A stretch of DNA of 64,000 nucleotides from Actinocatenispora sera. GTDB taxonomy: Bacteria > Actinomycetota > Actinomycetes > Mycobacteriales > Micromonosporaceae. The translations under genes and the position numbers were made by a program. Each line of letters begins with the position of its first letter. Position 1 is the stretch's first letter. The stretch covers positions 6,406,426 through 6,470,425 of the forward strand of contig NZ_AP023354.1 in the NCBI RefSeq assembly GCF_018324685.1, in the 5' to 3' direction. Below the pieces are notes generated by a model. The model was not told the DNA's origin. It saw nothing but the letters and a program-made list of their open reading frames with translations, and did no database searches. Below are positions 1 through 64,000 of the stretch, piece after piece.

Positions 1-461
1 TCGAAGCCGCGGATCTCGCCGGTGCGCTGGTCGATCAGCGCCGCCCGGTCACCGGACAGCGCGACCCGCACCCCGGAGCCCTTGGTGACCTGCAGCGACC
101 CGGTGAAGCCCATCCGGGTCAGGTCGACCGAGGTCACCTTGCCGGAGTCCAGGTCGTGCAGCAGCAGGTACTTGTCGTTCTGGGTGATCTCGACGCGGTG
201 GCCGCGGGAGTCGGTCAGCGGCTGGTTCTGGTCGACCCGACCGGAGTTCGCGTTGACCCGGCTGACCTGGCCGGGCTTGCTGCTCCACAGCCACACATTG
301 CCGTCCGCCACGTCCAGCGAGCGGCTGGTCGCGCCGACCCCGAGCACGGTGCCGACCAGGCCCACCGACATCGCCAGCACCAGACCGACCGAGATGAACC
401 CGCCACTTCGCCTGGACGGCAGGCGGCCCGCCGGCGGCTGGGTTGCTCCGCGACGTCGCAT
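1..461 (-). CDS. Secreted or membrane-anchored beta-propeller-like protein (5' part only)
   Basis: The gene runs off the left edge; only the first 153 residues are visible. Translation starts at ATG 461-459, preceded by a GAGGAG ribosome site. After a basic N-terminus (about residues 1-20) comes one hydrophobic segment (about 21-45, FISVGLVLAMSVGL), so it is a signal anchor or signal peptide. What follows (NVWLWSSKPGQVSRVN, LLLHDLDSGKVTSVD, AALIDQRTGEIRGF) has the short repeating strand pattern of a beta-propeller. Large actinobacterial proteins of this kind often carry fibronectin type III repeats further on, but that part is outside the window. Its function is unknown. It is not obviously in the era operon because about 180 bases separate them. 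Confidence 0.6.
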   Translation of the reverse strand, partial: MRRRGATQPPAGRLPSRRSGGFISVGLVLAMSVGLVGTVLGVGATSRSLDVADGNVWLWSSKPGQVSRVNANSGRVDQNQPLTDSRGHRVEITQNDKYLLLHDLDSGKVTSVDLTRMGFTGSLQVTKGSGVRVALSGDRAALIDQRTGEIRGF

Positions 462-640
462 GCGTACGCTCCTCGTTGCCTCGACGGGGCGCCCCGGACC
501 GACCGATCGACGATCACCGATACCGTCCGGGGGCGGGCGGGTCTGGCGACATACGCGCTCGATGATACGAGTAACCGCACCACCGCCCCAGACCGCAAGC
601 AATGGTCACCAAACGTGCTACTGCAGACTACCGACAGTCG

Positions 641-1543
641 TCAGAATCCGAGCTTGCGCAGCTGCTTCGGGTCGCGCTGCCACTCCTTCGCCACCCGGAT
701 GTGCAGGTCCAGGAACACCTTCGTACCCAGCAACTGCTCGATCTGGGTCCGCGCCGCGGCACCGACCCGCCGCAACCGCTCCCCACCGCGGCCGATCACG
801 ATCGCCTTCTGACTCGGCCGCTCGATGTACAGGTCGGCGTAGATGCGGGTCAGCGGCTCGCCGCCGCGGGTGGTCTCCTCGGTCATCTCCTCGACCAGCA
901 CCGCGATCGAGTGCGGCAACTCGTCCCGCACCCCTTCCAGCGCCGCCTCCCGGACGAACTCGGCGATGCGGACCCGGGTCGGCTCGTCGGTCGCCACGTC
1001 GTCCGGGTAGAGCATCGGCGAGGGCGGCAGCTGGCCGATCATCAGCTCCGCCACCAGCTCCACCTGCTCACCCGACACTGCCGAGACCGGTACCACCTCG
1101 GCGAAGTCGGCCAGCGCCGAGACCGCCAGCAACTGCTGCGCCACCGTCTGGCGATCGGCCAGGTCGGTCTTCGTGACGATCGCGAGCTTCGTCCCACGCA
1201 CCCCCTGCAGGGCCCGCACGATGAACCGGTCACCCGGGCCGATCGGTTCGTTCGCCGGCACGCACAGGCCGATCACGTCCACGTCCGACCAGGTCTCGGC
1301 CACCAGGTCGTTCAACCGCTCGCCCAGCAGCGTCCGCGGCCGGTGCAGCCCCGGCGTGTCCACCAGTACCAGCTGGGCGCCCGGGCGGTTCACGATGCCG
1401 CGGATCGCCCGCCGGGTCGTCTGCGGTTTCTCGCTGGTGATCGCGACCTTCTCCCCCACCAGGGCGTTGGTCAGCGTCGACTTGCCCGCATTCGGCCGGC
1501 CCACCAGGCAGCCGAACCCGGCCCGGAACTCCGGCTCAGCCAC
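641..1543 (-). CDS. era: GTPase Era
   Basis: Era is a ribosome-associated GTPase that binds the 3' end of 16S rRNA during 30S maturation. The 300-residue product has the G1 motif GRPNAGKST near residue 15, the G3 motif DTPG, the G4 motif TKTD (TKTDLAD) and a C-terminal KH domain with the GXXG-type core IGRGGERLRRVG. The start is GTG 1543-1541 (VAEPEFRAGF), overlapping the end of the upstream deaminase-like gene by 8 bases; longer open frames upstream are read-through into that gene. It is the last gene of the phoH-ybeY-corC-cdd-era run, an order conserved in actinobacteria, and is probably translationally coupled. Confidence 0.95.
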   Translation of the reverse strand: MAEPEFRAGFGCLVGRPNAGKSTLTNALVGEKVAITSEKPQTTRRAIRGIVNRPGAQLVLVDTPGLHRPRTLLGERLNDLVAETWSDVDVIGLCVPANEPIGPGDRFIVRALQGVRGTKLAIVTKTDLADRQTVAQQLLAVSALADFAEVVPVSAVSGEQVELVAELMIGQLPPSPMLYPDDVATDEPTRVRIAEFVREAALEGVRDELPHSIAVLVEEMTEETTRGGEPLTRIYADLYIERPSQKAIVIGRGGERLRRVGAAARTQIEQLLGTKVFLDLHIRVAKEWQRDPKQLRKLGF

Positions 1544-1898
1544 GGTAGGCGCCGAGCACCGTGCCGTCGACGCCCGCGAGCAGCACCGGCGCCGCGTCCG
1601 CCAGATCCCGCACCGCGGCCAGGCCCGGCTCGTCCACCGCATCCGCCGCGGTGACCACCGCCGCCGCCTCCAGCCCCGCCGCACCCGCCGACACCGCCTG
1701 CGCCACCGCCGCCTGCAACGCCGACAGCGCCAGCGACGGCAACGTCACGCTGGCCGCCGCGTACGTCCGGCCGTCGGTGTCGCGCACCGCCGCGCCCTCG
1801 GCCGAACCCACCCGGCCACGCGCCGCCCGGCTCAACGTGACCAGCTTCGCGTCCTCGGCATCCAGCTCGGCCGCCGCCGGCCGCAACGTCTCAGGCAT
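1536..1898 (-). CDS. Cytidine-deaminase-fold protein lacking the zinc motifs
   Basis: This 120-residue protein is the small gene found between corC and era in many actinobacteria, where it is usually labelled cytidine deaminase. It starts at ATG 1898-1896 (MPETLRPAAAELDAEDAK), overlapping the TGA of the corC-like gene. The fold pattern is recognisable (GRTYAAASVTLPSLALSALQAAVAQA), but the zinc-binding (H/C)AE and PCxxC motifs are not there: where HAE is expected the chain reads LALSALQ. It is therefore unlikely to deaminate cytidine and may have a structural or regulatory role with Era or YbeY. That role is inference from position only. Confidence 0.75.
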   Translation of the reverse strand: MPETLRPAAAELDAEDAKLVTLSRAARGRVGSAEGAAVRDTDGRTYAAASVTLPSLALSALQAAVAQAVSAGAAGLEAAAVVTAADAVDEPGLAAVRDLADAAPVLLAGVDGTVLGAYRG

Positions 1899-3183
1899 CT
1901 GCTGTCTGTTCCTCACGGTTGTCATCGGTCGCCGGCGGCTGCACCCGGCGCACCAGCACGGTATCGATGTGGTTGCGGCGTCCCTTCGTCCCCTCCGCGG
2001 TCAACCGCAACCCGGCCACCGTCGCGGACGCACCCGCGAGCGGCACCCGGCCCAACTCCTGCGCGAGCAGCCCGGACACGGTCTCCACGTCGTCGCCGAC
2101 CAGATCCAGCCCGAACAGCTCACCCAGATCCTCCACCGGCAGCCGCGCGCTGACCCGCACCGACCCGTCCGGCAGGTGCTCCACCGGCGGCCGCTCCACG
2201 TCGTACTCGTCGGTGATCTCGCCGACGATCTCCTCCAGGATGTCCTCGATGGTCACCAGCCCGGCCGTCCCGCCGTACTCGTCGACCACGATCGCCATGT
2301 GGATCCGCTGCACCTGCATCTGGCTGAGCAGATCGTCCACCGGCTTGGACTCCGGGATGAACTCCGCCGGGCGCATCACCTCGGCCACCGGCACCTGCCC
2401 CGACTGCCCCTGCGTGCGCCGCACCAGATCCTTCAGGTACGCCACCCCGAGCACGTCGTCGACACTCTCGCCGATCACCGGTATCCGGGAGAACCCCGAC
2501 CGCAGCGCCAGCGCCAGCGCCTGCCGCGCCGTCTTGCCCGCCTCGATCCACACCATCTCGGTACGCGGCACCATCACCTCGCGCGCGATCCGGTCACCGA
2601 AGGTGAACACCGAGTGCAGCAGCTCGCGCTCGTCGTGCTCCACCACCCCGCGCTGCTCGGCCAGATCCACCAGCTCGCGCAGCTCCACCTGGGTGGTGAA
2701 CGGCCCCTCCCGGAACCCCTTGCCCGGCGTCATCGCGTTACCGACCAGGATCAGCAGCGTCGCGAGCGGCCCCAGCGCCCGGCCCAGCCACCGCACGATC
2801 GGCGCCGCCACCAGCCCCACCCGGTACGGGTTCTGCCGGCCCAGCGTGCGCGGGCCCACCCCGACCAGCACGAAACTGACCACCGTCATCGACCCCGCGG
2901 TCACCAGCGCCGCAAGCCAGCCCGTCCCCCAGGCATCCACGGTCACGAACGCCACCACCGTGGTCGCCGCGAGCTCGCACACCAGCCGCAGCAACAGCAG
3001 CAGGTTCAGGTGCCGGGGCAGGTCGCCCAGGATCGAGACCAGGGTACGGGCGCCCCGGCCGCCTTCCCGGACCAGCTCACCGGCCCGCGCCTTCGACGCC
3101 GAGGACAGCGCCGCCTCGGTCATTGCGATCAGGCCGGCCAGCACCACCAGCGCCGCGGCCACCAACAGGACCATCGGACTCAC
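1891..3183 (-). CDS. CorC/HlyC-family (CNNM, DUF21) integral membrane protein
   Basis: A 430-residue membrane protein with the CNNM/DUF21 transmembrane domain in the first 200 residues (starting VLLVAAALVVLAGLIAMTEAALSSASKAR). A pair of CBS domains follows (about residues 210-335, containing EVMVPRTEMVWIEAG and HMAIVVDEYGGTAGLVTIEDILEEIVGEI), and a C-terminal CorC_HlyC domain. Family members are implicated in magnesium or cobalt export and homeostasis; the old label 'hemolysin' is historical. The start at ATG 3183 is about 55 bases after the ybeY stop, so the two are likely co-transcribed; its stop overlaps the next start. Confidence 0.88.
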   Translation of the reverse strand: MSPMVLLVAAALVVLAGLIAMTEAALSSASKARAGELVREGGRGARTLVSILGDLPRHLNLLLLLRLVCELAATTVVAFVTVDAWGTGWLAALVTAGSMTVVSFVLVGVGPRTLGRQNPYRVGLVAAPIVRWLGRALGPLATLLILVGNAMTPGKGFREGPFTTQVELRELVDLAEQRGVVEHDERELLHSVFTFGDRIAREVMVPRTEMVWIEAGKTARQALALALRSGFSRIPVIGESVDDVLGVAYLKDLVRRTQGQSGQVPVAEVMRPAEFIPESKPVDDLLSQMQVQRIHMAIVVDEYGGTAGLVTIEDILEEIVGEITDEYDVERPPVEHLPDGSVRVSARLPVEDLGELFGLDLVGDDVETVSGLLAQELGRVPLAGASATVAGLRLTAEGTKGRRNHIDTVLVRRVQPPATDDNREEQTADA

Positions 3184-3238
3184 CCGACCGGCACCCCGCG
3201 CCCGCGAGGCCGCCGCGCGCCGCCGTGTCCCGCCACCA

Positions 3239-3739
3239 TCAGGACTGCTCCGGCACCTCTCGCCCGTCCCGGGCGGCCTGCCAGCGGCTGAGCAGCTTGT
3301 TCTGCAACGCGAACATCTCCCGCTCCTCCTCCGGCTCGGCGTGGTCGTAGCCCAGGATGTGCAGCACGCCGTGCACCGTCAGCAGGTGCATCTCGTCCGC
3401 GGCGCTGTGCCCGGCCGCGGCCGCCTGCTTGGCCGCCACCTCCGGGCACAACACGATGTCGCCGAGCATCGCCGGCTCGCTCACTTCCGCACCCGGCGCG
3501 CTCGGGCCGCGATCCGGACCGGCACCGACCTCGTCCATCGGGAACGCCAGCACGTCGGTCGGGCCGTCGCCGCCCATCCACCGGTGGTTCAGCTCCGTCA
3601 TGTACGGCACGTCGACCAGCAGCACCGACAGCTCGGCGAGCGGGTTGACCTGCATCTGGTCCAGGGTGTAGCGGGCGACGTCGAGCACCGCGTCGGTGTC
3701 GACCTCGACCCCGGACTCGTTACTGATCTCGATGGACAC
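3239..3739 (-). CDS. ybeY: Endoribonuclease YbeY (16S rRNA maturation)
   Basis: YbeY is a metal-dependent RNase needed for 16S rRNA 3'-end processing and 70S quality control. The 166-residue protein has the diagnostic zinc site [11 protein letters not shown] (H-x3-H-x5-H) near residue 120 and the conserved TDVLAFPMD segment. I place the start at GTG 3739-3737 ([10 protein letters not shown]) because it follows an AGAGGA ribosome site at the right distance; the longer open frame has no support. It lies 23 bases downstream of phoH, the usual partnership, and upstream of the CorC-type gene. Confidence 0.93.
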
Positions 3740-3762
3740 GGGTCCTCTTCTACTGGTCTCGG

Positions 3763-4806
3763 TCAGCGCCGGCGCCGGGCCGGGCGGTCGTCGTCCTCGC
3801 CGTGCTCGGCGTCCCACTTGTCGTACGCGTCGACGATCTGGCTGACCAGCTTGTGCCGCACCACGTCCGCCGAACCCAGCGTCGAGAAGTGCACGTCGTC
3901 GAGGTCGCCCAGGATGTCGCGCACCACCCGCAGCCCGCTGCGAGTGCCACCGGGCAGGTCGACCTGGGTCACGTCACCGGTCACCACGACCTTCGACCCG
4001 AACCCGAGCCGGGTGAGGAACATCTTCATCTGCTCGGGAGTCGTGTTCTGCGCCTCGTCGAGCACGATAAAAGCATCATTAAGGGTCCTACCCCGCATAT
4101 ACGCCAGCGGCGCCACCTCGATGGTGCCGTTGGTGGTCAGGCGCGGGATCGAGTCGGGGTCGACCATGTCGTGCAGCGCGTCGTACAGCGGGCGCAGGTA
4201 CGGGTCGATCTTGTCGTACAGGGTGCCGGGCAGGAAGCCGAGCCGCTCGCCGGCCTCGACCGCCGGTCGGGTCAGGATGATCCGGTTGACCTGCTTGGCC
4301 TGCAGCGCCTGCACCGCCTTCGCCATCGCCAGGTAGGTCTTGCCGGTACCGGCGGGGCCGATGCCGAACACGATCGTGTGGTTGTCGATGGCGTCCACGT
4401 AGCGCTTCTGGCCCAGCGTCTTGGGCCGGATCGTCCGACCGCGCCGGGACAGGATGTTGAGGGTCAGCACCTCCGCCGGCCGCTCCTCGGTGCCCTGTTC
4501 GAGCATGCCGACGGTGCGCCGGACCGCGTCTTCGGTCAGCGTTTCGCCTTTCTCGATGAGCTCCAGCAGCTCGGCGAAGAGCCGCTCGGCGAGGGCGTTG
4601 TCGGCCGGCTCGCCGGTGAGGGTGATCTCGTTGCCCCGGACGTGCACGTCGCTCTTGAGCGAGCGCTCCACCAGCTTGAGCAGCTCGTCACGGGCACCGA
4701 GCAGGCTCACCATGGTGTGCGGGTCGGGGACCGTGATCTTGGTCGTTACCCGGGCGTGCCGCAGGTCGGCTGCGCTACTGGTCATGGGTTGGCCGCTGCG
4801 GGCCAT
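3763..4806 (-). CDS. PhoH family ATPase
   Basis: PhoH-like P-loop ATPase of the YbeZ type, a probable RNA helicase-like partner of YbeY. The protein shows an N-terminal KH-like region, Walker [13 protein letters not shown] and Walker [10 protein letters not shown], followed by [14 protein letters not shown] and [12 protein letters not shown], all typical of the family. The start is uncertain: ATG 4806 gives 347 residues but its GGAGG lies only one base away, while ATG 4785 ([13 protein letters not shown]) agrees better with family N-termini but has no clear ribosome site. It is first in the phoH-ybeY-corC-cdd-era run. Confidence 0.92.
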
Positions 4807-4999
4807 GCCTCCAGACGTCTCGGGTGGCTACTGGTCACCATGGTATCCGCCGGGGCGCCCGGACCGCGTCGCGTTTCCGGCGGGCTTTGCCCGCATGTCT
4901 CCCTGATTGCCGGAAAGGTCCGGCCAACCTGGCCGGTTTCTCCCGCACGACGAGCGATCGTCAAGCCCCCGCCCGGGCGAGGCCGGTTCCCGGTGCCGG

Positions 5000-6397
5000 T
5001 CAGGGGCGGCTGGCCCAGACGCCGTCGAAGGTCTGCTGCTCGCGGGTGAACCGGTACGTCGCCCAGTGCAGCCGCACGATCCGGCCCTGCTCGTCCCGGG
5101 TCAGCCGCAGCGGCTCGCCGATCTCACGGCCCGACACCGAGCGCAGCAGGTCGGGCCCCTCGATCCCGAACACCGCCGGCGGTACGCCGGGCGCGTCGTC
5201 CGCGCCGCTGGCCTCCAGGTGCCCGTCGCGCCAGCGGAACACGTACTCGAAGCCCTCGCCCCACCAGTGGCCGAGCAGGCCGGCCCACTCGTCCGGCACC
5301 GGGGTACCGATGCGCCACGGCTGGATGTCGGCCGGGTCGCGCTCGACCGCGGCGTCCAGCAGCGTGGTGGACAGCCCGAGCGCGCGGTCGCCGTTGCCGG
5401 CGGACAGCAGTACGGCGGCGGCGAACGCGCCGGGCACGTCGTCGTCGGTGCCGGACACCCGGCCGTACGTCTCGGCGAGGAAGCCGGGCATGGCGCCGCC
5501 GTGGCCGACATCGGTACCGCGGTCGCGGCCGGGCCGGACGATCAGGCCGAGGCCCCAGCCGGCGGTCCAGACCTGCTCGTCGCGCAGCACGGTCGGGTGC
5601 CGCATCTCGACCAGGGTGTCGGCGCTGAGCACCTTGCCGTCCGGGTCGATCGCGGTCGGGTCGGCGAGGAACGCGCCCCACCGGGCCAGCTGCGCCGCGG
5701 TACCCCACAGTTGCGCGGCGGGCGCGACACCGCCGAGGTCGGTGCGCGGTTCCGGGCGGGCGTGGTCGGACCAGGCGTCGACCAGGTAGCCGGTGGCGGC
5801 GTTGGGGCCGGGCTGCAGGGTCAGCGGCAGGTCGAGCGGGGTCAGGATGCGGTCGGCGAGCACCTCGGCCCAGCTGCCGCCGCGCTTGGCCGCGGCGAGG
5901 TGGCCGAGCAGCGCGAACGCCAGGTTGGAGTAGTGGAACCGGCGGCCGGGCGGCAGGATCCGTTCGGCCTGTTCCAGCCCGGCGAGCGTCTCGGCCAGGC
6001 TGGGGACGGCGAGGGTGTCCCAGATGTCGCCGTACGGCTCGCGTTGCAGGCCGGCGGTGTGGCTGAGCAGCCGGCGGATGGTCAGGTCGCCGTGTGCCGG
6101 GACGGACAGGTGTGCCGATACCGGGTCGTCGAGGTCGAGCAGGCCGTCGTCGCGGCACTGCAGTACCAGTACCGCGGTGAAGGTCTTGGTGATCGAGCCG
6201 ATCCGGAACTGGGTGTCCGCGTCGAGCGTGGCGCCGCCGCCCGCCTCGCCCACCTCGAAAGTCCACAGTGGACGGTCGGCGCGGTGCAGCGCGACCTGTA
6301 CCGCGGGCACCCGCGCGGTGCGCTGGGCGCGCCGCACCGTCCGCTCGTAGTACCGGGCCACCTCGGCCGGCGTCGCCCGCTGATCGGTTGCGCTCAC
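5000..6397 (-). CDS. Serine hydrolase of the beta-lactamase class C / esterase family
   Basis: A 465-residue penicillin-binding-fold hydrolase. The nucleophile motif SxxK is SITK (in QFRIGSITKTF, about residue 72), the second motif YxN is YSN (HYSNLAFALLGHLA), and an HGG-type third motif is present (DVGHGGAMPGFL). There is no signal peptide, so it is probably cytoplasmic; such enzymes act as esterases or D-amino peptidases more often than as beta-lactamases. A C-terminal DUF-like beta domain follows. I chose GTG 6397 (VSATDQRATPAEV) because GGAG lies 8 bases upstream. It sits between the HIT gene and phoH and interrupts the otherwise conserved order. Confidence 0.87.
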   Translation of the reverse strand: MSATDQRATPAEVARYYERTVRRAQRTARVPAVQVALHRADRPLWTFEVGEAGGGATLDADTQFRIGSITKTFTAVLVLQCRDDGLLDLDDPVSAHLSVPAHGDLTIRRLLSHTAGLQREPYGDIWDTLAVPSLAETLAGLEQAERILPPGRRFHYSNLAFALLGHLAAAKRGGSWAEVLADRILTPLDLPLTLQPGPNAATGYLVDAWSDHARPEPRTDLGGVAPAAQLWGTAAQLARWGAFLADPTAIDPDGKVLSADTLVEMRHPTVLRDEQVWTAGWGLGLIVRPGRDRGTDVGHGGAMPGFLAETYGRVSGTDDDVPGAFAAAVLLSAGNGDRALGLSTTLLDAAVERDPADIQPWRIGTPVPDEWAGLLGHWWGEGFEYVFRWRDGHLEASGADDAPGVPPAVFGIEGPDLLRSVSGREIGEPLRLTRDEQGRIVRLHWATYRFTREQQTFDGVWASRP

Positions 6398-6507
6398 GCT
6401 GTTGCTCCATCTCGACAAGGGGTCCGGCACGACCGGCAGCACCGCCCGTACCCGTGGTGCTCGGGGCCGACCGCGCGGCCCGGTCGTCCTGCGGCGGCCG
6501 GTGCCCG

Positions 6508-6852
6508 CTAGCCGGGCGGCCAGGTCATGGTGCGGCCGCCGAGGACGTGGCAGTGCACGTGCGGCACGGTCTGGTTGGCGTCCGGCCCGGTGTTGAACAC
6601 CAGCCGGTAGCCGGACTCGGCCACGCCGGCCGCCTGCGCCACCCGGTGCGCGGTCGCGACGATCTCACCCACCAGCGTGGGGTCGGCCGCGGCGGCCGCG
6701 GCGGCGTCCGGATGGTGGTCTCGGGTGATCACCAGGACGTGCGTCGGCGCCTGCGGCTCGATGTCGGCGAACGCCAGCGTGCGCCCGGCATCGTCCACGA
6801 CCTTCGCCGGGATCTCCCCCGCCACGATCTTGCAGAACAGGCAGTCGGTCAC
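6508..6852 (-). CDS. HIT family nucleotide-binding protein
   Basis: A 114-residue histidine-triad protein, a purine nucleoside phosphoramidase or nucleotide hydrolase of the HINT type. It opens with CLFCKIVAGEIPAKVV (two cysteines, CxxC, often zinc binding) and ends with the triad HVHCHVLGG. Size and motifs are complete. It follows rsmE by about 95 bases, the normal actinobacterial order. Confidence 0.92.
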   Translation of the reverse strand: MTDCLFCKIVAGEIPAKVVDDAGRTLAFADIEPQAPTHVLVITRDHHPDAAAAAAADPTLVGEIVATAHRVAQAAGVAESGYRLVFNTGPDANQTVPHVHCHVLGGRTMTWPPG

Positions 6853-6946
6853 GCCTGCATCCTAGGCCGCGGCCGGCGCCGGGTCCCGCACCAGGTCAGC
6901 GGGTCCGGTGCCAGGGCACCGGGCGCCACGTCGCCGGGCCCAGGGG

Positions 6947-7675
6947 TCAGTGCCAGCGGCCGGTGGCGGCGGAGAGAACGGCCAGGGCGGCGACGCCGGC
7001 GGTGGAGGTACGCAGCACCTCGGGGCCGAGGCGGACCGGGGTGGCACCGGCGGTTTCGAAGGCGGTGAGTTCCTCCGGGGCGACGCCGCCCTCCGGCCCG
7101 ACCACCAGCAGTACGGTGCCGGTCGACGGCACCGGAGCGGTGGCGAGCGGCGTGTCCGCGTCCTCGTGCAGCACGTACGCCGAGGCCCCGGCGAGGCGCG
7201 CGGCGAGCGCCGCGGTACCGACGGGGTCGGCGACGGTGGGCAGGAACGCGCGGCGGGACTGCTTGGCCGCCTCCCGGGCGGTGATCCGCCAGCGGGCCAG
7301 CGAGCGCGCACCGCGGTCACCCTGCCAGCGCACCACCGACCGGGCCGCCTGCCAGGGCACGATCTCGTCCACGCCGACCTCGGTCATCGTCTGGACGGCG
7401 AGCTCGCCCCGGTCGCCCTTGGCGAGCGCCTGCGCCACGACCAGCCGCGGTTCGCGGGCCGGTAGCCGCCGGTAGCGGGTGACCTCGACATCGAGGACAC
7501 CCCTGGCGACGGCGGTCACGACGCAGTCGGCGACCGTGCCGGCGCCGTCCCCGAGCAGCAGCGTCTCGCCGGCCCGCAGCCGTACCACGTCGGCGGCGTG
7601 GTGGCCCTCGGCACCGTCCAGCCGGTACCGGCCGGATTCGGGCACCGCCGGCACGAGGAACAGTGCGTCGGTCAC
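6947..7675 (-). CDS. rsmE: 16S rRNA (uracil-1498-N3)-methyltransferase RsmE
   Basis: RsmE methylates N3 of U1498 in 16S rRNA using S-adenosylmethionine. The 242-residue protein has an N-terminal PUA-like domain and a C-terminal SPOUT trefoil-knot domain with the signature LLVVGPEGGVAPEE (about residue 190) and RLGPEVLRTSTAGVAAL. It follows dnaJ by about 80 bases on the same strand, the usual hrcA-dnaJ-rsmE arrangement. Confidence 0.94.
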   Translation of the reverse strand: MTDALFLVPAVPESGRYRLDGAEGHHAADVVRLRAGETLLLGDGAGTVADCVVTAVARGVLDVEVTRYRRLPAREPRLVVAQALAKGDRGELAVQTMTEVGVDEIVPWQAARSVVRWQGDRGARSLARWRITAREAAKQSRRAFLPTVADPVGTAALAARLAGASAYVLHEDADTPLATAPVPSTGTVLLVVGPEGGVAPEELTAFETAGATPVRLGPEVLRTSTAGVAALAVLSAATGRWH

Positions 7676-7757
7676 CGCAGCCGCCGGCGGCGCACCGCGC
7701 GGATCGAACTCGACGCGGCCGCGCCGACCCGCGTGGGGATCGGGTTCGGCACGGCGG

Positions 7758-8900
7758 TCAGGCGTGCCCGTTGAACGCGTCGCGCATCCGGGAGAAGAAA
7801 CCGCCGCCGGGCCGGGCCGGCTCGATGGTCTCCTCGCCGCGCAGCTTGGACAGCTCCTTGAGCAGCTTCTCCTGCTCGGCGTCGAGCCGGGTCGGCGTCT
7901 TGACGTCCAGGTGGACGAACAGGTCGCCGCGGCCGCCGCCGCGCAGCCGGGGTACGCCCTTGTTCTTGATCTTGATGGTGGCGCCGGGCTGAGTGCCGGG
8001 CTTGACCTCGACGTTCTCCTCGCCGTCCAGCGACTTGAGCGTCATCTGGGTGCCCAGCGCCGCCGCGGTCATCGGCAGCACGACGCGGCAGTGCAGGTCC
8101 TCGCCCTTGCGGCTGAACACGTCGTGGGCGCGCTCGTGGATCTCCACGTACAGGTCACCGGGCGGGCCGCCGCCGGGGCCGACCTCGCCCTGGCCGGCGA
8201 GCCGGATGCGCATCCCGTCCTCGATCCCGGCCGGGATCTTGACCGTGACGGTGCGGCGGGTCTGCACCCGGCCGTCGCCGCCGCAGGTGGGGCACGGGTT
8301 CGGAATGACGGTGCCGAAGCCCTGGCAGTTGCCGCACGGACGGGTGGTCATCACCTGGCCGAGGAAGGTGCGCTGCACGCTCTGCACCTCACCGGAGCCG
8401 CCGCACATGTCGCAGGTGGCCGGGTGGGTGCCGGGTGCGGTGCCCTCACCGTGACAGGTCTCGCAGACCGCGGCGGTGTCCACGGTCAGCGGCGCCTCGA
8501 TGCCGAACGCGGTCTCCTCCAGATCCAGGTCGAGCCGGATCAGCGCGTCGGAGCCGGGCCGGGTACGCGGCCGGGGGCCGCGGCTCGCACCGCCGGCGGC
8601 ACCGCCGAAGAACGCGTCCATGATGTCCTGGAAGCCGACGAACGGTCCGCCCGGACCGCCAGGGCCGGGCCCCCCACCGCCGGGGGCGAGGGGGTCGGCG
8701 CCCATGTCGACCATCTGCCGCTTCTGCGGGTCGGACAGCACCTCGTAGGCGGCGTTGATCTCCTTGAACCGGTCCTGCGCGTCCGGCTCGGAGTTGATGT
8801 CCGGGTGGTACTGGCGCGCAAGCTTCCGGTACGCCCGCTTGATCTCGTCCGGCGTGGCCTCGCGGCCCACGCCGAGGATCGCGTAGTAGTCCTTGGCCAC
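7758..8900 (-). CDS. dnaJ: Chaperone protein DnaJ
   Basis: Full-length type I Hsp40 co-chaperone (380 residues). The J-domain has HPD (YHPDINSEP); a Gly-rich linker follows (PGGGGPGPGGPGG). Four zinc-finger repeats CxxCxGxG are all present: CETCHGEG, CDMCGGSG, CGNCQGFG and CPTCGGDG. C-terminal substrate-binding domains complete it. It lies directly downstream of hrcA (about 86 bases), so this is the second, HrcA-linked DnaJ of actinobacteria rather than the dnaK-operon copy, and it is presumably controlled by the CIRCE element at 10047-10073. Confidence 0.95.
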   Translation of the reverse strand: MAKDYYAILGVGREATPDEIKRAYRKLARQYHPDINSEPDAQDRFKEINAAYEVLSDPQKRQMVDMGADPLAPGGGGPGPGGPGGPFVGFQDIMDAFFGGAAGGASRGPRPRTRPGSDALIRLDLDLEETAFGIEAPLTVDTAAVCETCHGEGTAPGTHPATCDMCGGSGEVQSVQRTFLGQVMTTRPCGNCQGFGTVIPNPCPTCGGDGRVQTRRTVTVKIPAGIEDGMRIRLAGQGEVGPGGGPPGDLYVEIHERAHDVFSRKGEDLHCRVVLPMTAAALGTQMTLKSLDGEENVEVKPGTQPGATIKIKNKGVPRLRGGGRGDLFVHLDVKTPTRLDAEQEKLLKELSKLRGEETIEPARPGGGFFSRMRDAFNGHA

Positions 8901-8986
8901 TGCGGTGTCCTGTGTCCTTCGTGTCGTAACGGTAGGCCGGCCCGGTGGGGTTCCGGCGGCCCGGTTTCGCGCCAGCGGTTCGCCGA

Positions 8987-10012
8987 CTAATTCTGCGCCA
9001 GCAGTTCGCCGACGTAGCGTGCCACGGCGCGCACGGCCGCGATCGTGCCGGGGTAGTCCATCCTGGTCGGGCCGAGCACGCCGAGGCCGCCGACGACGAC
9101 GGCGCCCGGGCCGTAGCCGGTGCTGACCACCGAGGTCGTGCGCAGCCCCTCGAACTCGTTCTCGTCGCCGATGCGGATGCGCAGCGTGGTCGGCGATTCC
9201 ACCTCGCCGATCAGCTTGAGCAGCACGACCTCCTCCTCCAGCGCCTCCAGCACGCCGCCGAACGAGCCGGGGAAGTCCAGCGCGGTGCCGCGGGCGAGGT
9301 TGGCGGTGCCGGCGAGCGAGATGCGCTCCTCCCGGCGCTCGATCAGCGTGTCCAGCAGCACGTTGGACAGGGTGGCCATCGCCGACCGCATCGGCTGCGG
9401 CGTCTCGTCCACCAGCGTCTCGATCAGCACCGGGCTGTCGGAGAGCAGGCAGCCGGCCAGCTTGTCGTTGATCTTGGAGCGGAGGTCGAGCACGTCTTCC
9501 TCGTCGAGCGGGACGGGCATGTCGACCAGCCGCTGCTCGACCCGGCCGGTGTTGGTGATCATCACGAGCATCAACCGGGTCGGGGTGAGCATCACCAGCT
9601 CCAGGTGCCGCACCGTGCTGCGGGCCAGGCTCGGGTACTGCACGACCGCGACCTGCCGGGTCAGCTGGGCGAGCAGCCGCACCGTGCGGTGCACGATGTC
9701 GTCCAGGTCGACCGCACCGGACAGCAGCCGCTGGATCGCCCGCCGCTCGGCCGGCGACAGCGGCTTGACCGTCGACAGCCGGTCGACGAACAGCCGGTAT
9801 CCCTTGTCGGTGGGCACCCGGCCGGCGCTGGTGTGCGGCTGGTGGATGTAGCCCTCGTCCTCCAGCGCCGCCATGTCGTTACGCACCGTAGCGGAGGAGA
9901 CGCGGAGCTGGTGGCGCTCGACGAGGCTCTTGCTGCCGACCGGTTCCTGGGTGGCGATGTAGTCCTCGACGATCGCGCGCAGAACCTCCAACTTGCGCTC
10001 ATCGAGACTCAC
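8987..10012 (-). CDS. hrcA: Heat-inducible transcription repressor HrcA
   Basis: HrcA represses class I heat-shock genes by binding CIRCE operators. The 341-residue protein starts [19 protein letters not shown] with an N-terminal winged helix ([32 protein letters not shown]) and continues into the GAF-like HrcA domain. I chose GTG 10012-10010 because AAGGAGG lies 8 bases upstream; the GTG at 10063 would place the CIRCE operator inside the coding region. It is first in the hrcA-dnaJ-rsmE run and very probably regulates itself. Confidence 0.95.
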
Positions 10013-10046
10013 ACCGACCACCTCCTTCGCACCCGGCCACGTCACA

Positions 10047-10073
10047 CTGGCACTCCTGACCACTGAGTGCCAG
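10047..10073 (-). promoter_or_regulatory. CIRCE operator for hrcA-dnaJ
   Basis: A perfect 9-base inverted repeat with a 9-base spacer, CTGGCACTC-N9-GAGTGCCAG, closely matches the CIRCE consensus TTAGCACTC-N9-GAGTGCTAA. It lies 34 bases upstream of the chosen hrcA start. A -10-like TAGACT on the minus strand (10077-10072) abuts its outer arm, so HrcA bound here would block its own promoter. Confidence 0.9.
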
Positions 10074-10173
10074 TCTACGACCCCGACCGCCCGACCCGCT
10101 CGTTACCGATCTTGGCGTCGCCTTCCCGCCCGGTGCGATACCACCCCACCGGGCAGTTGCGTACCGTGTTCGC

Positions 10174-10566
10174 ATGACCGGACCGTCTCCCGCCCCGCCC
10201 GGCTACGACAGCACCGAAGAGCGCAACTGGGCGGTCCTGACCCACGCCCTCGCCGCCGTCGGCATCTTCTTCGGCGGCCTGCTGGGTTGGGTGGCACCCC
10301 TGGTCACGCTGCTCAGCAAGGGCGACACATCGCCGAAACTGCGCGCGCACGCCGTCTCCGCCCTCAACTTCAACCTCACCTGGGCGATCATCGATCTGGT
10401 CGCGGTGATCCTCGCCGGGTGCGCCGGATTCGTCCACCTGTGGCCGCTGCCCTGGCTGCTGCGGCTTATCCCGGTGGTGCCGTTCGTGTTCAACATCATC
10501 GCCCTGGTCAAGGCCAACAACGGCGAGTGCTACCGCCACCCCCTCTCCTACCCGCTGGTCAAGTAG
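10174..10566 (+). CDS. DUF4870 membrane protein
   Basis: A 130-residue protein of the DUF4870 family (Tic20-like fold), function unknown. The pattern is typical: EERNWAVLTHALAAVGIFFGGLLGWVAP, then LLSKGDTSPKLRAHAVSALNFNLTW and three to four transmembrane helices, ending in NIIALVKANNGECYRHPLSYPLVK. It is divergent from hrcA, with no strong ribosome site at ATG 10174. It stands alone as a single-gene unit. Confidence 0.88.
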   Translation: MTGPSPAPPGYDSTEERNWAVLTHALAAVGIFFGGLLGWVAPLVTLLSKGDTSPKLRAHAVSALNFNLTWAIIDLVAVILAGCAGFVHLWPLPWLLRLIPVVPFVFNIIALVKANNGECYRHPLSYPLVK

Positions 10567-10688
10567 GCCGCGCCTGTCTGCCCGCCCGGCGAGCGAGACC
10601 GGCGGCACGACGCCGGTCGTACCCGGACCGGTGACGCGCCGCCGGCCTGACGCGCGATGCCGCGGGCGACGGGTCCGGCCGGCGAGCG

Positions 10689-11921
10689 TCAGTCGGGGAG
10701 GAGGTCGCGGACCACGGCGTCGGCGAGGAGGCGGCCGTCGAGGGTGAGTACGGCGCGGCCGGCGGCGAGGTCGGCGGTGGCGAGCAGGCCGTCGGCGGCC
10801 GCGCGGTGCGCGGCGGCAACCGCCGGCTCGGGCAGTACGGACAGGTCCAGGCCGGTGCGCAGCCGGGTGGCGAGCAGCACGTCCTCGGTGTGCCGTTCGG
10901 CGGCGGTGAGGATCTCCCGGCCCGCGCCCGGGGAGAGCCCGGCGGCCAGCCGCTGCGCGTACCGGCTGGGGTGCTTGACGTTCCACCAGCGGACCCCGCC
11001 GACGTGGCTGTGCGCGCCGGGGCCGAGGCCCCACCAGTCGCCGCCGGTCCAGTACAGCAGGTTGTGCCGGCAGCGGGCCGCGTCGTCGGCCGCCCAGTTC
11101 GACACCTCGTACCAGGTCAGCCCGGCGGCGGTGAGCCGCTTCTCGGCGGCGAGGTAGCGGTCGGCGGCCACGTCGTCGGACGGGGTCGGCAGCTCGCCGC
11201 GGGCGATCCGGGCGGCGAGCCGGGTGCCGTCCTCGACGATGAGCGAGTACGCCGAGACGTGGTCGACGACGCCGTCGGCGACCGCGGCCAGCACCGCGTC
11301 GAGGCTGTCGGCCCAGTCCTGCGCGGTCTCCCCCGGCGTGCCGTAGATCAGGTCCATGTTGACGTGGTCGAACCCGGCCGCGGCCGCCTCGCGGGCGGCG
11401 GCCACCGCACGGCCCGGCGTGTGCCGGCGGTCCAGGACGGCGAGGACGTGCTCGGCCGCCGACTGCATGCCCAGCGAGATGCGGGTGAACCCGGCCCGGC
11501 GCAGCGCGGCGAGCGACGCCGGCGTCACCGACTCGGGGTTGGCCTCGGTCGTCACCTCGGCATCCGGCGCCAGCCCGAACGTCGCGTCGATGCCGGCGAG
11601 GATGCGGGCCAGCGCGTCGGGCGGCAGCAGGGTCGGGGTGCCGCCGCCGAAGAACACCGTCCGCACCGGCGTCGGGTCGGCGCCGAGCACGCGGCGGGCC
11701 TGGGCGAGCTCCGCCAGTACCAGGTCGGGGTAGTCGTCCCGGCTCGCGCCGGGCAGCTGGTCGGCGGTGTAGGTGTTGAAGTCGCAGTAGCCGCACCGGC
11801 TGGCGCAGAACGGCACGTGCACGTAGATGCCGAACGGGCGCTCCCGCCGCCCGGCGAGGGCGGAGTCGGGCAGCGCGCCGTCGTCGGGCATCGGTTCTGC
11901 GTCCGGGAGAGCTGCGGCCAT
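10689..11921 (-). CDS. hemW: Radical SAM heme chaperone HemW
   Basis: HemW-type radical SAM protein (410 residues), often annotated as oxygen-independent coproporphyrinogen III oxidase. The iron-sulfur cluster motif CxxxCxxC is CASRCGYC near residue 38, within YVHVPFCASRCGYCDFNTY, and the extra downstream Cys pattern of true HemN is absent. FFGGGTPTLL and TTEANPESV are family hallmarks. HemW inserts heme into target proteins and does not make coproporphyrin. It lies between lepA and hrcA in the conserved order, separated here by accessory genes. Confidence 0.93.
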   Translation of the reverse strand: MAAALPDAEPMPDDGALPDSALAGRRERPFGIYVHVPFCASRCGYCDFNTYTADQLPGASRDDYPDLVLAELAQARRVLGADPTPVRTVFFGGGTPTLLPPDALARILAGIDATFGLAPDAEVTTEANPESVTPASLAALRRAGFTRISLGMQSAAEHVLAVLDRRHTPGRAVAAAREAAAAGFDHVNMDLIYGTPGETAQDWADSLDAVLAAVADGVVDHVSAYSLIVEDGTRLAARIARGELPTPSDDVAADRYLAAEKRLTAAGLTWYEVSNWAADDAARCRHNLLYWTGGDWWGLGPGAHSHVGGVRWWNVKHPSRYAQRLAAGLSPGAGREILTAAERHTEDVLLATRLRTGLDLSVLPEPAVAAAHRAAADGLLATADLAAGRAVLTLDGRLLADAVVRDLLPD

Positions 11922-11938
11922 CCCACTAGTCTGACGCG

Positions 11939-12724
11939 GTGACCGATGACACCCGACCGCTGGTGCGGTACGCGGTGGCCGACGGTGTGGCCACCCTCAC
12001 CCTGGACAGCGACCACAACCGCAACGCGTTGTCTCGCCGGCTGATCCGCGAGCTGCTCGACGCCGTCGACCGCGCCCTGGCCGAAGACGCGGTACGGGTG
12101 CTGCTGCTCGACCACGTGGGCCGGGTGTTCTGCGCCGGCGCCGACCTGGCCGAGACCGCCGCCGCCCGCGAGGCCGGCGAGGTACCCGCCGGGGACATGC
12201 CGGCGCTGCTCGCCGCGCTGTGGGACGCGCCGAAGCCGGTGGTCGCGCGGGTCGGCGGGGCGGCCCGCGCCGGCGGGCTGGGGCTGATCGCGGCCTGCGA
12301 CCTGGTCGTCGCCGCGCGCGATGCCACGTTCGCGTTCACCGAGGTACGGCTCGGGGTGATCCCGGCGGTGATCTCGGCGCCGGTGCTGCGCCGGCTGCCG
12401 TCCCGGGCCGCGGCCGAGCTGTACCTGACCGGCGACACGTTCGACGGCAGCCGGGCCGCGACACTGGGCCTGGTCACCGCCGCGGTGCCGGCCGACGAGC
12501 TGGACGCCACCGTCGAGCGGTACGTGTCGTCGCTGGTGCGCGGCGCGCCGGGGGCGCTGGCCGGGGCGAAGGCGCTGCTGCACGGCGGGCCGCCGATCCG
12601 GCCCGAACTCGACGCGCTGGCGGAGCTGTCGGGCAGCTACTTCCTCTCCGCCGAGGGGCGCGAGGGCGTCGCCGCGTACCGGGAGAAGCGGGCGCCCCGC
12701 TGGGTGCCGCCCGGCCGCGACTAG
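11939..12724 (+). CDS. Enoyl-CoA hydratase/isomerase family protein
   Basis: A 261-residue crotonase-fold protein. FCAGADLAE forms the first oxyanion-hole segment and AARAGGLGLIAACDLVVAARDATFAFTEVRLGV the second. Of the two glutamates used by classical enoyl-CoA hydratase, the first position is leucine (GLGLIAACD) and only the second is kept (TEVRLG), so the exact reaction is uncertain. The start GTG 11939 has no ribosome site and may be leaderless. It is divergent from hemW by 17 bases. Confidence 0.87.
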   Translation: MTDDTRPLVRYAVADGVATLTLDSDHNRNALSRRLIRELLDAVDRALAEDAVRVLLLDHVGRVFCAGADLAETAAAREAGEVPAGDMPALLAALWDAPKPVVARVGGAARAGGLGLIAACDLVVAARDATFAFTEVRLGVIPAVISAPVLRRLPSRAAAELYLTGDTFDGSRAATLGLVTAAVPADELDATVERYVSSLVRGAPGALAGAKALLHGGPPIRPELDALAELSGSYFLSAEGREGVAAYREKRAPRWVPPGRD

Positions 12725-12997
12725 GCGCCGCGGGGCCGGCGGGCGGCGGGACGCCGCGGGCACATTCGTTCGGCGCCACGTGTCCGGATTCACGCGGGGC
12801 AACGGCTGCCCTGCTCGGCGCGGTTTTCGGTACGCCGACGATAGGGTCCGGCTCCTAGCATCGGAGCACCCGAGTGCCCTCCGGTCTTCGGTACCGGCTC
12901 GGTGACCGAGGGCACCCGGCACAATGGACACGGGCGGCGACGAGCACCGTCGCCCGCGGCTCGCGGGGTCGACCCCGCTCGGCTCGAAGGAGACGCT

Positions 12998-13873
12998 GTG
13001 CGAGGTCGGGTGGTGCAAGGGCGAGCCGTGCTCGCCGGCGCCGTCGCGGTCGCGACCGGTCTGGCGATCGCCGCGTGCAGCGGCAAGACGTACCATCCGC
13101 CGCTGCTGTCGACCTGCCAGGTGCACACCAGCGACGGGAAGTTCGAGCTGAACCCGGACCAGACCGCCAACGCCGCGACCATCTCCGCGGTCGGGGTGCG
13201 CCGCCGGCTGCCCGACCGGGCGGTCGTGGTGGCGCTCGCCACCGCGCTGCAGGAGTCCAAGCTGACCAACCTGGAGAGTGGCGACCGCGACTCGGTCGGT
13301 CTGTTCCAGCAGCGGCCGAGCCAGGGCTGGGGCGAGCCGAAGCAGCTCCAGGACCCGCGGTACGCGGCGGGTGCCTTCTACGACCACCTGGTCACGGTGC
13401 CCGGCTGGCAGGACATGTCGGTGACCGAGGCGGCGCAGGCGGTGCAGCGCTCCGCCGCTCCCGACGAGTACCAGAAGTGGGCGCCGGAGGCCGAGACGGT
13501 GGCGAACGCGCTGGTCGGCTCGGCCGGGGGCGCGCTGTCCTGCAGCCTGCACGACGGACCGGCCAAGCGCGGCGCCGCCGCCCGCGACGCGGTGGTCGCC
13601 GCGATGCGGCTGGACTGGGGCAACTCGCTGATCACCCGCAACTCCGGGGCTACCGGGCTGACCGTGCCGACCGACGGGCAGCGCTCCGGCTGGCAGTTCG
13701 CGCACTGGCTGGTGGCGTACGCGTCGCAGACCGGCATCGAGCAGGTGCAGTACGGCTCGAAGCGGTGGACGGTCGACTCCGGCGAGTGGAAGTCGGTCGG
13801 CGCCGCGCAGGCGGCGTCCGACACGCCACCCCCGGTCCAGGTCGAGGTGTACGGCCCGAAGAAGAAGAACTGA
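12998..13873 (+). CDS. Lipoprotein with a lysozyme/transglycosylase-like domain
   Basis: A 291-residue exported protein. GTG 12998 follows AAGGAG at 5 bases and gives a lipoprotein signal with lipobox LAIAAC at about residue 30. The core ALQESKLTNLESGDRDSVGLFQQRPSQGWG and the following DPRYAAGAFYDHLV belong to an actinobacterial transglycosylase-like domain, in which the E of ALQES is the expected catalytic acid. It probably trims peptidoglycan at the cell surface. Databases sometimes call this family 'heavy metal transporter', which the sequence does not support. It is followed after 39 bases by the blasticidin deaminase homologue. Confidence 0.75.
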   Translation: MRGRVVQGRAVLAGAVAVATGLAIAACSGKTYHPPLLSTCQVHTSDGKFELNPDQTANAATISAVGVRRRLPDRAVVVALATALQESKLTNLESGDRDSVGLFQQRPSQGWGEPKQLQDPRYAAGAFYDHLVTVPGWQDMSVTEAAQAVQRSAAPDEYQKWAPEAETVANALVGSAGGALSCSLHDGPAKRGAAARDAVVAAMRLDWGNSLITRNSGATGLTVPTDGQRSGWQFAHWLVAYASQTGIEQVQYGSKRWTVDSGEWKSVGAAQAASDTPPPVQVEVYGPKKKN

Positions 13874-13912
13874 CCCCGGGCATCGGTGCCCACCGAAGCC
13901 GAAAGCGAGACG

Positions 13913-14323
13913 ATGACCTCTCCTGCCGTGGTGGATCACGAGCTCGTCGAGGCGGCGACGCGGGTCGCCGCGACCCGTTGCCGGGGCGACAACCACACGG
14001 TGGCCGCTGCGGCGCGGGCCCGGGACGGGCGGATCGTCACCGCGGCCAACGCGTACCACTTCACGGGCGGGCCGTGCGCCGAGCTGGTCGTGATCGGCTC
14101 GGCGGCCGCGCAGGGTGCGTACGAGCTGGAGTCGATCGTGGCGGTGGGTGACCGGGGCCGCGGCGTCATCCCGCCGTGCGGCCGGTGCCGGCAGGTGCTG
14201 CTCGACTACTTCCCCGAGATCACGGTCGTCGTCGGCCACGGCGAGCAGGTGCGCGGCGTCCCGATCGTCGACCTGCTGCCGGAGACCTACGTCTGGGCCG
14301 ATCACCAGCTCGACGCCGACTGA
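13913..14323 (+). CDS. Blasticidin S deaminase-like cytidine deaminase
   Basis: A 136-residue zinc deaminase with the motifs of blasticidin S deaminase rather than ordinary cytidine deaminase. It has YHFTGGPCAELVVIGSAAA (CAE at residues 55-57 in place of HAE), then GRGVIPPCGRCRQVLLDYFP (zinc cysteines 89 and 92), and ends LLPETYVWAD. The length and the near-identity of these segments to the fungal enzyme, as I recall it, suggest it can deaminate blasticidin-type nucleosides or a related substrate. The start is ATG 13913; a GTG 27 bases upstream is in frame but has no ribosome site. Confidence 0.85.
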   Translation: MTSPAVVDHELVEAATRVAATRCRGDNHTVAAAARARDGRIVTAANAYHFTGGPCAELVVIGSAAAQGAYELESIVAVGDRGRGVIPPCGRCRQVLLDYFPEITVVVGHGEQVRGVPIVDLLPETYVWADHQLDAD

Positions 14324-14341
14324 ACCGGCCGGCGTGACGGC

Positions 14342-14908
14342 TCAGCGCTCGCCGACCGCGAGGCCGTGCATCAGGTAGTCGAGCAGGCGGGCCGTGAGCG
14401 CGGCCGGGTCGGCGGAGTTCTCGCTGGCCCAGGCGATGCCGGTGGCGGCGGCGAGCAGATCCTCGATGGTCGCGTCGGTTCGTACGGTCCCGGCCCGCTG
14501 GGCCGCGCGCAGCAGATCCCCGCCCGCCGTCCGCATCGCGTCGCAGCTGTCGTGCAGCCGGGAGTCGTGGTCGCGCAGCGCGGTGCGGACCGATTCGGGC
14601 AGCCCCCGGTAGGTACCGGCGCCGGCCGCGACCCGGCTGAGCCAGCGCAGCAGCGCGGCGCGCTGATCCTCCTCGGCGGCGAGATCGGCGGCGTCCTGGC
14701 GCAGGGTGTCGAACCGGTCGGACAGCAGCGCCTCCAGCAGCGCCTCGCGGGTCGGGAAGTGCCGGTACAGGGTGCCGATGCCGACACCGGCACGGCGGGC
14801 GACCTCGCGCAGCGACGTCGCGGTGCCGTACTCGGCGAAGGACTCGCGCGCGACGGCGAGCAACTGGTCGCGGTTGCGGCGGGCGTCCGCGCGCTGAGTG
14901 TCGGTCAT
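14342..14908 (-). CDS. TetR family transcriptional regulator
   Basis: A 188-residue TetR repressor. The N-terminal helix-turn-helix is AEYGTATSLREVARRAGVGIGTLYRHFPTREALLEALL, followed by an all-helical ligand-binding domain of the SBP-type seen in actinobacteria. The start at ATG 14908 has a GGGAGG site. It is divergent from the NmrA-like gene, and the shared intergenic region holds three copies of one palindrome (14936-14987), so it most likely represses both itself and that gene. Confidence 0.9.
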   Translation of the reverse strand: MTDTQRADARRNRDQLLAVARESFAEYGTATSLREVARRAGVGIGTLYRHFPTREALLEALLSDRFDTLRQDAADLAAEEDQRAALLRWLSRVAAGAGTYRGLPESVRTALRDHDSRLHDSCDAMRTAGGDLLRAAQRAGTVRTDATIEDLLAAATGIAWASENSADPAALTARLLDYLMHGLAVGER

Positions 14909-14935
14909 GCCGGGCAGCCTCCCACATGGACAAGA

Positions 14936-14987
14936 GGAGCACCGCTCCGTATTATCTGGAGCGATGCTCCATTCGGAGCACTGCTCC
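14936..14987. promoter_or_regulatory. Triple palindromic operator between tetR and nmrA-like gene
   Basis: Three identical inverted repeats GGAGC-N3-GCTCC lie at 14936-14948, 14958-14970 and 14975-14987, with centre-to-centre spacing of 22 and 17 bases. A -10-like TATTAT (14950-14955) falls between the first two. They fill the gap between the divergent TetR and NmrA-like genes, which makes them the probable binding sites of this TetR. Confidence 0.8.
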
Positions 14988-15008
14988 ACTTTATCGTAGG
15001 GGGAAACC

Positions 15009-15875
15009 ATGTCCGACAACCTCGTCCTGGTCACCGGCGCGACCGGCAAGCAGGGCGGCGCGACCGCCCGGCACCTGCTCGCCGCCGGCTGGCGGGTCCG
15101 CGCCCTGGTCCGGGACACCGACAGCCCGGCGGCGGCCCGGCTGGCCGCCGCCGGCGCCGAACTCGTCGCCGGCGACATGACCGACCGAGACAGCCTCGAC
15201 CGCGCCGCGGCCGGTGCGTACGGCGTCTTCAGCGCGCAGCCCGCCGTCCCCGAGCCGCGGCACGACCCGCTGGAGGTACGGATGGGCCGCAACGTCGCCG
15301 ACGCCGCGGTCGCCGCCGGCGCCGAGCACCTGGTGTACACCTCGGTCGGCGGCGCCGACCGCGCGACCGGCATCGACCACTGGGAAACCAAGTGGCAGAT
15401 CGAGCAGTACATCCGGAGCCTCGACCTGCCCTACACGATGCTGCGGCCGGTGATGTTCATGGAGAACCACGCGAGCCACGGACCGTACGGCGCGTTTGGC
15501 GAGACGCCGCTGATCCGGATGATCACCCCGGACGGCAGGGTGCAGATCATCGCCGTCGACGACATCGGCGCGTTCGCCGCGCTCGCGTTCACCCGACCCG
15601 ACGAGTACCGCGGGGTCGAGCTGGAGATCGCCGGCGACGAGGTGACCGGCGCCCAGATCGCCGCTGGGATCGAGGCGGCGGTCGGGCACCCGATCGACAT
15701 CACGCCGCTGGCGCTGCCGGAGCAGGCGCGCACCGACGGGAGCTCGTTCGCCGGCTGGCAGGCCGACATCCCGGCGCTTCGCCGCCGGTACCCGGGACTG
15801 ACGACCTTCGACACCTGGCTGGACCGCACCGGCGCCGACCTGCTCCGCGCCGCTGCGGCACACGCCGCCGCCTAG
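15009..15875 (+). CDS. NmrA-like NAD(P)-binding protein
   Basis: A 288-residue short-chain dehydrogenase-like protein of the NmrA/HSCARG type. The N-terminal Rossmann motif is LVTGATGKQGGATA, and VYTSVGG and WETKWQIEQYIR follow; the usual YxxxK is replaced by the WETKWQIE pattern of atypical SDRs. Such proteins act as redox sensors or as NAD(P)H:quinone-type reductases. An AGGGGG ribosome site precedes ATG 15009. Divergent pairing with TetR suggests induction by a small molecule. Confidence 0.87.
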   Translation: MSDNLVLVTGATGKQGGATARHLLAAGWRVRALVRDTDSPAAARLAAAGAELVAGDMTDRDSLDRAAAGAYGVFSAQPAVPEPRHDPLEVRMGRNVADAAVAAGAEHLVYTSVGGADRATGIDHWETKWQIEQYIRSLDLPYTMLRPVMFMENHASHGPYGAFGETPLIRMITPDGRVQIIAVDDIGAFAALAFTRPDEYRGVELEIAGDEVTGAQIAAGIEAAVGHPIDITPLALPEQARTDGSSFAGWQADIPALRRRYPGLTTFDTWLDRTGADLLRAAAAHAAA

Positions 15876-15877
15876 GA

Positions 15878-15920
15878 TCTGTTTCGGAGCCCCCGCCCGC
15901 ACGCGGGATTCCGAAACAGA
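15878..15920 (+). terminator. Hairpin after the NmrA-like gene
   Basis: An 11-base perfect inverted repeat, TCTGTTTCGGA and TCCGAAACAGA, begins 2 bases after the NmrA-like stop codon and encloses an inner CCCGC/GCGGG pair. It has no T tract, so it may be an intrinsic terminator of the actinobacterial type. Confidence 0.6.
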
Positions 15921-16179
15921 CCCTGGCCGGCACCGGCACCCGCCGCCACGCCACCGCAGGTCGGCACCAGGGACCGCCCGCGGCGCGGTCGAGGTCGGCG
16001 GGTGCCGGTCGTCCGGCGCGGGTGGCGCGGAAGGACAGCACGGTGGGCACCTCGCCGCCGGACTCCCGGAAACGCCGCACCCGCAGACCCGCGTGTCGTC
16101 GGGGCCGAGGATCTCGCGCCCGTACCGGTCGGCGATCCTGTCGTACGCGGCGGGCGTTAGGTCCCCGCGCGCACCCAGG
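15921..16179. other. Intergenic region with a possible gene remnant
   Basis: No intact gene. On the minus strand, about 16180-16085 reads as ordinary protein (LTPAAYDRIADRYGREILGP), and after a change of frame near 16083 the sequence continues with VRRFRESGGEVPTVLSF. This could be the broken end of a lost gene, but I cannot name a family and it may be chance in GC-rich DNA. Confidence 0.3.
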
Positions 16180-17208
16180 TCACTGCACGGACAGGTGCAC
16201 GTGGTTGGTGTGCTCGACCGACGGCGCGCCGGTCGGGTCGTAGTGCTGCCAGCCCACCCCGGGCATCCAGATCTGCCGGTACCAGATGACGTACAGCACC
16301 GCGAGCCGGCCGGAGTTCGCGATGAACCAGGCGGCCAGGTTGTCGCCGTAGGTCTTCGCCTCACCGGTCGCCGCGTCGCCGAAGCCATCCGGGGTCACCG
16401 AGAAGTCGCAGGCCCGACCGCGTGGATGTTCGCCGCCGTCCTCGTTGGAGCGGTAGCAGGCCGTGTAGCGGGTGTAGCCGGCCTTGCGCGCCTCCTGGTA
16501 CGCGTGCAGCAACCGCGGCGTGATGCATCCGTCGGTGGTCGGGTCGTCCACCGAGCACGACTCGGGCGGCCAGCTGCCGTCCGGGTTGCGCGGCGCCGGC
16601 TCGGCCGAGGCGGACTGGCCGCCGTACCCGTTGGACGAGCCGGAACTGATCTTGTCGACCGCCTTCTGCGCCGCGTCCCGGCTCTTCTTCAGCTCGGCGA
16701 CCTGCTTGCGCTGTTTGGCCGCGGTCTCGGCGAGCTCCTGCTGCTGCTCCTTCTGGTCCCGCCGCGCGGCGACCAGCGCATCGATCTTGCGGGTGTCCTG
16801 CCGGCCCAGATAGGTCAGCGTGTCGGCCATGGCGAGCAGATCGGTACTGGACTGCTGGTCCAGGGCGAGCGTCAGTAGGCTGGTCGGGCCCTGCCGATAG
16901 CGCACCGCGGCGATCTTGCCGACCTCGTCGGACAGCGTGTCGACCGTGTGGTTGGTGGCCGCGATCTTCTTCGTCAGCTGCTTCTGCTTCTTCTTGGTGG
17001 CGTCCAGCTTCGCCTTGGCGTTGTTGTACTTGCGTGCCGCCGAGTCGAGCTTCTTGTACACCGAGGCGCTGCCGCCCTCGTCCGGGTCGGCCGCCACCGG
17101 ACCCGGCGCCACCAGCACCGCACCGAGCATCGCGAGCACCGCCACCAGCACCGGCCACCACGCCCGCGTTGCGCGCGCGCCGTCGCGCCGTACCGTCACC
17201 TGCCACAC
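16180..17208 (-). CDS. Secreted coiled-coil protein with a C-terminal hydrolase-like domain
   Basis: A 342-residue exported protein. The signal peptide is WWPVLVAVLAMLGAVLVAPGPVAA, with cleavage probably near residue 45. A long heptad-rich coiled coil follows (YKKLDSAARKYNNAKAKLDATKKKQKQ to KKSRDAAQKAVDKI, about 55-195), resembling the RipA/NlpD-type regulators of peptidoglycan hydrolases. A Gly/Ser linker leads to a C-terminal domain with HPRGRACDFSV and HTNHVHLSV, the histidine pattern of the ARB_07466-like/M15-type domain. It probably acts at the cell wall. The start is uncertain among GTG 17208, GTG 17199 and further upstream. Confidence 0.75.
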   Translation of the reverse strand: MWQVTVRRDGARATRAWWPVLVAVLAMLGAVLVAPGPVAADPDEGGSASVYKKLDSAARKYNNAKAKLDATKKKQKQLTKKIAATNHTVDTLSDEVGKIAAVRYRQGPTSLLTLALDQQSSTDLLAMADTLTYLGRQDTRKIDALVAARRDQKEQQQELAETAAKQRKQVAELKKSRDAAQKAVDKISSGSSNGYGGQSASAEPAPRNPDGSWPPESCSVDDPTTDGCITPRLLHAYQEARKAGYTRYTACYRSNEDGGEHPRGRACDFSVTPDGFGDAATGEAKTYGDNLAAWFIANSGRLAVLYVIWYRQIWMPGVGWQHYDPTGAPSVEHTNHVHLSVQ

Positions 17209-17320
17209 CCCCACCCGACCACCGCGGTCCGAACAGGCACCACAGGCTACCGGCAGGTGAGCCAGCGGCAAAAACCACTCACTGAACGTATTCGGTTCGA
17301 CACGATCCAGTGGTCGACAC

Positions 17321-17357
17321 ATCCACAGTGGAGGGTCCCGGTCCGTCCACTGTGGAT
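17321..17357 (-). terminator. Hairpin terminator after the RibD-like gene
   Basis: Two copies of a palindrome form a 12-base perfect stem, ATCCACAGTGGA (17321-17332) and TCCACTGTGGAT (17346-17357), around a 13-base loop. It lies about 60 bases downstream of the RibD-like gene on the minus strand and could stop its transcript. Confidence 0.6.
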
Positions 17358-17415
17358 CATGACGGCGCCGGCGCGGCAATCGCCCGAACCGGTACGGTGC
17401 CGACAGATCGGGCCG

Positions 17416-17961
17416 TCAGGCCGCCGTGTACGTCAGGTGCACCACACCGCTGTCGTACGACTCGCAGCCGGCCAGCGCCAGCCGCTCCGGCCCGCCCGCC
17501 GCCGGAAAAAGGCGCTGCCCGCTACCCAGCGCGAGCGGGAAGACGAACAGATGCAGCTCGTCGACGAGCCGGTCGGCCAGCATCGCGCGCACCAGCCGAC
17601 CGGAGCCGCTGACGTAGATCCCGCCGTCCACCCGGTCCTTGAGCCGCTGGATCGTCGCCGGCTCGTACGGCCCGAGCACCGTCGAGTGGCGCCACTCCGC
17701 GTCGGTCATCGTGCCCGACACCACGTACTTCGGGGTGTCGTTGAAGAACGGTGCACCCGGGTCGTCCTCCGCAGTCCGGGACGACCAGGCCGGCGCGAAC
17801 CCCTCGTACGTGGTACGGCCGAGCAGGATCGCCTCGCAGCCGGCCATCATCGCGCCGATCGCGTCGCCCATCTTCGGATCGAACGGGTAGTCCATCGTCC
17901 AGGTCGGCTCGGAGATGATGCCGTCGATCGTGATGAACTCGTGTACCCCGATGGTCCCCAT
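17416..17961 (-). CDS. Dihydrofolate reductase/RibD C-terminal domain protein
   Basis: A 181-residue reductase of the RibD C-terminal/DHFR-like family. Hallmarks are the opening EFITIDGIISEP, GCEAILLGRTTYEGFAPAW, PKYVVSGTM and VSGSGRLVRAMLADRLVDELHLFVFPLALGSGQRLF. Stand-alone members are NADPH-dependent reductases of unknown substrate and rarely belong to riboflavin synthesis; no rib genes are nearby. It is a single-gene unit. Confidence 0.88.
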   Translation of the reverse strand: MGTIGVHEFITIDGIISEPTWTMDYPFDPKMGDAIGAMMAGCEAILLGRTTYEGFAPAWSSRTAEDDPGAPFFNDTPKYVVSGTMTDAEWRHSTVLGPYEPATIQRLKDRVDGGIYVSGSGRLVRAMLADRLVDELHLFVFPLALGSGQRLFPAAGGPERLALAGCESYDSGVVHLTYTAA

Positions 17962-18206
17962 CGTCGTCCTCCCAGCGGTGATCGTCGTACCGGTACCTGT
18001 GTCGACGGCGCCCGCCCGCAGAACTCATCGATGCCGCCGCCCGCGGCTCGGCGGAGGGCACCGGGCGCGTCGGGACGCGTGCCCCGCAGCGAGGATCAGA
18101 CCACCAGCCGCGCCGGCCCCGCCATCCGAAGTGGACAGTCGACCGGTGCGCGTGCGGCCTCTTCGCGCGCCTTCGACTGCTCCGGCCCCGCCGCTCGGCG
18201 CGGCAC

Positions 18207-20063
<1,857 letters not shown>

Positions 20064-20490
20064 GCGGAGTCCGTTCTGTTCGAGGCACGTCGTGGGTCTC
20101 GGGCACGCCGTGGCCGGTCTGCGGTACCGGCGCCGTCGGGGCTGGCGTGCCGGCGCCGTCCATGCTCCCACGAACGCCGGAGGGCACACCGGGCAGCGGC
20201 GCCGTGCCGGCCCGACGGTACGGTGCCGGCCCGGCGATGGCGCACCGACCGAGCGGTACGTTCCTGATTCGGGTGAATGCGCGGTCAATGCCGCATTCGT
20301 CGGACAAGCGGTCGCTCACGTCGGTGTCCCCCATCACGGTACCCACCGGGCCGGACCATGGCCGCTGTGGCAGCAGACGGTGCGGCTGGTAGCCTGATGC
20401 TTCGTGTGTGCCGCCGCGTCGTGGACGCGCGTGCACTTTCTGCCGGCAGGCAGACCCCGATCCGTACCGACCAAGACTGAAGGCTGTCGC
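20064..20490. other. Divergent lepA-rpsT regulatory region
   Basis: This 427-base gap holds the promoters for lepA (minus) and rpsT (plus). Open frames crossing it are GC-rich artefacts. One short minus-strand frame from about 20336 ([20 protein letters not shown]) looks protein-like for about 25 codons and then becomes low-complexity, so I do not call a gene. Confidence 0.5.
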
Positions 20491-20757
20491 GTGGCGAACA
20501 TCAAGTCCCAGATCAAGCGCAACCGGCAGAACGAGAAGCGCCGCCAGCGCAACAAGGCGGTCAAGTCGTCGCTCAAGACGGCGATTCGCTCGTTCCATGA
20601 GGCGGCCAGCGCCGGCGACTCGGCGAAGGCCGAGACCGCGCTGCGCGACGCGTCGCGCAAGCTGGACAAGGCCGTGAGCAAGGGCGTCATCCACAAGAAC
20701 CAGGCGGCGAACCGCAAGTCGGCCATCGCCAAGCAGCTCCAGCAGATCTCCGCCTGA
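20491..20757 (+). CDS. rpsT: 30S ribosomal protein S20
   Basis: An 88-residue basic protein that binds 16S rRNA early in 30S assembly. It starts at GTG 20491 ([25 protein letters not shown]), preceded by GAAGG, and has the normal length and the Lys/Arg-rich helical pattern through to [12 protein letters not shown]. It is followed directly by a strong terminator at 20783. Confidence 0.96.
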
Positions 20758-20782
20758 CAGCGGCGACGCCCAGGCACGCCCA

Positions 20783-20825
20783 GCGGGGCCGACCGACACC
20801 AGCGGTGTTCGGTGACCCCGCTTTT
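20783..20825 (+). terminator. Rho-independent terminator of rpsT
   Basis: A GC-rich hairpin (GCGGGG...CACC / GGTG...CCCCGC, loop AGC) followed by TTTT begins 25 bases after the rpsT stop codon. Confidence 0.85.
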
Positions 20826-20909
20826 GGCGTACCCGCAGACGGTCCCGACCGGCGCCCTCGCCGAGGCTCCCGACCGGCACACTCGCCGACAGTCTCGACG
20901 GGCGCGCCC

Positions 20910-20981
20910 GTCGACCGTCTCGACGTTGCACATTCGTCGACGGTCTCGACGTTGCACATTCGTCGACGGTCTCGACGCTGG
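20910..20981. repeat. 26-bp tandem repeat, 2.8 copies
   Basis: Two 26-base units (20910-20935 and 20936-20961), differing at one base, and a partial third (20962-20981) share GTCGACSGTCTCGACG followed by TTGCACATTC. Each unit carries the short palindrome GTCGAC. A looser version starts near 20885. They lie between the rpsT terminator and the IS element, and the left end of the IS is only 3 bases away. Confidence 0.85.
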
Positions 20982-20984
20982 CTA

Positions 20985-21873
20985 AAGGTTGTCCCGTAAT
21001 CGTTGGTCCGCTCGGTCGTTGACCTTGGTGTGGAGCAGACGATCAGGTCCGATCAGCCGCAGTGGATCCCGGTGTTCACCGGCCTGTCAGCCCGGCAGTT
21101 CGGCAAGCTGGTGGCCATCGTGGCTGGTCGCGGCGGACAGCAGACCGGCGCTGGCCGCCGGTGGGGGCTCCCGCTGGCCGACCGGGTGCTGTTGGTGGCC
21201 ACCTACTACCGCACCAACCTGACCCTGCGGCAGATCGCGCCGCTGTTCGGAGTATCGAAGTCGGCCGCCGGGCGCATCGTCGATCACCTGGCCCCACACC
21301 TGGTACTGGAGCCCCAGAGCCGCCGGCACCGACCCGACACGGTCCTGATCGTGGACGGCACGCTGGCGCCCACCCACGACCGGAACATGTCGGCCCGGTC
21401 GAAGAACTACCGGTACTCCACCAACCTGCAAGTGGCCATCGACGCCAACACCCGCCTGACCGTCGCGGTCGGAGATCCGTTGCCCGGCAACCGCAACGAC
21501 TGCCGCGCCTACACCGACTCCGGCGTCGACCAACAGTGCGCCGGCGCGGCGGTAATGGCCGACGGCGGCTACCAAGGCAACCCGGAGGTAATCATGCCCT
21601 ACCGCAAGCCCCGAGAGGGTGAACCGCCGCTGCCGCAGTGGAAACAAGACCTCAACACCGTCCACCGCCGTATCCGCGCCCGCGTCGAGCACTGCTTCGC
21701 CCACATGAAGTCCTGGAAGATCCTCCGCGACTGCCGCCGCAAACAACGAGGCGTCTGGTACGCCGCCGCCGGTATCGCGTTGATGCGCAACCTGACCATG
21801 GTCGTATGACCGGCCCGACGCGGCCGTGAAGTCCTTCCGCGTCAACCCATCAAGATCATTACGGGACAACCTT
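20985..21873 (+). mobile_element. IS5-family insertion sequence, complete
   Basis: An 889-base element with perfect 16-base terminal inverted repeats, AAGGTTGTCCCGTAAT (20985-21000) and its complement (21858-21873), flanked on both sides by TA (20983-20984 and 21874-21875), consistent with a 2-base target duplication. Without the element and one TA the target reads GCTAGC. It contains one intact transposase gene (21003-21809). Perfect ends and an intact gene suggest recent insertion. The right end lies inside the holA stop codon. Confidence 0.9.
21003..21809 (+). CDS. IS5-family DDE transposase
   Basis: A 268-residue transposase of the DDE superfamily (DDE_Tnp_4 type). The N-terminal helix-turn-helix (LTLRQIAPLFGVSKSAAGRIVDHL) binds the ends. 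The catalytic residues are the D of LIVDGTLAP, the D of MADGGYQG and the E of RARVEHCFAHMKSWK, so all three are present. The start at ATG/GTG near 21003 lies 2 bases inside the left inverted repeat; the exact start is unclear. The frame is intact from end to end. Confidence 0.93.
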   Translation: MVRSVVDLGVEQTIRSDQPQWIPVFTGLSARQFGKLVAIVAGRGGQQTGAGRRWGLPLADRVLLVATYYRTNLTLRQIAPLFGVSKSAAGRIVDHLAPHLVLEPQSRRHRPDTVLIVDGTLAPTHDRNMSARSKNYRYSTNLQVAIDANTRLTVAVGDPLPGNRNDCRAYTDSGVDQQCAGAAVMADGGYQGNPEVIMPYRKPREGEPPLPQWKQDLNTVHRRIRARVEHCFAHMKSWKILRDCRRKQRGVWYAAAGIALMRNLTMVV

Positions 21874-22829
21874 TAGCGGCTGCGGGCGCCGACAACGGCG
21901 AGAATGGCGCGTTCCAGCGCGTACCCCCGGTTGTCGGCACCGCCCTTGACCTCGGCGTTCGCCGCGGCAGCGGCATGCATCGCCTGCGCCAGCCCCTCCG
22001 GTGACCAGCCCCGGGCCTGCCGCTGGGCCCGCTCGATCTTCCATGCCGGCATGCCCAGCTTCGACGCCAACTGGTACGGGTTGCCCCGCACCCCAGCCAC
22101 CCGCGACACCGTGCGCACCCCGTCGGCCAGTGCATCGGCGATCGGCACCGGGTCGACACCGATCGCAAGCGCCCAGCGCAGCGACTCCAACGCCGCCGGC
22201 GAATCGCCGACCATCGCGGCGTCCGCGACGGTGAACCCGGTCACCTCCGACCGTCCCTGGTAGTAGCGGTTGACGATGTCGACCGTCAGCCGCCCGCCGG
22301 TGTCGGCGACCAGCTGCGCGCACGCCGAGGCCAGCTCGCGCAGATCGTTGCCCACCGCAGAGATCAACGCCTCCGCCGCATCCTCCGGGCAGCGGCCGCC
22401 GAGGCCACGCACCTCGTCGCGGACGAAGCTGACCCGCTCCCGCGGCCGGGTGATCCGTGCGGCGCGGACCACCTCGACGCCCGCCTTCTGCAGCCCGTCG
22501 GCAAGTGCCTTGCCCTTGTTGCCGCCGGCGTGGGTGAGCACCAGACAGATATCGTCGGCCGGCGCGGCGGCGTAGCCGAGCAGCGCCGCAGCCAGGTCCT
22601 TCTTGGCGTCCTGGGCACCGCGGATCACCACGACCTGACGGCCACCGAACAGCGACGGGCTGGTCAACGCCGCGAGCTCACCCGCCGTGAGCGCGCTGGC
22701 GTCTCGCTCGGCGGGCTGCGCATCGGGCTCGACCGCTCGGACCGCGGCGATCACGTCGGTCACGGCGCGCGCGGCGAGCAGTTCCTCGTCGCCGAGGATC
22801 AGGCGGATCGGTGGTGGTGTCTGGCTCAC
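21873..22829 (-). CDS. holA: DNA polymerase III subunit delta
   Basis: Clamp-loader delta subunit (318 residues), which opens the beta clamp. It begins with RLILGDEELLAARAVTDVI and contains VVVIRGAQDAKKDLAAALLGY, the helical domain with YYQGRSEVTGFTVADAAMVGDS, and a C-terminal domain ending RAILAVVGARSR. The GTG start overlaps the comEC stop (GTGA). Its stop codon TAA (21875-21873) is formed jointly by the target base pair TA and the first base of the IS element's inverted repeat; before insertion it would have been TAG at the same place, so the protein is unchanged. Confidence 0.93.
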   Translation of the reverse strand: MSQTPPPIRLILGDEELLAARAVTDVIAAVRAVEPDAQPAERDASALTAGELAALTSPSLFGGRQVVVIRGAQDAKKDLAAALLGYAAAPADDICLVLTHAGGNKGKALADGLQKAGVEVVRAARITRPRERVSFVRDEVRGLGGRCPEDAAEALISAVGNDLRELASACAQLVADTGGRLTVDIVNRYYQGRSEVTGFTVADAAMVGDSPAALESLRWALAIGVDPVPIADALADGVRTVSRVAGVRGNPYQLASKLGMPAWKIERAQRQARGWSPEGLAQAMHAAAAANAEVKGGADNRGYALERAILAVVGARSR

Positions 22830-25800
22830 GGCCCCATCCTGGCACGCCGCCGACCGGCCCGGATGCTGACCGCCGACCCGAGCGGGGTGATCGGCGCGTC
22901 ACACCCTCCCGCGACTCCGCCGGTGCGCCCGGCGACGGACGACCCGGCCGCCGATGGCCCGGTACGCGGGCAGCGACGGCGGCGCGACGAGCGGCCGGCA
23001 CGCCGCGTCATCGCCGGCGGCAACGCTCGGTCGGCGGGTGGTTGCCGTCCCGGTGGCGGGCCCCGTCGGGCGACGGCCAGCCCGTGCCCGGTGTCGACGA
23101 CCGCCACGTCGCCGTCCCGGTCGGTGCGCAGCACCCGGATGCCGGCCCCGGAGATCCTCGACAACAGTCCCGGGTTCGGGTGCCCGTAGTCGTTGTCCAC
23201 CCCCACCGACACGACCGCGACCTCGGGAGCCACCGCCGCGACGAAGCCCGGATCCTGATGCTTGCTCCCGTGGTGCGGCACCTTGAGCACGTCGGCATGC
23301 AGCGGCGCACCGTCGACCCGCAGCTCCTGCTGGAGTTCCGGGCCCGCGTCACCGGTCAGCAGGATCGACACCGAACCGACCACCGCCCGCAACACCACGC
23401 AGTTGTTGTTCGTGTCGGACTCGGTGCCGGTCATCGGCTCCGGCGGGCCCAGCGCGGTCACCGCCAGCATGCCCGCCCGGTAGTGCCAGCCGGCCGGGAC
23501 CGGGAACGGCCGCAGCCCGTGCGCGCCGGCGACCCGCTCGATGCGGGCCCGTCCGCCGCCGGTACCGCGAAAGCGGGACACCCCGATCGCGCCCACCCGC
23601 CGGCCATCGAACACACCCGCGACCCCGCTGACGTGGTCGGCGTCGTCGTGCGTGAACACCAGTAGCGGTACCGACCTGATGCCGAGCCGGCGCAGGCACC
23701 CGTCGATCGCCGTCGGTTCCGGACCGCTGTCGATGACCACGGCCTGACCCGGCGCCACCCGAAGCACCAGCCCGTCGCCCTGGCCGACGTCACAGGCGAC
23801 GAACACCCAGCGGTCCGGCGGCCAGCCACCGGCCACCCAGCGCACCGGGGCGGCGCCCACGATCACGCAGATGACCAGGACGAGCAGCAGGCGACGGGCG
23901 GTGCGGTGTCCGGCGAGAGCGATCGCGGCGACCAGGATCGCGGCCAGCAGGACGGCGCCGAGGACACCGACCGGCCACGGCGCCACGGCGGCCGGGGCAC
24001 CTGCCGTGGTGTGCGCGACCAGCACCAGCCAACGGCACGGCCACGCGGCGAGCCACGCGAGGGCATGCGCCGCCGTCGGCGAGATCGGCGAGACCACCGC
24101 GGCTGCCAGCCCCAGCACCGTGGCCGGTGCCACCGCGGGTTCGGCCAAGACGTTCGCCGGCACGGCAAGGAGGCCTACGGTGCCGGAGAAGCCGGCGATC
24201 ACCGGCGCGCAGGCGACGTGTGCGGCGGTGGACACCGCGACCACCTCGGCGATTCCGCGCGGCACGTGGCGTCGGCGCAGTGCATCCCGCCAGGCCGGCG
24301 CGAACAGCAGCAGACCGAGCGTGGCCAGCGCGGAGAGCACGAAGCCGAGTCGCAGCGCCAGCGCGGGATCGGCAAGCAGCAACAGCAGGACCGACGCCGC
24401 CAGGCCGGGGACCGCCGCCCGGGGGCGGTGCAGCGCCAGCGCGAGCAGCCCCAGGCCGCCCATCAGTGCGGCCCGCAGCACGCTCGGATCAGGCCGGACA
24501 AGCACCACGAACCCGACCGTGGTCGCCGCGCCGACCAGGGCGGCGACGCGCGGCCCGGCCCGCGCCCACCGCGCCGCCAGCAGGACAAACCCGAGCACGA
24601 CGGCGAGATTCGAGCCACTGACAGCCGTCAGGTGTGTCATGCCCGCCGCTGTGAAGTCGGCGTGCACGATCGGATCGAGCCGACTGGTGTCTCCGTCGAC
24701 CAGGCCCGGCAGCAGGCCACCCGGAGCCGCCGGCAGACCGCGGCACGCGGCCTGCAGACCGCCCCGGAGCCGGGCGGCAACCAGCTGGTACCACGGTGGA
24801 CGGCCGATGCGCCGGGGCGACTCGGTGATCGACAGGACCGCGACGGTGCCGTCGGCACGCTGCGGTGGCGTCAGCCGTGCCGTGACAGCGAGGCGCTGTC
24901 CCGGCAGCACGCTGCGCCAGGTCGGGTCGTTGCCGAACCCGATGACGGCCGCATGCGCCCGGACCGTGGGGCCACCCGCCACCGACTCGAAGCTGGTCAT
25001 CGTCGCCGGAACCAGCCAGGTCGAGCCGAACGCGCTGCCGGCGATGGCATGCGGATCGCCGGTGACGGTCAGCTCGGCGTGTACCAGCCGGTGCTTCCGG
25101 ATCGGGTTCGCCAGCGTCTCGAGCTGCGCGGGGTAGGTGCGTGCCGCGGTCGTCGCTGCCCCGCAGCCCGCACCGAGCAGCACCGACACCACCAACCGCA
25201 GCGCCACCGCGACCCAGCCCGGGGCACGGCCGCCCGGGCCGGAGCCGGGCCGGCCAGGGCCGTGGGCGCCGATATCGTGCGGGGCCGCACGTGGACCGGG
25301 GCCATGCTGGCCAGGACCATGCAGGCCGGGAAACTGCAGGCAGGGACCATGCGGGCAGGGACCATGCGGGCCGGGAAACTGCGGGCCGGGACCATGCGGG
25401 CCGGGACCATGCGGGCCGGGAAACTGCGGGCCGGGACCATGCGGGCCGGGACCATGCGGGCCGGGATCGGGCCGAGCGGCAGCCGGACCGCCAGCGTCAT
25501 GTCGACCGGCATGGTCGGCATGGTCGGCATGGCCGGCATGGTCGGCATGGCCGGCATGGCCGGCATGGCCGGCATGGCCGGCATGGCCGGCATGGCCGGC
25601 ATGGCCGGCATGGCCGGCATGGCCGGCATGGCCGGCGTCCGGCCGGCTGGCAGCACCCTGGCGGGTGCGTCGATGCGCGAGGATCCCGGCCGCGCCGGCC
25701 ATCGCGAACGCGAGCGCGGCGCCGGCCAGGGCTGCCGACGCCGGCAGCCGGATCGCCACCAACACGGCGAACCAGCAGCCGGCCGCCAATCCGACCAGCC

Positions 25801-25933
25801 GCAGATCCGGCCCGCGACGCGGCCGCTGCGGATCGGACGGCACAGGGCCGTGCTCATGCCCCGCGCCACGGGCACGGCCGCGGGGCGCCGGCCCCGGCGA
25901 GTTCCCCGGATCGCCGGCCGACGGCGCGCCCAT
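22826..25933 (-). CDS. comEC: ComEC/Rec2 DNA uptake channel with metallo-beta-lactamase domain
   Basis: A 1035-residue membrane protein that would carry single-stranded DNA across the membrane. It starts at ATG 25933, overlapping the comEA stop (TGATG). Transmembrane helices lie at about 50-65 and 68-87, then comes an unusual insert of two repeat tracts (99-141 and 154-213), another helix near 237-253, and an OB-like region. The competence domain follows (MTHLTAVSGSNLAVVLGFVLLA), then many helices and a C-terminal metallo-beta-lactamase domain (CDVGQGDGLVLR, FTHDDADHVSGVAGV, VPHHGSKHQD). Family length is usually 700-850, and the excess is partly the repeats. Downstream it overlaps holA by 4 bases. 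Confidence 0.92.
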   Translation of the reverse strand: MGAPSAGDPGNSPGPAPRGRARGAGHEHGPVPSDPQRPRRGPDLRLVGLAAGCWFAVLVAIRLPASAALAGAALAFAMAGAAGILAHRRTRQGAASRPDAGHAGHAGHAGHAGHAGHAGHAGHAGHAGHADHAGHADHADHAGRHDAGGPAAARPDPGPHGPGPHGPGPQFPGPHGPGPHGPGPQFPGPHGPCPHGPCLQFPGLHGPGQHGPGPRAAPHDIGAHGPGRPGSGPGGRAPGWVAVALRLVVSVLLGAGCGAATTAARTYPAQLETLANPIRKHRLVHAELTVTGDPHAIAGSAFGSTWLVPATMTSFESVAGGPTVRAHAAVIGFGNDPTWRSVLPGQRLAVTARLTPPQRADGTVAVLSITESPRRIGRPPWYQLVAARLRGGLQAACRGLPAAPGGLLPGLVDGDTSRLDPIVHADFTAAGMTHLTAVSGSNLAVVLGFVLLAARWARAGPRVAALVGAATTVGFVVLVRPDPSVLRAALMGGLGLLALALHRPRAAVPGLAASVLLLLLADPALALRLGFVLSALATLGLLLFAPAWRDALRRRHVPRGIAEVVAVSTAAHVACAPVIAGFSGTVGLLAVPANVLAEPAVAPATVLGLAAAVVSPISPTAAHALAWLAAWPCRWLVLVAHTTAGAPAAVAPWPVGVLGAVLLAAILVAAIALAGHRTARRLLLVLVICVIVGAAPVRWVAGGWPPDRWVFVACDVGQGDGLVLRVAPGQAVVIDSGPEPTAIDGCLRRLGIRSVPLLVFTHDDADHVSGVAGVFDGRRVGAIGVSRFRGTGGGRARIERVAGAHGLRPFPVPAGWHYRAGMLAVTALGPPEPMTGTESDTNNNCVVLRAVVGSVSILLTGDAGPELQQELRVDGAPLHADVLKVPHHGSKHQDPGFVAAVAPEVAVVSVGVDNDYGHPNPGLLSRISGAGIRVLRTDRDGDVAVVDTGHGLAVARRGPPPGRQPPADRALPPAMTRRAGRSSRRRRCPRTGPSAAGSSVAGRTGGVAGGCDAPITPLGSAVSIRAGRRRARMGP
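25295..25474 (-). repeat. Pro/Gly/His repeat tract inside comEC
   Basis: DNA encoding about residues 154-213 of ComEC, made of repeated PHGPG units punctuated by PQFPG (PHGPGPHGPGPQFPG recurs three times with drift). At DNA level these are 15-base units in groups of 45 bases, so they can expand in frame. Confidence 0.85.
25511..25639 (-). repeat. 9-bp tandem repeat encoding (His-Ala-Gly)n in comEC
   Basis: About 14 copies of a 9-base unit (CATGGCCGG on the plus strand) encode HAG/HAD triplets, ComEC residues 99-141, giving 14 histidines in about 43 residues. Some units read HAD. Being a multiple of three, expansion or contraction keeps the frame. Confidence 0.92.
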
Positions 25934-27498
25934 CAGACCGTCACCAGATCCTTGAGATCCGCGTACCGGGCGTCTCCGATGCCGCTGACCTGCTTGAGCT
26001 GCTCGACCGAGCGGAAGCCGCCGTGCTCGGTGCGGAACGAGATGATCCGACCGGCGAGCGTCGGACCGACCCCGGGCAGCGTGTCGAGCTGGTCGGCCGT
26101 GGCGGTGTTGAGGTTGACCTTGCTCGCCGGGTTCGCCGAGCCACCCGGGACACCGGCACCACCGGCGTCGGGCGGCGGGGTGACGCCGACCGCGATCTGT
26201 TCGCCGTCGACGAGCCGGCGAGCCTGGTTGAGCAGGCCGAGATCCACGCCCGGGAGCACACCGCCGGCCGCCCGCACCGCATCGGCGACCCGGGATCCCG
26301 CCGGTACCCGGACGACACCGGGATGCCGCACCTTGCCCACCACGGAGATCACCAGCTCGCTGCCGGCAGACGCGGACGGTGGGGCGGTGGGCGCGGCGGC
26401 CGGCGCTCGGGGCGGCTCGACCGGATCGGTGACCGGCCGCAGTCGCCACGCCACCACCCCGGCGGCCACCACTGCGACGACGGCCAGCACGACCAGGGCT
26501 CGCAGGCCGCGCCGCCCGGGATCGAGCAACGCGCGTCGGACGCCGAGCAGCCGGGCCGAACGGTCGTACCACCGGTCCGGTCGCGCCGACACCGCCGCGG
26601 CACCGGCCGGCTCGCTCGGCCCCGCACCGTCGAGGTCGACCACCTCGATGTCGCCGGCCGAGCCAACCCCGGTCGGCTCGGCCGAGGCGAGGTCACGGGT
26701 GTCGGCCGCTACCAGCTCGGACTCGGCGAGTCCATGAGGGTCGACCGAATCGGCCGCATGCGGCCCGAAGCCAGCGGGTTCGTCAACGCCGGCCGCGATC
26801 GGCTGGGGCCGGGTGGATGCACGGACCTCAGCCGGGGCGGACGGGGCCGGCTCGGCGCCGGCCGGTTCAGCGGGATCGGCCGATTCGACGAAGGCGGGCC
26901 GCTCGGATCGGGCCGGCCTGGACCCCGTCTCGGCGCCAGCGGACCCGACCGCCGTCTCGGCTCCGACCGGCCCCGGCACCGTCGGTGGGGAGGCAGCGGC
27001 CGGGGAGCCGATCAGCACGTTCCCGCGGGGATGCTCGTCGGCCGGGGCCGGGTGTCCGACCGGAGTCGACGGGTCGGCCGGGGTGGCGCGGTCGAAGTGC
27101 AGATGCCGTCGGTACGGGACGGAGCCCACGACGGTCCAACGACCCGTCACCGCGGCTCGGACCCGATCGTCGCCAGGATCGGCGCGGGCGGTCGTGGTCG
27201 CCGGTGTGGCAGCGACAGCGCCCGGGGCCGGCGGCGTCCCACCGTCGCCGGCCCCGGGCAGCGGCGAGCCCGGATCGGGAGCGCGCGGCGTGTCGCGCCC
27301 CGGATCCAGCGGTGGCAAGCCGCGCCCTGTTTTGAGTGGCAGCGGTGCTCGTGGCGTCGGGACGAGCGATCCGCTCCCGGGCCCGATCGCCCTGTCCGGC
27401 GGCGATCCAGGGCGTGCGGCCGGTGCGACCGGCAGCAGTCGGCGCAGTCGGAGACGGGTGGTGTCGGCGAGAACTTCGGCACGGCGGGAGGCGAACAC
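25933..27498 (-). CDS. comEA: ComEA-like helix-hairpin-helix DNA receptor
   Basis: A 521-residue protein with a long N-terminal cytoplasmic region (about 1-330) rich in Pro, Ala and Glu and of low complexity. One transmembrane helix follows (LRALVVLAVVAVVAAGVVAW, about 330-350), then an SLBB domain (ELVISVVGKVRHPGVVRVPAGSRV) and a C-terminal helix-hairpin-helix pair (KVNLNTATADQLDTLPGVGP, FRSVEQLKQVSGIGDARYADLKDLV). The HhH domain binds double-stranded DNA outside the membrane and hands it to ComEC. Family proteins are normally 200-300 residues, so the N-terminal extension is unusual. The GTG start at 27498 is the most upstream possibility and could be too long. Confidence 0.85.
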   Translation of the reverse strand: MFASRRAEVLADTTRLRLRRLLPVAPAARPGSPPDRAIGPGSGSLVPTPRAPLPLKTGRGLPPLDPGRDTPRAPDPGSPLPGAGDGGTPPAPGAVAATPATTTARADPGDDRVRAAVTGRWTVVGSVPYRRHLHFDRATPADPSTPVGHPAPADEHPRGNVLIGSPAAASPPTVPGPVGAETAVGSAGAETGSRPARSERPAFVESADPAEPAGAEPAPSAPAEVRASTRPQPIAAGVDEPAGFGPHAADSVDPHGLAESELVAADTRDLASAEPTGVGSAGDIEVVDLDGAGPSEPAGAAAVSARPDRWYDRSARLLGVRRALLDPGRRGLRALVVLAVVAVVAAGVVAWRLRPVTDPVEPPRAPAAAPTAPPSASAGSELVISVVGKVRHPGVVRVPAGSRVADAVRAAGGVLPGVDLGLLNQARRLVDGEQIAVGVTPPPDAGGAGVPGGSANPASKVNLNTATADQLDTLPGVGPTLAGRIISFRTEHGGFRSVEQLKQVSGIGDARYADLKDLVTV

Positions 27499-27776
27499 GC
27501 GGCGACCCTAGGCAGCCGGCACGGCCGGCGGCCGCCGCCGGCACGAGATCTGTGCACAACCGAGGGGGCTGTGGACAAGCTCGCCATTTCGGCCCACGCG
27601 TGCTACATCGCCTCGAGCCGACGGCGCCCCCGCACCCGCCGCAGGACCGCCACCCGGCCGTCCGCATTCGGTGTCGGTACCGCTCTCTGCACCGAGGTCC
27701 ACGCCGGTCCACGTGTCCGCGGCGACGCCACATCGGGTGGCGCAGGTGGGGGCCCGGCTGCATGGCCCGCCGGAGT
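27499..27776. other. Intergenic region upstream of comEA
   Basis: About 280 bases without a convincing gene; open frames on both strands are low-complexity. It should hold the comEA promoter. A terminator for the next gene occupies 27777-27800. Confidence 0.5.
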
Positions 27777-27800
27777 CCGCCCGCCGGCACTGGCGGGCGG
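27777..27800 (-). terminator. Hairpin terminator of the lipoprotein gene
   Basis: A perfect 9-base stem, CCGCCCGCC / GGCGGGCGG, with a 6-base loop lies 4 bases downstream of the stop codon of the minus-strand lipoprotein gene. Confidence 0.75.
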
Positions 27801-27804
27801 TGGA

Positions 27805-28338
27805 TCAGCGGGCCTTGGCGGAGACCACCTTGAGCATCGGGCCCTGCATGCAGTGGCTCATCAGTCCGTGCTCGAGGTAGCCGCGGACCTCGACGGATGC
27901 CTGCGGCTGCAGCACCTTCTTGGCCGCCGCGTCGGCACCGACCAGCTCGTACGTGCCGCCCGAGCTGCGAAGGATCGTGCAGCCGGGCTCGACGCCCCGG
28001 GTCACGGTCCCGGTGAAGGTACGGACCGTGCCGCTGGCGGGTGCGCTCTTCGTCGGCGCGGGCTGGCTGGGCCGCGGTGCGCCGGTCGACGGGGTCGGCG
28101 AAGGCGCGGCCGACCTGCTCCCGGAGGGGCTCGGCGCGACCGATCCGCTGGGCGAACCCGAGCTGCTGGGCGAGGGCGATCCAGCGGCCTGCGTACCGCT
28201 CGACTTGCAGCCGGTGAGCAGCATCCCGCCGAGCGCCGCGACCAGCAGCGCCAACCCTGCCGTACGGACATGTCGGTGGCCGGTCCGGACGCGTGTCGTC
28301 GCCGTTTCCCCGGGCCGGTTCCTCGCGTCAACGCTCAT
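27805..28338 (-). CDS. Secreted lipoprotein, function unknown
   Basis: A 177-residue lipoprotein. Signal sequence LALLVAALGGMLLTGC has lipobox LLTGC near residue 44. A Ser/Pro-rich linker (about 50-105) spans the wall, and an approximately 70-residue domain follows (TFTGTVTRGVEPGCTILRSSGGTYELVGADAAAKKVL...GYLEHGLMSHCMQGPMLKVVSAKAR). Two cysteines (PGCTI and SHCMQ) could form a disulfide. The small domain looks like an OB-fold of the DUF5818 type, which is a guess. It sits between comEA and the phosphatase gene. Confidence 0.7.
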   Translation of the reverse strand: MSVDARNRPGETATTRVRTGHRHVRTAGLALLVAALGGMLLTGCKSSGTQAAGSPSPSSSGSPSGSVAPSPSGSRSAAPSPTPSTGAPRPSQPAPTKSAPASGTVRTFTGTVTRGVEPGCTILRSSGGTYELVGADAAAKKVLQPQASVEVRGYLEHGLMSHCMQGPMLKVVSAKAR

Positions 28339-28441
28339 GTCGGTTGGACGCGCGAGACGCCCGGGAGGTTCCGTGCGAATCCCCCGGTTTCGCCGGCTCG
28401 ATCCTGCCGGATTCAGCCGGCGACGACGTGCCAGGGCGGGT

Positions 28442-29038
28442 TCAGGCGCCGAGGTTGTGCGCGATGAGGCGCCAGCCAGCCCGGCCGCGGCGCAGCTCGG
28501 TCCAGTGGCAGTTGGCCAGCGAGCCGAGGGTGGACACGATGTGGTCCGGCCAGCCGAGCAGCGCACCGACACCGCGCCGGGCGGCGCCGCCGTGGGTGAC
28601 CACGACGACCGTGCCGCCGGGCGCGCGGGCGGCGGCGTCGAGCAGTGCCGTGGACATCCGCTCGGACACCTCGGCGAGTTCCTCGACGCCGTCGATGCGG
28701 ATCGGTTCACCCGCACGCCAGCAGGCGAACTCGGTCGGGTACCGCAGGGCCAGCTCGTCGTCGGTCAGCCCCTCCCACGGCCCGTACCCGCGTTCCCGCA
28801 GCCGGCGGTCGGTGGCGACGGTGAGGCCGGTGGCCGTGGCGATCGCGGCGGCGGTCTGCGTGGCGCGTTGCAGGTCGCTCGCGACCAGCACGTCGGGATG
28901 CCGGGCGGCGAGCAGGTCGGCGGCCTTCTCCGCCTGCGCGTGGCCGATCTCGGACAGCTCGATGTTGGTCTGCCCCTGGATGCGACCGGAGGCGTTCCAG
29001 CCGGTCTGGCCGTGCCGGCAGATCAGCAGTCGGGTCAC
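28442..29038 (-). CDS. Histidine phosphatase (phosphoglycerate mutase-like) family protein
   Basis: A 198-residue branch-2 histidine phosphatase. RHG is present at the N-terminus (LLICRHGQTGWNASGRIQGQTN), with the second core motif VVVVTHGGAARRG and the acid in ERGYGPWEGL. It overlaps the rsfS stop by 4 bases (GTGA type) and belongs to the nadD-rsfS-phosphatase operon found throughout actinobacteria. Its substrate is unknown; in related species such neighbours act as glucosyl-3-phosphoglycerate or broad-specificity phosphatases. Confidence 0.9.
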   Translation of the reverse strand: MTRLLICRHGQTGWNASGRIQGQTNIELSEIGHAQAEKAADLLAARHPDVLVASDLQRATQTAAAIATATGLTVATDRRLRERGYGPWEGLTDDELALRYPTEFACWRAGEPIRIDGVEELAEVSERMSTALLDAAARAPGGTVVVVTHGGAARRGVGALLGWPDHIVSTLGSLANCHWTELRRGRAGWRLIAHNLGA

Positions 29039-29427
29039 CGACCGAGGTCTCCGGCCTCGGCGACGACGGCGGGGTCGGTGAACGGGATGACCGGGCAGTC
29101 GCGCCAGAGCCGGTCGAGCTCGTAGTAGGTGCGTTCCTCGTTGCGCTGGACGTGCACGACGACGTCGGCGTAGTCCAGCAGCACCCAGCGGCCGTCGCGC
29201 TGGCCCTCGCGCCGGATCGGCTTCTCCCCGGCGGCGAGCAGCCGCTCCTCGATCGCGTCGACGATCGCCTTGACCTGCCGGTCACTCGGCGCGGACGCGA
29301 GCAGGAACACGTCGGTGATCACCAGCTGCTCGCTGACGTCGATGAGGACGATGTTCTCCGCCTTCTTGTCGGCGGCGGCGGTGGCGGCGGAGAGCGCCAG
29401 CTCACGGGCGTGTTCGGTGGCGGCCAC
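29035..29427 (-). CDS. rsfS: Ribosomal silencing factor RsfS
   Basis: RsfS (130 residues) binds ribosomal protein L14 and blocks joining of the subunits during starvation. The family signature is complete: AENIVLIDVSEQLVITDVFLLASAPSDRQVKAIVDAIEE, then GRWVLLDYADVVVHVQ and YYELDRLWRDCPVIP. It lies between nadD and the phosphatase gene. Confidence 0.95.
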   Translation of the reverse strand: MAATEHARELALSAATAAADKKAENIVLIDVSEQLVITDVFLLASAPSDRQVKAIVDAIEERLLAAGEKPIRREGQRDGRWVLLDYADVVVHVQRNEERTYYELDRLWRDCPVIPFTDPAVVAEAGDLGR

Positions 29428-29471
29428 GGATCCCCTTCCGTACTGCGGGTGACGCCTTCAAGCCTCTCACA

Positions 29472-30092
29472 TCAGCGAGGCGGGTCGACCGGTCCATTTC
29501 GGTACAATTTACGCTTCGCGATGTACTGGACCACGCCGTCGGGTACCAGGTACCAGACGGGTTTGCGGTCGACGACGCGGCGCCGGCAGGCGCTGGAGGA
29601 GATCGCCATCGCCGGCACCTCGACCAGCGACACGCTGTCCCGGGGCAGGTGCTCGGCGGACAGCTCGTACCCGGGGCGGGTGACGCCGACGAAGTGCGCC
29701 AGCTCGAACATCCGCTCGGCGTCCTTCCAGGACAGGATCGCGGCGAGCGCGTCGGCGCCGGTGATGAAGTACAGCTCGACCCCCGGGCCGTAGCTTTCCC
29801 GCAGGTCGTTGAGGGTGTCGACGGTGTAGGTGGGGCCCGGCCGGTCGATGTCGACCCGGCTGACGGCGAACCGCGGGTTGGAGGCGGTCGCGACCACGGT
29901 CATCAGGTAACGGTCCTCGGCCGGGCTGACCCGCACGTGTTCCTTCTGCCACGGCCGGCCGGTCGGCACGAACACGACCTCGTCGAGCCCGAAGCGGTCC
30001 TGGACCTCGCTCGCGGCGACCAGGTGCCCGTGGTGGATCGGGTCGAAGGTCCCGCCCATGATCCCGACCCGGCGCCCACTCTGCTGCTGCAT
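29472..30092 (-). CDS. nadD: Nicotinate-nucleotide adenylyltransferase
   Basis: NadD joins nicotinate mononucleotide and ATP in NAD synthesis. The 206-residue protein shows [18 protein letters not shown] (ATP-binding HxGH), GRPWQKEH, and the C-terminal SSSACRRRV segment that corresponds to ISSTxIR. I placed the start at ATG 30092 ([18 protein letters not shown]), because the longer frame to 30230 overlaps the divergent regulator's promoter. Confidence 0.94.
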
Positions 30093-30195
30093 CCGCGCAT
30101 CGTAACCAGCGTTCGGGCCTCGACGGCCCAGCAGTTTCCCAGTCTTCGGACCAGCGCCCGGCCCGGTCGCCGGTCCGGTACCCCCCAACAAGTGC

Positions 30196-30225
30196 TTGAC
30201 ATTGTCGAAACGGCGGCCCGATGAT
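30196..30225 (+). promoter_or_regulatory. Promoter of the ArsR-MFS operon
   Basis: TTGACA (30196-30201) and GATGAT (30220-30225) are separated by 18 bases. A start of transcription about 7 bases on would coincide with ATG 30233, so the transcript is probably leaderless. Confidence 0.6.
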
Positions 30226-30246
30226 TCCAAGCATGTCCTTGGAATC
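30223..30246. promoter_or_regulatory. Palindromic operator over the ArsR start codon
   Basis: A perfect inverted repeat, GATTCCAAG-N6-CTTGGAATC, overlaps the -10 hexamer, the probable transcription start and the first codons of the regulator. It is a strong candidate for autoregulation by the ArsR protein that starts inside it. Confidence 0.75.
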
Positions 30247-30850
30247 CGGCTCGGCGGACCGGCCCGACACCCGGCCGCGGCTCTACGACAACCCGCTCGC
30301 CATCCGGGCGCTCGCCCACCCCACCCGCCTCTCGCTGTACCTGCTGCTCGGCCGGGACGGCCCGATCACCGCCGCGGAGGCCGGGCGGCAGCTGGACATC
30401 AGCCAGGCACTGGCGTCACACCACCTGCGGCAGCTCGCCAAGTACGGCTTCGTCGTCCCGGCCGAACCGGGCGACGGCCGGGAGCGCCCCTGGCGCGTGG
30501 CGTCGACCTCGTTCGGCCTGTCCGACGTGGCACACGACCCGGAGCTGGCCGCGGCCGGCGGCGTCCTCGACGAGGTACTGGTCGAGCGGGCGCTCGCCAA
30601 CCTGCTGGACTGGAACACCCGGCGGGCCGACTGGGACCCAGCCTGGTACGAGCTGACCGGTACCGGTCACAGCCTGGTCTACCTGACCCGGGAGGAACTG
30701 GCGGAGTTCATCGACGGCATGCAGGCGCTGGTCGCACCGCTGGTCGAGCGGCGGCGGATCGGCGACCGGGCCGCCCGTCCGGACGACGCGGTACCGGTCG
30801 ACATCACCTACGTGGTCACCCCGTTGCCACCGACCGAGAACGGCGGCTGA
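30233..30850 (+). CDS. ArsR-family winged-helix regulator
   Basis: A 205-residue regulator. The winged helix [51 protein letters not shown] is of the helix_turn_helix 5/ArsR type; a C-terminal helical extension follows and lacks obvious metal-binding cysteines, so the signal is probably an organic ligand. It starts at ATG 30233 and is followed after 3 bases by an MFS exporter, suggesting that it represses the pair until the exporter's substrate appears. Confidence 0.88.
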
Positions 30851-30853
30851 CCG

Positions 30854-32091
30854 GTGCACCCGCTGCTGCGCGTCCTCGCCACGCGCAGAGACCTGCGGTT
30901 GCTGTTGTCCGCCGGGCTGGTCTCCGTCACCGGCGACTGGATCCTGCTGACCGGCCTGGCCTACCAGGTGTACCGGCTGACCGGATCGACCGTGGCGAGC
31001 GGGCTCGCGGTGCTCGCCGGCCGGGCGCCGCAGCTGCTGCTCGGTACGGTCGCCGGCACGCTGGTCGACCGGTGGAACCGGCGCACCACGATGATCGTCG
31101 CCAACCTGCTGCTGGCCGCCGGCCTGACCCCGCTACTGCTGGTCCGGCACGCCGGCCAGGTCTGGATCGTCTACCTGGTACTGCTCGTCGAGACCTGCGT
31201 GGAGCAGTTCTTCACCCCGGCCGAGGCGGCGCTGCTGCCCCGGCTGGTGGTCGAGGACGAGCTGGTCACCGCGAACGCGCTGGACGGGCAGAACCGCAAC
31301 ATCGCCCGGCTGGTCGGCGCCGCGCTCGGCGGGGTCGCCGCCGGGCTGGGTGGGCTGCCGGCGGTGGCGCTGGCCGACCTCGCCAGCTTCCTGGTCGCGG
31401 CGGCGCTGGTGGCCCTGATCCGTACCTCCGGGGCGCTGCCGCGCACCGACCCCGAGCCGCCGCTGCGCAGCTGGCTCGCCGGCCTGCGGCTGGCCGTACG
31501 CGAACCGACGGTACGGGTGGTGCTGATCTTCTTCGCCGTCACGGCGCTGGGCGAAGGGGTGATGAGCACGCTGATGGCGCCGTGGGTCAGCGACGTGCTG
31601 CACGGCACCGGCCGGGCGTACGGGCTGATCATGGCGGTGCAGGCGGCCGGCGGCATCGTCGGTGGTGTGGTCGCCGCGACGCTCGGGCACCGGATCGGTG
31701 CGAGGTTGCTGTTCGGTGCCGGCGCGGTGCTGTTCGGCCTCGGCGACCTGGCGCTGTTCCTGTACCCGCTGGTGGCGCCGGCGGTGTGGCCGGCCGGGGT
31801 GCTGATCGCGCTGGTCGGGCTGCCGGGCGCGTGCGTCGTGGCAGGCGCGTTGACGGTGCTGCAGACCGCGACGGAGGACGGGGAGCGCGGCCGGGTGTTC
31901 GGGGCCGTCGGCGCGGTCGGTGGCCTCGGTGCCCTGCTCGGTACGGTCGGTGCCGGCACGCTGGGTGCGGTGCTGGGCATCGTGCCGGTCATCGCCAGCC
32001 AGGGGCCGGCTACCTGCTCGCGGGCATCCTGGTCCTCGCCGCGCTGCCCCGTCGCACCGAGCCCGTGCGGCCCGTCACCGTCGCCGGCTGA
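30854..32091 (+). pseudogene. MFS exporter with a C-terminal frameshift
   Basis: An MFS transporter of the enterobactin exporter EntS-like type, normal for about 380 residues (SAGLVSVTGDWILLTGLAYQVYRLTGS, VDRWNRRTTMIVANLLLA, FFTPAEAALLPRLV). Near 32005 the frame breaks: the reading frame runs on into VIASQGPATCSRAS and stays open for 500 meaningless codons opposite the next gene. The adjacent frame continues the expected last helix (GAGYLLAGILVLAALPRRTEP) and stops at 32091. A single base is missing around CAGGGGCC. Either this is a real mutation that costs the last helix or it is a sequencing error in a G-run. Confidence 0.82.
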
Positions 32092-32254
32092 CCGCGTCGG
32101 GCCAGGTCCGGCGGCCGCCGTTCGCCGGCCCGGCAGGGCTGGTGGGACGGATCGCGCCGGGCGACCGAGGAGTCCCTCGACAAGTCGAGCGCGCGGCTGC
32201 TGCTCACGCGCGGGTTCCGGACGGATCGCCGTCAATCCCGGCCACCAGCCACGT

Positions 32255-33562
32255 TCACGCCAGGTCGGGCAGCGGTGGCTCGCCGGACTCCCAACGACGC
32301 AGCCGGACCGCCTTGCCGACCTCGGTCCGGGGCAGCGCGCCGGGCGCATCCACCCGCACCTCGCAGCGCAGCCCGAGCCGGTCGTGCAGGGCCGCCGACA
32401 ACCGGGCGACGACCGGCGCCGGGTCGCCGTCGGCCGCGAGCTCGGCGCACACCACCAGCCGGGTCTGCGCGGTGCGGGTGTCGAGCACCAGCAGGTACTG
32501 CGGCGCCACCGCCGGGTCGGCCAGCAGCACCGACTCGATCTCGCTCGGGTACACGTTGACGCCGCGGACCACCAGCATGTCGTCGGCGCGGCCGACGATC
32601 CGGCTCATCTTCACCGAGGTACGCCCGTCCGGGCTTGGCGTGCGGTCGAGCCGGGCGAGGTCACCGGTGCGGTAGCGCAGCAGCGGCAGCGCCTGCTTGG
32701 TGAACGTGGTGAAGGTCAGCTCGCCGAGCTGACCGTCGGGCACCGGCTCGTTCCCGTTCGGGTCGAGCGCCTCGACGTGGAAGTGGTCGTCCTGGACGTG
32801 CAGCCAGCTGCCCGAATCCAGCGTCTGGCAGGCCACGCCGGGGCCGATGATCTCGGACAGGCCGTAGATGTCCAGCGCGCGGATGCCCAGCAGCGCCTCG
32901 ATCTTGTCGCGCATCGCGTCGGTCCACGGCTCCGCGCCGTGCACGCCGACGGTCAGGCTGATCTCGTCCGGCCCGACGCCGGCGGCGGCGAACGCCTCGC
33001 CCAGGTACACCGCGTACGACGGGGTGCAGGTCAGCGCGTCCGGGGCCAGGTCGGTGATCAGCCGCACCTGGCGGGAGGTCAGGCCGGCGGAGATCGGAAG
33101 CACCGTCGCGCCGAGGGTACGGGCACCGTGGTGCACCCCGAGGCCGCCGGTGAACAGGCCGTACCCGTACGCGTTGTGGATCAGCGAGTCCGGCGTGATG
33201 CCGGCGCCGGCCAGCGATCGGGCCATCACCTGCCCCCACAGCCGCAGGTCGGACTCGGTGTAGCCGACGATGGTGGGCCGACCGGAGGTACCGGACGAGC
33301 CGTGCAGGCCGGCGAGCGCGGTCCGTGGCACCGCGAGCATCCCGTACGGGTAGTGCTCCCACAGGTCCGCCTTGCGCACCACGGGCAGTCCGGGCAGGTC
33401 GGCGAGGGTCAGCTCGGCGCCGCTCGCCACGCCGGCCGCGCGCAACCGGGTGGCCTGCAGCCCGTCGGCCGCGAGCAACCGGTCGACCAGCGTGCGCAGC
33501 CGGCGCTGCTGCAGCGCGGCACGCTCGTCGGTGGACATCCGTTCGGCGCGATCGAAGATCAT
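32255..33562 (-). CDS. Phenylacetate-CoA ligase-like AMP-forming enzyme
   Basis: A 435-residue adenylate-forming enzyme of the PaaK family. The P-loop is GSSGTSGRPTIVGYT, the adenylation motif is DIYGLSEIIGPGVA, and YRTGDLARL and the C-terminal PRTEVGKAVR lysine segment follow. It starts at ATG 33562 after GGGAGG. There are no other phenylacetate genes nearby, so its acid substrate is open; aryl acids are likely. Confidence 0.9.
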   Translation of the reverse strand: MIFDRAERMSTDERAALQQRRLRTLVDRLLAADGLQATRLRAAGVASGAELTLADLPGLPVVRKADLWEHYPYGMLAVPRTALAGLHGSSGTSGRPTIVGYTESDLRLWGQVMARSLAGAGITPDSLIHNAYGYGLFTGGLGVHHGARTLGATVLPISAGLTSRQVRLITDLAPDALTCTPSYAVYLGEAFAAAGVGPDEISLTVGVHGAEPWTDAMRDKIEALLGIRALDIYGLSEIIGPGVACQTLDSGSWLHVQDDHFHVEALDPNGNEPVPDGQLGELTFTTFTKQALPLLRYRTGDLARLDRTPSPDGRTSVKMSRIVGRADDMLVVRGVNVYPSEIESVLLADPAVAPQYLLVLDTRTAQTRLVVCAELAADGDPAPVVARLSAALHDRLGLRCEVRVDAPGALPRTEVGKAVRLRRWESGEPPLPDLA

Positions 33563-33683
33563 CGGTGATCCTCCCTGGCGGCGGGCCCTCTTCATACCAC
33601 CCGACGCACGCCGCACCGATCGTTGCTGTGCGCCAGCCCCCGCGCGCCACGCACGCGTGACGCCGTGCGCTCCCCCGCGAACC

Positions 33684-36152
33684 TCAGGCGGAGCGGGCGG
33701 CGAGGGCGATGCGCGTTTCGTCGCGGCCGGTGGCGAGGGCGCGGCGTACGGCCGCGACCAGGTCGTCGCGGGCCAGCAGCGTCTCGGCGGCGGCGACCGT
33801 GGTCGCGGAGACCGCGTAGCCGGGGAACGACCAGCCGGCCAGCCGACCGGCGAGCTCGCCGCTGCGGCCGGCGGTGGCCGGCAGGATCTCGGCGAAGTAG
33901 CGCGGCACGTACGGCGCGGTCAGCTCGGCCTGTTCCGGCTGCCAGAAGCCGCGGGACAGCGCCTCCAGGTGCCGGTTGGTGAGCGTCTCGTCGGTCATCA
34001 TCGACCGCCAGGCCGCCTGCTTCGCCGCGGCGTCGGGCAGTGCGGCCCGGCAGCCGGTCGCGTGTACCGCGCCCTGCCCGGTGTTGTCCCGGGCCAGTTC
34101 GGCGTCGATCTCGGCGCTGCCGGCCGCCCCGAGCACCACCAGCCGGCGCAGCAGCCGCCAGCGCAGTTCCGCGTCCAGCAGCACCCCGGTCGGGACCTCG
34201 CCGGCCAGCAGCCGGGTCAGTTCGGCCGGCTCGGTCAGGCAGGAGACGAGGGTACGCAGCGCGGTCAGCTGCCGGCCGCTGCCCGGGGCGGCGTCGGCGA
34301 GCATCGCCCGGCAGGTGCCGGCGAGGGTACGCAGCGCCGCCGGTCGCCGAGCCGGATCGAGGTACCGGTCGGCGACCTGGGTCCGCGCGTTCGCCAGCAT
34401 GGTGGCCGCCAGCGTCGCCGACGCCTCGCCCGGTACCGCCGCGGCGACCAGCTCGACGAACGCGTCCGGCGGCAGGTCGGCGGCGCGGGTCGCGTCCCAG
34501 GCGACGGTCCACAACAGCGCGCGGGTCATCGGCTCGGTTGCCGCCGGCAGCAGCCGGGGCAGCTCGCGCATCGCCGGTTCCGCCAGCCGTACCGTGGCGA
34601 AGGTCAGGTCGCCGTCGTTGAGCAGCACCAGGTCGGCGTCGCCCGGCAGCTCCGGTACGGGGGTGTGCGCGCCGGCGATCTCCACCTCGACCCGGTACTC
34701 GCGGGTCAGCGTGGCGCCGGTGAGCCGGTAGCCGCCGATGCCGATCCGGTGCGGCCGCAGCGGCGCGCCGTGCACCCCGTCCTGCCGGACGACGGTTCGA
34801 CCCTCCACAGTGGATAGTTTGAGCCGGTTGGTACCGGCGGTGCGCAGCCACCGCGCGGCCCAGTCGGCGACGTCCCGGCCGCTCGCCGCGGCCAGCGCGC
34901 CGACCAGGTCGGCCAGCGTGGCGTTGCCGTACGCGTGGTGGGCGAAGTGGTCACGCAGGCCCGCGAGGAACGGCTCGTCGCCCAGCCAGGCGGCCAGCTG
35001 GCGCAGCACCGACGCGCCCTTCGGGTACGAGATCTGGTCGAAGTTGACCAGCGCGCTGTCCGCGTCGGTCACCTCGTCCGGCGCGACCGGGTGCGTCCAG
35101 CTGGACTGGTCGGCGGCGTAGCCGGCGAGCTTGTTGTGCCCGGCGAAGCTGGCCCACGCATCGGTGTAGGCGCTCGCCACCGGCAGCACCCGGTAGGACA
35201 GGTAGGTGGCGAACGACTCGTTCAGCCACAGGTCGTCCCACCAGCGCATGGTGACGAGGTCGCCGAACCACATGTGCGCCATCTCGTGCGCCACGATGGC
35301 CGCCCGCGTCTCCAGCTCGGCGTCGGTCACCGCGGAGCGGTACAGCAACTCGTCGCGATGCGTGACGCAGCCCGGGTTCTCCATCGCGCCGGCGTTGAAC
35401 TCCGGCACGAACACCTGGTCGTACGTGTCGCCGAACCCGTACCGCACGCCGAACAGCGCGTGGTAGGCGTCGAAGCAACGCGCGGTCAGCGTCAGCAGCT
35501 CGTCCGCCGCGGCGGCCAGCGGCTCGGCCAGCGAGGCGCGCGCGTGCCAGCCGAGCCGGATCCCGTCGTGCTCCCGGTACCGCGACACGTACGGCCCGGC
35601 GCACACCGTGGTCATGTAGGTGGCGATCGGGCGCGTCTCGGTGAACTCCCACCGCCCGGCCCCGACGTGCACGCCGCGCTCGTTGGCCAGCACCGTCCAC
35701 TCCTCCGGTACGGTCACCGCGAGCGTCACCGGCGCCTTGAGGTCCGGCTGGTCGAAGCAGCAGAAGATGTTCTGCGCGCAGTCCAGGAAGCTCATCGCGT
35801 ACACGTAGACGTTGTCGTCGGCCGGGTCGACGAACCGGTGCAGCCCCTCGCCGGTGTGCGAGTAGTCGCCGTCGGCGACGACCACCAGCTCGTTCTCCGC
35901 CTCCAGCGCCGGCAGCGGCAGCCGGTTGTCGTGCAGCGTCGGGTCGAGTTCCCGGCCGTTCAGGGTGGCGCTGCGCAGCGTGCCGCGCAGCTCGGCGAAC
36001 GTGTCGGTACCCGGGTGGGCGCAGCCGAACCGGATCGTCGAGATCGACCCGAACCGCTCCGCGCCCCTGGTCAGGTCCAACTCGACCCGGTAGGAGCGAA
36101 CGGTCAGCTGTTCGGCGCGCGCTCGCGCCTCGGCATGGGTCAGGCTCGGCAT
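33684..36152 (-). CDS. pepN: Aminopeptidase N (M1 family), copy 1
   Basis: An 822-residue zinc aminopeptidase. GAMENPG is the exopeptidase signature, HEMAHMWFGDLVTMRWWDDLWLNE the HExxH-x18-E zinc site, and the C-terminal half is the ERAP1-like helical domain. It starts at MPSLTHAEARARAEQL. A second copy lies just upstream on the same strand. The enzymes release N-terminal residues from peptides in the cytoplasm. Confidence 0.94.
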   Translation of the reverse strand: MPSLTHAEARARAEQLTVRSYRVELDLTRGAERFGSISTIRFGCAHPGTDTFAELRGTLRSATLNGRELDPTLHDNRLPLPALEAENELVVVADGDYSHTGEGLHRFVDPADDNVYVYAMSFLDCAQNIFCCFDQPDLKAPVTLAVTVPEEWTVLANERGVHVGAGRWEFTETRPIATYMTTVCAGPYVSRYREHDGIRLGWHARASLAEPLAAAADELLTLTARCFDAYHALFGVRYGFGDTYDQVFVPEFNAGAMENPGCVTHRDELLYRSAVTDAELETRAAIVAHEMAHMWFGDLVTMRWWDDLWLNESFATYLSYRVLPVASAYTDAWASFAGHNKLAGYAADQSSWTHPVAPDEVTDADSALVNFDQISYPKGASVLRQLAAWLGDEPFLAGLRDHFAHHAYGNATLADLVGALAAASGRDVADWAARWLRTAGTNRLKLSTVEGRTVVRQDGVHGAPLRPHRIGIGGYRLTGATLTREYRVEVEIAGAHTPVPELPGDADLVLLNDGDLTFATVRLAEPAMRELPRLLPAATEPMTRALLWTVAWDATRAADLPPDAFVELVAAAVPGEASATLAATMLANARTQVADRYLDPARRPAALRTLAGTCRAMLADAAPGSGRQLTALRTLVSCLTEPAELTRLLAGEVPTGVLLDAELRWRLLRRLVVLGAAGSAEIDAELARDNTGQGAVHATGCRAALPDAAAKQAAWRSMMTDETLTNRHLEALSRGFWQPEQAELTAPYVPRYFAEILPATAGRSGELAGRLAGWSFPGYAVSATTVAAAETLLARDDLVAAVRRALATGRDETRIALAARSA

Positions 36153-36267
36153 CCCGCCATCATGCCCACCCGGAGTCGATCACGTCCCGGTAGGGCCGAT
36201 CATGGTGTCGTCCAGCGAGAAAGCGCTTGCTGGACCCACCGCACCCTGATTCATGGCGGCCTGCGGG

Positions 36268-38778
36268 TCAGGGTGTCGCGGCACGGGCGGCCAGCGCGAC
36301 CCGGATCTCGTGGTCGGCCTCGACGACCTTGCGGCGCACCATCGGCGCCAGGTCGTCCCGGGCCAGCAGGTCGGCGCCGAGCCGGGCGGTGCGCTCGGAC
36401 ACCGCCGTCGACGGGTAGCCGAAGCCGACCGCGACGAGCAGCAGGCCGGGGCTTCGCCAGGCCGCCGTCCCCGGCAGCTCGGCGAAGTAGCGCGGCACGT
36501 ACCCGTCGGTCAGCGCGGCGTGTTCGGGCCGCCAGAACCCCTCCCCGACCGCCGCCAGCTGGCGGTTGGAGATCGACCGATCGGCCATCAACAGCTGCCA
36601 CGCCGCCTGCTTGGCCGCCGGGTCCGGCAGCGCGGCCCGGCACCGGGTCGCGGCCACCTCGCCCGCCGCGGTGTGGTCGGCGGCCAGCTCGGCGTCGATC
36701 TCGGCCGGCCCGGCCAGCCCGAGCGTGACCAGCCGGCCCAGGATCGCCCACCGCAGCTCCGCATCGACCGGTACGCCGTCGGGCACCCGCTCGCCGCGCA
36801 GCCACGAGGTGAGCAGCGCCAGCTCGTCGTCGGTGACCGCGCACCGCGCGAGTACCGACGCCGCGAGCAGCCGGTGCGGGCCGGACAGCAACGCACCGGC
36901 CAGCCCGGCGAGCCGGTGCAGGGTGGCGTCCCGGCGCTGCGCCGGCAGGTACGTGTCGGCGGCCTGCTCGCACAGCCGCAGCACCGACGGCGGTACGCCC
37001 GGCGACGGCTCGGCCGGCAGCGCCGCCGCGGCCAGCTCGACGAACCGCTCCGCCGGCCACCGACCGGCCCGCACCAGCTCCCAGGCGTTGGTCCACACCA
37101 CCGCCCGCGACGCCGCGTCCGGCATCGTCGGCAGCAGCTCGGCGAGCCGGCCCAGTTCGGCCGGCGTCAGGTCGACCCGGGCGAAGGTCAGGTCGGCGTC
37201 GTTGAGCAGCAACAGGTCCGCCGCCGGCCGGCCGACCAGCTCCGGCACCGCAACGGCGGCGTCGTCGGTGTCCGGCAGCGTGACCGGGATGCTGTCGTGC
37301 TCGCCGGTCGCCGCGTACCAGCCGACCCGGATGCGGTGCGGGCGGACCGGGCCGCCCGCCGGGGCGGACCGCGCGACCTCGACCGACGAGTAGCGGCCCT
37401 CGGCGTCGAGCTCGGTGCGGGCGGTGAGCAGGTCGACCCCGGTGGTCCGCAGCCAGCGGTCCGCCCACGCGGTCAGGTCGGCTCCGCTGACCTCCGACAT
37501 CGTGCCGATCAGGTCGGCCAGCGTCGCGTTGCGGTACGCGTACCGGGAGAAGTAGGCGCGCAGGGCGGCGAAGAAGGTGTCCTCGCCGAGCACCGCCGCC
37601 AGCTGGCGCAGCGCCGAGGCGCCCTTCGGGTACGAGATCGAGTCGATGTTGAGCAGCCCGTGCGCGACGTCCGGTACGTCGGTCGGCGCCACCGGGTGCG
37701 TGGCCGGCCCCTGGTCGGCCCGGTAGCCGGGAATCTTGCGGAACACGCTGAAGAAGCCCCAGGCGTCGACGTAACGGCTCGCCTCGCCGACCACCCGGAA
37801 GCCGAGGAACTCGGCGAACGACTCGTTCAGCCACAGGTCGTCCCACCAGCGCAGGGTGACCAGGTCACCGAACCACATGTGCGCCATCTCGTGCGCGATC
37901 ACCATCGCCCGCAGCTGCCGCTCCGAGTCGGGCACCGCCGACCGGTAGAGCCACTCGTCCCGGACGGTGACGCAGCCGATGTTCTCCATCGCCCCGTACA
38001 GGAACTCCGGCACGAACACCTGGTCGTACTTGTCGCCGAACGGGTAGCGCATCGCGAACGCGCGCTGGTACCAGTCCATCGCCCGCTCGGTCAGCTCGAA
38101 CAGCTCGCCGGCCTGCTCGTCGAGGTGGTCGGCGAGGCTCGCCCGGCAGTGCCAGCCGTAGGTGATGCCATCGTGCTCGTGGTACACCGAGTGGAACGTG
38201 CCGGCGCAGACGGTGAACAGGTACACCGACATCGGCCCGACCGGCTCGAACTCCCACCGGGCCGCCGCACCCGCGCCGGTTTCGGGGGCGCTGCGGGCAC
38301 CGGAACCGTTGCCGAGCACCGTCCAGTCGGCCGGCGCCGTGACCGTCAGCGTCACCGTGGCCTTCAGGTCCGGCTGGTCGAAGCAGGCGAAGATGCGCTG
38401 AGCGTTGTCCGGCGACGACGACCCGCACAGATACGCCTGGCCGTCGGCCGGATCGACCGCCCGGTGCAGCCCCTCGCCGGAGTTGGTGTACGTCCCCTCC
38501 GCGGTCACCACCAGCTCGTTGTCCGCAGCGAGCGGCGGCAACGTGATCCGGTTGTCGGCGCAGACCAGGTCGATCGGCACACCGTTGAGGGTGGCCGCGA
38601 TCGGCCGGCCGGTCAGCTCGACGAAGGTGGACTCGCCCGGTTCGGTGCACCGGAACCGGATCCGGCTCACCGAGCCGAACACCTCGGCGCCACGGGTCAG
38701 GTCCAGCTCGACGGCGTACGACTCGACGGCGAGCAACGCTGCCCGCCGGACGGCCTCGGCCTGGGTCAAAGACGGCAT
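36268..38778 (-). CDS. pepN: Aminopeptidase N (M1 family), copy 2
   Basis: An 836-residue paralogue of the next gene. It has GAMENIG, HEMAHMWFGDLVTLRWWDDLWLNESFAEFLG and the same N-terminal start MPSLTQAEAVRRAALL, chosen over a frame 9 codons longer. The catalytic and helical domains are complete. The gap to copy 1 is 115 bases, and the two are probably a tandem duplication, now clearly diverged. Confidence 0.93.
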   Translation of the reverse strand: MPSLTQAEAVRRAALLAVESYAVELDLTRGAEVFGSVSRIRFRCTEPGESTFVELTGRPIAATLNGVPIDLVCADNRITLPPLAADNELVVTAEGTYTNSGEGLHRAVDPADGQAYLCGSSSPDNAQRIFACFDQPDLKATVTLTVTAPADWTVLGNGSGARSAPETGAGAAARWEFEPVGPMSVYLFTVCAGTFHSVYHEHDGITYGWHCRASLADHLDEQAGELFELTERAMDWYQRAFAMRYPFGDKYDQVFVPEFLYGAMENIGCVTVRDEWLYRSAVPDSERQLRAMVIAHEMAHMWFGDLVTLRWWDDLWLNESFAEFLGFRVVGEASRYVDAWGFFSVFRKIPGYRADQGPATHPVAPTDVPDVAHGLLNIDSISYPKGASALRQLAAVLGEDTFFAALRAYFSRYAYRNATLADLIGTMSEVSGADLTAWADRWLRTTGVDLLTARTELDAEGRYSSVEVARSAPAGGPVRPHRIRVGWYAATGEHDSIPVTLPDTDDAAVAVPELVGRPAADLLLLNDADLTFARVDLTPAELGRLAELLPTMPDAASRAVVWTNAWELVRAGRWPAERFVELAAAALPAEPSPGVPPSVLRLCEQAADTYLPAQRRDATLHRLAGLAGALLSGPHRLLAASVLARCAVTDDELALLTSWLRGERVPDGVPVDAELRWAILGRLVTLGLAGPAEIDAELAADHTAAGEVAATRCRAALPDPAAKQAAWQLLMADRSISNRQLAAVGEGFWRPEHAALTDGYVPRYFAELPGTAAWRSPGLLLVAVGFGYPSTAVSERTARLGADLLARDDLAPMVRRKVVEADHEIRVALAARAATP

Positions 38779-38905
38779 CCGTTCATCATGCCGGTACCCG
38801 CCCACCCCCGCCCGCTCGACGGCGCCCGACGGCCCACGCTCACGCCCGCGATCGGCCGGTCACGCCCGCGGTCGGTCCGCTGCCGACACCGCGGACCGGG
38901 CCCGG

Positions 38906-39541
38906 TCAGAACAGCTTGCCGGCCAGCGTGGCCACCAGGACGTACACCGGGAGCGAGGCGATGCAGATCAGCGCGCCGAGCCGCGGGGTGCGCTGCACCG
39001 CGCCGCCGACCCGCGGCCGGCACAGCAGCCCGACCAGCAGTACGCCGGCCAGGAACGCCAGCAGCGGGAAACCGCAACAGGTCCAGCCGTACACGGAGAT
39101 CTGGCCGAGCACGCCACGCCGGCTGGCCACCGAGATCAACACCAGCTGGCCGATCAGGCCGGCGAGCGAGCACGCGGCGTACACCACCGCGGCGCGCGGT
39201 CGCGGCCGCCACGCGGGCAGCAGCGGCGGGCTGGCGGCGAGCCGGTCGACCTCGGCGCCGGCGGCGGTCGCGTCGGCCAGGCGGCGGTCGGCCCGCGCCA
39301 GCCGATCCGGCACCGGTACCGGTTCGAGCAGATCCGGCAGCTCACCGGGGCCGGCGGCGGCGAAGTCCGGTGCCGGCAAGCGCAACCGGGCGGCCCGTTC
39401 GATCAGCTCGTCTCGTTGGGTCAGCGCCCGGTCGGACAGCGCGACGATCCGCTCCTGGTGCGCCGCGGCCGCCTCGGCCGAGATCGGCGCGGCGACGCCG
39501 AGGCGCCGGGTCGCCGCCAGGTAGTCGTCCCAGTCCGGCAC
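38906..39541 (-). CDS. Small membrane protein paired with the FtsK-like gene
   Basis: A 211-residue protein with an N-terminal helical region (about 1-120, MPDWDDYLAATRRLGVAAPIS...) and three or four transmembrane helices in the C-terminal half (VVYAACSLAGLIGQLVLISV, CCGFPLLAFLAGVLLVGLL, LICIASLPVYVLVATLAG). It begins 3 bases after the FtsK-like stop, so the two are co-translated. I recall similar small membrane proteins beside FtsK-like genes in Streptomyces. Function unknown. Confidence 0.7.
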   Translation of the reverse strand: MPDWDDYLAATRRLGVAAPISAEAAAAHQERIVALSDRALTQRDELIERAARLRLPAPDFAAAGPGELPDLLEPVPVPDRLARADRRLADATAAGAEVDRLAASPPLLPAWRPRPRAAVVYAACSLAGLIGQLVLISVASRRGVLGQISVYGWTCCGFPLLAFLAGVLLVGLLCRPRVGGAVQRTPRLGALICIASLPVYVLVATLAGKLF

Positions 39542-39544
39542 GGC

Positions 39545-41389
39545 TCACTCCCCCGCCAGGCTGGTCGGCTCGGTCGCGTGCGGCACCTCCGGCGGCGCGC
39601 TACCCGGCGTACGGGCCTGCCACAGCGCCTCGCGCAGCCGGGCCCGGGCCGCCGGATCTGCGTACGGGTCGATCAGCCGGACGGTCCGCTCACCCAGCAC
39701 CGCCGTACCGTCCACATCGGACACCGTGAGCCGCCCGGGCAACCGCCCGAGCACCGGCGCCGCCGGCCGCTGCGCGGACAGCAGCAGGTGCACCCCGACC
39801 GCTCCCCCGGTCGAGACCAGCTCCGCCAGCATCGCCTCGACCGGCAAGGACTCCGGTTCCCCGGTACGGCGGGGTGCCGGCCCGGGTTCGCCGTGGTCGG
39901 ACGCCCGCTGTGCGCCGTCGCCACGCATCCGCGGCACCGTCCCGCCCTCGGCGCGGGGTTCCGGCCTTGCCGCGCCGTCCGGATCGGCCCCCGGTACCGG
40001 CGGCATGCACGTGGCGGCCAGCGCGAGATCGGCGCCGGCGAGCACGACCAGGATCCGCGGCACTGCCCTGTCCACTGTGGACAGAGCAGTGGCCAGATCG
40101 GCGTGCCCGGCGTGATCCAGCAGCCGGCGCCGCTCGGCGACCTCGGCGACCAGCCCCGCCAGTACGGGCGCCGGGTCGGCCGCGGACTCGACCGCGTCGA
40201 CGTGGCGGGCGTGTGGCAGCCAGCTGGGGTCGCCCCGGCTCGGCGCGAACTCGGCGAACAGCGCGAACCCGGTCGCGTCCAGCAGGTACACCGCGAGCTC
40301 GTCCGGCGAGTACCGGGTGGCGAGCCCGTACACGGCGGTCAGCGCGACCGCACCGGCCGCCCGCGGGGATCCGGCCAGCAGCCAGTGCGGGGTCCGTTCG
40401 GCACAGACCAGCTCGACGGCACCGCCCGCGCCGACGCCGATCGGCGTGCGCAGCCCGGTCGCGGAGCGTTCGGCCCATCGCTGCGCCGGCACCAGCTGCC
40501 CGAACCCCGGCCGCAGCGAATCGGCCAACCGCCGGCACACCGCCGCGACCAGCTCGTCCGGTGGCATCGGATCCAGCCGGACCGCGGGCGCCGTCACCTC
40601 GCCGTACGAGACCGCCACCCACTCACCGGGGACCGCCCCGGCACCGTCCGCGGTGCCGCTGTGGTCGGCCCGGGTGGCGGCGGAACGCACCGAGACGGTG
40701 TGCGGCAGCGGCGCGGCCTGACCGGCCAGCAGCAGGTGCAGCCGGCCGGCCGGGCCCTGCTCGGCCAGCGGGCGCAGCCGCGCCGGCGGCAGCGGCTGCG
40801 CGACGACCAGCAGCAGGTACGGCAGGCCGGCCGGATCCTGCCCCGCCCGGACCGCGGCGGCGACGTGCTGCAGCTGCCGGTCGGCGGCCGCGAGCGCGGT
40901 GTCCGGGTCGGCCTCGAGCAGCAGCCCGGCCGCACGCAACGGCCGGAACGGCGCCGGCAGACCGGCACCGAGCCAGCACACCCGCAACAGCCCGGCCGGT
41001 GCCGCCGCCACCAGCCGCAGCAGGACGCCGGCGAACAGCCCGGGCGACCCGGCGTCGAGGGCCAGGTGTCCGGCACCGAGCAACGGCACCACCGCGGGGT
41101 AGCCGAGGTCGTCTGCCGGCACCGCGGTGCCGATCCGCACCGGTACCGGTGCGGATGCGGACGCGTCCCGGCCGACCGGAAGCTCCGCGGTGTCGGCCCA
41201 GTCCGCACCGAGCCAGCCGGGCGCCAGCCGGCGGGCGGCTCGCCGGGCCTGCTCGGCGAGCGCGGCGCGCTCGGCCGCGGAGTCGCCGGAGCGCGCAACG
41301 TCCAGCGCGGTACGCGCCGCGCGCAGCTGCGCCACCGCCTCCCGGTGCGCGCCCACCGCCTGCCCGAAAACCGCCCGTACCCTGGTCAT
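39545..41389 (-). CDS. FtsK/SpoIIIE-like protein with degenerate ATPase motifs
   Basis: A 614-residue protein related to a Streptomyces FtsK-like family. The N-terminal helices (MTRVRAVFGQAVGAHREAVAQLRAARTAL), the PAVVPLLGAGHLALD region and the motor-like domain (about 310-590) are recognisable: HWLLAG, YSPDELAVYLLD, FAEFAPSRGDPSWLPHARHV, GVHLLLSAQRPA. But Walker A, expected as GxxGxGK(T/S), reads GSPRAAGAVAL with no Lys or Thr, and Walker B (normally IDEFQ) is LVVLAGADLA. It cannot hydrolyse ATP in the usual way. A GGGAGG site precedes ATG 41389. Confidence 0.8.
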   Translation of the reverse strand: MTRVRAVFGQAVGAHREAVAQLRAARTALDVARSGDSAAERAALAEQARRAARRLAPGWLGADWADTAELPVGRDASASAPVPVRIGTAVPADDLGYPAVVPLLGAGHLALDAGSPGLFAGVLLRLVAAAPAGLLRVCWLGAGLPAPFRPLRAAGLLLEADPDTALAAADRQLQHVAAAVRAGQDPAGLPYLLLVVAQPLPPARLRPLAEQGPAGRLHLLLAGQAAPLPHTVSVRSAATRADHSGTADGAGAVPGEWVAVSYGEVTAPAVRLDPMPPDELVAAVCRRLADSLRPGFGQLVPAQRWAERSATGLRTPIGVGAGGAVELVCAERTPHWLLAGSPRAAGAVALTAVYGLATRYSPDELAVYLLDATGFALFAEFAPSRGDPSWLPHARHVDAVESAADPAPVLAGLVAEVAERRRLLDHAGHADLATALSTVDRAVPRILVVLAGADLALAATCMPPVPGADPDGAARPEPRAEGGTVPRMRGDGAQRASDHGEPGPAPRRTGEPESLPVEAMLAELVSTGGAVGVHLLLSAQRPAAPVLGRLPGRLTVSDVDGTAVLGERTVRLIDPYADPAARARLREALWQARTPGSAPPEVPHATEPTSLAGE

Positions 41390-41551
41390 GCACCACCTCC
41401 CGGCCCCCGCCGTGGCCCGCAGACAGTACCGCATCAGCTGGTCACGATGGGCGGTCCAACACTCACGAACCGGCGCCCGCCGGCCGGCCCGGACGCCGAC
41501 CGGTGACGAGTCGAACAGCTCGTCCGGGCCGCGGTGAGTTAGAGTGGTGGC

Positions 41552-41593
41552 ATGCGCACGAGCTTCAGCTGTCTCGGTTGGTGGCGCCCCTGA
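41552..41593 (+). CDS. Trp leader peptide of trpS
   Basis: A 13-residue open frame, MRTSFSCLGWWRP, contains two consecutive Trp codons and ends in TGA 41591-41593. It is too short for automatic gene finders. The ribosome's position on the Trp codons decides which of the two RNA structures forms downstream. Confidence 0.85.
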   Translation: MRTSFSCLGWWRP

Positions 41594-41660
41594 CGGGCGG
41601 CACCACACTCCGCGCACTCTGCTCAGCAAGCACGCGGCCGCCCGGTTCGGGCGGCCGTTT
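41594..41660 (+). promoter_or_regulatory. Transcription attenuator of trpS
   Basis: A classic attenuator. Segment 2, CGGGCGGC (41594-41601), can pair with segment 3, GCCGCCCG (41637-41644), which is also the 5' arm of the terminator CGGCCGCCCG-GTT-CGGGCGGCCG-TTT (41635-41660). The 3' arm repeats segment 2 exactly. Segment 1, around the Trp codons (GTGGCGCCC), can pair with segment 2. When charged Trp-tRNA is scarce, the stalled ribosome frees segment 2 to form the antiterminator, so trpS is expressed. Confidence 0.85.
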
Positions 41661-41721
41661 CGCGTGGGTACGCGCTTCGGCGGCGCGGGCCGGTCGGCCC
41701 CACCGACAAGGAGCCACCACC

Positions 41722-42702
41722 ATGACCCGCCGCATCAGTGGATTCACCCCGTCCGGCGTCCTGCACCTGGGCAACTACCTGGGTGCGATCCGGCCGATCG
41801 TCGACGGCACCGGGCACACCGACACCGTCGTGTTCATCTCCGACCTGCACGCGCTGACCCTCGACCACGACCCCGCCCTGGTACGCGAGCGAACGCTCGA
41901 GTTCGCCACCCTGCTGCTGGCCGCGGGCGCCGACCCGGACCGGCACCTGTTCCTGGTCCAGTCGCACGTTCCCGAGCACGCCGAGCTGCACTACCTGCTG
42001 GAGTGCACCACCGGGTACGGCGAGGCACAGCGCATGATCCAGTTCAAGGAGAAGTCGCGGCGGCAGGAGCAGATCCGGATGTCGCTGCTGACCTACCCGA
42101 TCCTGATGGCCGCCGACATCCTGCTCTACGACGCCGACGAGGTACCGGTCGGCGACGACCAGAGCCAGCACGTCGAGCTGGCCCGTGATGTCGCCTACCG
42201 GTTCAACACCCGGTACGGCCAGACGTTCACGGTGCCGCGGGCGGTACACCCGCCGGTCGGTGCGCGGATCATGGACCTGACCGCGCCGACCACGAAGATG
42301 AGCAAGTCGGCCTCCTCGGTGGCCGGTTCGCTCCGGCTCGCCGACGACCCAGACACGTTGCGGCGCAAGGTGATGCGCGCCGTCACCGACGACGGCCGCG
42401 ACGTGGTGTACGACCCGGACCGGCGGCCCGGGGTGGCGAACCTGCTCGACATCCTCGCCGGCTGCACCGGCACCGACCCGGTCGGTCTGGCCACCGGCTT
42501 CGACTCGTACGGGCAGCTCAAGCGCGCGGTGGCGGACGCGGTGGTGGAGACGCTCGGGCCGCTGCGCAAGCGGTACCTGGAGCTGTCCGACGACCCGGCA
42601 CACGTCCGTGGCGTGCTGCGTACCGGGGCAGCCCGGGCACGGGAGATCGCCCAGCGCAAGGTTCGTACCGCCAAGCAGGCGATCGGCCTGCTGCCGGCGT
42701 AG
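41722..42702 (+). CDS. trpS: Tryptophan--tRNA ligase
   Basis: Class I tryptophanyl-tRNA synthetase (326 residues). Signatures: GFTPSGVLHLGNYLGA (HIGH-like HLGN), PVGDDQSQHVELARDVAYRFN, and KMSKS within TTKMSKSASSV. The start ATG 41722 follows AAGGAG by 8 bases. It is complete, and it is controlled by the leader at 41552-41660. Confidence 0.96.
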   Translation: MTRRISGFTPSGVLHLGNYLGAIRPIVDGTGHTDTVVFISDLHALTLDHDPALVRERTLEFATLLLAAGADPDRHLFLVQSHVPEHAELHYLLECTTGYGEAQRMIQFKEKSRRQEQIRMSLLTYPILMAADILLYDADEVPVGDDQSQHVELARDVAYRFNTRYGQTFTVPRAVHPPVGARIMDLTAPTTKMSKSASSVAGSLRLADDPDTLRRKVMRAVTDDGRDVVYDPDRRPGVANLLDILAGCTGTDPVGLATGFDSYGQLKRAVADAVVETLGPLRKRYLELSDDPAHVRGVLRTGAARAREIAQRKVRTAKQAIGLLPA

Positions 42703-43023
42703 CCCATCGAGCGTCCGGAACGCCGACTACGTTCCGTGTCCTCACGTTAACACCAGAGAGTGATTGTTGATCATGGGTCGTGACGTGGACTACCGGATCG
42801 GCGTTCACTGAGCGAGTCCGTTACCGCCGCACGGAGACGGGCAACTCCGCGCCGGGACGCCCGGCGCGGGCGGCGGTGGCGTCGCGCGGCAACTGGGGGG
42901 TGTGCCGCGCGGCGCCACAGTGCCGCATCCGTTTCTTGCAATTCAGCGCAGCGCACATCCTTCGACACCGTTCGCCCATCCTGGCGAACGGAGCAGGCGT
43001 CGCCACGCGCCGGCGGTGAGCCG
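42703..43023. other. Intergenic region between trpS and NRDE gene
   Basis: A 321-base gap between convergent genes with no protein-like frame. It contains the perfect hairpin CGTTCGCC-CATCCT-GGCGAACG at 42969-42990, a candidate bidirectional terminator. Confidence 0.5.
42969..42990. terminator. Bidirectional hairpin between trpS and the NRDE gene
   Basis: Perfect 8-base stem, CGTTCGCC-N6-GGCGAACG, 33 bases from the end of the minus-strand NRDE gene; it lacks a T tract. Confidence 0.55.
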
Positions 43024-43776
43024 TCAGCCCGTCTCGATCGGCGACCAACCCGCTGCGGCCTCGGCTCCGGGCCGGAAGTCGTAGCGGAGCTCGCCGGTGG
43101 CGGACAACCCGAGCAACGTGACCGAGCTGGTCCCCCAGACGGTTCCGTCGTCCTGGACGGAGCGGGCGAGCAGCGCGCGCGGGTCGCTCGGCGCCGGCAC
43201 GTCCGGTCCGTCGAGCAGCGCGAGCCACGGCGCCCACGCGTCCGCCACCGGCTTGCCCGGCGCGGGTTCGGGACGCTCCGCCGCCGCGAACCGGGGGCCG
43301 AAGTGCGCGGCGCGCGGCGATCGCCGGTCCGCCGGCCCGAGCCACCGCCCCTGGTTCACGAACAGGTGGTCGCCGGCGGTCAGCCGGTACCGGTGCGGCT
43401 CGTAGCCGTCCCAGGTCGTCACGCACAGCACACCGCCGTCGATCACCAGCAGGTGGCACGGGTCGTACCCGGTGAGCTCGGCCGGTGCGGCCTCGCCGGC
43501 AGCGGCCGCCAGCGGCAGCCCGCCGCGCGACGTGCGGCCAACCGGATCGGCGGGCCGCCCGGACGCGTTGAGCACGCAGGCGATCCGGCCGGCGGCGGGG
43601 TCGACGGCGAGCCAGGTGCCGCCGGCCTGCTCGTCCAGGCCGCCGAGCAGCCGGGGGCGGTCCGGCCAGTGCCGGGCCGGCGGCTGCCACGGCCGGCCGA
43701 GCATCTCGTCTCGTACCGCGAGCACCAGCACCGGCCAGTCCGCATCCGGGCGCAGACTGGCCAGCACGGTGCACAT
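43024..43776 (-). CDS. NRDE family (TANGO2-like) protein
   Basis: A 250-residue member of the NRDE family, whose eukaryotic homologue is TANGO2. The family opens with MCTVLxSxxP...NRDE; here it reads MCTVLASLRPDADWPVLVLAVRDE, with a catalytic-type N-terminal Cys2 and VRDE in place of NRDE. RLLGGLDEQAGGTWLAVDP and GLPLAAAA follow. The fold is Ntn-hydrolase-like but the substrate is unknown; a heme-related role has been proposed for homologues. Adjacent to trpS by chance. Confidence 0.88.
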   Translation of the reverse strand: MCTVLASLRPDADWPVLVLAVRDEMLGRPWQPPARHWPDRPRLLGGLDEQAGGTWLAVDPAAGRIACVLNASGRPADPVGRTSRGGLPLAAAAGEAAPAELTGYDPCHLLVIDGGVLCVTTWDGYEPHRYRLTAGDHLFVNQGRWLGPADRRSPRAAHFGPRFAAAERPEPAPGKPVADAWAPWLALLDGPDVPAPSDPRALLARSVQDDGTVWGTSSVTLLGLSATGELRYDFRPGAEAAAGWSPIETG

Positions 43777-43919
43777 CAGCGCACCACCCGAGCGCTAGCG
43801 CACCTCGCGATGACACAGTGTCCGTGATCTGTCACTAGACGGCACCAATCGTCGGCGATTCGTCCGGTTTCCCGGATCATGATGTGGGGGTCCGTGACCA
43901 CCGTCACCGGGAGGCTCCG

Positions 43920-44123
43920 ATGTCCGAACACACGATCGCGCACCCCACCAGCCTGCACCCCGCGGCCACCCCGACCCGACCCGCCCACCCGCGGATGGGG
44001 CGGTCCGAGCCGCGGGTGGGGCTGGCCGAACCGCGCGCCGCGACGCGCTGTGGCTGCGGGTCCGGCTGCGGCTGCGGCTGCCAGTCCGGCGGCTCGTGCA
44101 CGTGCGGCGGACACTGTCGGTGA
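43920..44123 (+). CDS. Small Cys-rich, metallothionein-like peptide
   Basis: A 67-residue protein with a clear GGGAGG ribosome site 6 bases before ATG 43920. The N-terminal half has His and Pro (HPTSLHPAATP, AHPRMG). The last 25 residues hold eight cysteines in C-x-C and CGG patterns (CGCGSGC, CGC, CTCGGHC; Cys 44, 46, 50, 52, 54, 60, 62 and 66), a pattern suited to binding Cu(I) or Zn. It overlaps the following membrane protein by 4 bases (GTGA), so the two are co-translated. I know no named family that fits; a metallothionein is the best guess, and a peptide modified at cysteine is a less likely alternative. Confidence 0.7.
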   Translation: MSEHTIAHPTSLHPAATPTRPAHPRMGRSEPRVGLAEPRAATRCGCGSGCGCGCQSGGSCTCGGHCR

Positions 44124-44731
44124 CCGACACCGGCGTGCCGGCCTGGTGGACCGGGTCGGCCGCCGCGGCGCTGGTCGCCATCGGGGCCGTCCGGCTGCTC
44201 CGCGGCGACCGCACCGGCCGCGACGTCGAGGTGGCCCGGATCGGGATGGCCGCCGCGATGGCGGCGATGGCGCTGTCTGACGCGGTACCGCGCTGGTGCG
44301 GCCCGGCCCTGCTCGCCGCCGGATCCGCCTGGTCGCTGGCACTGCTCGCCCGTCACCGCTGGCCGCGGCACGCTGGGTCCCGCCCGCCGGCAGCGAGCGC
44401 CGGCGGGCATGCCGCGCACCGGCTGCACCACCTCGCGGGGGCCGCCGCGATGGCCTACCTGCTGACGTTGCCGCAGTTCAGCGAGGGTACGGCGATGCAC
44501 GGGACGGTCCTGCCGGCAACCGGCGCGGTCCCGGCCGCGCTCCTGGTGGCTGCCGACCTGGTGTTGATCGGCTTCGTCGCCGGCTCCGCGGTACTCACGG
44601 TGCTCGGCGCCACCCGGCTGGCCGCGCCGATCCTGCCCGGTACCGCGCCGGCACCGCGCGCCACCGCCGCCTGCCAGCTGCTGATGAGCCTCTCGATGCT
44701 GGCGATGCTGTACCCGATGCTGCGGGCCTGA
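44120..44731 (+). CDS. DUF5134 membrane protein
   Basis: A 203-residue protein with about six transmembrane helices (AAAALVAIGAVRLL, MAAAMAAMALSDAV, ALLVAADLVLIGFVAGSAVLTVL, ACQLLMSLSMLAMLYPML) and a central loop with HAAHRLHHLAGAAAM. The histidines could bind metal. It starts at GTG 44120 within the stop of the Cys-rich gene. Related DUF5134 proteins are of unknown function; the upstream neighbour and the histidine loop hint at copper handling, which is inference. Confidence 0.82.
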   Translation: MTDTGVPAWWTGSAAAALVAIGAVRLLRGDRTGRDVEVARIGMAAAMAAMALSDAVPRWCGPALLAAGSAWSLALLARHRWPRHAGSRPPAASAGGHAAHRLHHLAGAAAMAYLLTLPQFSEGTAMHGTVLPATGAVPAALLVAADLVLIGFVAGSAVLTVLGATRLAAPILPGTAPAPRATAACQLLMSLSMLAMLYPMLRA

Positions 44732-44815
44732 GCCCCCGGGCGGCGCTGCGGCGGGCACAACATCTTCACCGCGCGCATCGCGTACCACCACGGGAGCGGC
44801 ATAGATTGCCCAACC

Positions 44816-45493
44816 ATGAAGCAGCGACGGGTCCTGGTCGTCGAGGACGAGCCGACGATCGCCGAGTCCGTCGGCGCCAGGCTGCGCGCCGAGGGGTACG
44901 AGGTGGAACTCGCCGGCGACGGTCCGAGCGCCGTGGACGCGGCGCGGCGGCGACCACCCGACGCCATCGTGCTCGACGTGATGCTGCCCGGCTTCGACGG
45001 GCTGGAGGTGTGCCGGCGGGTCCAGGCCGACCGCCCGGTACCGGTGCTGATGCTCACCGCGCGTGACTCGGAGACCGACCACCTGGTCGGGCTGGGCGTC
45101 GGTGCGGACGACTACCTGACCAAGCCGTTCAGCATGCGGGTGCTGTGCGCGCGGGTGCAGGCGCTGTTGCGCCGGGTGGACCGGGCGGCGCAGACCAGCG
45201 ACGAGATCCTCAGCGTGGGCGAGCTGGCGATCAACCGGGCGCAACGCCGGGTGACCAGGTCGGGCGCCGAGGTGCACCTGACGCCGACCGAGTTCGACCT
45301 GCTCACCCGGCTGGCCGAGCGGCCCCGCGCGGTGCTGCGCCGCGAGCAGCTGCTGGAGGAGGTCTGGGGTTGGGCCAACGGCTCCGGCACCCGCACGGTG
45401 GACAGCCACGTCAAGGCGCTGCGCCGCAAGCTCGGACCGGGCCTGATCCGTACCGTGCACGGGGTCGGCTACGCGCTGGAGCCGGCGCCGTGA
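44816..45493 (+). CDS. OmpR/PhoB-family response regulator
   Basis: A 225-residue two-component response regulator. The receiver domain has the acidic pocket VVEDE, phosphorylation Asp in AIVLDVMLPGFDG and switch Lys in DYLTKPF; the C-terminal winged helix (VHLTPTEFDLLTRLAERPRAVLRREQLLEEVWGW...VDSHVKALRRKLG) is of the OmpR type. It overlaps the kinase start by 4 bases. Position suggests control of the Cys-rich/DUF5134 genes 85 bases upstream. Confidence 0.94.
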   Translation: MKQRRVLVVEDEPTIAESVGARLRAEGYEVELAGDGPSAVDAARRRPPDAIVLDVMLPGFDGLEVCRRVQADRPVPVLMLTARDSETDHLVGLGVGADDYLTKPFSMRVLCARVQALLRRVDRAAQTSDEILSVGELAINRAQRRVTRSGAEVHLTPTEFDLLTRLAERPRAVLRREQLLEEVWGWANGSGTRTVDSHVKALRRKLGPGLIRTVHGVGYALEPAP

Positions 45494-46476
45494 TCCGGCC
45501 GCTGGACCGGATCGGCTCGATCAAGCTGAAGATCGGGGTCCTGGTCACCGCCTCGATCTGCGCCGCGTCCGGGGTGTTCTGGCTCGGCATCGGTACCAAC
45601 GGGCTCGGCGTGCTGCTCGCCGTGCTCGCGGTCGCGGTGGCGCTGACGGTGACCCAGCTGCTGGCGCACGGGATGACCTCGCCGCTGCGGGACATGACCA
45701 CCGCCGCGGAGGCGATGGCGCGTGGCGACTACACCCGGCGGGTACGGGCGACCTCGTCGGACGAGGTGGGCCAGCTGGGCCGCGCGTTCAACCAGATGGC
45801 CGAGGATCTCGCCGTGGCCGACCGGCAGCGGCGCGAGCTGATCGCGAACGTCTCGCACGAGCTGCGTACCCCGATCTCGGCGCTGCAGGCCGTGCTGGAG
45901 AACGTGGTGGACGGGGTGAGCGAGCCGTCCGAGCTGAAGACCGCGCTGGCGCAGACCGAGCGGCTCGGCCGGCTGGTCTCCGAGCTGCTCGACATGTCCC
46001 GGCTCGACGCCGGGGTCGTGCCGCTGCGCCGCGAGCAGGTGGCGGCCGAGGACCTCCTCGCCGAGGTGGTGGCGCAGACCTCGGTGGCCGGCCCACCGGT
46101 ACGGTTCGCCGTCGACGTGACGCCGGCCGACCTGACGATGCACGCCGACCCGCAGCGGCTGCACCAGGTGCTCGCCAACCTGGTCGAGAACGCCTGCCGG
46201 CACAGCCCGCCGAACGGGCTGGTCAGCCTGCGCGCCCGCCGGCACGACCACGAGGTGGTGCTGGAGGTGCAGGACGAGGGGCCGGGGATCCGTTCGGAGG
46301 ACCGGGAGCGCGTCTTCGAACGGTTCACCCGCGGCGAGCCGTTCCGTGACCGGGTCGGCGGTACCGGGCTGGGGCTGGCCATCGCGCGCTGGGCGGTCGA
46401 TCTGCACGGGGGCACGATCCGGGTGGTCGGCGGCGGCGTCGGCTGCCTGATCCGCGTCACCTTCCCGGCCGGCTGA
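45490..46476 (+). CDS. Sensor histidine kinase with HAMP domain
   Basis: A 328-residue sensor kinase with transmembrane helices at about 12-45 (KIGVLVTASICAASGVFWLGIG) and 48-65, and only a very short external loop, so it probably senses a ligand inside or at the membrane. A HAMP domain follows (MTSPLRDMTTAAEAMARGDYTRRV), then HisKA with the phosphorylated His in ANVSHELRTPISAL and an HATPase domain (NLVENACRHS, DEGPGI, GTGLGLAIARWAVDLHGG). It starts at GTG 45490 overlapping the regulator's stop. Confidence 0.93.
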   Translation: MIRPLDRIGSIKLKIGVLVTASICAASGVFWLGIGTNGLGVLLAVLAVAVALTVTQLLAHGMTSPLRDMTTAAEAMARGDYTRRVRATSSDEVGQLGRAFNQMAEDLAVADRQRRELIANVSHELRTPISALQAVLENVVDGVSEPSELKTALAQTERLGRLVSELLDMSRLDAGVVPLRREQVAAEDLLAEVVAQTSVAGPPVRFAVDVTPADLTMHADPQRLHQVLANLVENACRHSPPNGLVSLRARRHDHEVVLEVQDEGPGIRSEDRERVFERFTRGEPFRDRVGGTGLGLAIARWAVDLHGGTIRVVGGGVGCLIRVTFPAG

Positions 46477-46603
46477 CCACGGCGCCCCGTCGCTTCGTCG
46501 GTCACCGGGTCGGCCGATCACGACGTGGCCGATCCGACATCGATTGCCGGGCGATACCCCGCCATGATCAACACGGCAGGACGCGGTGCCGTAGCCTGGG
46601 CCG

Positions 46604-47398
46604 GTGCGTACCGTGCGGGGTTTGGTGGCCGGATTGCTTGCCGTGGCGGCGATCGGGCTGCCCGCTGGATGCAGCGGGCCGGCCGACTCGGCCACCGGCG
46701 GCTCGCGCACCCCGTCGTCCCGGCCGGCCGCGAGCCGATCCACGCACTCGCCCACACCGTCACCGAGCCCGTCGCCCAGCCCGGTCAGCTACCCGCTGCG
46801 GGGCACCGGTTCGTACGCGATCGCGCCGGGGCACAGCGCGACGCTGGGGCGGCACGGGACGCTGCTGCGCTTCCAGGTGGCGGTCGAGCACGGCATCGAC
46901 AACCTGTCCGTGTCCGGGTTCGCCGACCAGGTGGTGGACATCCTCGGCGACCCGCAGGGATGGACGGCCGGCGGCGACTGGCGGCTGCGCCGGGTCGGGC
47001 CGGGCCAGCCGCACGACTTCGTGCTCTACCTGGCGACGCCGGCGACCCGGGACGTGCTGTGCGGCGCGGCCTTCGACCGGTACACCTCGTGCCGCAACGG
47101 CGACGCGGTGGTGATCAACGTGTCCCGCTGGCTGCACGGCGTCCCCTACTACCACGACCTGACCGCCTACCGGGACTACGCGGTCAGCCACGAGGTGGGG
47201 CACCGGCTGGGGCACGGGCACGAGCTGTGCCCGGGCAAGGGGAAGCCCGCCCCGACGATGGAGCAGCAGACGCTGGGGCTGCACGGCTGCACCCCGAACC
47301 CGTGGCCGTACCCGCACGGGCGCCGCTACACCGGCCCCAGCGGCGAGTACCCGCTGGTCGTACCGACCGACCCGACGACCTGGTACCGGCCGAGCTGA
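46604..47398 (+). CDS. DUF3152 lipoprotein, metzincin-like
   Basis: A 264-residue lipoprotein (signal LVAGLLAVAAIGLPAGC, lipobox LPAGC) with a Ser/Pro linker and a DUF3152 domain. The domain contains the zinc-metalloprotease-like motif HEVGHRLGHGHELCPGKGKPAPTMEQQ, which resembles the HExxHxxGxxH of metzincins and the Met of the Met-turn. It is a candidate surface protease, unproven for the family. It begins about 125 bases after the kinase and is not obviously in that operon. Confidence 0.85.
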   Translation: MRTVRGLVAGLLAVAAIGLPAGCSGPADSATGGSRTPSSRPAASRSTHSPTPSPSPSPSPVSYPLRGTGSYAIAPGHSATLGRHGTLLRFQVAVEHGIDNLSVSGFADQVVDILGDPQGWTAGGDWRLRRVGPGQPHDFVLYLATPATRDVLCGAAFDRYTSCRNGDAVVINVSRWLHGVPYYHDLTAYRDYAVSHEVGHRLGHGHELCPGKGKPAPTMEQQTLGLHGCTPNPWPYPHGRRYTGPSGEYPLVVPTDPTTWYRPS

Positions 47399-47725
47399 CG
47401 AACCGCCCGAACCGGGTCAGTGTGGCGGGTTCCCGCCGCAAGCCGTAATTACGCCATCCACGTCGGGTGAACCGACGAAATTACCCCTATCGCGCGGGGT
47501 TGTTTTCGTGTAGATCCTTAATGGCGCCTTATGGGTGTCAAGCTCGATCCTTCCCGACCATCTGGGATTGAGGAGGTTTCACCCGTATTAACCGGTGCGT
47601 CCCTCCGCACCGGTCGCCGGACCTCGACCGAGGCACCGGCTTACCCCCACGCCGGTGCCGTCGACGGCACCGGCAGCCTCGCCGATGCCGCTCGGCATCG
47701 GCCTGCCCCAGCGAGAGGAAGCACC
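47399..47725 (+). promoter_or_regulatory. Long structured leader of the S53 protease gene
   Basis: A 327-base non-coding stretch. It begins with AT-richer DNA near 47450-47525, a likely promoter region. Then come three perfect hairpins in a row: 47591-47614 (ACCGGTGCG-N6-CGCACCGGT), 47651-47674 (a 24-base palindrome of two 12-base arms) and 47681-47702 (GCCGATGCC-N4-GGCATCGGC). AGAGGAA lies before ATG 47726. The hairpins may steer translation or mRNA stability. It does not match a known riboswitch that I recognise. Confidence 0.55.
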
Positions 47726-49645
47726 ATGGGTGTTCCCCTGCGCCGAGCCATGGTCGTCTCGGTCGCCGCATTGTCGGCTGCCGCCCTGACCTCACTCGGC
47801 CTCGCCCAGTCCGCCTGGGCCGCACCGGCAAGCAGCACGACCTCCGGTGTCCAGCGGGTCTGCGACGCGCCCGCCGCGCCGCACACCATGCACTGCATGG
47901 CGTTGAAGCGCACCGGCATCCACCCGGACCTGCCGTCCGGGTACGGGCCGACGGATCTGCAGAGCGCGTACAGCCTGCCGGCCAACGGCGGCGCCGGCAC
48001 GACCATCGCCATCGTGGACGCCTACGACGACCCGAACGCGGCCAGCGACCTCGCCGCGTACCGGTCGGCGTTCGGGCTGCCGGCCCTGACCTCCGGGCAG
48101 TTCCGGAAGGTCAACCAGAACGGGCAGACCAGCCCGCTGCCGTCGCCCGACCAGGGCTGGGCGGGCGAGATCTCGCTCGACCTGGACATGGTCTCGGCGA
48201 TCGCGCCGAAGGCCAACATCATCCTGGTGGAGGCGGACGCGCCGAGCGACACCGACCTGTACCAGGCGGAGGACGAGGCGGTGGCGCTGGGCGCCAAGTA
48301 CGTCTCGAACTCCTGGGGTGGCGGCGAGTCGTCCGGCCAGACCTCCGACGACCAGCACTTCAACCACCCCGGCGTCGCCATCACCGTCAGCTCCGGCGAC
48401 GACGGCCACGGCGCCGAGTACCCGGCCACGTCGAAGTACGTGACCGCGGTCGGCGGTACCTCGCTGTCGCGGTCCGGCAGCGGCTGGAGCGAGTCCGCGT
48501 GGAGCGGTGCCGGTTCGGGCTGCTCGTCCTACGACTCGAAGGCCAGCTGGCAGAACGTCAACACCGGATGCTCGAACCGGGCGGAGGCGGACGTGTCCGC
48601 GGTCGCCGACCCGAACACCGGCGTGGCGGTCTACCAGACCTACGGCGGCAGCGGCTGGGCCGTGTACGGCGGCACGTCGGCGTCCGCGCCGATCATCGCC
48701 TCGGTGTACGCGCTGGCCGGCACGCCCGGCGCCAGCGACTACCCGGCGAGCTACCCGTACGCGCACGCGTCGAGCCTCAACGACGTGACCAGCGGCAACA
48801 ACGGCAGCTGCGGCTCGCCGATGTGCTCGGCCGGCACCGGCTGGGACGGCCCGACCGGCCTCGGTACGCCGAACGGCACCGCCGCGTTCGCGGCGGGTGG
48901 CACCACGCCGCCCGGTGACGTGACGGTGTCCAACCCGGGCAACCAGAGCAACAAGGTCGGCGACTCGGTCAGCCTCCAGCTGTCCGCGTCGGGCGGCACC
49001 GCGCCGTACACCTGGTCGGTGACCGGGCTGCCGGCGGGCCTGTCCGCCTCCTCGTCCGGCAAGATCACCGGTAGCCCCACCACGGCCGGCACCTCGACCG
49101 TGAAGGCGACCGCGACCGACGCCGCCGGCAAGACCGGTACCGCGTCATTCTCCTGGGCGATCACCACCGGCGGTGGCGGCGGCACCTGCGGTAGCCAGCT
49201 GCTGGGCAACCCGGGCTTCGAGACGGGCTCGGCATCGCCGTGGTCGGCCTCGTCCGGCGTCGTGTCGTCGAACGCCGACGGCGGCGTCGCACACTCCGGC
49301 AACTACTACGCCTGGCTGGACGGCTACGGCACGTCGCACACCGACACCGTGAGCCAGACGGTCCAGGTACCGGCCGGCTGTGACACCGTGTCGTTCTCCT
49401 TCTACGTGTACATCTCCACGCAGGAGTCCGGCTCGACCCCGTACGACACGTTGACCGTCAAGGCCAACTCGGTCACCGTGGCGACGTACTCGAACGCCAA
49501 CGCCACCAGCGGTTACGTGAAGAAGTCGTTCACCCTGACCGGCGCGTCCGGCCTGTCGGTGAAGATCTCCTTCAGCGGCACCGAGGACTCGTACCTGGCG
49601 ACCTCGTTCCTGATCGACGACGTGGCGTTCACCACCGCGTCCTGA
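47726..49645 (+). CDS. Secreted S53-family (sedolisin) serine protease
   Basis: A 639-residue exported protease. Signal peptide: MVVSVAALSAAALTSLGLAQSAWA, cleaved near residue 32. The catalytic set of sedolisins is visible: Glu148 in QGWAGEISLDLD, Asp152 and Ser318 in GGTSASAP; the calcium-site-like segment GTGWDGPTGLGTPNG follows. The usual large propeptide is missing, with only about 45 residues before the domain. The C-terminus has an Ig-like He_PIG domain (PGDVTVSNPGNQSNKVGDSVSLQL, about 396-485) and a jelly-roll-like domain (NPGFETGSASPWSASSGVVS to the end) that may bind polysaccharide. Confidence 0.88.
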   Translation: MGVPLRRAMVVSVAALSAAALTSLGLAQSAWAAPASSTTSGVQRVCDAPAAPHTMHCMALKRTGIHPDLPSGYGPTDLQSAYSLPANGGAGTTIAIVDAYDDPNAASDLAAYRSAFGLPALTSGQFRKVNQNGQTSPLPSPDQGWAGEISLDLDMVSAIAPKANIILVEADAPSDTDLYQAEDEAVALGAKYVSNSWGGGESSGQTSDDQHFNHPGVAITVSSGDDGHGAEYPATSKYVTAVGGTSLSRSGSGWSESAWSGAGSGCSSYDSKASWQNVNTGCSNRAEADVSAVADPNTGVAVYQTYGGSGWAVYGGTSASAPIIASVYALAGTPGASDYPASYPYAHASSLNDVTSGNNGSCGSPMCSAGTGWDGPTGLGTPNGTAAFAAGGTTPPGDVTVSNPGNQSNKVGDSVSLQLSASGGTAPYTWSVTGLPAGLSASSSGKITGSPTTAGTSTVKATATDAAGKTGTASFSWAITTGGGGGTCGSQLLGNPGFETGSASPWSASSGVVSSNADGGVAHSGNYYAWLDGYGTSHTDTVSQTVQVPAGCDTVSFSFYVYISTQESGSTPYDTLTVKANSVTVATYSNANATSGYVKKSFTLTGASGLSVKISFSGTEDSYLATSFLIDDVAFTTAS

Positions 49646-49659
49646 TCCGCTCCCCCACG

Positions 49660-49693
49660 GGCGGGGGCCGGCGCTTCGTCGCCGGCCCCCGCC
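49660..49693 (+). terminator. Terminator of the S53 protease gene
   Basis: A perfect 13-base stem, GGCGGGGGCCGGC (49660-49672) and its complement (49681-49693), around an 8-base loop, 15 bases after the stop codon. Confidence 0.8.
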
Positions 49694-49694
49694 T

Positions 49695-49938
49695 CGTCGA
49701 TCAAGGGCCCAGGCATCGTCGATCAAGGGCTCACCTCGTTGACCAAGGACTCGCGTCGTTGATCAAGGACTCGCGTCGTCGATCAAGGGCTCACGTCGTC
49801 GATCAAGGACTCGCGTCGTCGACCAAGGCTCACGTCGTCGACCAAGGGCCTAGGCATCGTCGATCAAGGACTCGCGTCGTCGATCAAGGGCTCACGTCGT
49901 TGACCAAGGGCTCACGTCGTTGACCAAGGGCTCGCGGC
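49695..49938. repeat. About 12 copies of a 20-bp repeat, CGTYGAYCAAGG type
   Basis: Tandem units of 19-22 bases such as CGTCGATCAAGGACTCGCGT and CGTTGACCAAGGGCTCACGT, with T/C variants at the Y positions. It sits between the convergent protease and methyltransferase genes. Past the array are single inverted versions (CCCTTGATCAAC and CCTTGATCAAC near 49967-49997), so the region could fold into many alternative hairpins. Confidence 0.9.
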
Positions 49939-50019
49939 ACGTCGTGCTGCCACTGCGCGCCGCAATCCCTTGATCAACTACCGGGGTCCTTGATCAACGC
50001 GTCGAGCGGGCGGGTGGGG

Positions 50020-51297
50020 TCAGCGGCGGGCGACGAGGAAGCGGCCGAGCGCGGGCAGGCTGCCGTCGGCGAGCCGACGCGCCTCGGTGTCGCGCACCCG
50101 GCGGGCGACGTCGTTCGCCACCGGGGTGTCGGCGAGCCGCTGCGCGACCATCCGCCACAGCCCGATCGTCGGCTGGTCGGTGACGGTCAGCCCGGCGGCC
50201 TGCAGCGCGGCGACGATGTCGGCACCGGTGTGCAGCGGCCGGTGCGCCGCCTCCTCCGGCGACTCGTGCCCGCTCGGTACGAAGCTGTCCTGCCAGCGCT
50301 GCCACGGGTCGGTCGGCCGTGGCCGTCCCTCGTCGTCCTCCGGCTCGGCCGCGGCGACGCCGGCGGCGGCGAGCAGGTCGACCGCGTCGTACAGGAACCG
50401 CGCGGCCGCTTCGTTCGCGCGTTCCCGGGCGAACTCCTCCAGTACCAGCACGCCGGAGGGCGTCAGCAGGTCGAGCGCGTGCTCGATCGCGCCGGGCAGG
50501 TCCTCGATGTGGTGCAGCGAGCGGGTGAACAGCACCGCGTCGTACCGGCCGGGCGCCCGATGGTCGCGCAACTCGGCGTTGACCACCTCCAGGCCGCGCT
50601 CGGCCGCGGTCGCCGCGGAGTCCGGGTCCGGTTCGATCGCGGTGACCCGGTAGCCGGCACCGGCCAGCGCGGCCGCCAGCGCACCGAGCCCGGCACCGAC
50701 CTCGCAGATTGCCGCCGGCGGCTCGGGCAGTACCGGTCGCAGCAGCGCCATGGTGTCCGGCACCGCGAGCGCGGTCAGGTCGATGTGCACCGGCAGGTAC
50801 GGATGGTGCCCGCCGTTCCCGTGGCCGTGCCCGTGCCCGCGGCCGCCGGATGGGGCGCCGCCGCCGTGACCGCGGGATGGGGCGCCGCCGTGGCCGTGCC
50901 GCCGCAGGCCGCCGCGCTGGTGAGCGCCGGCCTCCGACGACCCGTCGACAGCACCCGGCTCGGACGAGCTGTCGACAGCGCCCGACTCGGACCAGCCGGC
51001 GGTAGCGCCCGACTCGGACCAGCTGGCGGTAGCGCCCGACTCGGACGGGCCGGCGGTAGCGCCCGACTCGGACCAGCTGGCGGTAGCGCCCGACTCGGAC
51101 CAGCTGGCGGTAGCGCCCGACTCGGACCAGCTGGCGGTAGCGCCCGGCTCCGACGAGCCGGCGGTAGCGCCCGACTCGGACGAGCCGGCGGTAGCGCCCG
51201 GTTCGGACCAGCTGGCGGTGGCACCCGGCTCCGACGAGCTGTCGGTTGCGCCGGGCTCGGGGGAGCTGTCGGTTGCACCGTGCGGGTGAGCGTCCAT
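50020..51297 (-). CDS. Class I methyltransferase with N-terminal 9-residue repeats
   Basis: A 425-residue protein. Residues 7-123 are 13 copies of a 9-residue repeat of the type GATASWSES, followed by a Gly/His-rich linker (HGHGHGNGGHH). The C-terminal 250 residues are a SAM-dependent methyltransferase fold: motif I ICEVGAGLGALAAAL at about residue 195, IEPDPDS, and YDAVLFTRSLHHIEDL. Such enzymes methylate small molecules or RNA/protein; I cannot tell which. The start is ATG 51297 in preference to a frame 40 codons longer. It is convergent with the protease gene. Confidence 0.8.
   Translation of the reverse strand: MDAHPHGATDSSPEPGATDSSSEPGATASWSEPGATAGSSESGATAGSSEPGATASWSESGATASWSESGATASWSESGATAGPSESGATASWSESGATAGWSESGAVDSSSEPGAVDGSSEAGAHQRGGLRRHGHGGAPSRGHGGGAPSGGRGHGHGHGNGGHHPYLPVHIDLTALAVPDTMALLRPVLPEPPAAICEVGAGLGALAAALAGAGYRVTAIEPDPDSAATAAERGLEVVNAELRDHRAPGRYDAVLFTRSLHHIEDLPGAIEHALDLLTPSGVLVLEEFARERANEAAARFLYDAVDLLAAAGVAAAEPEDDEGRPRPTDPWQRWQDSFVPSGHESPEEAAHRPLHTGADIVAALQAAGLTVTDQPTIGLWRMVAQRLADTPVANDVARRVRDTEARRLADGSLPALGRFLVARR
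50929..51279 (-). repeat. 27-bp coding repeats in the methyltransferase
   Basis: Thirteen in-frame 27-base units encode GAT(A/D)(S/G)(S/W/P)SE(P/S/A) repeats. Several neighbouring units are near-identical at DNA level, so copy number should vary between strains without breaking the reading frame. Confidence 0.9.
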
Positions 51298-51381
51298 GGC
51301 CGCATTCTGCCCGCCGTGCGCGGCCGGACCGGTGGTACCGGGCCGGAACGTTCCCGGCACCGGTACGAGCGTGCCGGAGCC

Positions 51382-51440
51382 TTGACATCCGACCTTTGAC
51401 TGCGCAATTGTGCTCAATCATTGCCTGATGCGACCAGCTT
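51382..51440 (+). promoter_or_regulatory. Promoter/operator region of the alpha-galactosidase gene
   Basis: An AT-richer stretch upstream of the gene contains TTGACA near 51382 and, about 15 bases on, a dyad-like segment TGCGCAATTGTGCTCA around 51400-51415, resembling sugar-responsive LacI/GalR-type operators. The core is not a perfect palindrome, so this is tentative. Confidence 0.4.
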
Positions 51441-51469
51441 TGGGCAGCCCGCGTGGAGAGGAGCAATCC

Positions 51470-53644
51470 ATGCGTTCCCGTACCGCACGCGCACAGAGAT
51501 CCCGCCTGCTGACCGCCCTGAGCGCGGTGGTGGTCGCCGCCGGCTCGTTGGTGGGCGCCACCGCACCGGCGGCCGCCGCGCCCGCACCCGCGGTGGTACC
51601 GCACGCCACCAACGGCGACGACCTCGCGCCGACCCCGCCGATGGGCTTCAACGACTGGGCCGGCTTCGAGTGCAACAACCAGATGAACGAGCAGCTGTTC
51701 GTCGACACCGCCGACGAGATCGTCCGGCTCGGCCTGGACAAGCTCGGCTACCACTACGTCAACATCGACGACTGCTGGATGCAGCACGACCGGGACGCGA
51801 ACGGTCACCTGCAGATCGACCGGACCCGGTTCCCGCACGGGCTCAAGTGGCTCGGCGACTACATCCACTCCAAGGGCCTGAAGTTCGGCATCTACGAGGA
51901 CGCCGGGTACAAGACGTGCCAGGGCGCGGCGGGCAGCTACGGCCACTTCCAGACCGACGCCGACGACTACGCCGCATGGGGCGTGGACTACCTCAAGCTC
52001 GACTACTGCTACCAGCCGACCGACCAGTTCCCCGGCAAGTCGGCGGCCGAGGTCGCGCACATCGTGTACCACGAGGCGAGCCAGGCGCTCGCGAACACCG
52101 GCCGCAAGATCGTGTTCAGCGAGTCGGCCCCGGCGTACGTCTGCTGCTCCGGGCCGAACTTCGACGACGAGCTGGGCTGGCTGGCCGACGAGGGCCAGCT
52201 GTGGCGCTACGGCTCCGACATCGCCGACAACTGGGACTCGGTGCTGCGCAACTACGCCGAGGGCAACACCCCGGGCCTGGCCGCCTACGCCGGGCCGAAC
52301 CACTGGAACGACGCCGACATGCTCGAGGTCGGCAACGGTGGCATGACCACGAACGAGTACCAGGCGCAGATGTCGGTGTGGTCGGTGCTGGCCTCGCCGC
52401 TGCTGTTCTCCACCGCGCTCAAGGGCGCGTCGGCCGACACCGTCCGCATCCTGTCCAACGCCGACGTGATCGCGGTCGACCAGGACCGGCTCGGCGTGCA
52501 GGGCACGATCGTCAAGTCCACCGGCGACGTGGACATCCTGTCCCGGCCGCTGGCCAACGGTGACCGGGCCGTGGTGCTGTTCAACAAGGGCCCGGACGAG
52601 CAGACCGCGTCGGTGACCGCGGCACAGGCCGGCTTCACCGGCTCCGCGCACAGCTACCGGCTCACCGACCTGTGGTCCAAACAGGTCACCTCGACCGCCG
52701 GTACGATCGCCGCCTCGGTGCCGGGCCGCTCCGCCATCCTGTACCGGGTGCACCGCAACGCCTCCCCGAGCGTCCCACCGTCCACAGTGGTCGGTGTCGA
52801 CGGGCACGGGTACGCCGCGGGCACGACCACGCCGACCACGGTGACGCTGACCAACAACGGCACCAGCGCGATCACCGACGTCACGCTGCGACTGCAGGTA
52901 CCGGACGGGTGGACCGCGAGGCGCACCGACGGTGCGCCGGCCCGGGCCGTACCGCCGGGCGGGTCGTCGACCGCGCACTTCGACGTCACGCCGAACACCC
53001 CGCCACCGGGCGCGATGCTGCACCTGACCGGGAGCGCCGGGTACCGCTGGCAGGGGTCGGGGCAGCGCGTGTCCGGCGGGCTGGACTTCGCCTCGCCGAC
53101 GCCGTACCCGGGCATCGACGCGGCGGCGAACAACGTCGGCATCACCGACGAGTCGAACCCGGCGCCGGGCAACTTCGACGGCGGCGGGAACAGCTACTCG
53201 GCGCAGGCGCTGGCCGGGGCTGGCCTGACGCCGGGCGCCAGCCTCACGCACGACGGGCTGACCTTCCACTGGCCGTCCGCTGCGGCCGGTACACCGGACA
53301 ACGTGGCCGGCGGCGCCCGCAAGGTGGCCGTCGACGGTACCGGCACGTTGGGCTTCCTCGGCTCCGAGGCCGGCTTCGTCACCGGCTCGGTGACCATCAC
53401 GTTCACCGACGGGACGACCCAGCAGGCCGACCTGTCGTTCCCGAACTGGTGCTGCAGCGACACCACCGGCTACGACATCGTGGCCACCGTCGATCACCGC
53501 AACACCCAGTCCGGCCCGGCGAACTTCGGCGTGCAGTACCGGATCTTCTACGTCGGGGTGGCACTGCCGCCGGACAAGACGGTGGCGAGCGTGACGCTGC
53601 CGGCGCAGTCCGCGATCCACGTGTTCGCGGTGGCGGCCGGCTGA
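51470..53644 (+). CDS. Secreted GH27 alpha-galactosidase
   Basis: A 724-residue secreted glycosidase. The signal peptide ends near AAAAPAPAV (about 40). The GH27 barrel (about 50-360) begins TPPMGFNDWAGFECN and has the nucleophile Asp178 in DYLKLDYC and the acid Asp in NHWNDADMLEVG (about 281-283). A beta-sandwich C-domain follows (LSNADVIAVDQDRLG to SAILYRVHR), then a NEW3-type domain (TTPTTVTLTNNGTSAITDVTLRLQVPDGW) and a further beta domain of about 170 residues with an aromatic-rich end (FPNWCC). It would release galactose from plant galactans or melibiose-type sugars. GAGGAG precedes ATG 51470. Confidence 0.93.
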   Translation: MRSRTARAQRSRLLTALSAVVVAAGSLVGATAPAAAAPAPAVVPHATNGDDLAPTPPMGFNDWAGFECNNQMNEQLFVDTADEIVRLGLDKLGYHYVNIDDCWMQHDRDANGHLQIDRTRFPHGLKWLGDYIHSKGLKFGIYEDAGYKTCQGAAGSYGHFQTDADDYAAWGVDYLKLDYCYQPTDQFPGKSAAEVAHIVYHEASQALANTGRKIVFSESAPAYVCCSGPNFDDELGWLADEGQLWRYGSDIADNWDSVLRNYAEGNTPGLAAYAGPNHWNDADMLEVGNGGMTTNEYQAQMSVWSVLASPLLFSTALKGASADTVRILSNADVIAVDQDRLGVQGTIVKSTGDVDILSRPLANGDRAVVLFNKGPDEQTASVTAAQAGFTGSAHSYRLTDLWSKQVTSTAGTIAASVPGRSAILYRVHRNASPSVPPSTVVGVDGHGYAAGTTTPTTVTLTNNGTSAITDVTLRLQVPDGWTARRTDGAPARAVPPGGSSTAHFDVTPNTPPPGAMLHLTGSAGYRWQGSGQRVSGGLDFASPTPYPGIDAAANNVGITDESNPAPGNFDGGGNSYSAQALAGAGLTPGASLTHDGLTFHWPSAAAGTPDNVAGGARKVAVDGTGTLGFLGSEAGFVTGSVTITFTDGTTQQADLSFPNWCCSDTTGYDIVATVDHRNTQSGPANFGVQYRIFYVGVALPPDKTVASVTLPAQSAIHVFAVAAG

Positions 53645-53660
53645 CCGCCCCCGGCTTCTC

Positions 53661-53720
53661 GTTGATCAAGGGATCGGTGCACGCAATCCCAGCAGGATCT
53701 GCACCGATCCCTTGATCAAC
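53661..53720. terminator. Bidirectional terminator with a 21-bp perfect stem
   Basis: Arms 53661-53681 and 53700-53720 are perfectly complementary over 21 bases (beginning GTTGATCAAGGG) around an 18-base loop. It lies between the convergent galactosidase and AraC-DinB genes. The arm carries TTGATCAAGGG, the core also seen in the 20-bp repeat array at 49695-49938. Confidence 0.85.
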
Positions 53721-53738
53721 CGCATTGGCGGCGACCGT

Positions 53739-54692
53739 CTACTGTGGACTGTCGGCGGTGAAGGTCACCGGGTCGCCGAAGCCGAGCGCGTCGATGCCGT
53801 ACTCGTGCAGCGCGCCGACCGCGAGCGTCCGGCGGTACGCGGAGAAGTTCAGCACGTGCGCGATCATCTCGCCGTAGCTGAACGTACGAGGCGGATCGCA
53901 GGTCACGTCGACGAACGTGGTGTCCTCCTCGCCGCGGGCCCGGATCCCGTTGGCCAGGTCGAGAAACGCCGGCCCCGCCACCGCGTACCGGCGGCGCAGC
54001 GCCGGCAGCGTCCGTTCGGAGTCCGGCAGTTCGGAGCCGATCGGGTCGCCGCCCGGCGGCCGCTGGCCCTGCACCGCGGCGGTCCACCGTTCCTTGGTGG
54101 ACACCAGGGTGTGCAGCAGGCCGCGCAGCCCGTCGCCGGCGTCCAGCGCGTCGACGCTCATCGTGATGGGCCGATCCAACACCTCGTCCGGCAGCGTCTC
54201 GGCGTGCCGCAGGATCTCGCCGACCAGCCAGTTGTCGTGGGCCAGGATCGTGGTGGTGACGTCCATGCTGGACCTCCTCGGGTCGCCGGGCACCCGCAGG
54301 TTGCCCGGGGGATGGAAATGAATGCCGTTGGGGGCGGGCAGGTGTACCCGGCTGCCCGGGTCGCCGTGCAACGCCGACGGTGGCCGCCCGTACGCCCGGC
54401 CGAACGCCCGGGTGAACGCCTCCGGCGAGCCGTAGCCCGCGCGGTAGGCGACCTCGGTGACCGGTGCGCCGTCGCGCAGCTCGCACGCCGCGCGCTCCAG
54501 CAGCAGCCGCCGCCGGAACCCGCCCGGCGCCTCCCCGATCGCCGCTGACACCAGCCGATCGAAGTGGTACCGGGACAGGTACGCGCGGGCCGCGAGCGCC
54601 GCGCCGTCCGTCTCGTCGCCGGCCTGGTCCGCGACGCTGTCGACGATCACGTCGAGCAGGTCGCGGAGCCGGTCTCGTCCCGTATCCGACAT
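53739..54692 (-). CDS. AraC-type regulator fused to a DinB-like domain
   Basis: A 317-residue fusion. The N-terminal 110 residues are an AraC-type double helix-turn-helix (YHFDRLVSAAIGEAPGGFRRRLLLERAACELRDGAPVTEVAYRAGYGSPEAFTRAFGRAYGRPPS). The remaining half is a DinB-like four-helix domain (TTILAHDNWLVGEILRHAETL, ALDAGDGLRGLLHTLVSTKERW, SYGEMIAHVLNFSAYRRTLAV), whose three histidines could hold metal. Fusions of this kind may sense a thiol or metal. The start is ATG 54692; convergent with the galactosidase, with which it may or may not be connected. Confidence 0.85.
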   Translation of the reverse strand: MSDTGRDRLRDLLDVIVDSVADQAGDETDGAALAARAYLSRYHFDRLVSAAIGEAPGGFRRRLLLERAACELRDGAPVTEVAYRAGYGSPEAFTRAFGRAYGRPPSALHGDPGSRVHLPAPNGIHFHPPGNLRVPGDPRRSSMDVTTTILAHDNWLVGEILRHAETLPDEVLDRPITMSVDALDAGDGLRGLLHTLVSTKERWTAAVQGQRPPGGDPIGSELPDSERTLPALRRRYAVAGPAFLDLANGIRARGEEDTTFVDVTCDPPRTFSYGEMIAHVLNFSAYRRTLAVGALHEYGIDALGFGDPVTFTADSPQ

Positions 54693-54922
54693 GAGTCCAT
54701 CATCGGCGGCGGCCCGGCCCGCCGCCTGATCCTGCTTGCGGTACCGCCGGTCATCGCGATTCGCCCACCTGGGGCGAGGCCCACCAAACAGGCGGTATGC
54801 ACTCGGGCCCGCCGCCGGTTGCGACGCGCCTACGGTGACGGCCGGCAGACCCGGTTGGCGGCACCGCCCGGAGCCTCGACGGTCGTCCCCCACCTTTGCG
54901 TGCGGAGCCCTAAGGTGACCTG

Positions 54923-55288
54923 ATGGGGCACATCATCGGGGTGCACACGCTGGTCTACGCCGACGATCCGGAGGCGGCGTGGGCGTTCTTCCGCGACGTG
55001 CTGGAGTGGCCGTACGTGGACGCCCACGGTGGCTGGTTGATCTTCGGTACCGGCCCGTCCGAGCTGGGCGTGCATCCCACCCGCGAGGACGGCAGCCAAC
55101 CGCTGCACGAGATCACGCTGATGTGCGACGACATCGAGCAGGCGGTGGCGGACCTGACCGCGCGCGGCGCCCGGTTCACCCAGCAGGTCGAGACCGAGAG
55201 CTTCGGCCGCACCGCCCGCGTCGCGGTGCCCGGCGCCGGCGACATGCTGCTCTACCAGCCGACCCACCCCACCGCGTACCAGCGGTGA
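54923..55288 (+). CDS. VOC family protein
   Basis: A 121-residue glyoxalase/bleomycin-resistance-fold protein with the paired beta-alpha-beta-beta-beta units of a vicinal oxygen chelate domain (HTLVYADDPEAAWAFFRDVLEWPYVDAHGGWLIFGTG; HEITLMCDDIEQAVADLTARGARF). His8 and Glu residues may bind metal. The substrate is unknown. Convergent with the GNAT gene, 22 bases apart. Confidence 0.86.
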   Translation: MGHIIGVHTLVYADDPEAAWAFFRDVLEWPYVDAHGGWLIFGTGPSELGVHPTREDGSQPLHEITLMCDDIEQAVADLTARGARFTQQVETESFGRTARVAVPGAGDMLLYQPTHPTAYQR

Positions 55289-55295
55289 CCACACA

Positions 55296-55308
55296 GTCCA
55301 CTGTGGAC
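55296..55308. terminator. Short palindrome between the convergent VOC and GNAT genes
   Basis: GTCCACTGTGGAC, a perfect 13-base palindrome filling the 22-base gap between two convergent genes. It is too short for a stable stem-loop in RNA, so a terminator role is doubtful; the same motif recurs elsewhere in the window. Confidence 0.4.
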
Positions 55309-55310
55309 GA

Positions 55311-56171
55311 TCAGGTGATGAAGCGCCAGCGGCCGGCGTCGGCCACCGGCCGGTAGCCGATCCGCTGGTAGATCGCGTTCGAGGTCGGGTTGGCCAGGTC
55401 GGTGAACAGCGTGCAGGCCGCCGCGCCGGCATCCAGCGCGGCCTGGCTGGTCGCCGCGACCAGCGCGCTGGCGTAGCCGCGGCCGCGCAGTTCCGGCGGC
55501 GTGTACACGGCACTGACCCGGACCACGCCCGCCGCCGGCGGCGACGTCCAGTTCATCGCGACGGGCCGAACGCCCAGCCCGGTGCCGGCCCGGTCCTCGT
55601 CGGTCCAGACCCACAACCGGCCCGCCGCGACCCGCTCTGCCAGCCGCGCGTCCGGCACCTCGGTGCCGGTCTCCGCCGCGAACGCCGACACCCAGCCGGA
55701 CAGCACCGGCAGCTCCGCCGGTACCGCCGGGCGGGCCGCGCCGCGCGCGCCGGCCGCTGGCGTGACGGCGTCGAGACGGTAGATCCGTTGCGCCATCCAC
55801 AGTTCCGCCCGGACGCCGGTCGCCGCCGAGTATCGGGCGACGAACGGGTCACCGGACACGCGCGGGCCGACCACGCCGCCCAGCCGGGCCGGCCGGGCGA
55901 GGCACCAGTCGGCCACCGCGGCGACCGCCTCGGCCGGCATCGCGGCGAGCAGCAACTCGTGCGGCGGCGTCCGCACCGCCACCCCGAGCAATCCGCCGTC
56001 GTCCGCACAGACCCGCAGCCACCAGGCGTCCGGCTCGACCGGTACGGTGCCGTCGACGCGCTGGCCGACCAGCGACGCGGGTACCGCGTGCAGCACCGGG
56101 TCGGCGGCGAGCCAGTCACCGGCCCGCTGCCGGAACACCGTCACGTCCTCGTCCCGGTACACCCGTGTCAT
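55311..56171 (-). CDS. GNAT family N-acetyltransferase
   Basis: A 286-residue acetyltransferase. The C-terminal GNAT domain has the acetyl-CoA loop ELRGRGYASALVAATSQAALDAG and the terminal LANPTSNAIYQRIGYRPV typical of the FR47/RimI-like group. The N-terminal half is a degenerate second GNAT-like fold. The substrate is unknown. The start is ATG 56171; a much longer frame upstream crosses the repeat array and is not used. Confidence 0.86.
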   Translation of the reverse strand: MTRVYRDEDVTVFRQRAGDWLAADPVLHAVPASLVGQRVDGTVPVEPDAWWLRVCADDGGLLGVAVRTPPHELLLAAMPAEAVAAVADWCLARPARLGGVVGPRVSGDPFVARYSAATGVRAELWMAQRIYRLDAVTPAAGARGAARPAVPAELPVLSGWVSAFAAETGTEVPDARLAERVAAGRLWVWTDEDRAGTGLGVRPVAMNWTSPPAAGVVRVSAVYTPPELRGRGYASALVAATSQAALDAGAAACTLFTDLANPTSNAIYQRIGYRPVADAGRWRFIT

Positions 56172-56310
56172 GACCACAGCCTGCCCGTCGCGCGGCGCAC
56201 CGGCCAGGGGGATTCGGACACAGAGCCTGGCGCGGCGCGGCGGTCGTACGGGAGGGGTGGACCGCCGCGCTCCGTCCTCAGGGCTGATCGCCGGGCTCGG
56301 TCCTCGCGGA

Positions 56311-56480
56311 AGGGTGACCGCCGCGCCCGTCGCACCGGCGGGGTGAATCGTCGCGCCCGTCGTACCGGCGGGGTGAATCGTCGCGCCCGTCGTACCGGCG
56401 GGGTGAATCGTCGCGCCCGTCGTACCGGCGGGGTGAATCGTCGCGCCCGTCGTACCGGCGGGGTGAGTCGTCGCGCCCGG
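56311..56480. repeat. 30-bp tandem repeat, about 5.5 copies
   Basis: Exact 30-base period; units begin at 56311 (variant), 56341, 56371, 56401, 56431 and 56461 (partial). The unit contains GGGGTGAATCGTCGCGCCCG and TCGTACCGGC, and the central four copies are identical. It occupies the divergent promoter region between the GNAT and RpiB-like genes. Confidence 0.92.
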
Positions 56481-56535
56481 GTTGTCCGGGAACGGCGCCG
56501 GTCGCCGGGCGGGCGCTCCGACGTAGGCTCGGGGA

Positions 56536-56970
56536 ATGCGGATTGCGGTGGCGGCCGACTCCACCGACGGGGTGGCGGCGATGCTGGTCGACGAGCTGGG
56601 CCGGCGCGGTCACGAGGTGCTCGTGCACGGCGCGCTCGCGGCCGGCGACCGGGCCGACTGGGCGTGGTCGGCGGAGGCGGCGGCCCGCGACGTGGCCGCC
56701 GGCCGGGCCGAGCAGGCGGTGGTCTGCTGCTGGACCGGCACCGGCGCGTCGATCGCCGCGAACAAGGTGGCAGGGGTGCGCGCCGCGCTGTGCGGCGACG
56801 CGTACACCGCGACCGGAGCCCGCCGCTGGAACGACGCGAACGTGCTCGCGCTGAGCCTGCGTACGGTGTCGGAGCCGACGCTGGTGGAGATCCTGGACGC
56901 CTGGTTCGCCGGGGCGCCGAGCAGCGATCCGGAGGACGCGGCGAACGTGGCACACACCGCCGACATCTGA
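56536..56970 (+). CDS. RpiB/LacAB family sugar-phosphate isomerase
   Basis: A 144-residue isomerase-fold protein related to ribose-5-phosphate isomerase B and galactose-6-phosphate isomerase. Visible hallmarks: IAVAADSTDGVAAMLVDEL, VVCCWTGTGASIAANKVAGVRAALC and WNDANVLALSLR. The catalytic Cys in the CGSGIG motif is replaced by a CCWTGTG variant and the His of RPIB proteins is not obvious, so the precise substrate is open. Stand-alone gene. Confidence 0.85.
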   Translation: MRIAVAADSTDGVAAMLVDELGRRGHEVLVHGALAAGDRADWAWSAEAAARDVAAGRAEQAVVCCWTGTGASIAANKVAGVRAALCGDAYTATGARRWNDANVLALSLRTVSEPTLVEILDAWFAGAPSSDPEDAANVAHTADI

Positions 56971-57062
56971 CCGCCCGGACCGGCCACCGGCTCGCCGCAG
57001 CCGGCATCGATCGAGGAGCGCGCGGATTCGAACCCGGCCTCCCGGGCGGCCCCGCGGCGATC

Positions 57063-58013
57063 TCAAGGCGCCGTGGCCGGCTCCGCGGTCGGTCGATCGA
57101 CGTCGCGGGCCTGCGCGAGGCGGGTACGGGCGTGCTCGTGCGCGACGGTGAGCGCGTCGGCGGCGGCGGTCGCGACGTGCGGCACCACGCCGGTGCCCTC
57201 CCAGTCGGTGCCGGTGATCGGGTTGATCGCGCGGCAGGTGGGGATGCTCGCCTCCAGGTGCGGCCCGAGCCGGACCCCGATGCGCGGGTGCGCGCCACCG
57301 CCGGTGGTCTCGCCGACCAGGGTGGCGCGCCCGGTGTGGCGCAGGTCGTACGCGAGCTCCTCGCCGCCGGAGAACGTCTGGTGGCTGGTGAGTACGTACA
57401 CGGGACGCTGCGTGCCGTAGTGCGGGCCGGGCACGTGCGGCAGCGTCCAGAACTGGATGGTGGAATCGGTGCCGCGGTCGTACACGTCGTTGAGGTGTGT
57501 CTCGGCCGGCAGCAGGTAGGTGAGGAAGTACGCGACGGAGCCGGGATCGCTGCCGGTGCAGCCCCGCAGGTCGAGGATGAGTGCGTCGGTGTACCGCAGG
57601 ATCTGCATCGCCGCGGTGATCTCGTCACCGACCAGGTGCACGCCGAACAGCGCCGGCGAGATCTCCAGCAGGCCGATGTTGCCGTCCAACCGCTCGATCC
57701 GGCCGATGCCGCTCATGGTGCGCTGGACCCGGCGTTCGTAGAGCGCCTCGGCGATGGCGTGCTCGTCGCCGTCCTCGGGGATCGGTTCGGTGTGGTGGAT
57801 CAGCCGCAGGTGCCCGTCGTCGTTTCCGCGCTGCAGGTCGGCGGTGACCAGCTCGGCGAGGGTCGCCTCGTCCGTGGCGGCGGCGTACCGGCCGGCCGCG
57901 GCCGCGGCGGCCAGCTGCGCGGCGATCTTCTCGCCCAGCTCGGCGAAGACGTACCGGGTGGCGACGAGTTCGCCGACCTCGGCCAGGATCCGGTCGATGT
58001 CCGCGGGTTCCAT
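57063..58013 (-). CDS. S41 family peptidase (IRBP-like)
   Basis: A 316-residue protein resembling the peptidase module of the C-terminal processing/tricorn S41 family. An N-terminal helical domain (MEPADIDRILAEVGELVATRYVF) precedes the core domain (IGLLEI, ALILDLRGCTGSDPGSV, YVLTSHQTFSGGEELAYDL, RATLVGETTGGGAH), in which Ser of FSGGE is the expected nucleophile. There is no PDZ domain and no signal peptide, so it is probably cytoplasmic. Divergent from the ArsR gene 99 bases away, which may regulate it. Confidence 0.87.
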   Translation of the reverse strand: MEPADIDRILAEVGELVATRYVFAELGEKIAAQLAAAAAAGRYAAATDEATLAELVTADLQRGNDDGHLRLIHHTEPIPEDGDEHAIAEALYERRVQRTMSGIGRIERLDGNIGLLEISPALFGVHLVGDEITAAMQILRYTDALILDLRGCTGSDPGSVAYFLTYLLPAETHLNDVYDRGTDSTIQFWTLPHVPGPHYGTQRPVYVLTSHQTFSGGEELAYDLRHTGRATLVGETTGGGAHPRIGVRLGPHLEASIPTCRAINPITGTDWEGTGVVPHVATAAADALTVAHEHARTRLAQARDVDRPTAEPATAP

Positions 58014-58077
58014 GGCTTCCTCCGTTGGTCGTGCCGGCCCGGCGCGACGCCCGGCCGCGGCAAGTAGAGCAGACCGG

Positions 58078-58106
58078 TTGACAAAGCGTCAAGACTTCCG
58101 GACACT
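58078..58106 (+). promoter_or_regulatory. Promoter and operator of the ArsR gene
   Basis: TTGACA (58078-58083) with a -10-like GACACT (58101-58106), 17 bases apart, points to a start of transcription at or near GTG 58113, so a leaderless mRNA. TTGAC-N5-GTCAA (58078-58092) is a perfect dyad overlapping the -35 region and a likely repressor site. Confidence 0.55.
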
Positions 58107-58112
58107 TTCCTG

Positions 58113-58712
58113 GTGATCGAACCCGAGGACTCCCTGCGGATCGAGACCGCCGCCCAACACCGGGCTCTGGGACATCCGCTCCGCCAGCGGCTGCTGTTCT
58201 CGCTCGGCCAGCAGCCCGCGACCACCAGCCAGCTCGCCGCCGCGCTCGGCATCGCGAAGGGCAGCGTCGGCCACCACCTCAAGACCTTGAGGGAGGCGGG
58301 TCTGGTTCGCGTCGTGGAGACCCGGCAGGTGCGCGGCGGCACCGAGCAGTACTACCAGCGCACCGCCCGGCGGATGGACCTCGACGACCCGAGCCACGCC
58401 GCCACCTCCGCCATGCTCACCGGCCTCGCCGACGAGCTGTCCGTGGCCGACGACGATCCGCTGCTCGTGCTCCGGCACGTACGGCTGACCGACGCGCAGG
58501 CGCACCGGCTGCGCGCGGCGCTGGCGGAGATCGCCGAGAGCGCCACCGACGACGGTGCCGAAGCGCCCCGGCACGGCCTCCTCGTCGCCATGTACCGGCA
58601 ACGCGACGCCACCGCCGCCGACCCGAGCCGGGCCCGCCCCGCCACGCCGCACGCAGGTGCCGCGTCAGCCGGCCCTTCGGCATCCCCGGCGAACCCCGCA
58701 GCGGACAGCTGA
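58113..58712 (+). CDS. ArsR/helix-turn-helix 20 family regulator
   Basis: A 199-residue regulator with a winged helix (AQHRALGHPLRQRLLFSLGQQPATTSQLAAALGIAKGSVGHHLKTLREAGLVRVV) typical of the HTH_20/ArsR group and a helical C-terminal half. There is no metal-binding Cys motif. It probably controls the divergent S41 peptidase gene and itself. The tail (about 170-199) is Ala/Pro-rich. Confidence 0.86.
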   Translation: MIEPEDSLRIETAAQHRALGHPLRQRLLFSLGQQPATTSQLAAALGIAKGSVGHHLKTLREAGLVRVVETRQVRGGTEQYYQRTARRMDLDDPSHAATSAMLTGLADELSVADDDPLLVLRHVRLTDAQAHRLRAALAEIAESATDDGAEAPRHGLLVAMYRQRDATAADPSRARPATPHAGAASAGPSASPANPAADS

Positions 58713-58752
58713 CCCATCCGCCCGGTGTGCGTTCGGCCCAGCGGAGGCTCGA

Positions 58753-60030
58753 TCAACCACGCCGGGCTTCGCCGACGCTTCGGGCGGTGGGTCGGCCGGC
58801 GCGCGGGGAGGGCGGTGGGGCGGCCGGCTCCCGGGCGGACAGCTGGGCCCGGGTGGGCAGCAGCAGCGGGGTGGCGAGTAGGAGCACCCCCGCCACGGTG
58901 ATCGCGGTGCGCGGGCTGGTCACCGTCGCGAGGATTCCCCACAGCGCGGTCAGGCCGGCCTGGACGATCTTGCCCGCGGCGCTCCAGGTCCCGAGCAGCG
59001 GGGCGGCGTGGCCGGTCGGCGCCCGCTGCAACCGTTCGGTGGCGTGGATCGGGTTGTACACGCCCATGCAGGTGATCAGCAACGCCTCGACGGCGATCAC
59101 GACCAGCAGGCCGGCGAGCCCGGGCCGCACGAACGCCAGCCCGACCGGGAACAGCGCGCGCAGCCAGCCGGCGACCCGCAGCACCCGGTACCGGCCGAAC
59201 CGGGCGGCGAGGCGGGCGGACAGCCGGGCGCCCAGGAACCCGCCCAGCGCGGGCACACCGAAGGCGAGGCCGTACTGCCAGACCGGCATCCGGTAGCGGC
59301 CGAGCAGCAGCACGGACAGCAGCGGCATCCCGGCCACGATCAGCCCGCCGACGAGTACCGAGTTGGCGAACAGCCGCCGCAGCACCGGGTCACCGGCGAT
59401 GGACCGCGCGCCGGTGAGCAGGTCGGCGCCGCGGGCCGTGCCGCGGGGCGTCACGACGTCGCCGCCCCGGATGCGCAGCACGCCGAGCGCGGACAGCAGG
59501 TAGCTGAGCGCGTCCGCGGCGACGGTGGCGACCGGGCCGAGCAGCCCGACGAGCGCCCCGCCGAGCGGCGGTCCCACCGCTGTCGCCACCCAGCTCGTCG
59601 CCTCGAACCGCCCGTTCGCGTCGAGCAGAGCGGTACCGGCGGCGAGGTGCTTGAGGTACGCACCGGACGCGGCGGTGAACGCGATCCCGGCGGCGCCGGA
59701 GACGACCGCGACGGCCAGCAGCTGCCCGTACGAGAGCAGGCCGAACAGGTGGCAGATCGGGATGCTCGCCAGCGCCGCGAACCGGACCAGGTCCATCGTC
59801 ACCAGTACCGGTCGCTTGGCGTGGTGCGCCACCCAGGGCCCGAGCGGGAACGCCACGAGGGCCGCAACGGCGAGGCCGGCCGCCTCCAGCAGCGACACCG
59901 CGAACGCCGGCGCGTGCAGCACCCGCACCGCGATCAGCGGGAACGCGCCGAAGGCGAGCCACGTCCCGTACGTGCTCACCGCGTACGCCGCCCACAACCG
60001 GCCGACCTCGTTGCCCACCCGTGCCCGCAT
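58753..60030 (-). CDS. MFS transporter
   Basis: A 425-residue major facilitator with 12 predicted helices (AAYAVSTYGTWLAFGAFPLIAVRVL, LEAAGLAVAALVAFPLGPWVAHHAKRPVLVTMD...). The pattern is that of actinobacterial drug/macrolide exporters. The start is ATG 60030 after GGGGAG. Divergent from the LysR gene by 150 bases, so the regulator may control it. Confidence 0.88.
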   Translation of the reverse strand: MRARVGNEVGRLWAAYAVSTYGTWLAFGAFPLIAVRVLHAPAFAVSLLEAAGLAVAALVAFPLGPWVAHHAKRPVLVTMDLVRFAALASIPICHLFGLLSYGQLLAVAVVSGAAGIAFTAASGAYLKHLAAGTALLDANGRFEATSWVATAVGPPLGGALVGLLGPVATVAADALSYLLSALGVLRIRGGDVVTPRGTARGADLLTGARSIAGDPVLRRLFANSVLVGGLIVAGMPLLSVLLLGRYRMPVWQYGLAFGVPALGGFLGARLSARLAARFGRYRVLRVAGWLRALFPVGLAFVRPGLAGLLVVIAVEALLITCMGVYNPIHATERLQRAPTGHAAPLLGTWSAAGKIVQAGLTALWGILATVTSPRTAITVAGVLLLATPLLLPTRAQLSAREPAAPPPSPRAGRPTARSVGEARRG

Positions 60031-60180
60031 CCCGCTCCCCTGCCACAACCGACGTTCGTGCGCCCGGATCAGATCAGCAGCGCCGGCACGGGATCAAACA
60101 ACCGTCGTCCCGGCGAGCCACAACCGTTGGTTGGATCCGAACAGGACGGGCGGCGGTGCGCCCTGCCGTAGGCTGCCGCG

Positions 60181-61116
60181 GTGGACACCGAAGCGATGCG
60201 GTCGTTCGTACGGGCGGCCGAGCTGGGGCAGTTGCAACGCGCCGCCGACGAGCTCGGGGTCAGCCAGCAGGCGGTGTCGAAGCGGATCGCCGCGCTGGAA
60301 CGCGAACTCGGCGTCCGGCTGTTCGTGCGTACCGCCCGGGGCGTCGAGCCGACGCTGGACGGCCAGGCGTTCCTGCCGCACGCGCGGGACATCGTCCGCG
60401 GCGTCGACCGCGCGGTCACCGCGGTACGGCCGGGCTCGCGGGCGCTGCGGATCGACGTGCTCGGGCTGCGGTCGGCCCAGGCGGTGGTGCTGCACGACTA
60501 CTGGCGGGCGCATCCCGGCCTCGATCTCGACGTGGTGACGCTGCGGGTCGAGGACCCGCAGGTGGCGGTCGATGCGGTCCGGACCGGCGACGTGGACGCG
60601 TCCTTTCGTACCGTGACCGACCGCGCCGGACTGCCGCCGGAGGTACGCCAGGTGCCCGCGTTCGACTCGCCGCTGGAGCTGCTCGTCGGCCCGCGCCACC
60701 CGCTCGCCGGTGCGCGGACGCTGGCCCCGGCGCAGCTGCGCGGGTACCGGATCTGGCTCCCGGGCATCAAGCCGCGCAGCGAGTGGGAGAGGTTCTACGA
60801 CGAACTCGTCGCCGCCTTCGACCTGCGCATCGACCCGACCGGGCCGAACTTCGGCAGCGAGGTGTTGCTCGATGCGATCGCCGACTCCGCCGACGTGGCG
60901 ACCCTCGTCGGCGCGCGCGACCGGTACGCCTGGCCGGCGAGCCACGACCTGCGCCGCATCCCGGTCGCCGGCCCGACCCTGGCGTACCCGCTCTCGCTGC
61001 TGGTACCGAGCGCCGATCCGCACCCCGGGTTGCGGCCGATACTCGACCACCTGGCCGGGCTGACACCGCCGGCCGAACCGGTCTGGCACCCCTCGTGGGC
61101 GTCGCACGCCGGGTGA
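60181..61116 (+). CDS. LysR family transcriptional regulator
   Basis: A 311-residue LysR protein: winged helix MRSFVRAAELGQLQRAADELGVSQQAVSKRIAALERELGVRLFVRTARG followed by a substrate-binding domain (LRIDVLGLRSAQAVVLHDYWRAHPGLDLDVV...). The start GTG 60181 has no ribosome site and is likely leaderless. Target candidates are the divergent MFS gene and the following sugar operon. Confidence 0.92.
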   Translation: MDTEAMRSFVRAAELGQLQRAADELGVSQQAVSKRIAALERELGVRLFVRTARGVEPTLDGQAFLPHARDIVRGVDRAVTAVRPGSRALRIDVLGLRSAQAVVLHDYWRAHPGLDLDVVTLRVEDPQVAVDAVRTGDVDASFRTVTDRAGLPPEVRQVPAFDSPLELLVGPRHPLAGARTLAPAQLRGYRIWLPGIKPRSEWERFYDELVAAFDLRIDPTGPNFGSEVLLDAIADSADVATLVGARDRYAWPASHDLRRIPVAGPTLAYPLSLLVPSADPHPGLRPILDHLAGLTPPAEPVWHPSWASHAG

Positions 61117-61141
61117 CTTCTGTCGGAATCATCGAAAGTTA

Positions 61142-61171
61142 TTGACCTCGACAGCAAAAGGCTTTTAGCGT
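61142..61171 (+). promoter_or_regulatory. Promoter of the sugar isomerase-oxidoreductase operon
   Basis: TTGACC (61142-61147) and TAGCGT (61166-61171) separated by 18 bases lie 35 bases before ATG 61206. The surrounding DNA (AAAAGGCTTTTAGC) is unusually AT-rich for this genome. Confidence 0.5.
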
Positions 61172-61205
61172 TACCGAGTCCGCCACGACGTCCTACGGAG
61201 GCACC

Positions 61206-61931
61206 ATGCTCGGTGTCCAGCTGTACTCAGTCCGCGACCGCCTCGCCGCCGACCGTGACGCCACGCTGCGCCGCGTCGCCGAGCTCGGCTACCAGGCGGT
61301 CGAATGGTTCAACCCGACCGACGATCCCGCCGGCCTGCGCACCCTCGCCGCCCGGCACGGCCTGACCGTGTGGAGCACGCACGCGCCGCTGCTCGACGAC
61401 GCCGACGCGATCCTCGACGCCGCGACCACGGTCGGCACCGACACCGTCGTCGTCCCGTGGCTCGACCCGGACCGGTTCGCCGACCGCGCCGCCGTCGAGC
61501 AGACCGCACAGCGGCTCAACGACGCCGCGAAACGCGCCGCCGAGCGCGGCATCGCGGTCGGCTACCACAACCACTGGTTCGAGCCCGCGCAGCAGGTCGA
61601 CGGGCGGCCGGCGCTGGAGGTACTGGCCGGCGCGCTGGACGACGAGGTGTTCCTGGAGGTCGACGTCTACTGGGCCACCGTCGGCGGGCTCGACGTCCCG
61701 GCGCTGCTGGGCCGGCTCGGCGAGCGGGTCCGCTACCTGCACGTCAAGGACGGCCCGGCCACCACGCCCGAGGCCGCGATGACCGCCGTCGGCGCCGGTA
61801 CGCTCGACATCCCGGCCATCCTCGCCGCGGCGCCGCAGGCCCGCCGCATCGTCGAGCTCGACCGGTGCGACACCGACATGTTCGCCGCGCTGGCCGACAG
61901 CATCGGTTACCTGCGCGAGGTGGCCTCGTGA
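61206..61931 (+). CDS. Sugar phosphate isomerase/epimerase (AP endonuclease-type TIM barrel)
   Basis: A 241-residue TIM-barrel protein of the xylose isomerase-like AP2Ec family. Features are GVQLYSVRDRLAADRDATLRRVAELGYQAVEWF, GYHNHWFE, and LEVDVYWATVGG with the metal-ligand Glu and Asp. GGAGG lies 7 bases upstream of ATG 61206. It is the first gene of a two-gene operon with the oxidoreductase, the pair seen in inositol or sugar catabolism; the substrate is unknown. Confidence 0.9.
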   Translation: MLGVQLYSVRDRLAADRDATLRRVAELGYQAVEWFNPTDDPAGLRTLAARHGLTVWSTHAPLLDDADAILDAATTVGTDTVVVPWLDPDRFADRAAVEQTAQRLNDAAKRAAERGIAVGYHNHWFEPAQQVDGRPALEVLAGALDDEVFLEVDVYWATVGGLDVPALLGRLGERVRYLHVKDGPATTPEAAMTAVGAGTLDIPAILAAAPQARRIVELDRCDTDMFAALADSIGYLREVAS

Positions 61932-63031
61932 CCGCGGGACCGGTCGGCGTCGCGGTCGTCGGCTGCGGCACGATCTCCACCCAGTACCTGGACAACCTGA
62001 CCGCGTTCCCGGACGTCCGGGTGGTCGCCTGCACCGACCTGGAGCTCTCGCGAGCCCGCGACGCCGCCCAGCGGTACGGCATCCCGGTGGTGGGCGACAC
62101 CGCCGCGGTGATCGGCCACCCGGACGTCGAGATCGTGGTCAACCTGACCATCCCCGCGGTACACACCGAGGTCGCGCGCGCCGCGGTCGCCGCCGGCAAG
62201 CACGTGTACTCGGAGAAGCCGCTCGCGCTGGCGCCCGACGACGGGGCCGCGCTGCTCGCCGCCGCCGACGCCGCCGGAGTCCGCGTGGCGAACGCACCGG
62301 ACACGTTCCTCGGCGCCGGGTTGCAGACCGCGTACCGGATGATCGCCGAAGGCGCCATCGGTACCCCGCTGACCGCGCTGACGCTGATGCAGAGCCCCGG
62401 ACCCGAGTCGTGGCACCCGAACCCGGCGTTCCTGTTCCAGCGCGGCGCCGGCCCGCTGTTCGACATCGGGCCGTACTACCTGACCACGCTGGTCGGTGCG
62501 TTCGGCCCGGCCCGGTCGGTGGCCGCGGTCGGCCGGCGGGCCCGCAACAGCCGGGTGGTCGGCTCCGGTCCGCTCGCCGGTACCGCGTTCGAGGTGGAGG
62601 TGCCGACGCACGTCGCGGCGCTGCTCGACTTCACCGGTGGCCAGGCCGCGACCAGCGTGCTCAGCTTCGACTCGCCGCTCGCCCGCGCCGGGTTCGTCGA
62701 GATCACCGGGTCCGAGGCGACCATGGCGCTGCCCGACCCCAACACGTTCGGCGGCACCATCAGGCTGCGCCGGGCCGGCGACGACGACTGGTCCGCGGTA
62801 CCGGCGAAGGGGCCGGACGCCGGCCGCGGCCTCGGCGTGCTCGACCTCGCCCGCGCGCTGCGGGCGGGCACGCCGCACCGCGCGTCCGGCGAGCTGGCGC
62901 TGCACGTACTGGAGCTGATGACCGCGATCGCGCGCTCGGCCGAGGACGGCGCCTTCGTCCCGATCGACTCCACCTGCACGGCGCCGGCGCTGCTCCCGGA
63001 CGAGTTCGACCCGTACACCGCGACGCTGTGA
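61928..63031 (+). CDS. Gfo/Idh/MocA family oxidoreductase
   Basis: A 367-residue NAD(P)-dependent sugar oxidoreductase. The Rossmann motif VAVVGCGTISTQYL and EKPLAL are present, and DIGPYYLTTLVGAFG is the family's His/Tyr region. The start GTG 61928 overlaps the isomerase stop (GTGA). It probably oxidises or reduces a sugar made by the upstream isomerase. Confidence 0.92.
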   Translation: MTAGPVGVAVVGCGTISTQYLDNLTAFPDVRVVACTDLELSRARDAAQRYGIPVVGDTAAVIGHPDVEIVVNLTIPAVHTEVARAAVAAGKHVYSEKPLALAPDDGAALLAAADAAGVRVANAPDTFLGAGLQTAYRMIAEGAIGTPLTALTLMQSPGPESWHPNPAFLFQRGAGPLFDIGPYYLTTLVGAFGPARSVAAVGRRARNSRVVGSGPLAGTAFEVEVPTHVAALLDFTGGQAATSVLSFDSPLARAGFVEITGSEATMALPDPNTFGGTIRLRRAGDDDWSAVPAKGPDAGRGLGVLDLARALRAGTPHRASGELALHVLELMTAIARSAEDGAFVPIDSTCTAPALLPDEFDPYTATL

Positions 63032-63089
63032 CCAACGGCCCGGCCCGTCGAGCACGGGTCGGGCCGACCGACCGCGCCCCACCGATCCG

Positions 63090-63195
63090 GTGGCCACCCG
63101 CCACCGATCCGGCTCGACGTGATCCGCCGGAACCGAGCCAGCGTGGCCACCCGCCACCGATCCGCCTCGACGTGATCCGCCGGAACCGAGCCGGC
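63090..63195. repeat. 53-bp direct repeat, two copies plus a decayed third
   Basis: Two 53-base units start at 63090 and 63143 (GTGGCCACCCGCCACCGATC...), and a shorter, diverged version starts near 63201. The repeats contain GATCCGCCGGAACCGAGCC. They lie between convergent genes. No protein-like reading. Confidence 0.85.
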
Positions 63196-63293
63196 ACGGC
63201 GTGGCCGCTCGATCCGATCGGCCGCAACCGAGCCGGCGTGGCGTGGCCAGTCGGCACTGATCCGGCTTGGCATGGTCCCGCGGCGTCGCCTTT

Positions 63294-63306
63294 GTCCACA
63301 GTGGAC
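63294..63306. repeat. TCCACAGTGGA palindrome near the HEAT gene end
   Basis: GTCCACAGTGGAC, a perfect 13-base palindrome 7 bases after the stop codon of the HEAT gene. One of seven copies of this motif in the window. Confidence 0.6.
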
Positions 63307-63312
63307 TGGCGG

Positions 63313-63861
63313 TCAGTCGAGCAGGTTACGGTCCAGCCGCCGGGACATCGCCCGCAGCGCCGCCTCGGCCCGGGCGACCACCTGATCCTGGTCGTCCGCG
63401 ACGGCCTCCCGCAGGGCCGGCGCATGCTCGGCCTCGCCGACCACGCCCAGGGCACGCGCCGCCGCGATCCGCACCCGGGGTACCGGATCGGACAGCAGCG
63501 GCACCAGCCGATCGCCGGCCGCGCCGATCTCGTGCGAGATGACCACCTTCGCCACCATCTCCCGTACCCGCCAGGCCCGGTCACCGAGCGCGTCGAGCAC
63601 CGCCGGGATCGCCGCGTCGTCCCACACGTAGACCAGCGCACGCGCCGCCCAGACCCGCGGCCAGTACAGCAGGGACGGGTCGTCCTCGGGGGTGCGCAGC
63701 CGCATCTCGTTCTCGGCCGACGCACCGGCCAGCCAGACGATGAACTCGACCTCGGCGAACGGGTCACCGTGCTGCAGCAGCGCCACGCAGCGCGCCACCA
63801 TCTCGTCCGTGCCGAGCCGCTGCTCGGTGGCCCGCGCCAGCTCCGCCGGTGTCGCACCCAT
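63313..63861 (-). CDS. HEAT-repeat domain protein
   Basis: A 182-residue all-helical protein. About three HEAT-type helical hairpins are visible (VWAARALVYVWDDAAIPAVLDALGDRAWRVREMVAKVV; LVPLLSDPVPRVRIAAARALGVVGEAEHAPALREAVAD; VVARAEAALRAMSRRL). Such scaffolds bind proteins; related proteins sometimes act with phycobilin lyases, which is not relevant here. Function unknown. Confidence 0.8.
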   Translation of the reverse strand: MGATPAELARATEQRLGTDEMVARCVALLQHGDPFAEVEFIVWLAGASAENEMRLRTPEDDPSLLYWPRVWAARALVYVWDDAAIPAVLDALGDRAWRVREMVAKVVISHEIGAAGDRLVPLLSDPVPRVRIAAARALGVVGEAEHAPALREAVADDQDQVVARAEAALRAMSRRLDRNLLD

Positions 63862-63932
63862 CCGCCCAGGTTGCCACAGCGACGGCGGAAACGCGTTGAA
63901 GGCGTTCGCCGGCGCGGCTAGCGTCGGCTGCC

Positions 63933-64000
63933 ATGCGCGATATCAGTACCGCGGCGGCGCTGCTCGCCGCGCTCGGTTCCGCCGACCGGCTCGCCCTTCT
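63933..64000 (+). CDS. 5' end of an unidentified gene, cut by the window
   Basis: Only 22 codons are visible (MRDISTAAALLAALGSADRLAL). They suggest the first helices of a DUF2087/ArsR-type regulator (LAALGSADRLAL) but are too short to prove it. Confidence 0.4.
   Translation, partial: MRDISTAAALLAALGSADRLAL

Follow-up and report, generated by a model that had tools for sequence, protein, structure and literature searches.

The comEC gene of Actinocatenispora sera lies within a 64,000-nucleotide stretch of the genome (here called the window; positions below refer to it unless stated otherwise), and two tracts of short repeats interrupt its N-terminal part. The question raised by this locus is whether the tracts represent a conserved device of the DNA-import channel or repeat growth that the protein tolerates.

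The first tract is a 9-bp array on the minus strand (25505 to 25630; TRF edges, 25506 to 25636) that comprises 14 in-frame units, 11 encoding HAG and 3 encoding HAD, at amino acids (aa) 102 to 143; TRF assigned it 14.6 copies, 96% matches, and a score of 241. The second tract, also on the minus strand (25295 to 25459; TRF edges, 25296 to 25466; aa 159 to 213), is a 15-bp array of 11 in-frame units of the PHGPG or PQFPG type, scoring 230, or 293 when taken as a 45-bp higher-order unit. Its units run in the order PHGPG, PHGPG, PQFPG, PHGPG, PHGPG, PQFPG, PHGPC, PHGPC, LQFPG, LHGPG, and QHGPG, with QFP at each third unit as far as the ninth and the last two units following thereafter. Both arrays are head to tail, with periods (9 and 15/45 bp) divisible by three. 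The first-pass annotation had described two in-frame repeat blocks between predicted transmembrane (TM) helices of ComEC and a density of 14 histidines in 43 residues. TRF and the reading frame confirmed the blocks, which lie between helices 2 and 3, and a count over the densest stretch of the protein returned 14 histidines within 43 residues. Tandem arrays are hard to assemble, and both tracts could in principle be assembly errors. We consider this extremely unlikely, because the genome is a single contig of 7.04 Mb, the units vary in an ordered manner (HAD toward one end and the regular spacing of QFP), and a PHGPG block occupies the corresponding position in A. comari, which is a separate record.

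comEC spans 22826 to 25933 on the minus strand, with its ATG at 25933 according to the open reading frame coordinates, and encodes 1,035 aa. It is preceded by comEA (25933 to 27498, minus strand; SLBB and helix-hairpin-helix by family profiles) and followed by a holA-like gene for a DNA polymerase III delta subunit (21873 to 22829, minus strand; PF21694). By these coordinates, comEC overlaps its neighbors on both sides, the stop of comEA at its own start and the start of the holA-like gene at its own end. The competence channel domain (PF03772) was matched with 150.3 bits at aa 411 to 674, and a C-terminal metallo-beta-lactamase domain (PF00753) was matched with 29.9 bits (cutoff, 22.7) at aa 717 to 890. 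The domain model TIGR00360 passed its cutoff (56.1 against 36.5), and the ComEC_Rec2 equivalog TIGR00361 reached 138.2 bits, under its cutoff of 190.05, which weakens a claim of equivalence and leaves the assignment to the ComEC domain family unaffected. The protein encoded directly upstream carries SLBB and HHH_3 and scored 58 bits with TIGR00426 (over 53.1) and 76.8 with TIGR01259 (under 152.35). The top fold match of the ComEC model was 9ic4, a ComEC nuclease domain (E value, 5.1e-15). Full-length ComEC was absent among the best 50 fold matches listed, and solved full-length ComEC structures were found by a sequence search. Judged from its sequence, the protein is ComEC-like, with comEA adjoining. 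In Micrococcus luteus, comEA and comEC are cotranscribed and both are required for transformation (PMC8467076); ComEC is also the subject of a paper in NAR from 2025 (PMC12455585). As a separate observation, the C-terminal tail of A. sera ComEC (22829 to 23059) is a low-confidence region that extends into the start of the holA-like gene, and the protein is longer than that of A. comari (953 aa).

The AlphaFold model of A. sera ComEC (37 sequences; mean pLDDT, 68; pTM, 0.56) placed helices at aa 45 to 60 and 65 to 95 (TM1 and TM2; 25649 to 25801, minus strand) and at aa 240 to 270 (TM3; 25124 to 25216, minus strand). The Pfam OB-fold model (DUF4131) gave no match at an E value of ≤0.001; the structure model shows beta-strands at aa 283 to 369 (24827 to 25087, minus strand), the position of the OB fold, and it is this position, together with the literature, that suggests an OB identity. 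Profile matches delimited the TM2-TM3 loop at aa 87 to 238 (152 aa; 25220 to 25675, minus strand), with helix 2 extending to aa 95 in the model. Residues 104 to 235 had pLDDT values below 50 and no structure and were flanked by helices. The loop that holds both tracts thus is predicted to be disordered.

We compared the locus across four genomes of the genus, one per species (A. sera, A. comari, and the genomes designated G003 and G002). The ComEC protein of A. comari (NZ_BOPO01000056, L009) is 95% identical to that of A. sera over aligned positions and has a PHGPG block in the same loop. It differs in that the HAG position is occupied by CAT GCC GAC CGT GCC GGT (HAD RAG), which amounts to two degenerate units, and the second block consists of nine PHGPG-type units, every one with HG and none with QF, in a protein of 953 aa. 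Both tracts are absent from comEC of G003 and G002, in which the span from TM1 to TM3 is 81 and 73 aa, respectively, compared with 218 aa in A. sera. The HAG expansion therefore is private to A. sera among the four genomes, and the histidine-rich segment is not kept in the orthologues. The suggestion that copy number can change without breaking the frame holds between species, with 14 HAx units in A. sera against 2 degenerate ones in A. comari and 11 PHGPG-type units against 9.

Substitution rates were compared region by region. Between A. sera and A. comari, dN/dS was 0.68 in the loop (106 aligned codons, a value that rests on the alignment of repeats), 0.21 in TM1-2 (44 codons), 0.15 in TM3 plus the OB region, 0.05 in the channel, and 0.09 in the nuclease. 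The corresponding values for TM1-2, TM3 plus OB, channel, and nuclease were 0.52, 0.24, 0.12, and 0.12 against G003 and 0.51, 0.61, 0.17, and 0.24 against G002, both of which are more distant than A. comari; the loop had too few aligned codons for a value in these two comparisons. By this measure the channel and nuclease parts are well kept, with weaker conservation of the N-terminal helices and the OB region. Within the arrays of A. sera, the differences of units from their consensus were 1 silent and 3 changing in the HAx block and 3 silent and 14 changing in the PHGPG block. The nine PHGPG-type units of A. comari showed 7 silent and 6 changing differences (13:32 possible), and histidine was present in 9 of 9. 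These silent differences and the retained histidine hint at some constraint on the PHGPG block of A. comari and run counter to pure neutrality there, although the numbers are small.

In order to determine how common such loops are, we turned to the family as a whole. PF03772 was present in 147 of 150 Micromonosporaceae genomes. The census took in the upstream coding regions of 138 of these 147 and of three other genomes of the genus (L009, L107, and L108), giving 141 loci. Loop length was defined as the distance between matches to two profile models (TM1-TM2 and TM3-OB), which replaced a regular-expression measurement that had reached 43 of 138 loci, and was obtained for 131 of the 141 loci, or 132 with A. 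sera. The median was 10.5 aa; 83 loops were of 20 aa or fewer, 26 were of 21 to 50 aa, 16 were of 51 to 100 aa, and 7 exceeded 100 aa. About a quarter of the lengths are at or below 1 aa and reflect overlapping profile edges, and lengths are overstated in L250, L160, L162, L170, L228, and L274, where the second model starts late and the loop enters helix 3. The A. sera loop (152 aa) is the second longest, after that of L217 (198 aa; presumably Asanoa siamensis).

Strong arrays were concentrated in this loop. TRF was applied to the region that starts at TM1 and takes in the whole OB position, and each array was assigned by its midpoint, with a margin of 15 bases. At a score of ≥100 there were 17 arrays, of which the loop, with 9,972 bp, held 16 and the flanks, with 86,724 bp, held 1. 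All 16 loop arrays had periods divisible by three, and they belonged to 15 species in 7 genera. Lower thresholds diluted the concentration (24 in the loop versus 6 outside at ≥70; 40 versus 61 at ≥40). Some of the enrichment is inherent, because an array adds to the length of the loop in which it lies; moreover, the arrays of L183 and L211 fall within hydrophobic stretches that are short and border a helix, and the L250 array was assigned to the loop by an edge that enters helix 3. The earlier statement that known ComEC proteins lack such inserts does not apply to this family, as 15 of 132 Micromonosporaceae ComEC proteins have an array in this loop that scores ≥100.

By eye, the translated units were unlike between genera (HAG/PHGPG, LGDVPRGPRN, WPRQRV, ERESLERYGP, GRLGGA, SRLPIR, and others). 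A DNA comparison of 15 loops (14 with short flanks) returned 13 similar pairs at an E value of ≤1e-4, 8 within genera and 5 between genera. Some units are plainly related within genera (L173 and L176; A. comari and A. sera), so the 15 species do not represent 15 independent events. Four of the between-genus matches were of 27 to 47 bases and may correspond to the conserved beginning of helix 3; the fifth, of 98 bases at 74% (A. comari and L209), may be a chance likeness of GC-rich repeats. Apart from this comparison, we noted that the IAVAASLG..RW units in the ComEC loop of L188 (G089) resemble copies of the helix 3 start, as if grown from helix 3 sequence.

Reporter fusions in Bacillus subtilis ComEC located the N loop, which includes the OB fold, on the outer side of the membrane (PMC5031224, citing Draskovic and Dubnau). 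A single helix lies between the TM2-TM3 loop and the OB domain, and with the latter outside, the loop should be inside. All 50 loops of ≥20 aa carried a net positive charge, and the loop was more positive than the beta-domain side in 49 of 49 (A. sera is outside this count). Helix count, charge, and the published OB position together indicate that the loop most likely is cytosolic; an extracellular loop was judged unlikely on the same three grounds.

The uniform positive charge, and the recurrence of strong arrays at this one place, might also be read as signs of a flexible basic tether where the channel opens to the cytosol, a loop of any sequence that would bind emerging single-stranded DNA or partner proteins and that would evolve rapidly through repeat growth. 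However, basic loops are expected at the cytosolic side of any membrane protein, the A. sera loop is nearly neutral (net charge of +2 over 152 aa), and in 83 of 132 relatives the loop measures no more than 20 aa, so that a long one is dispensable. We therefore regard a tether as unlikely.

A different role was suggested by the histidines themselves: the tract could serve in the cytosol as a functional segment for binding zinc, copper, or nickel, either as a metal buffer or to couple DNA uptake to metal. Its 14 histidines per 43 residues are in line with such a segment, and the pattern scan also caught HADHAG/HAGHAG-like tails in proteins of other bacteria, namely, L082, which we take to be a ZnuA-like protein, and L083, L085, and L086, presumably P-type ATPase-like proteins. 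By analogy with similar tails in zinc/copper-type transport proteins, metal binding by the tract is chemically plausible, and a peptide copy of the loop may well bind metal in vitro. The distribution of the tract argues against a function, however. A. comari has just the two degenerate units of the HAG block, G003 and G002 have none, and this near-absence in the closest relative speaks against a conserved role. Histidine richness is confined to A. sera and A. comari among the 50 loops of ≥20 aa, of which these two are the most histidine rich, with little histidine in the remainder. No metal gene was found among the four neighboring proteins scanned (ComEC, ComEA, the holA-like protein, and a histidine phosphatase). 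A metal-binding function is improbable on this evidence, and it is very unlikely that the two ideas combine, i.e., that the loop is a fast-evolving tether repeatedly rebuilt by repeats and that in A. sera its histidine tract binds metal and renders import metal responsive. The functional interpretation of the tract put forward at the outset is mostly unsupported.

We also considered the arrays against the background of the genome. Twenty evenly spaced 20-kb stretches of the same genome (400 kb in total) contained 158 nonoverlapping TRF arrays, 10 of score ≥200, 3 of ≥240, and none of ≥290. The window contained five nonoverlapping arrays of ≥240 and three of ≥290. Against this sample, the comEC arrays (scores of 293 and 241) are more than chance would give. 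Strong arrays are uncommon in the genome sample, yet the window is rich in them, and comEC is one of several places there. Neither unit of comEC proved to be a dispersed element. A 27-base pattern of three HAG units (2 mismatches) had 12 overlapping matches genome-wide, every one within the comEC array, and its control matched none, so the HAG unit was rejected as a dispersed DNA signal. A 30-base PHGPG pattern (3 mismatches) matched 19 places (8 within comEC, 9 within a single other gene, located at 6.928 Mb, and 2 at further sites), with 5 for the backward control; a dispersed PHGPG family was likewise rejected.

Several other arrays were recorded in passing. A 27-bp array of 11.5 copies at 50950 to 51260 encodes GATASWSES-like repeats followed by an HGHG-rich stretch and sits in the N-terminal linker of a methyltransferase (50020 to 51417, minus strand; PF13489). 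Outside the window, a large open frame of at least 1,333 aa (L110; G000:C1:6926000-6930000; array at 6927815 to 6927964) consists in part of fifteen-base PHGAG/PQGAG units and had no Pfam match at an E value of ≤0.01; a frame in G003 (L112) resembles it and has PHGAGPQSAD units instead. In-frame linker arrays thus occur in other genes of A. sera, namely, the methyltransferase and the large PHGAG/PQGAG frame. A 20-bp repeat whose core is CGTCGATCAAGG occurs in about 12 copies at 49694 to 49933, downstream of a frame that ends at 49645, and a 20-bp array with CCTTGATCAAC occurs elsewhere in the genome (L122, 12771 to 12883); the two perhaps belong to one dispersed repeat family. A 30-bp array of 5.3 copies with 98% matches (TRF) was found at 56322 to 56479.

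We consider it likely that the two tracts are in-frame minisatellites that grew by slippage or unequal recombination within a TM2-TM3 linker that is disordered, cytosolic, and permissive, in an otherwise well-kept ComEC protein. Slipped-strand mispairing or unequal recombination would expand the 9-bp and 15-bp units, and units that keep the frame would be tolerated where the linker has no fold to disturb. A predicted disorder and a tolerance of length in the linker would account for the strong arrays found there and hardly ever in the adjoining helices and beta domain. Replication slippage would fit three features: the short frame-keeping units, the large difference between species that starts from a seed of two units, and the contrast between identical units in a run at one end and varied ones at the other. 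Slippage, the cytosolic side of the loop, and near-neutrality are inferred. The A. sera tract has the look of repeat expansion that the protein tolerates, not of a conserved device.

Among the matches listed for ComEC with tandem repeats in the literature, no title dealt with repeats inside ComEC, and the main text of a paper on ComEC evolution (PMC6299819) is without words beginning "insertion," "repeat," or "histidine." Within this limited search of titles and the starts of abstracts, no account of dissimilar arrays clustering in a single loop of ComEC was encountered. The arrays reveal a single loop of this conserved channel for DNA import at which in-frame minisatellites have grown recurrently in the Micromonosporaceae. 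The loop marks a place where ComEC seems tolerant of insertions, which would be useful for tags or topology reporters, and if the repeat loop affected uptake, it would provide a simple natural dial for transformation. The locus also cautions that a striking low-complexity tract need not imply function.

The arrays of A. sera can be set beside other known sequences. The ComEC protein of Asanoa siamensis (L039) and the other array-bearing ComEC proteins of the Micromonosporaceae likewise have in-frame tandem repeats in their TM2-TM3 loop but have different units (e.g., LGDVPRGPRN), which are rich in arginine rather than histidine. The histidine-rich tails of zinc/copper-type transport proteins share the HAGHAG/HADHAG letters, but they sit in metal-transport proteins, whereas the A. 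sera tract sits in ComEC and is private to one species. In-frame intragenic repeats are a known general kind, and the comEC arrays resemble the minisatellites of this kind in disordered linkers in being head to tail, in having a period divisible by three, and in varying in unit number among relatives. Compared with these, the comEC arrays differ in residing in a DNA-uptake channel protein, in forming two adjoining arrays, and in that one of the two is unusually rich in histidine.
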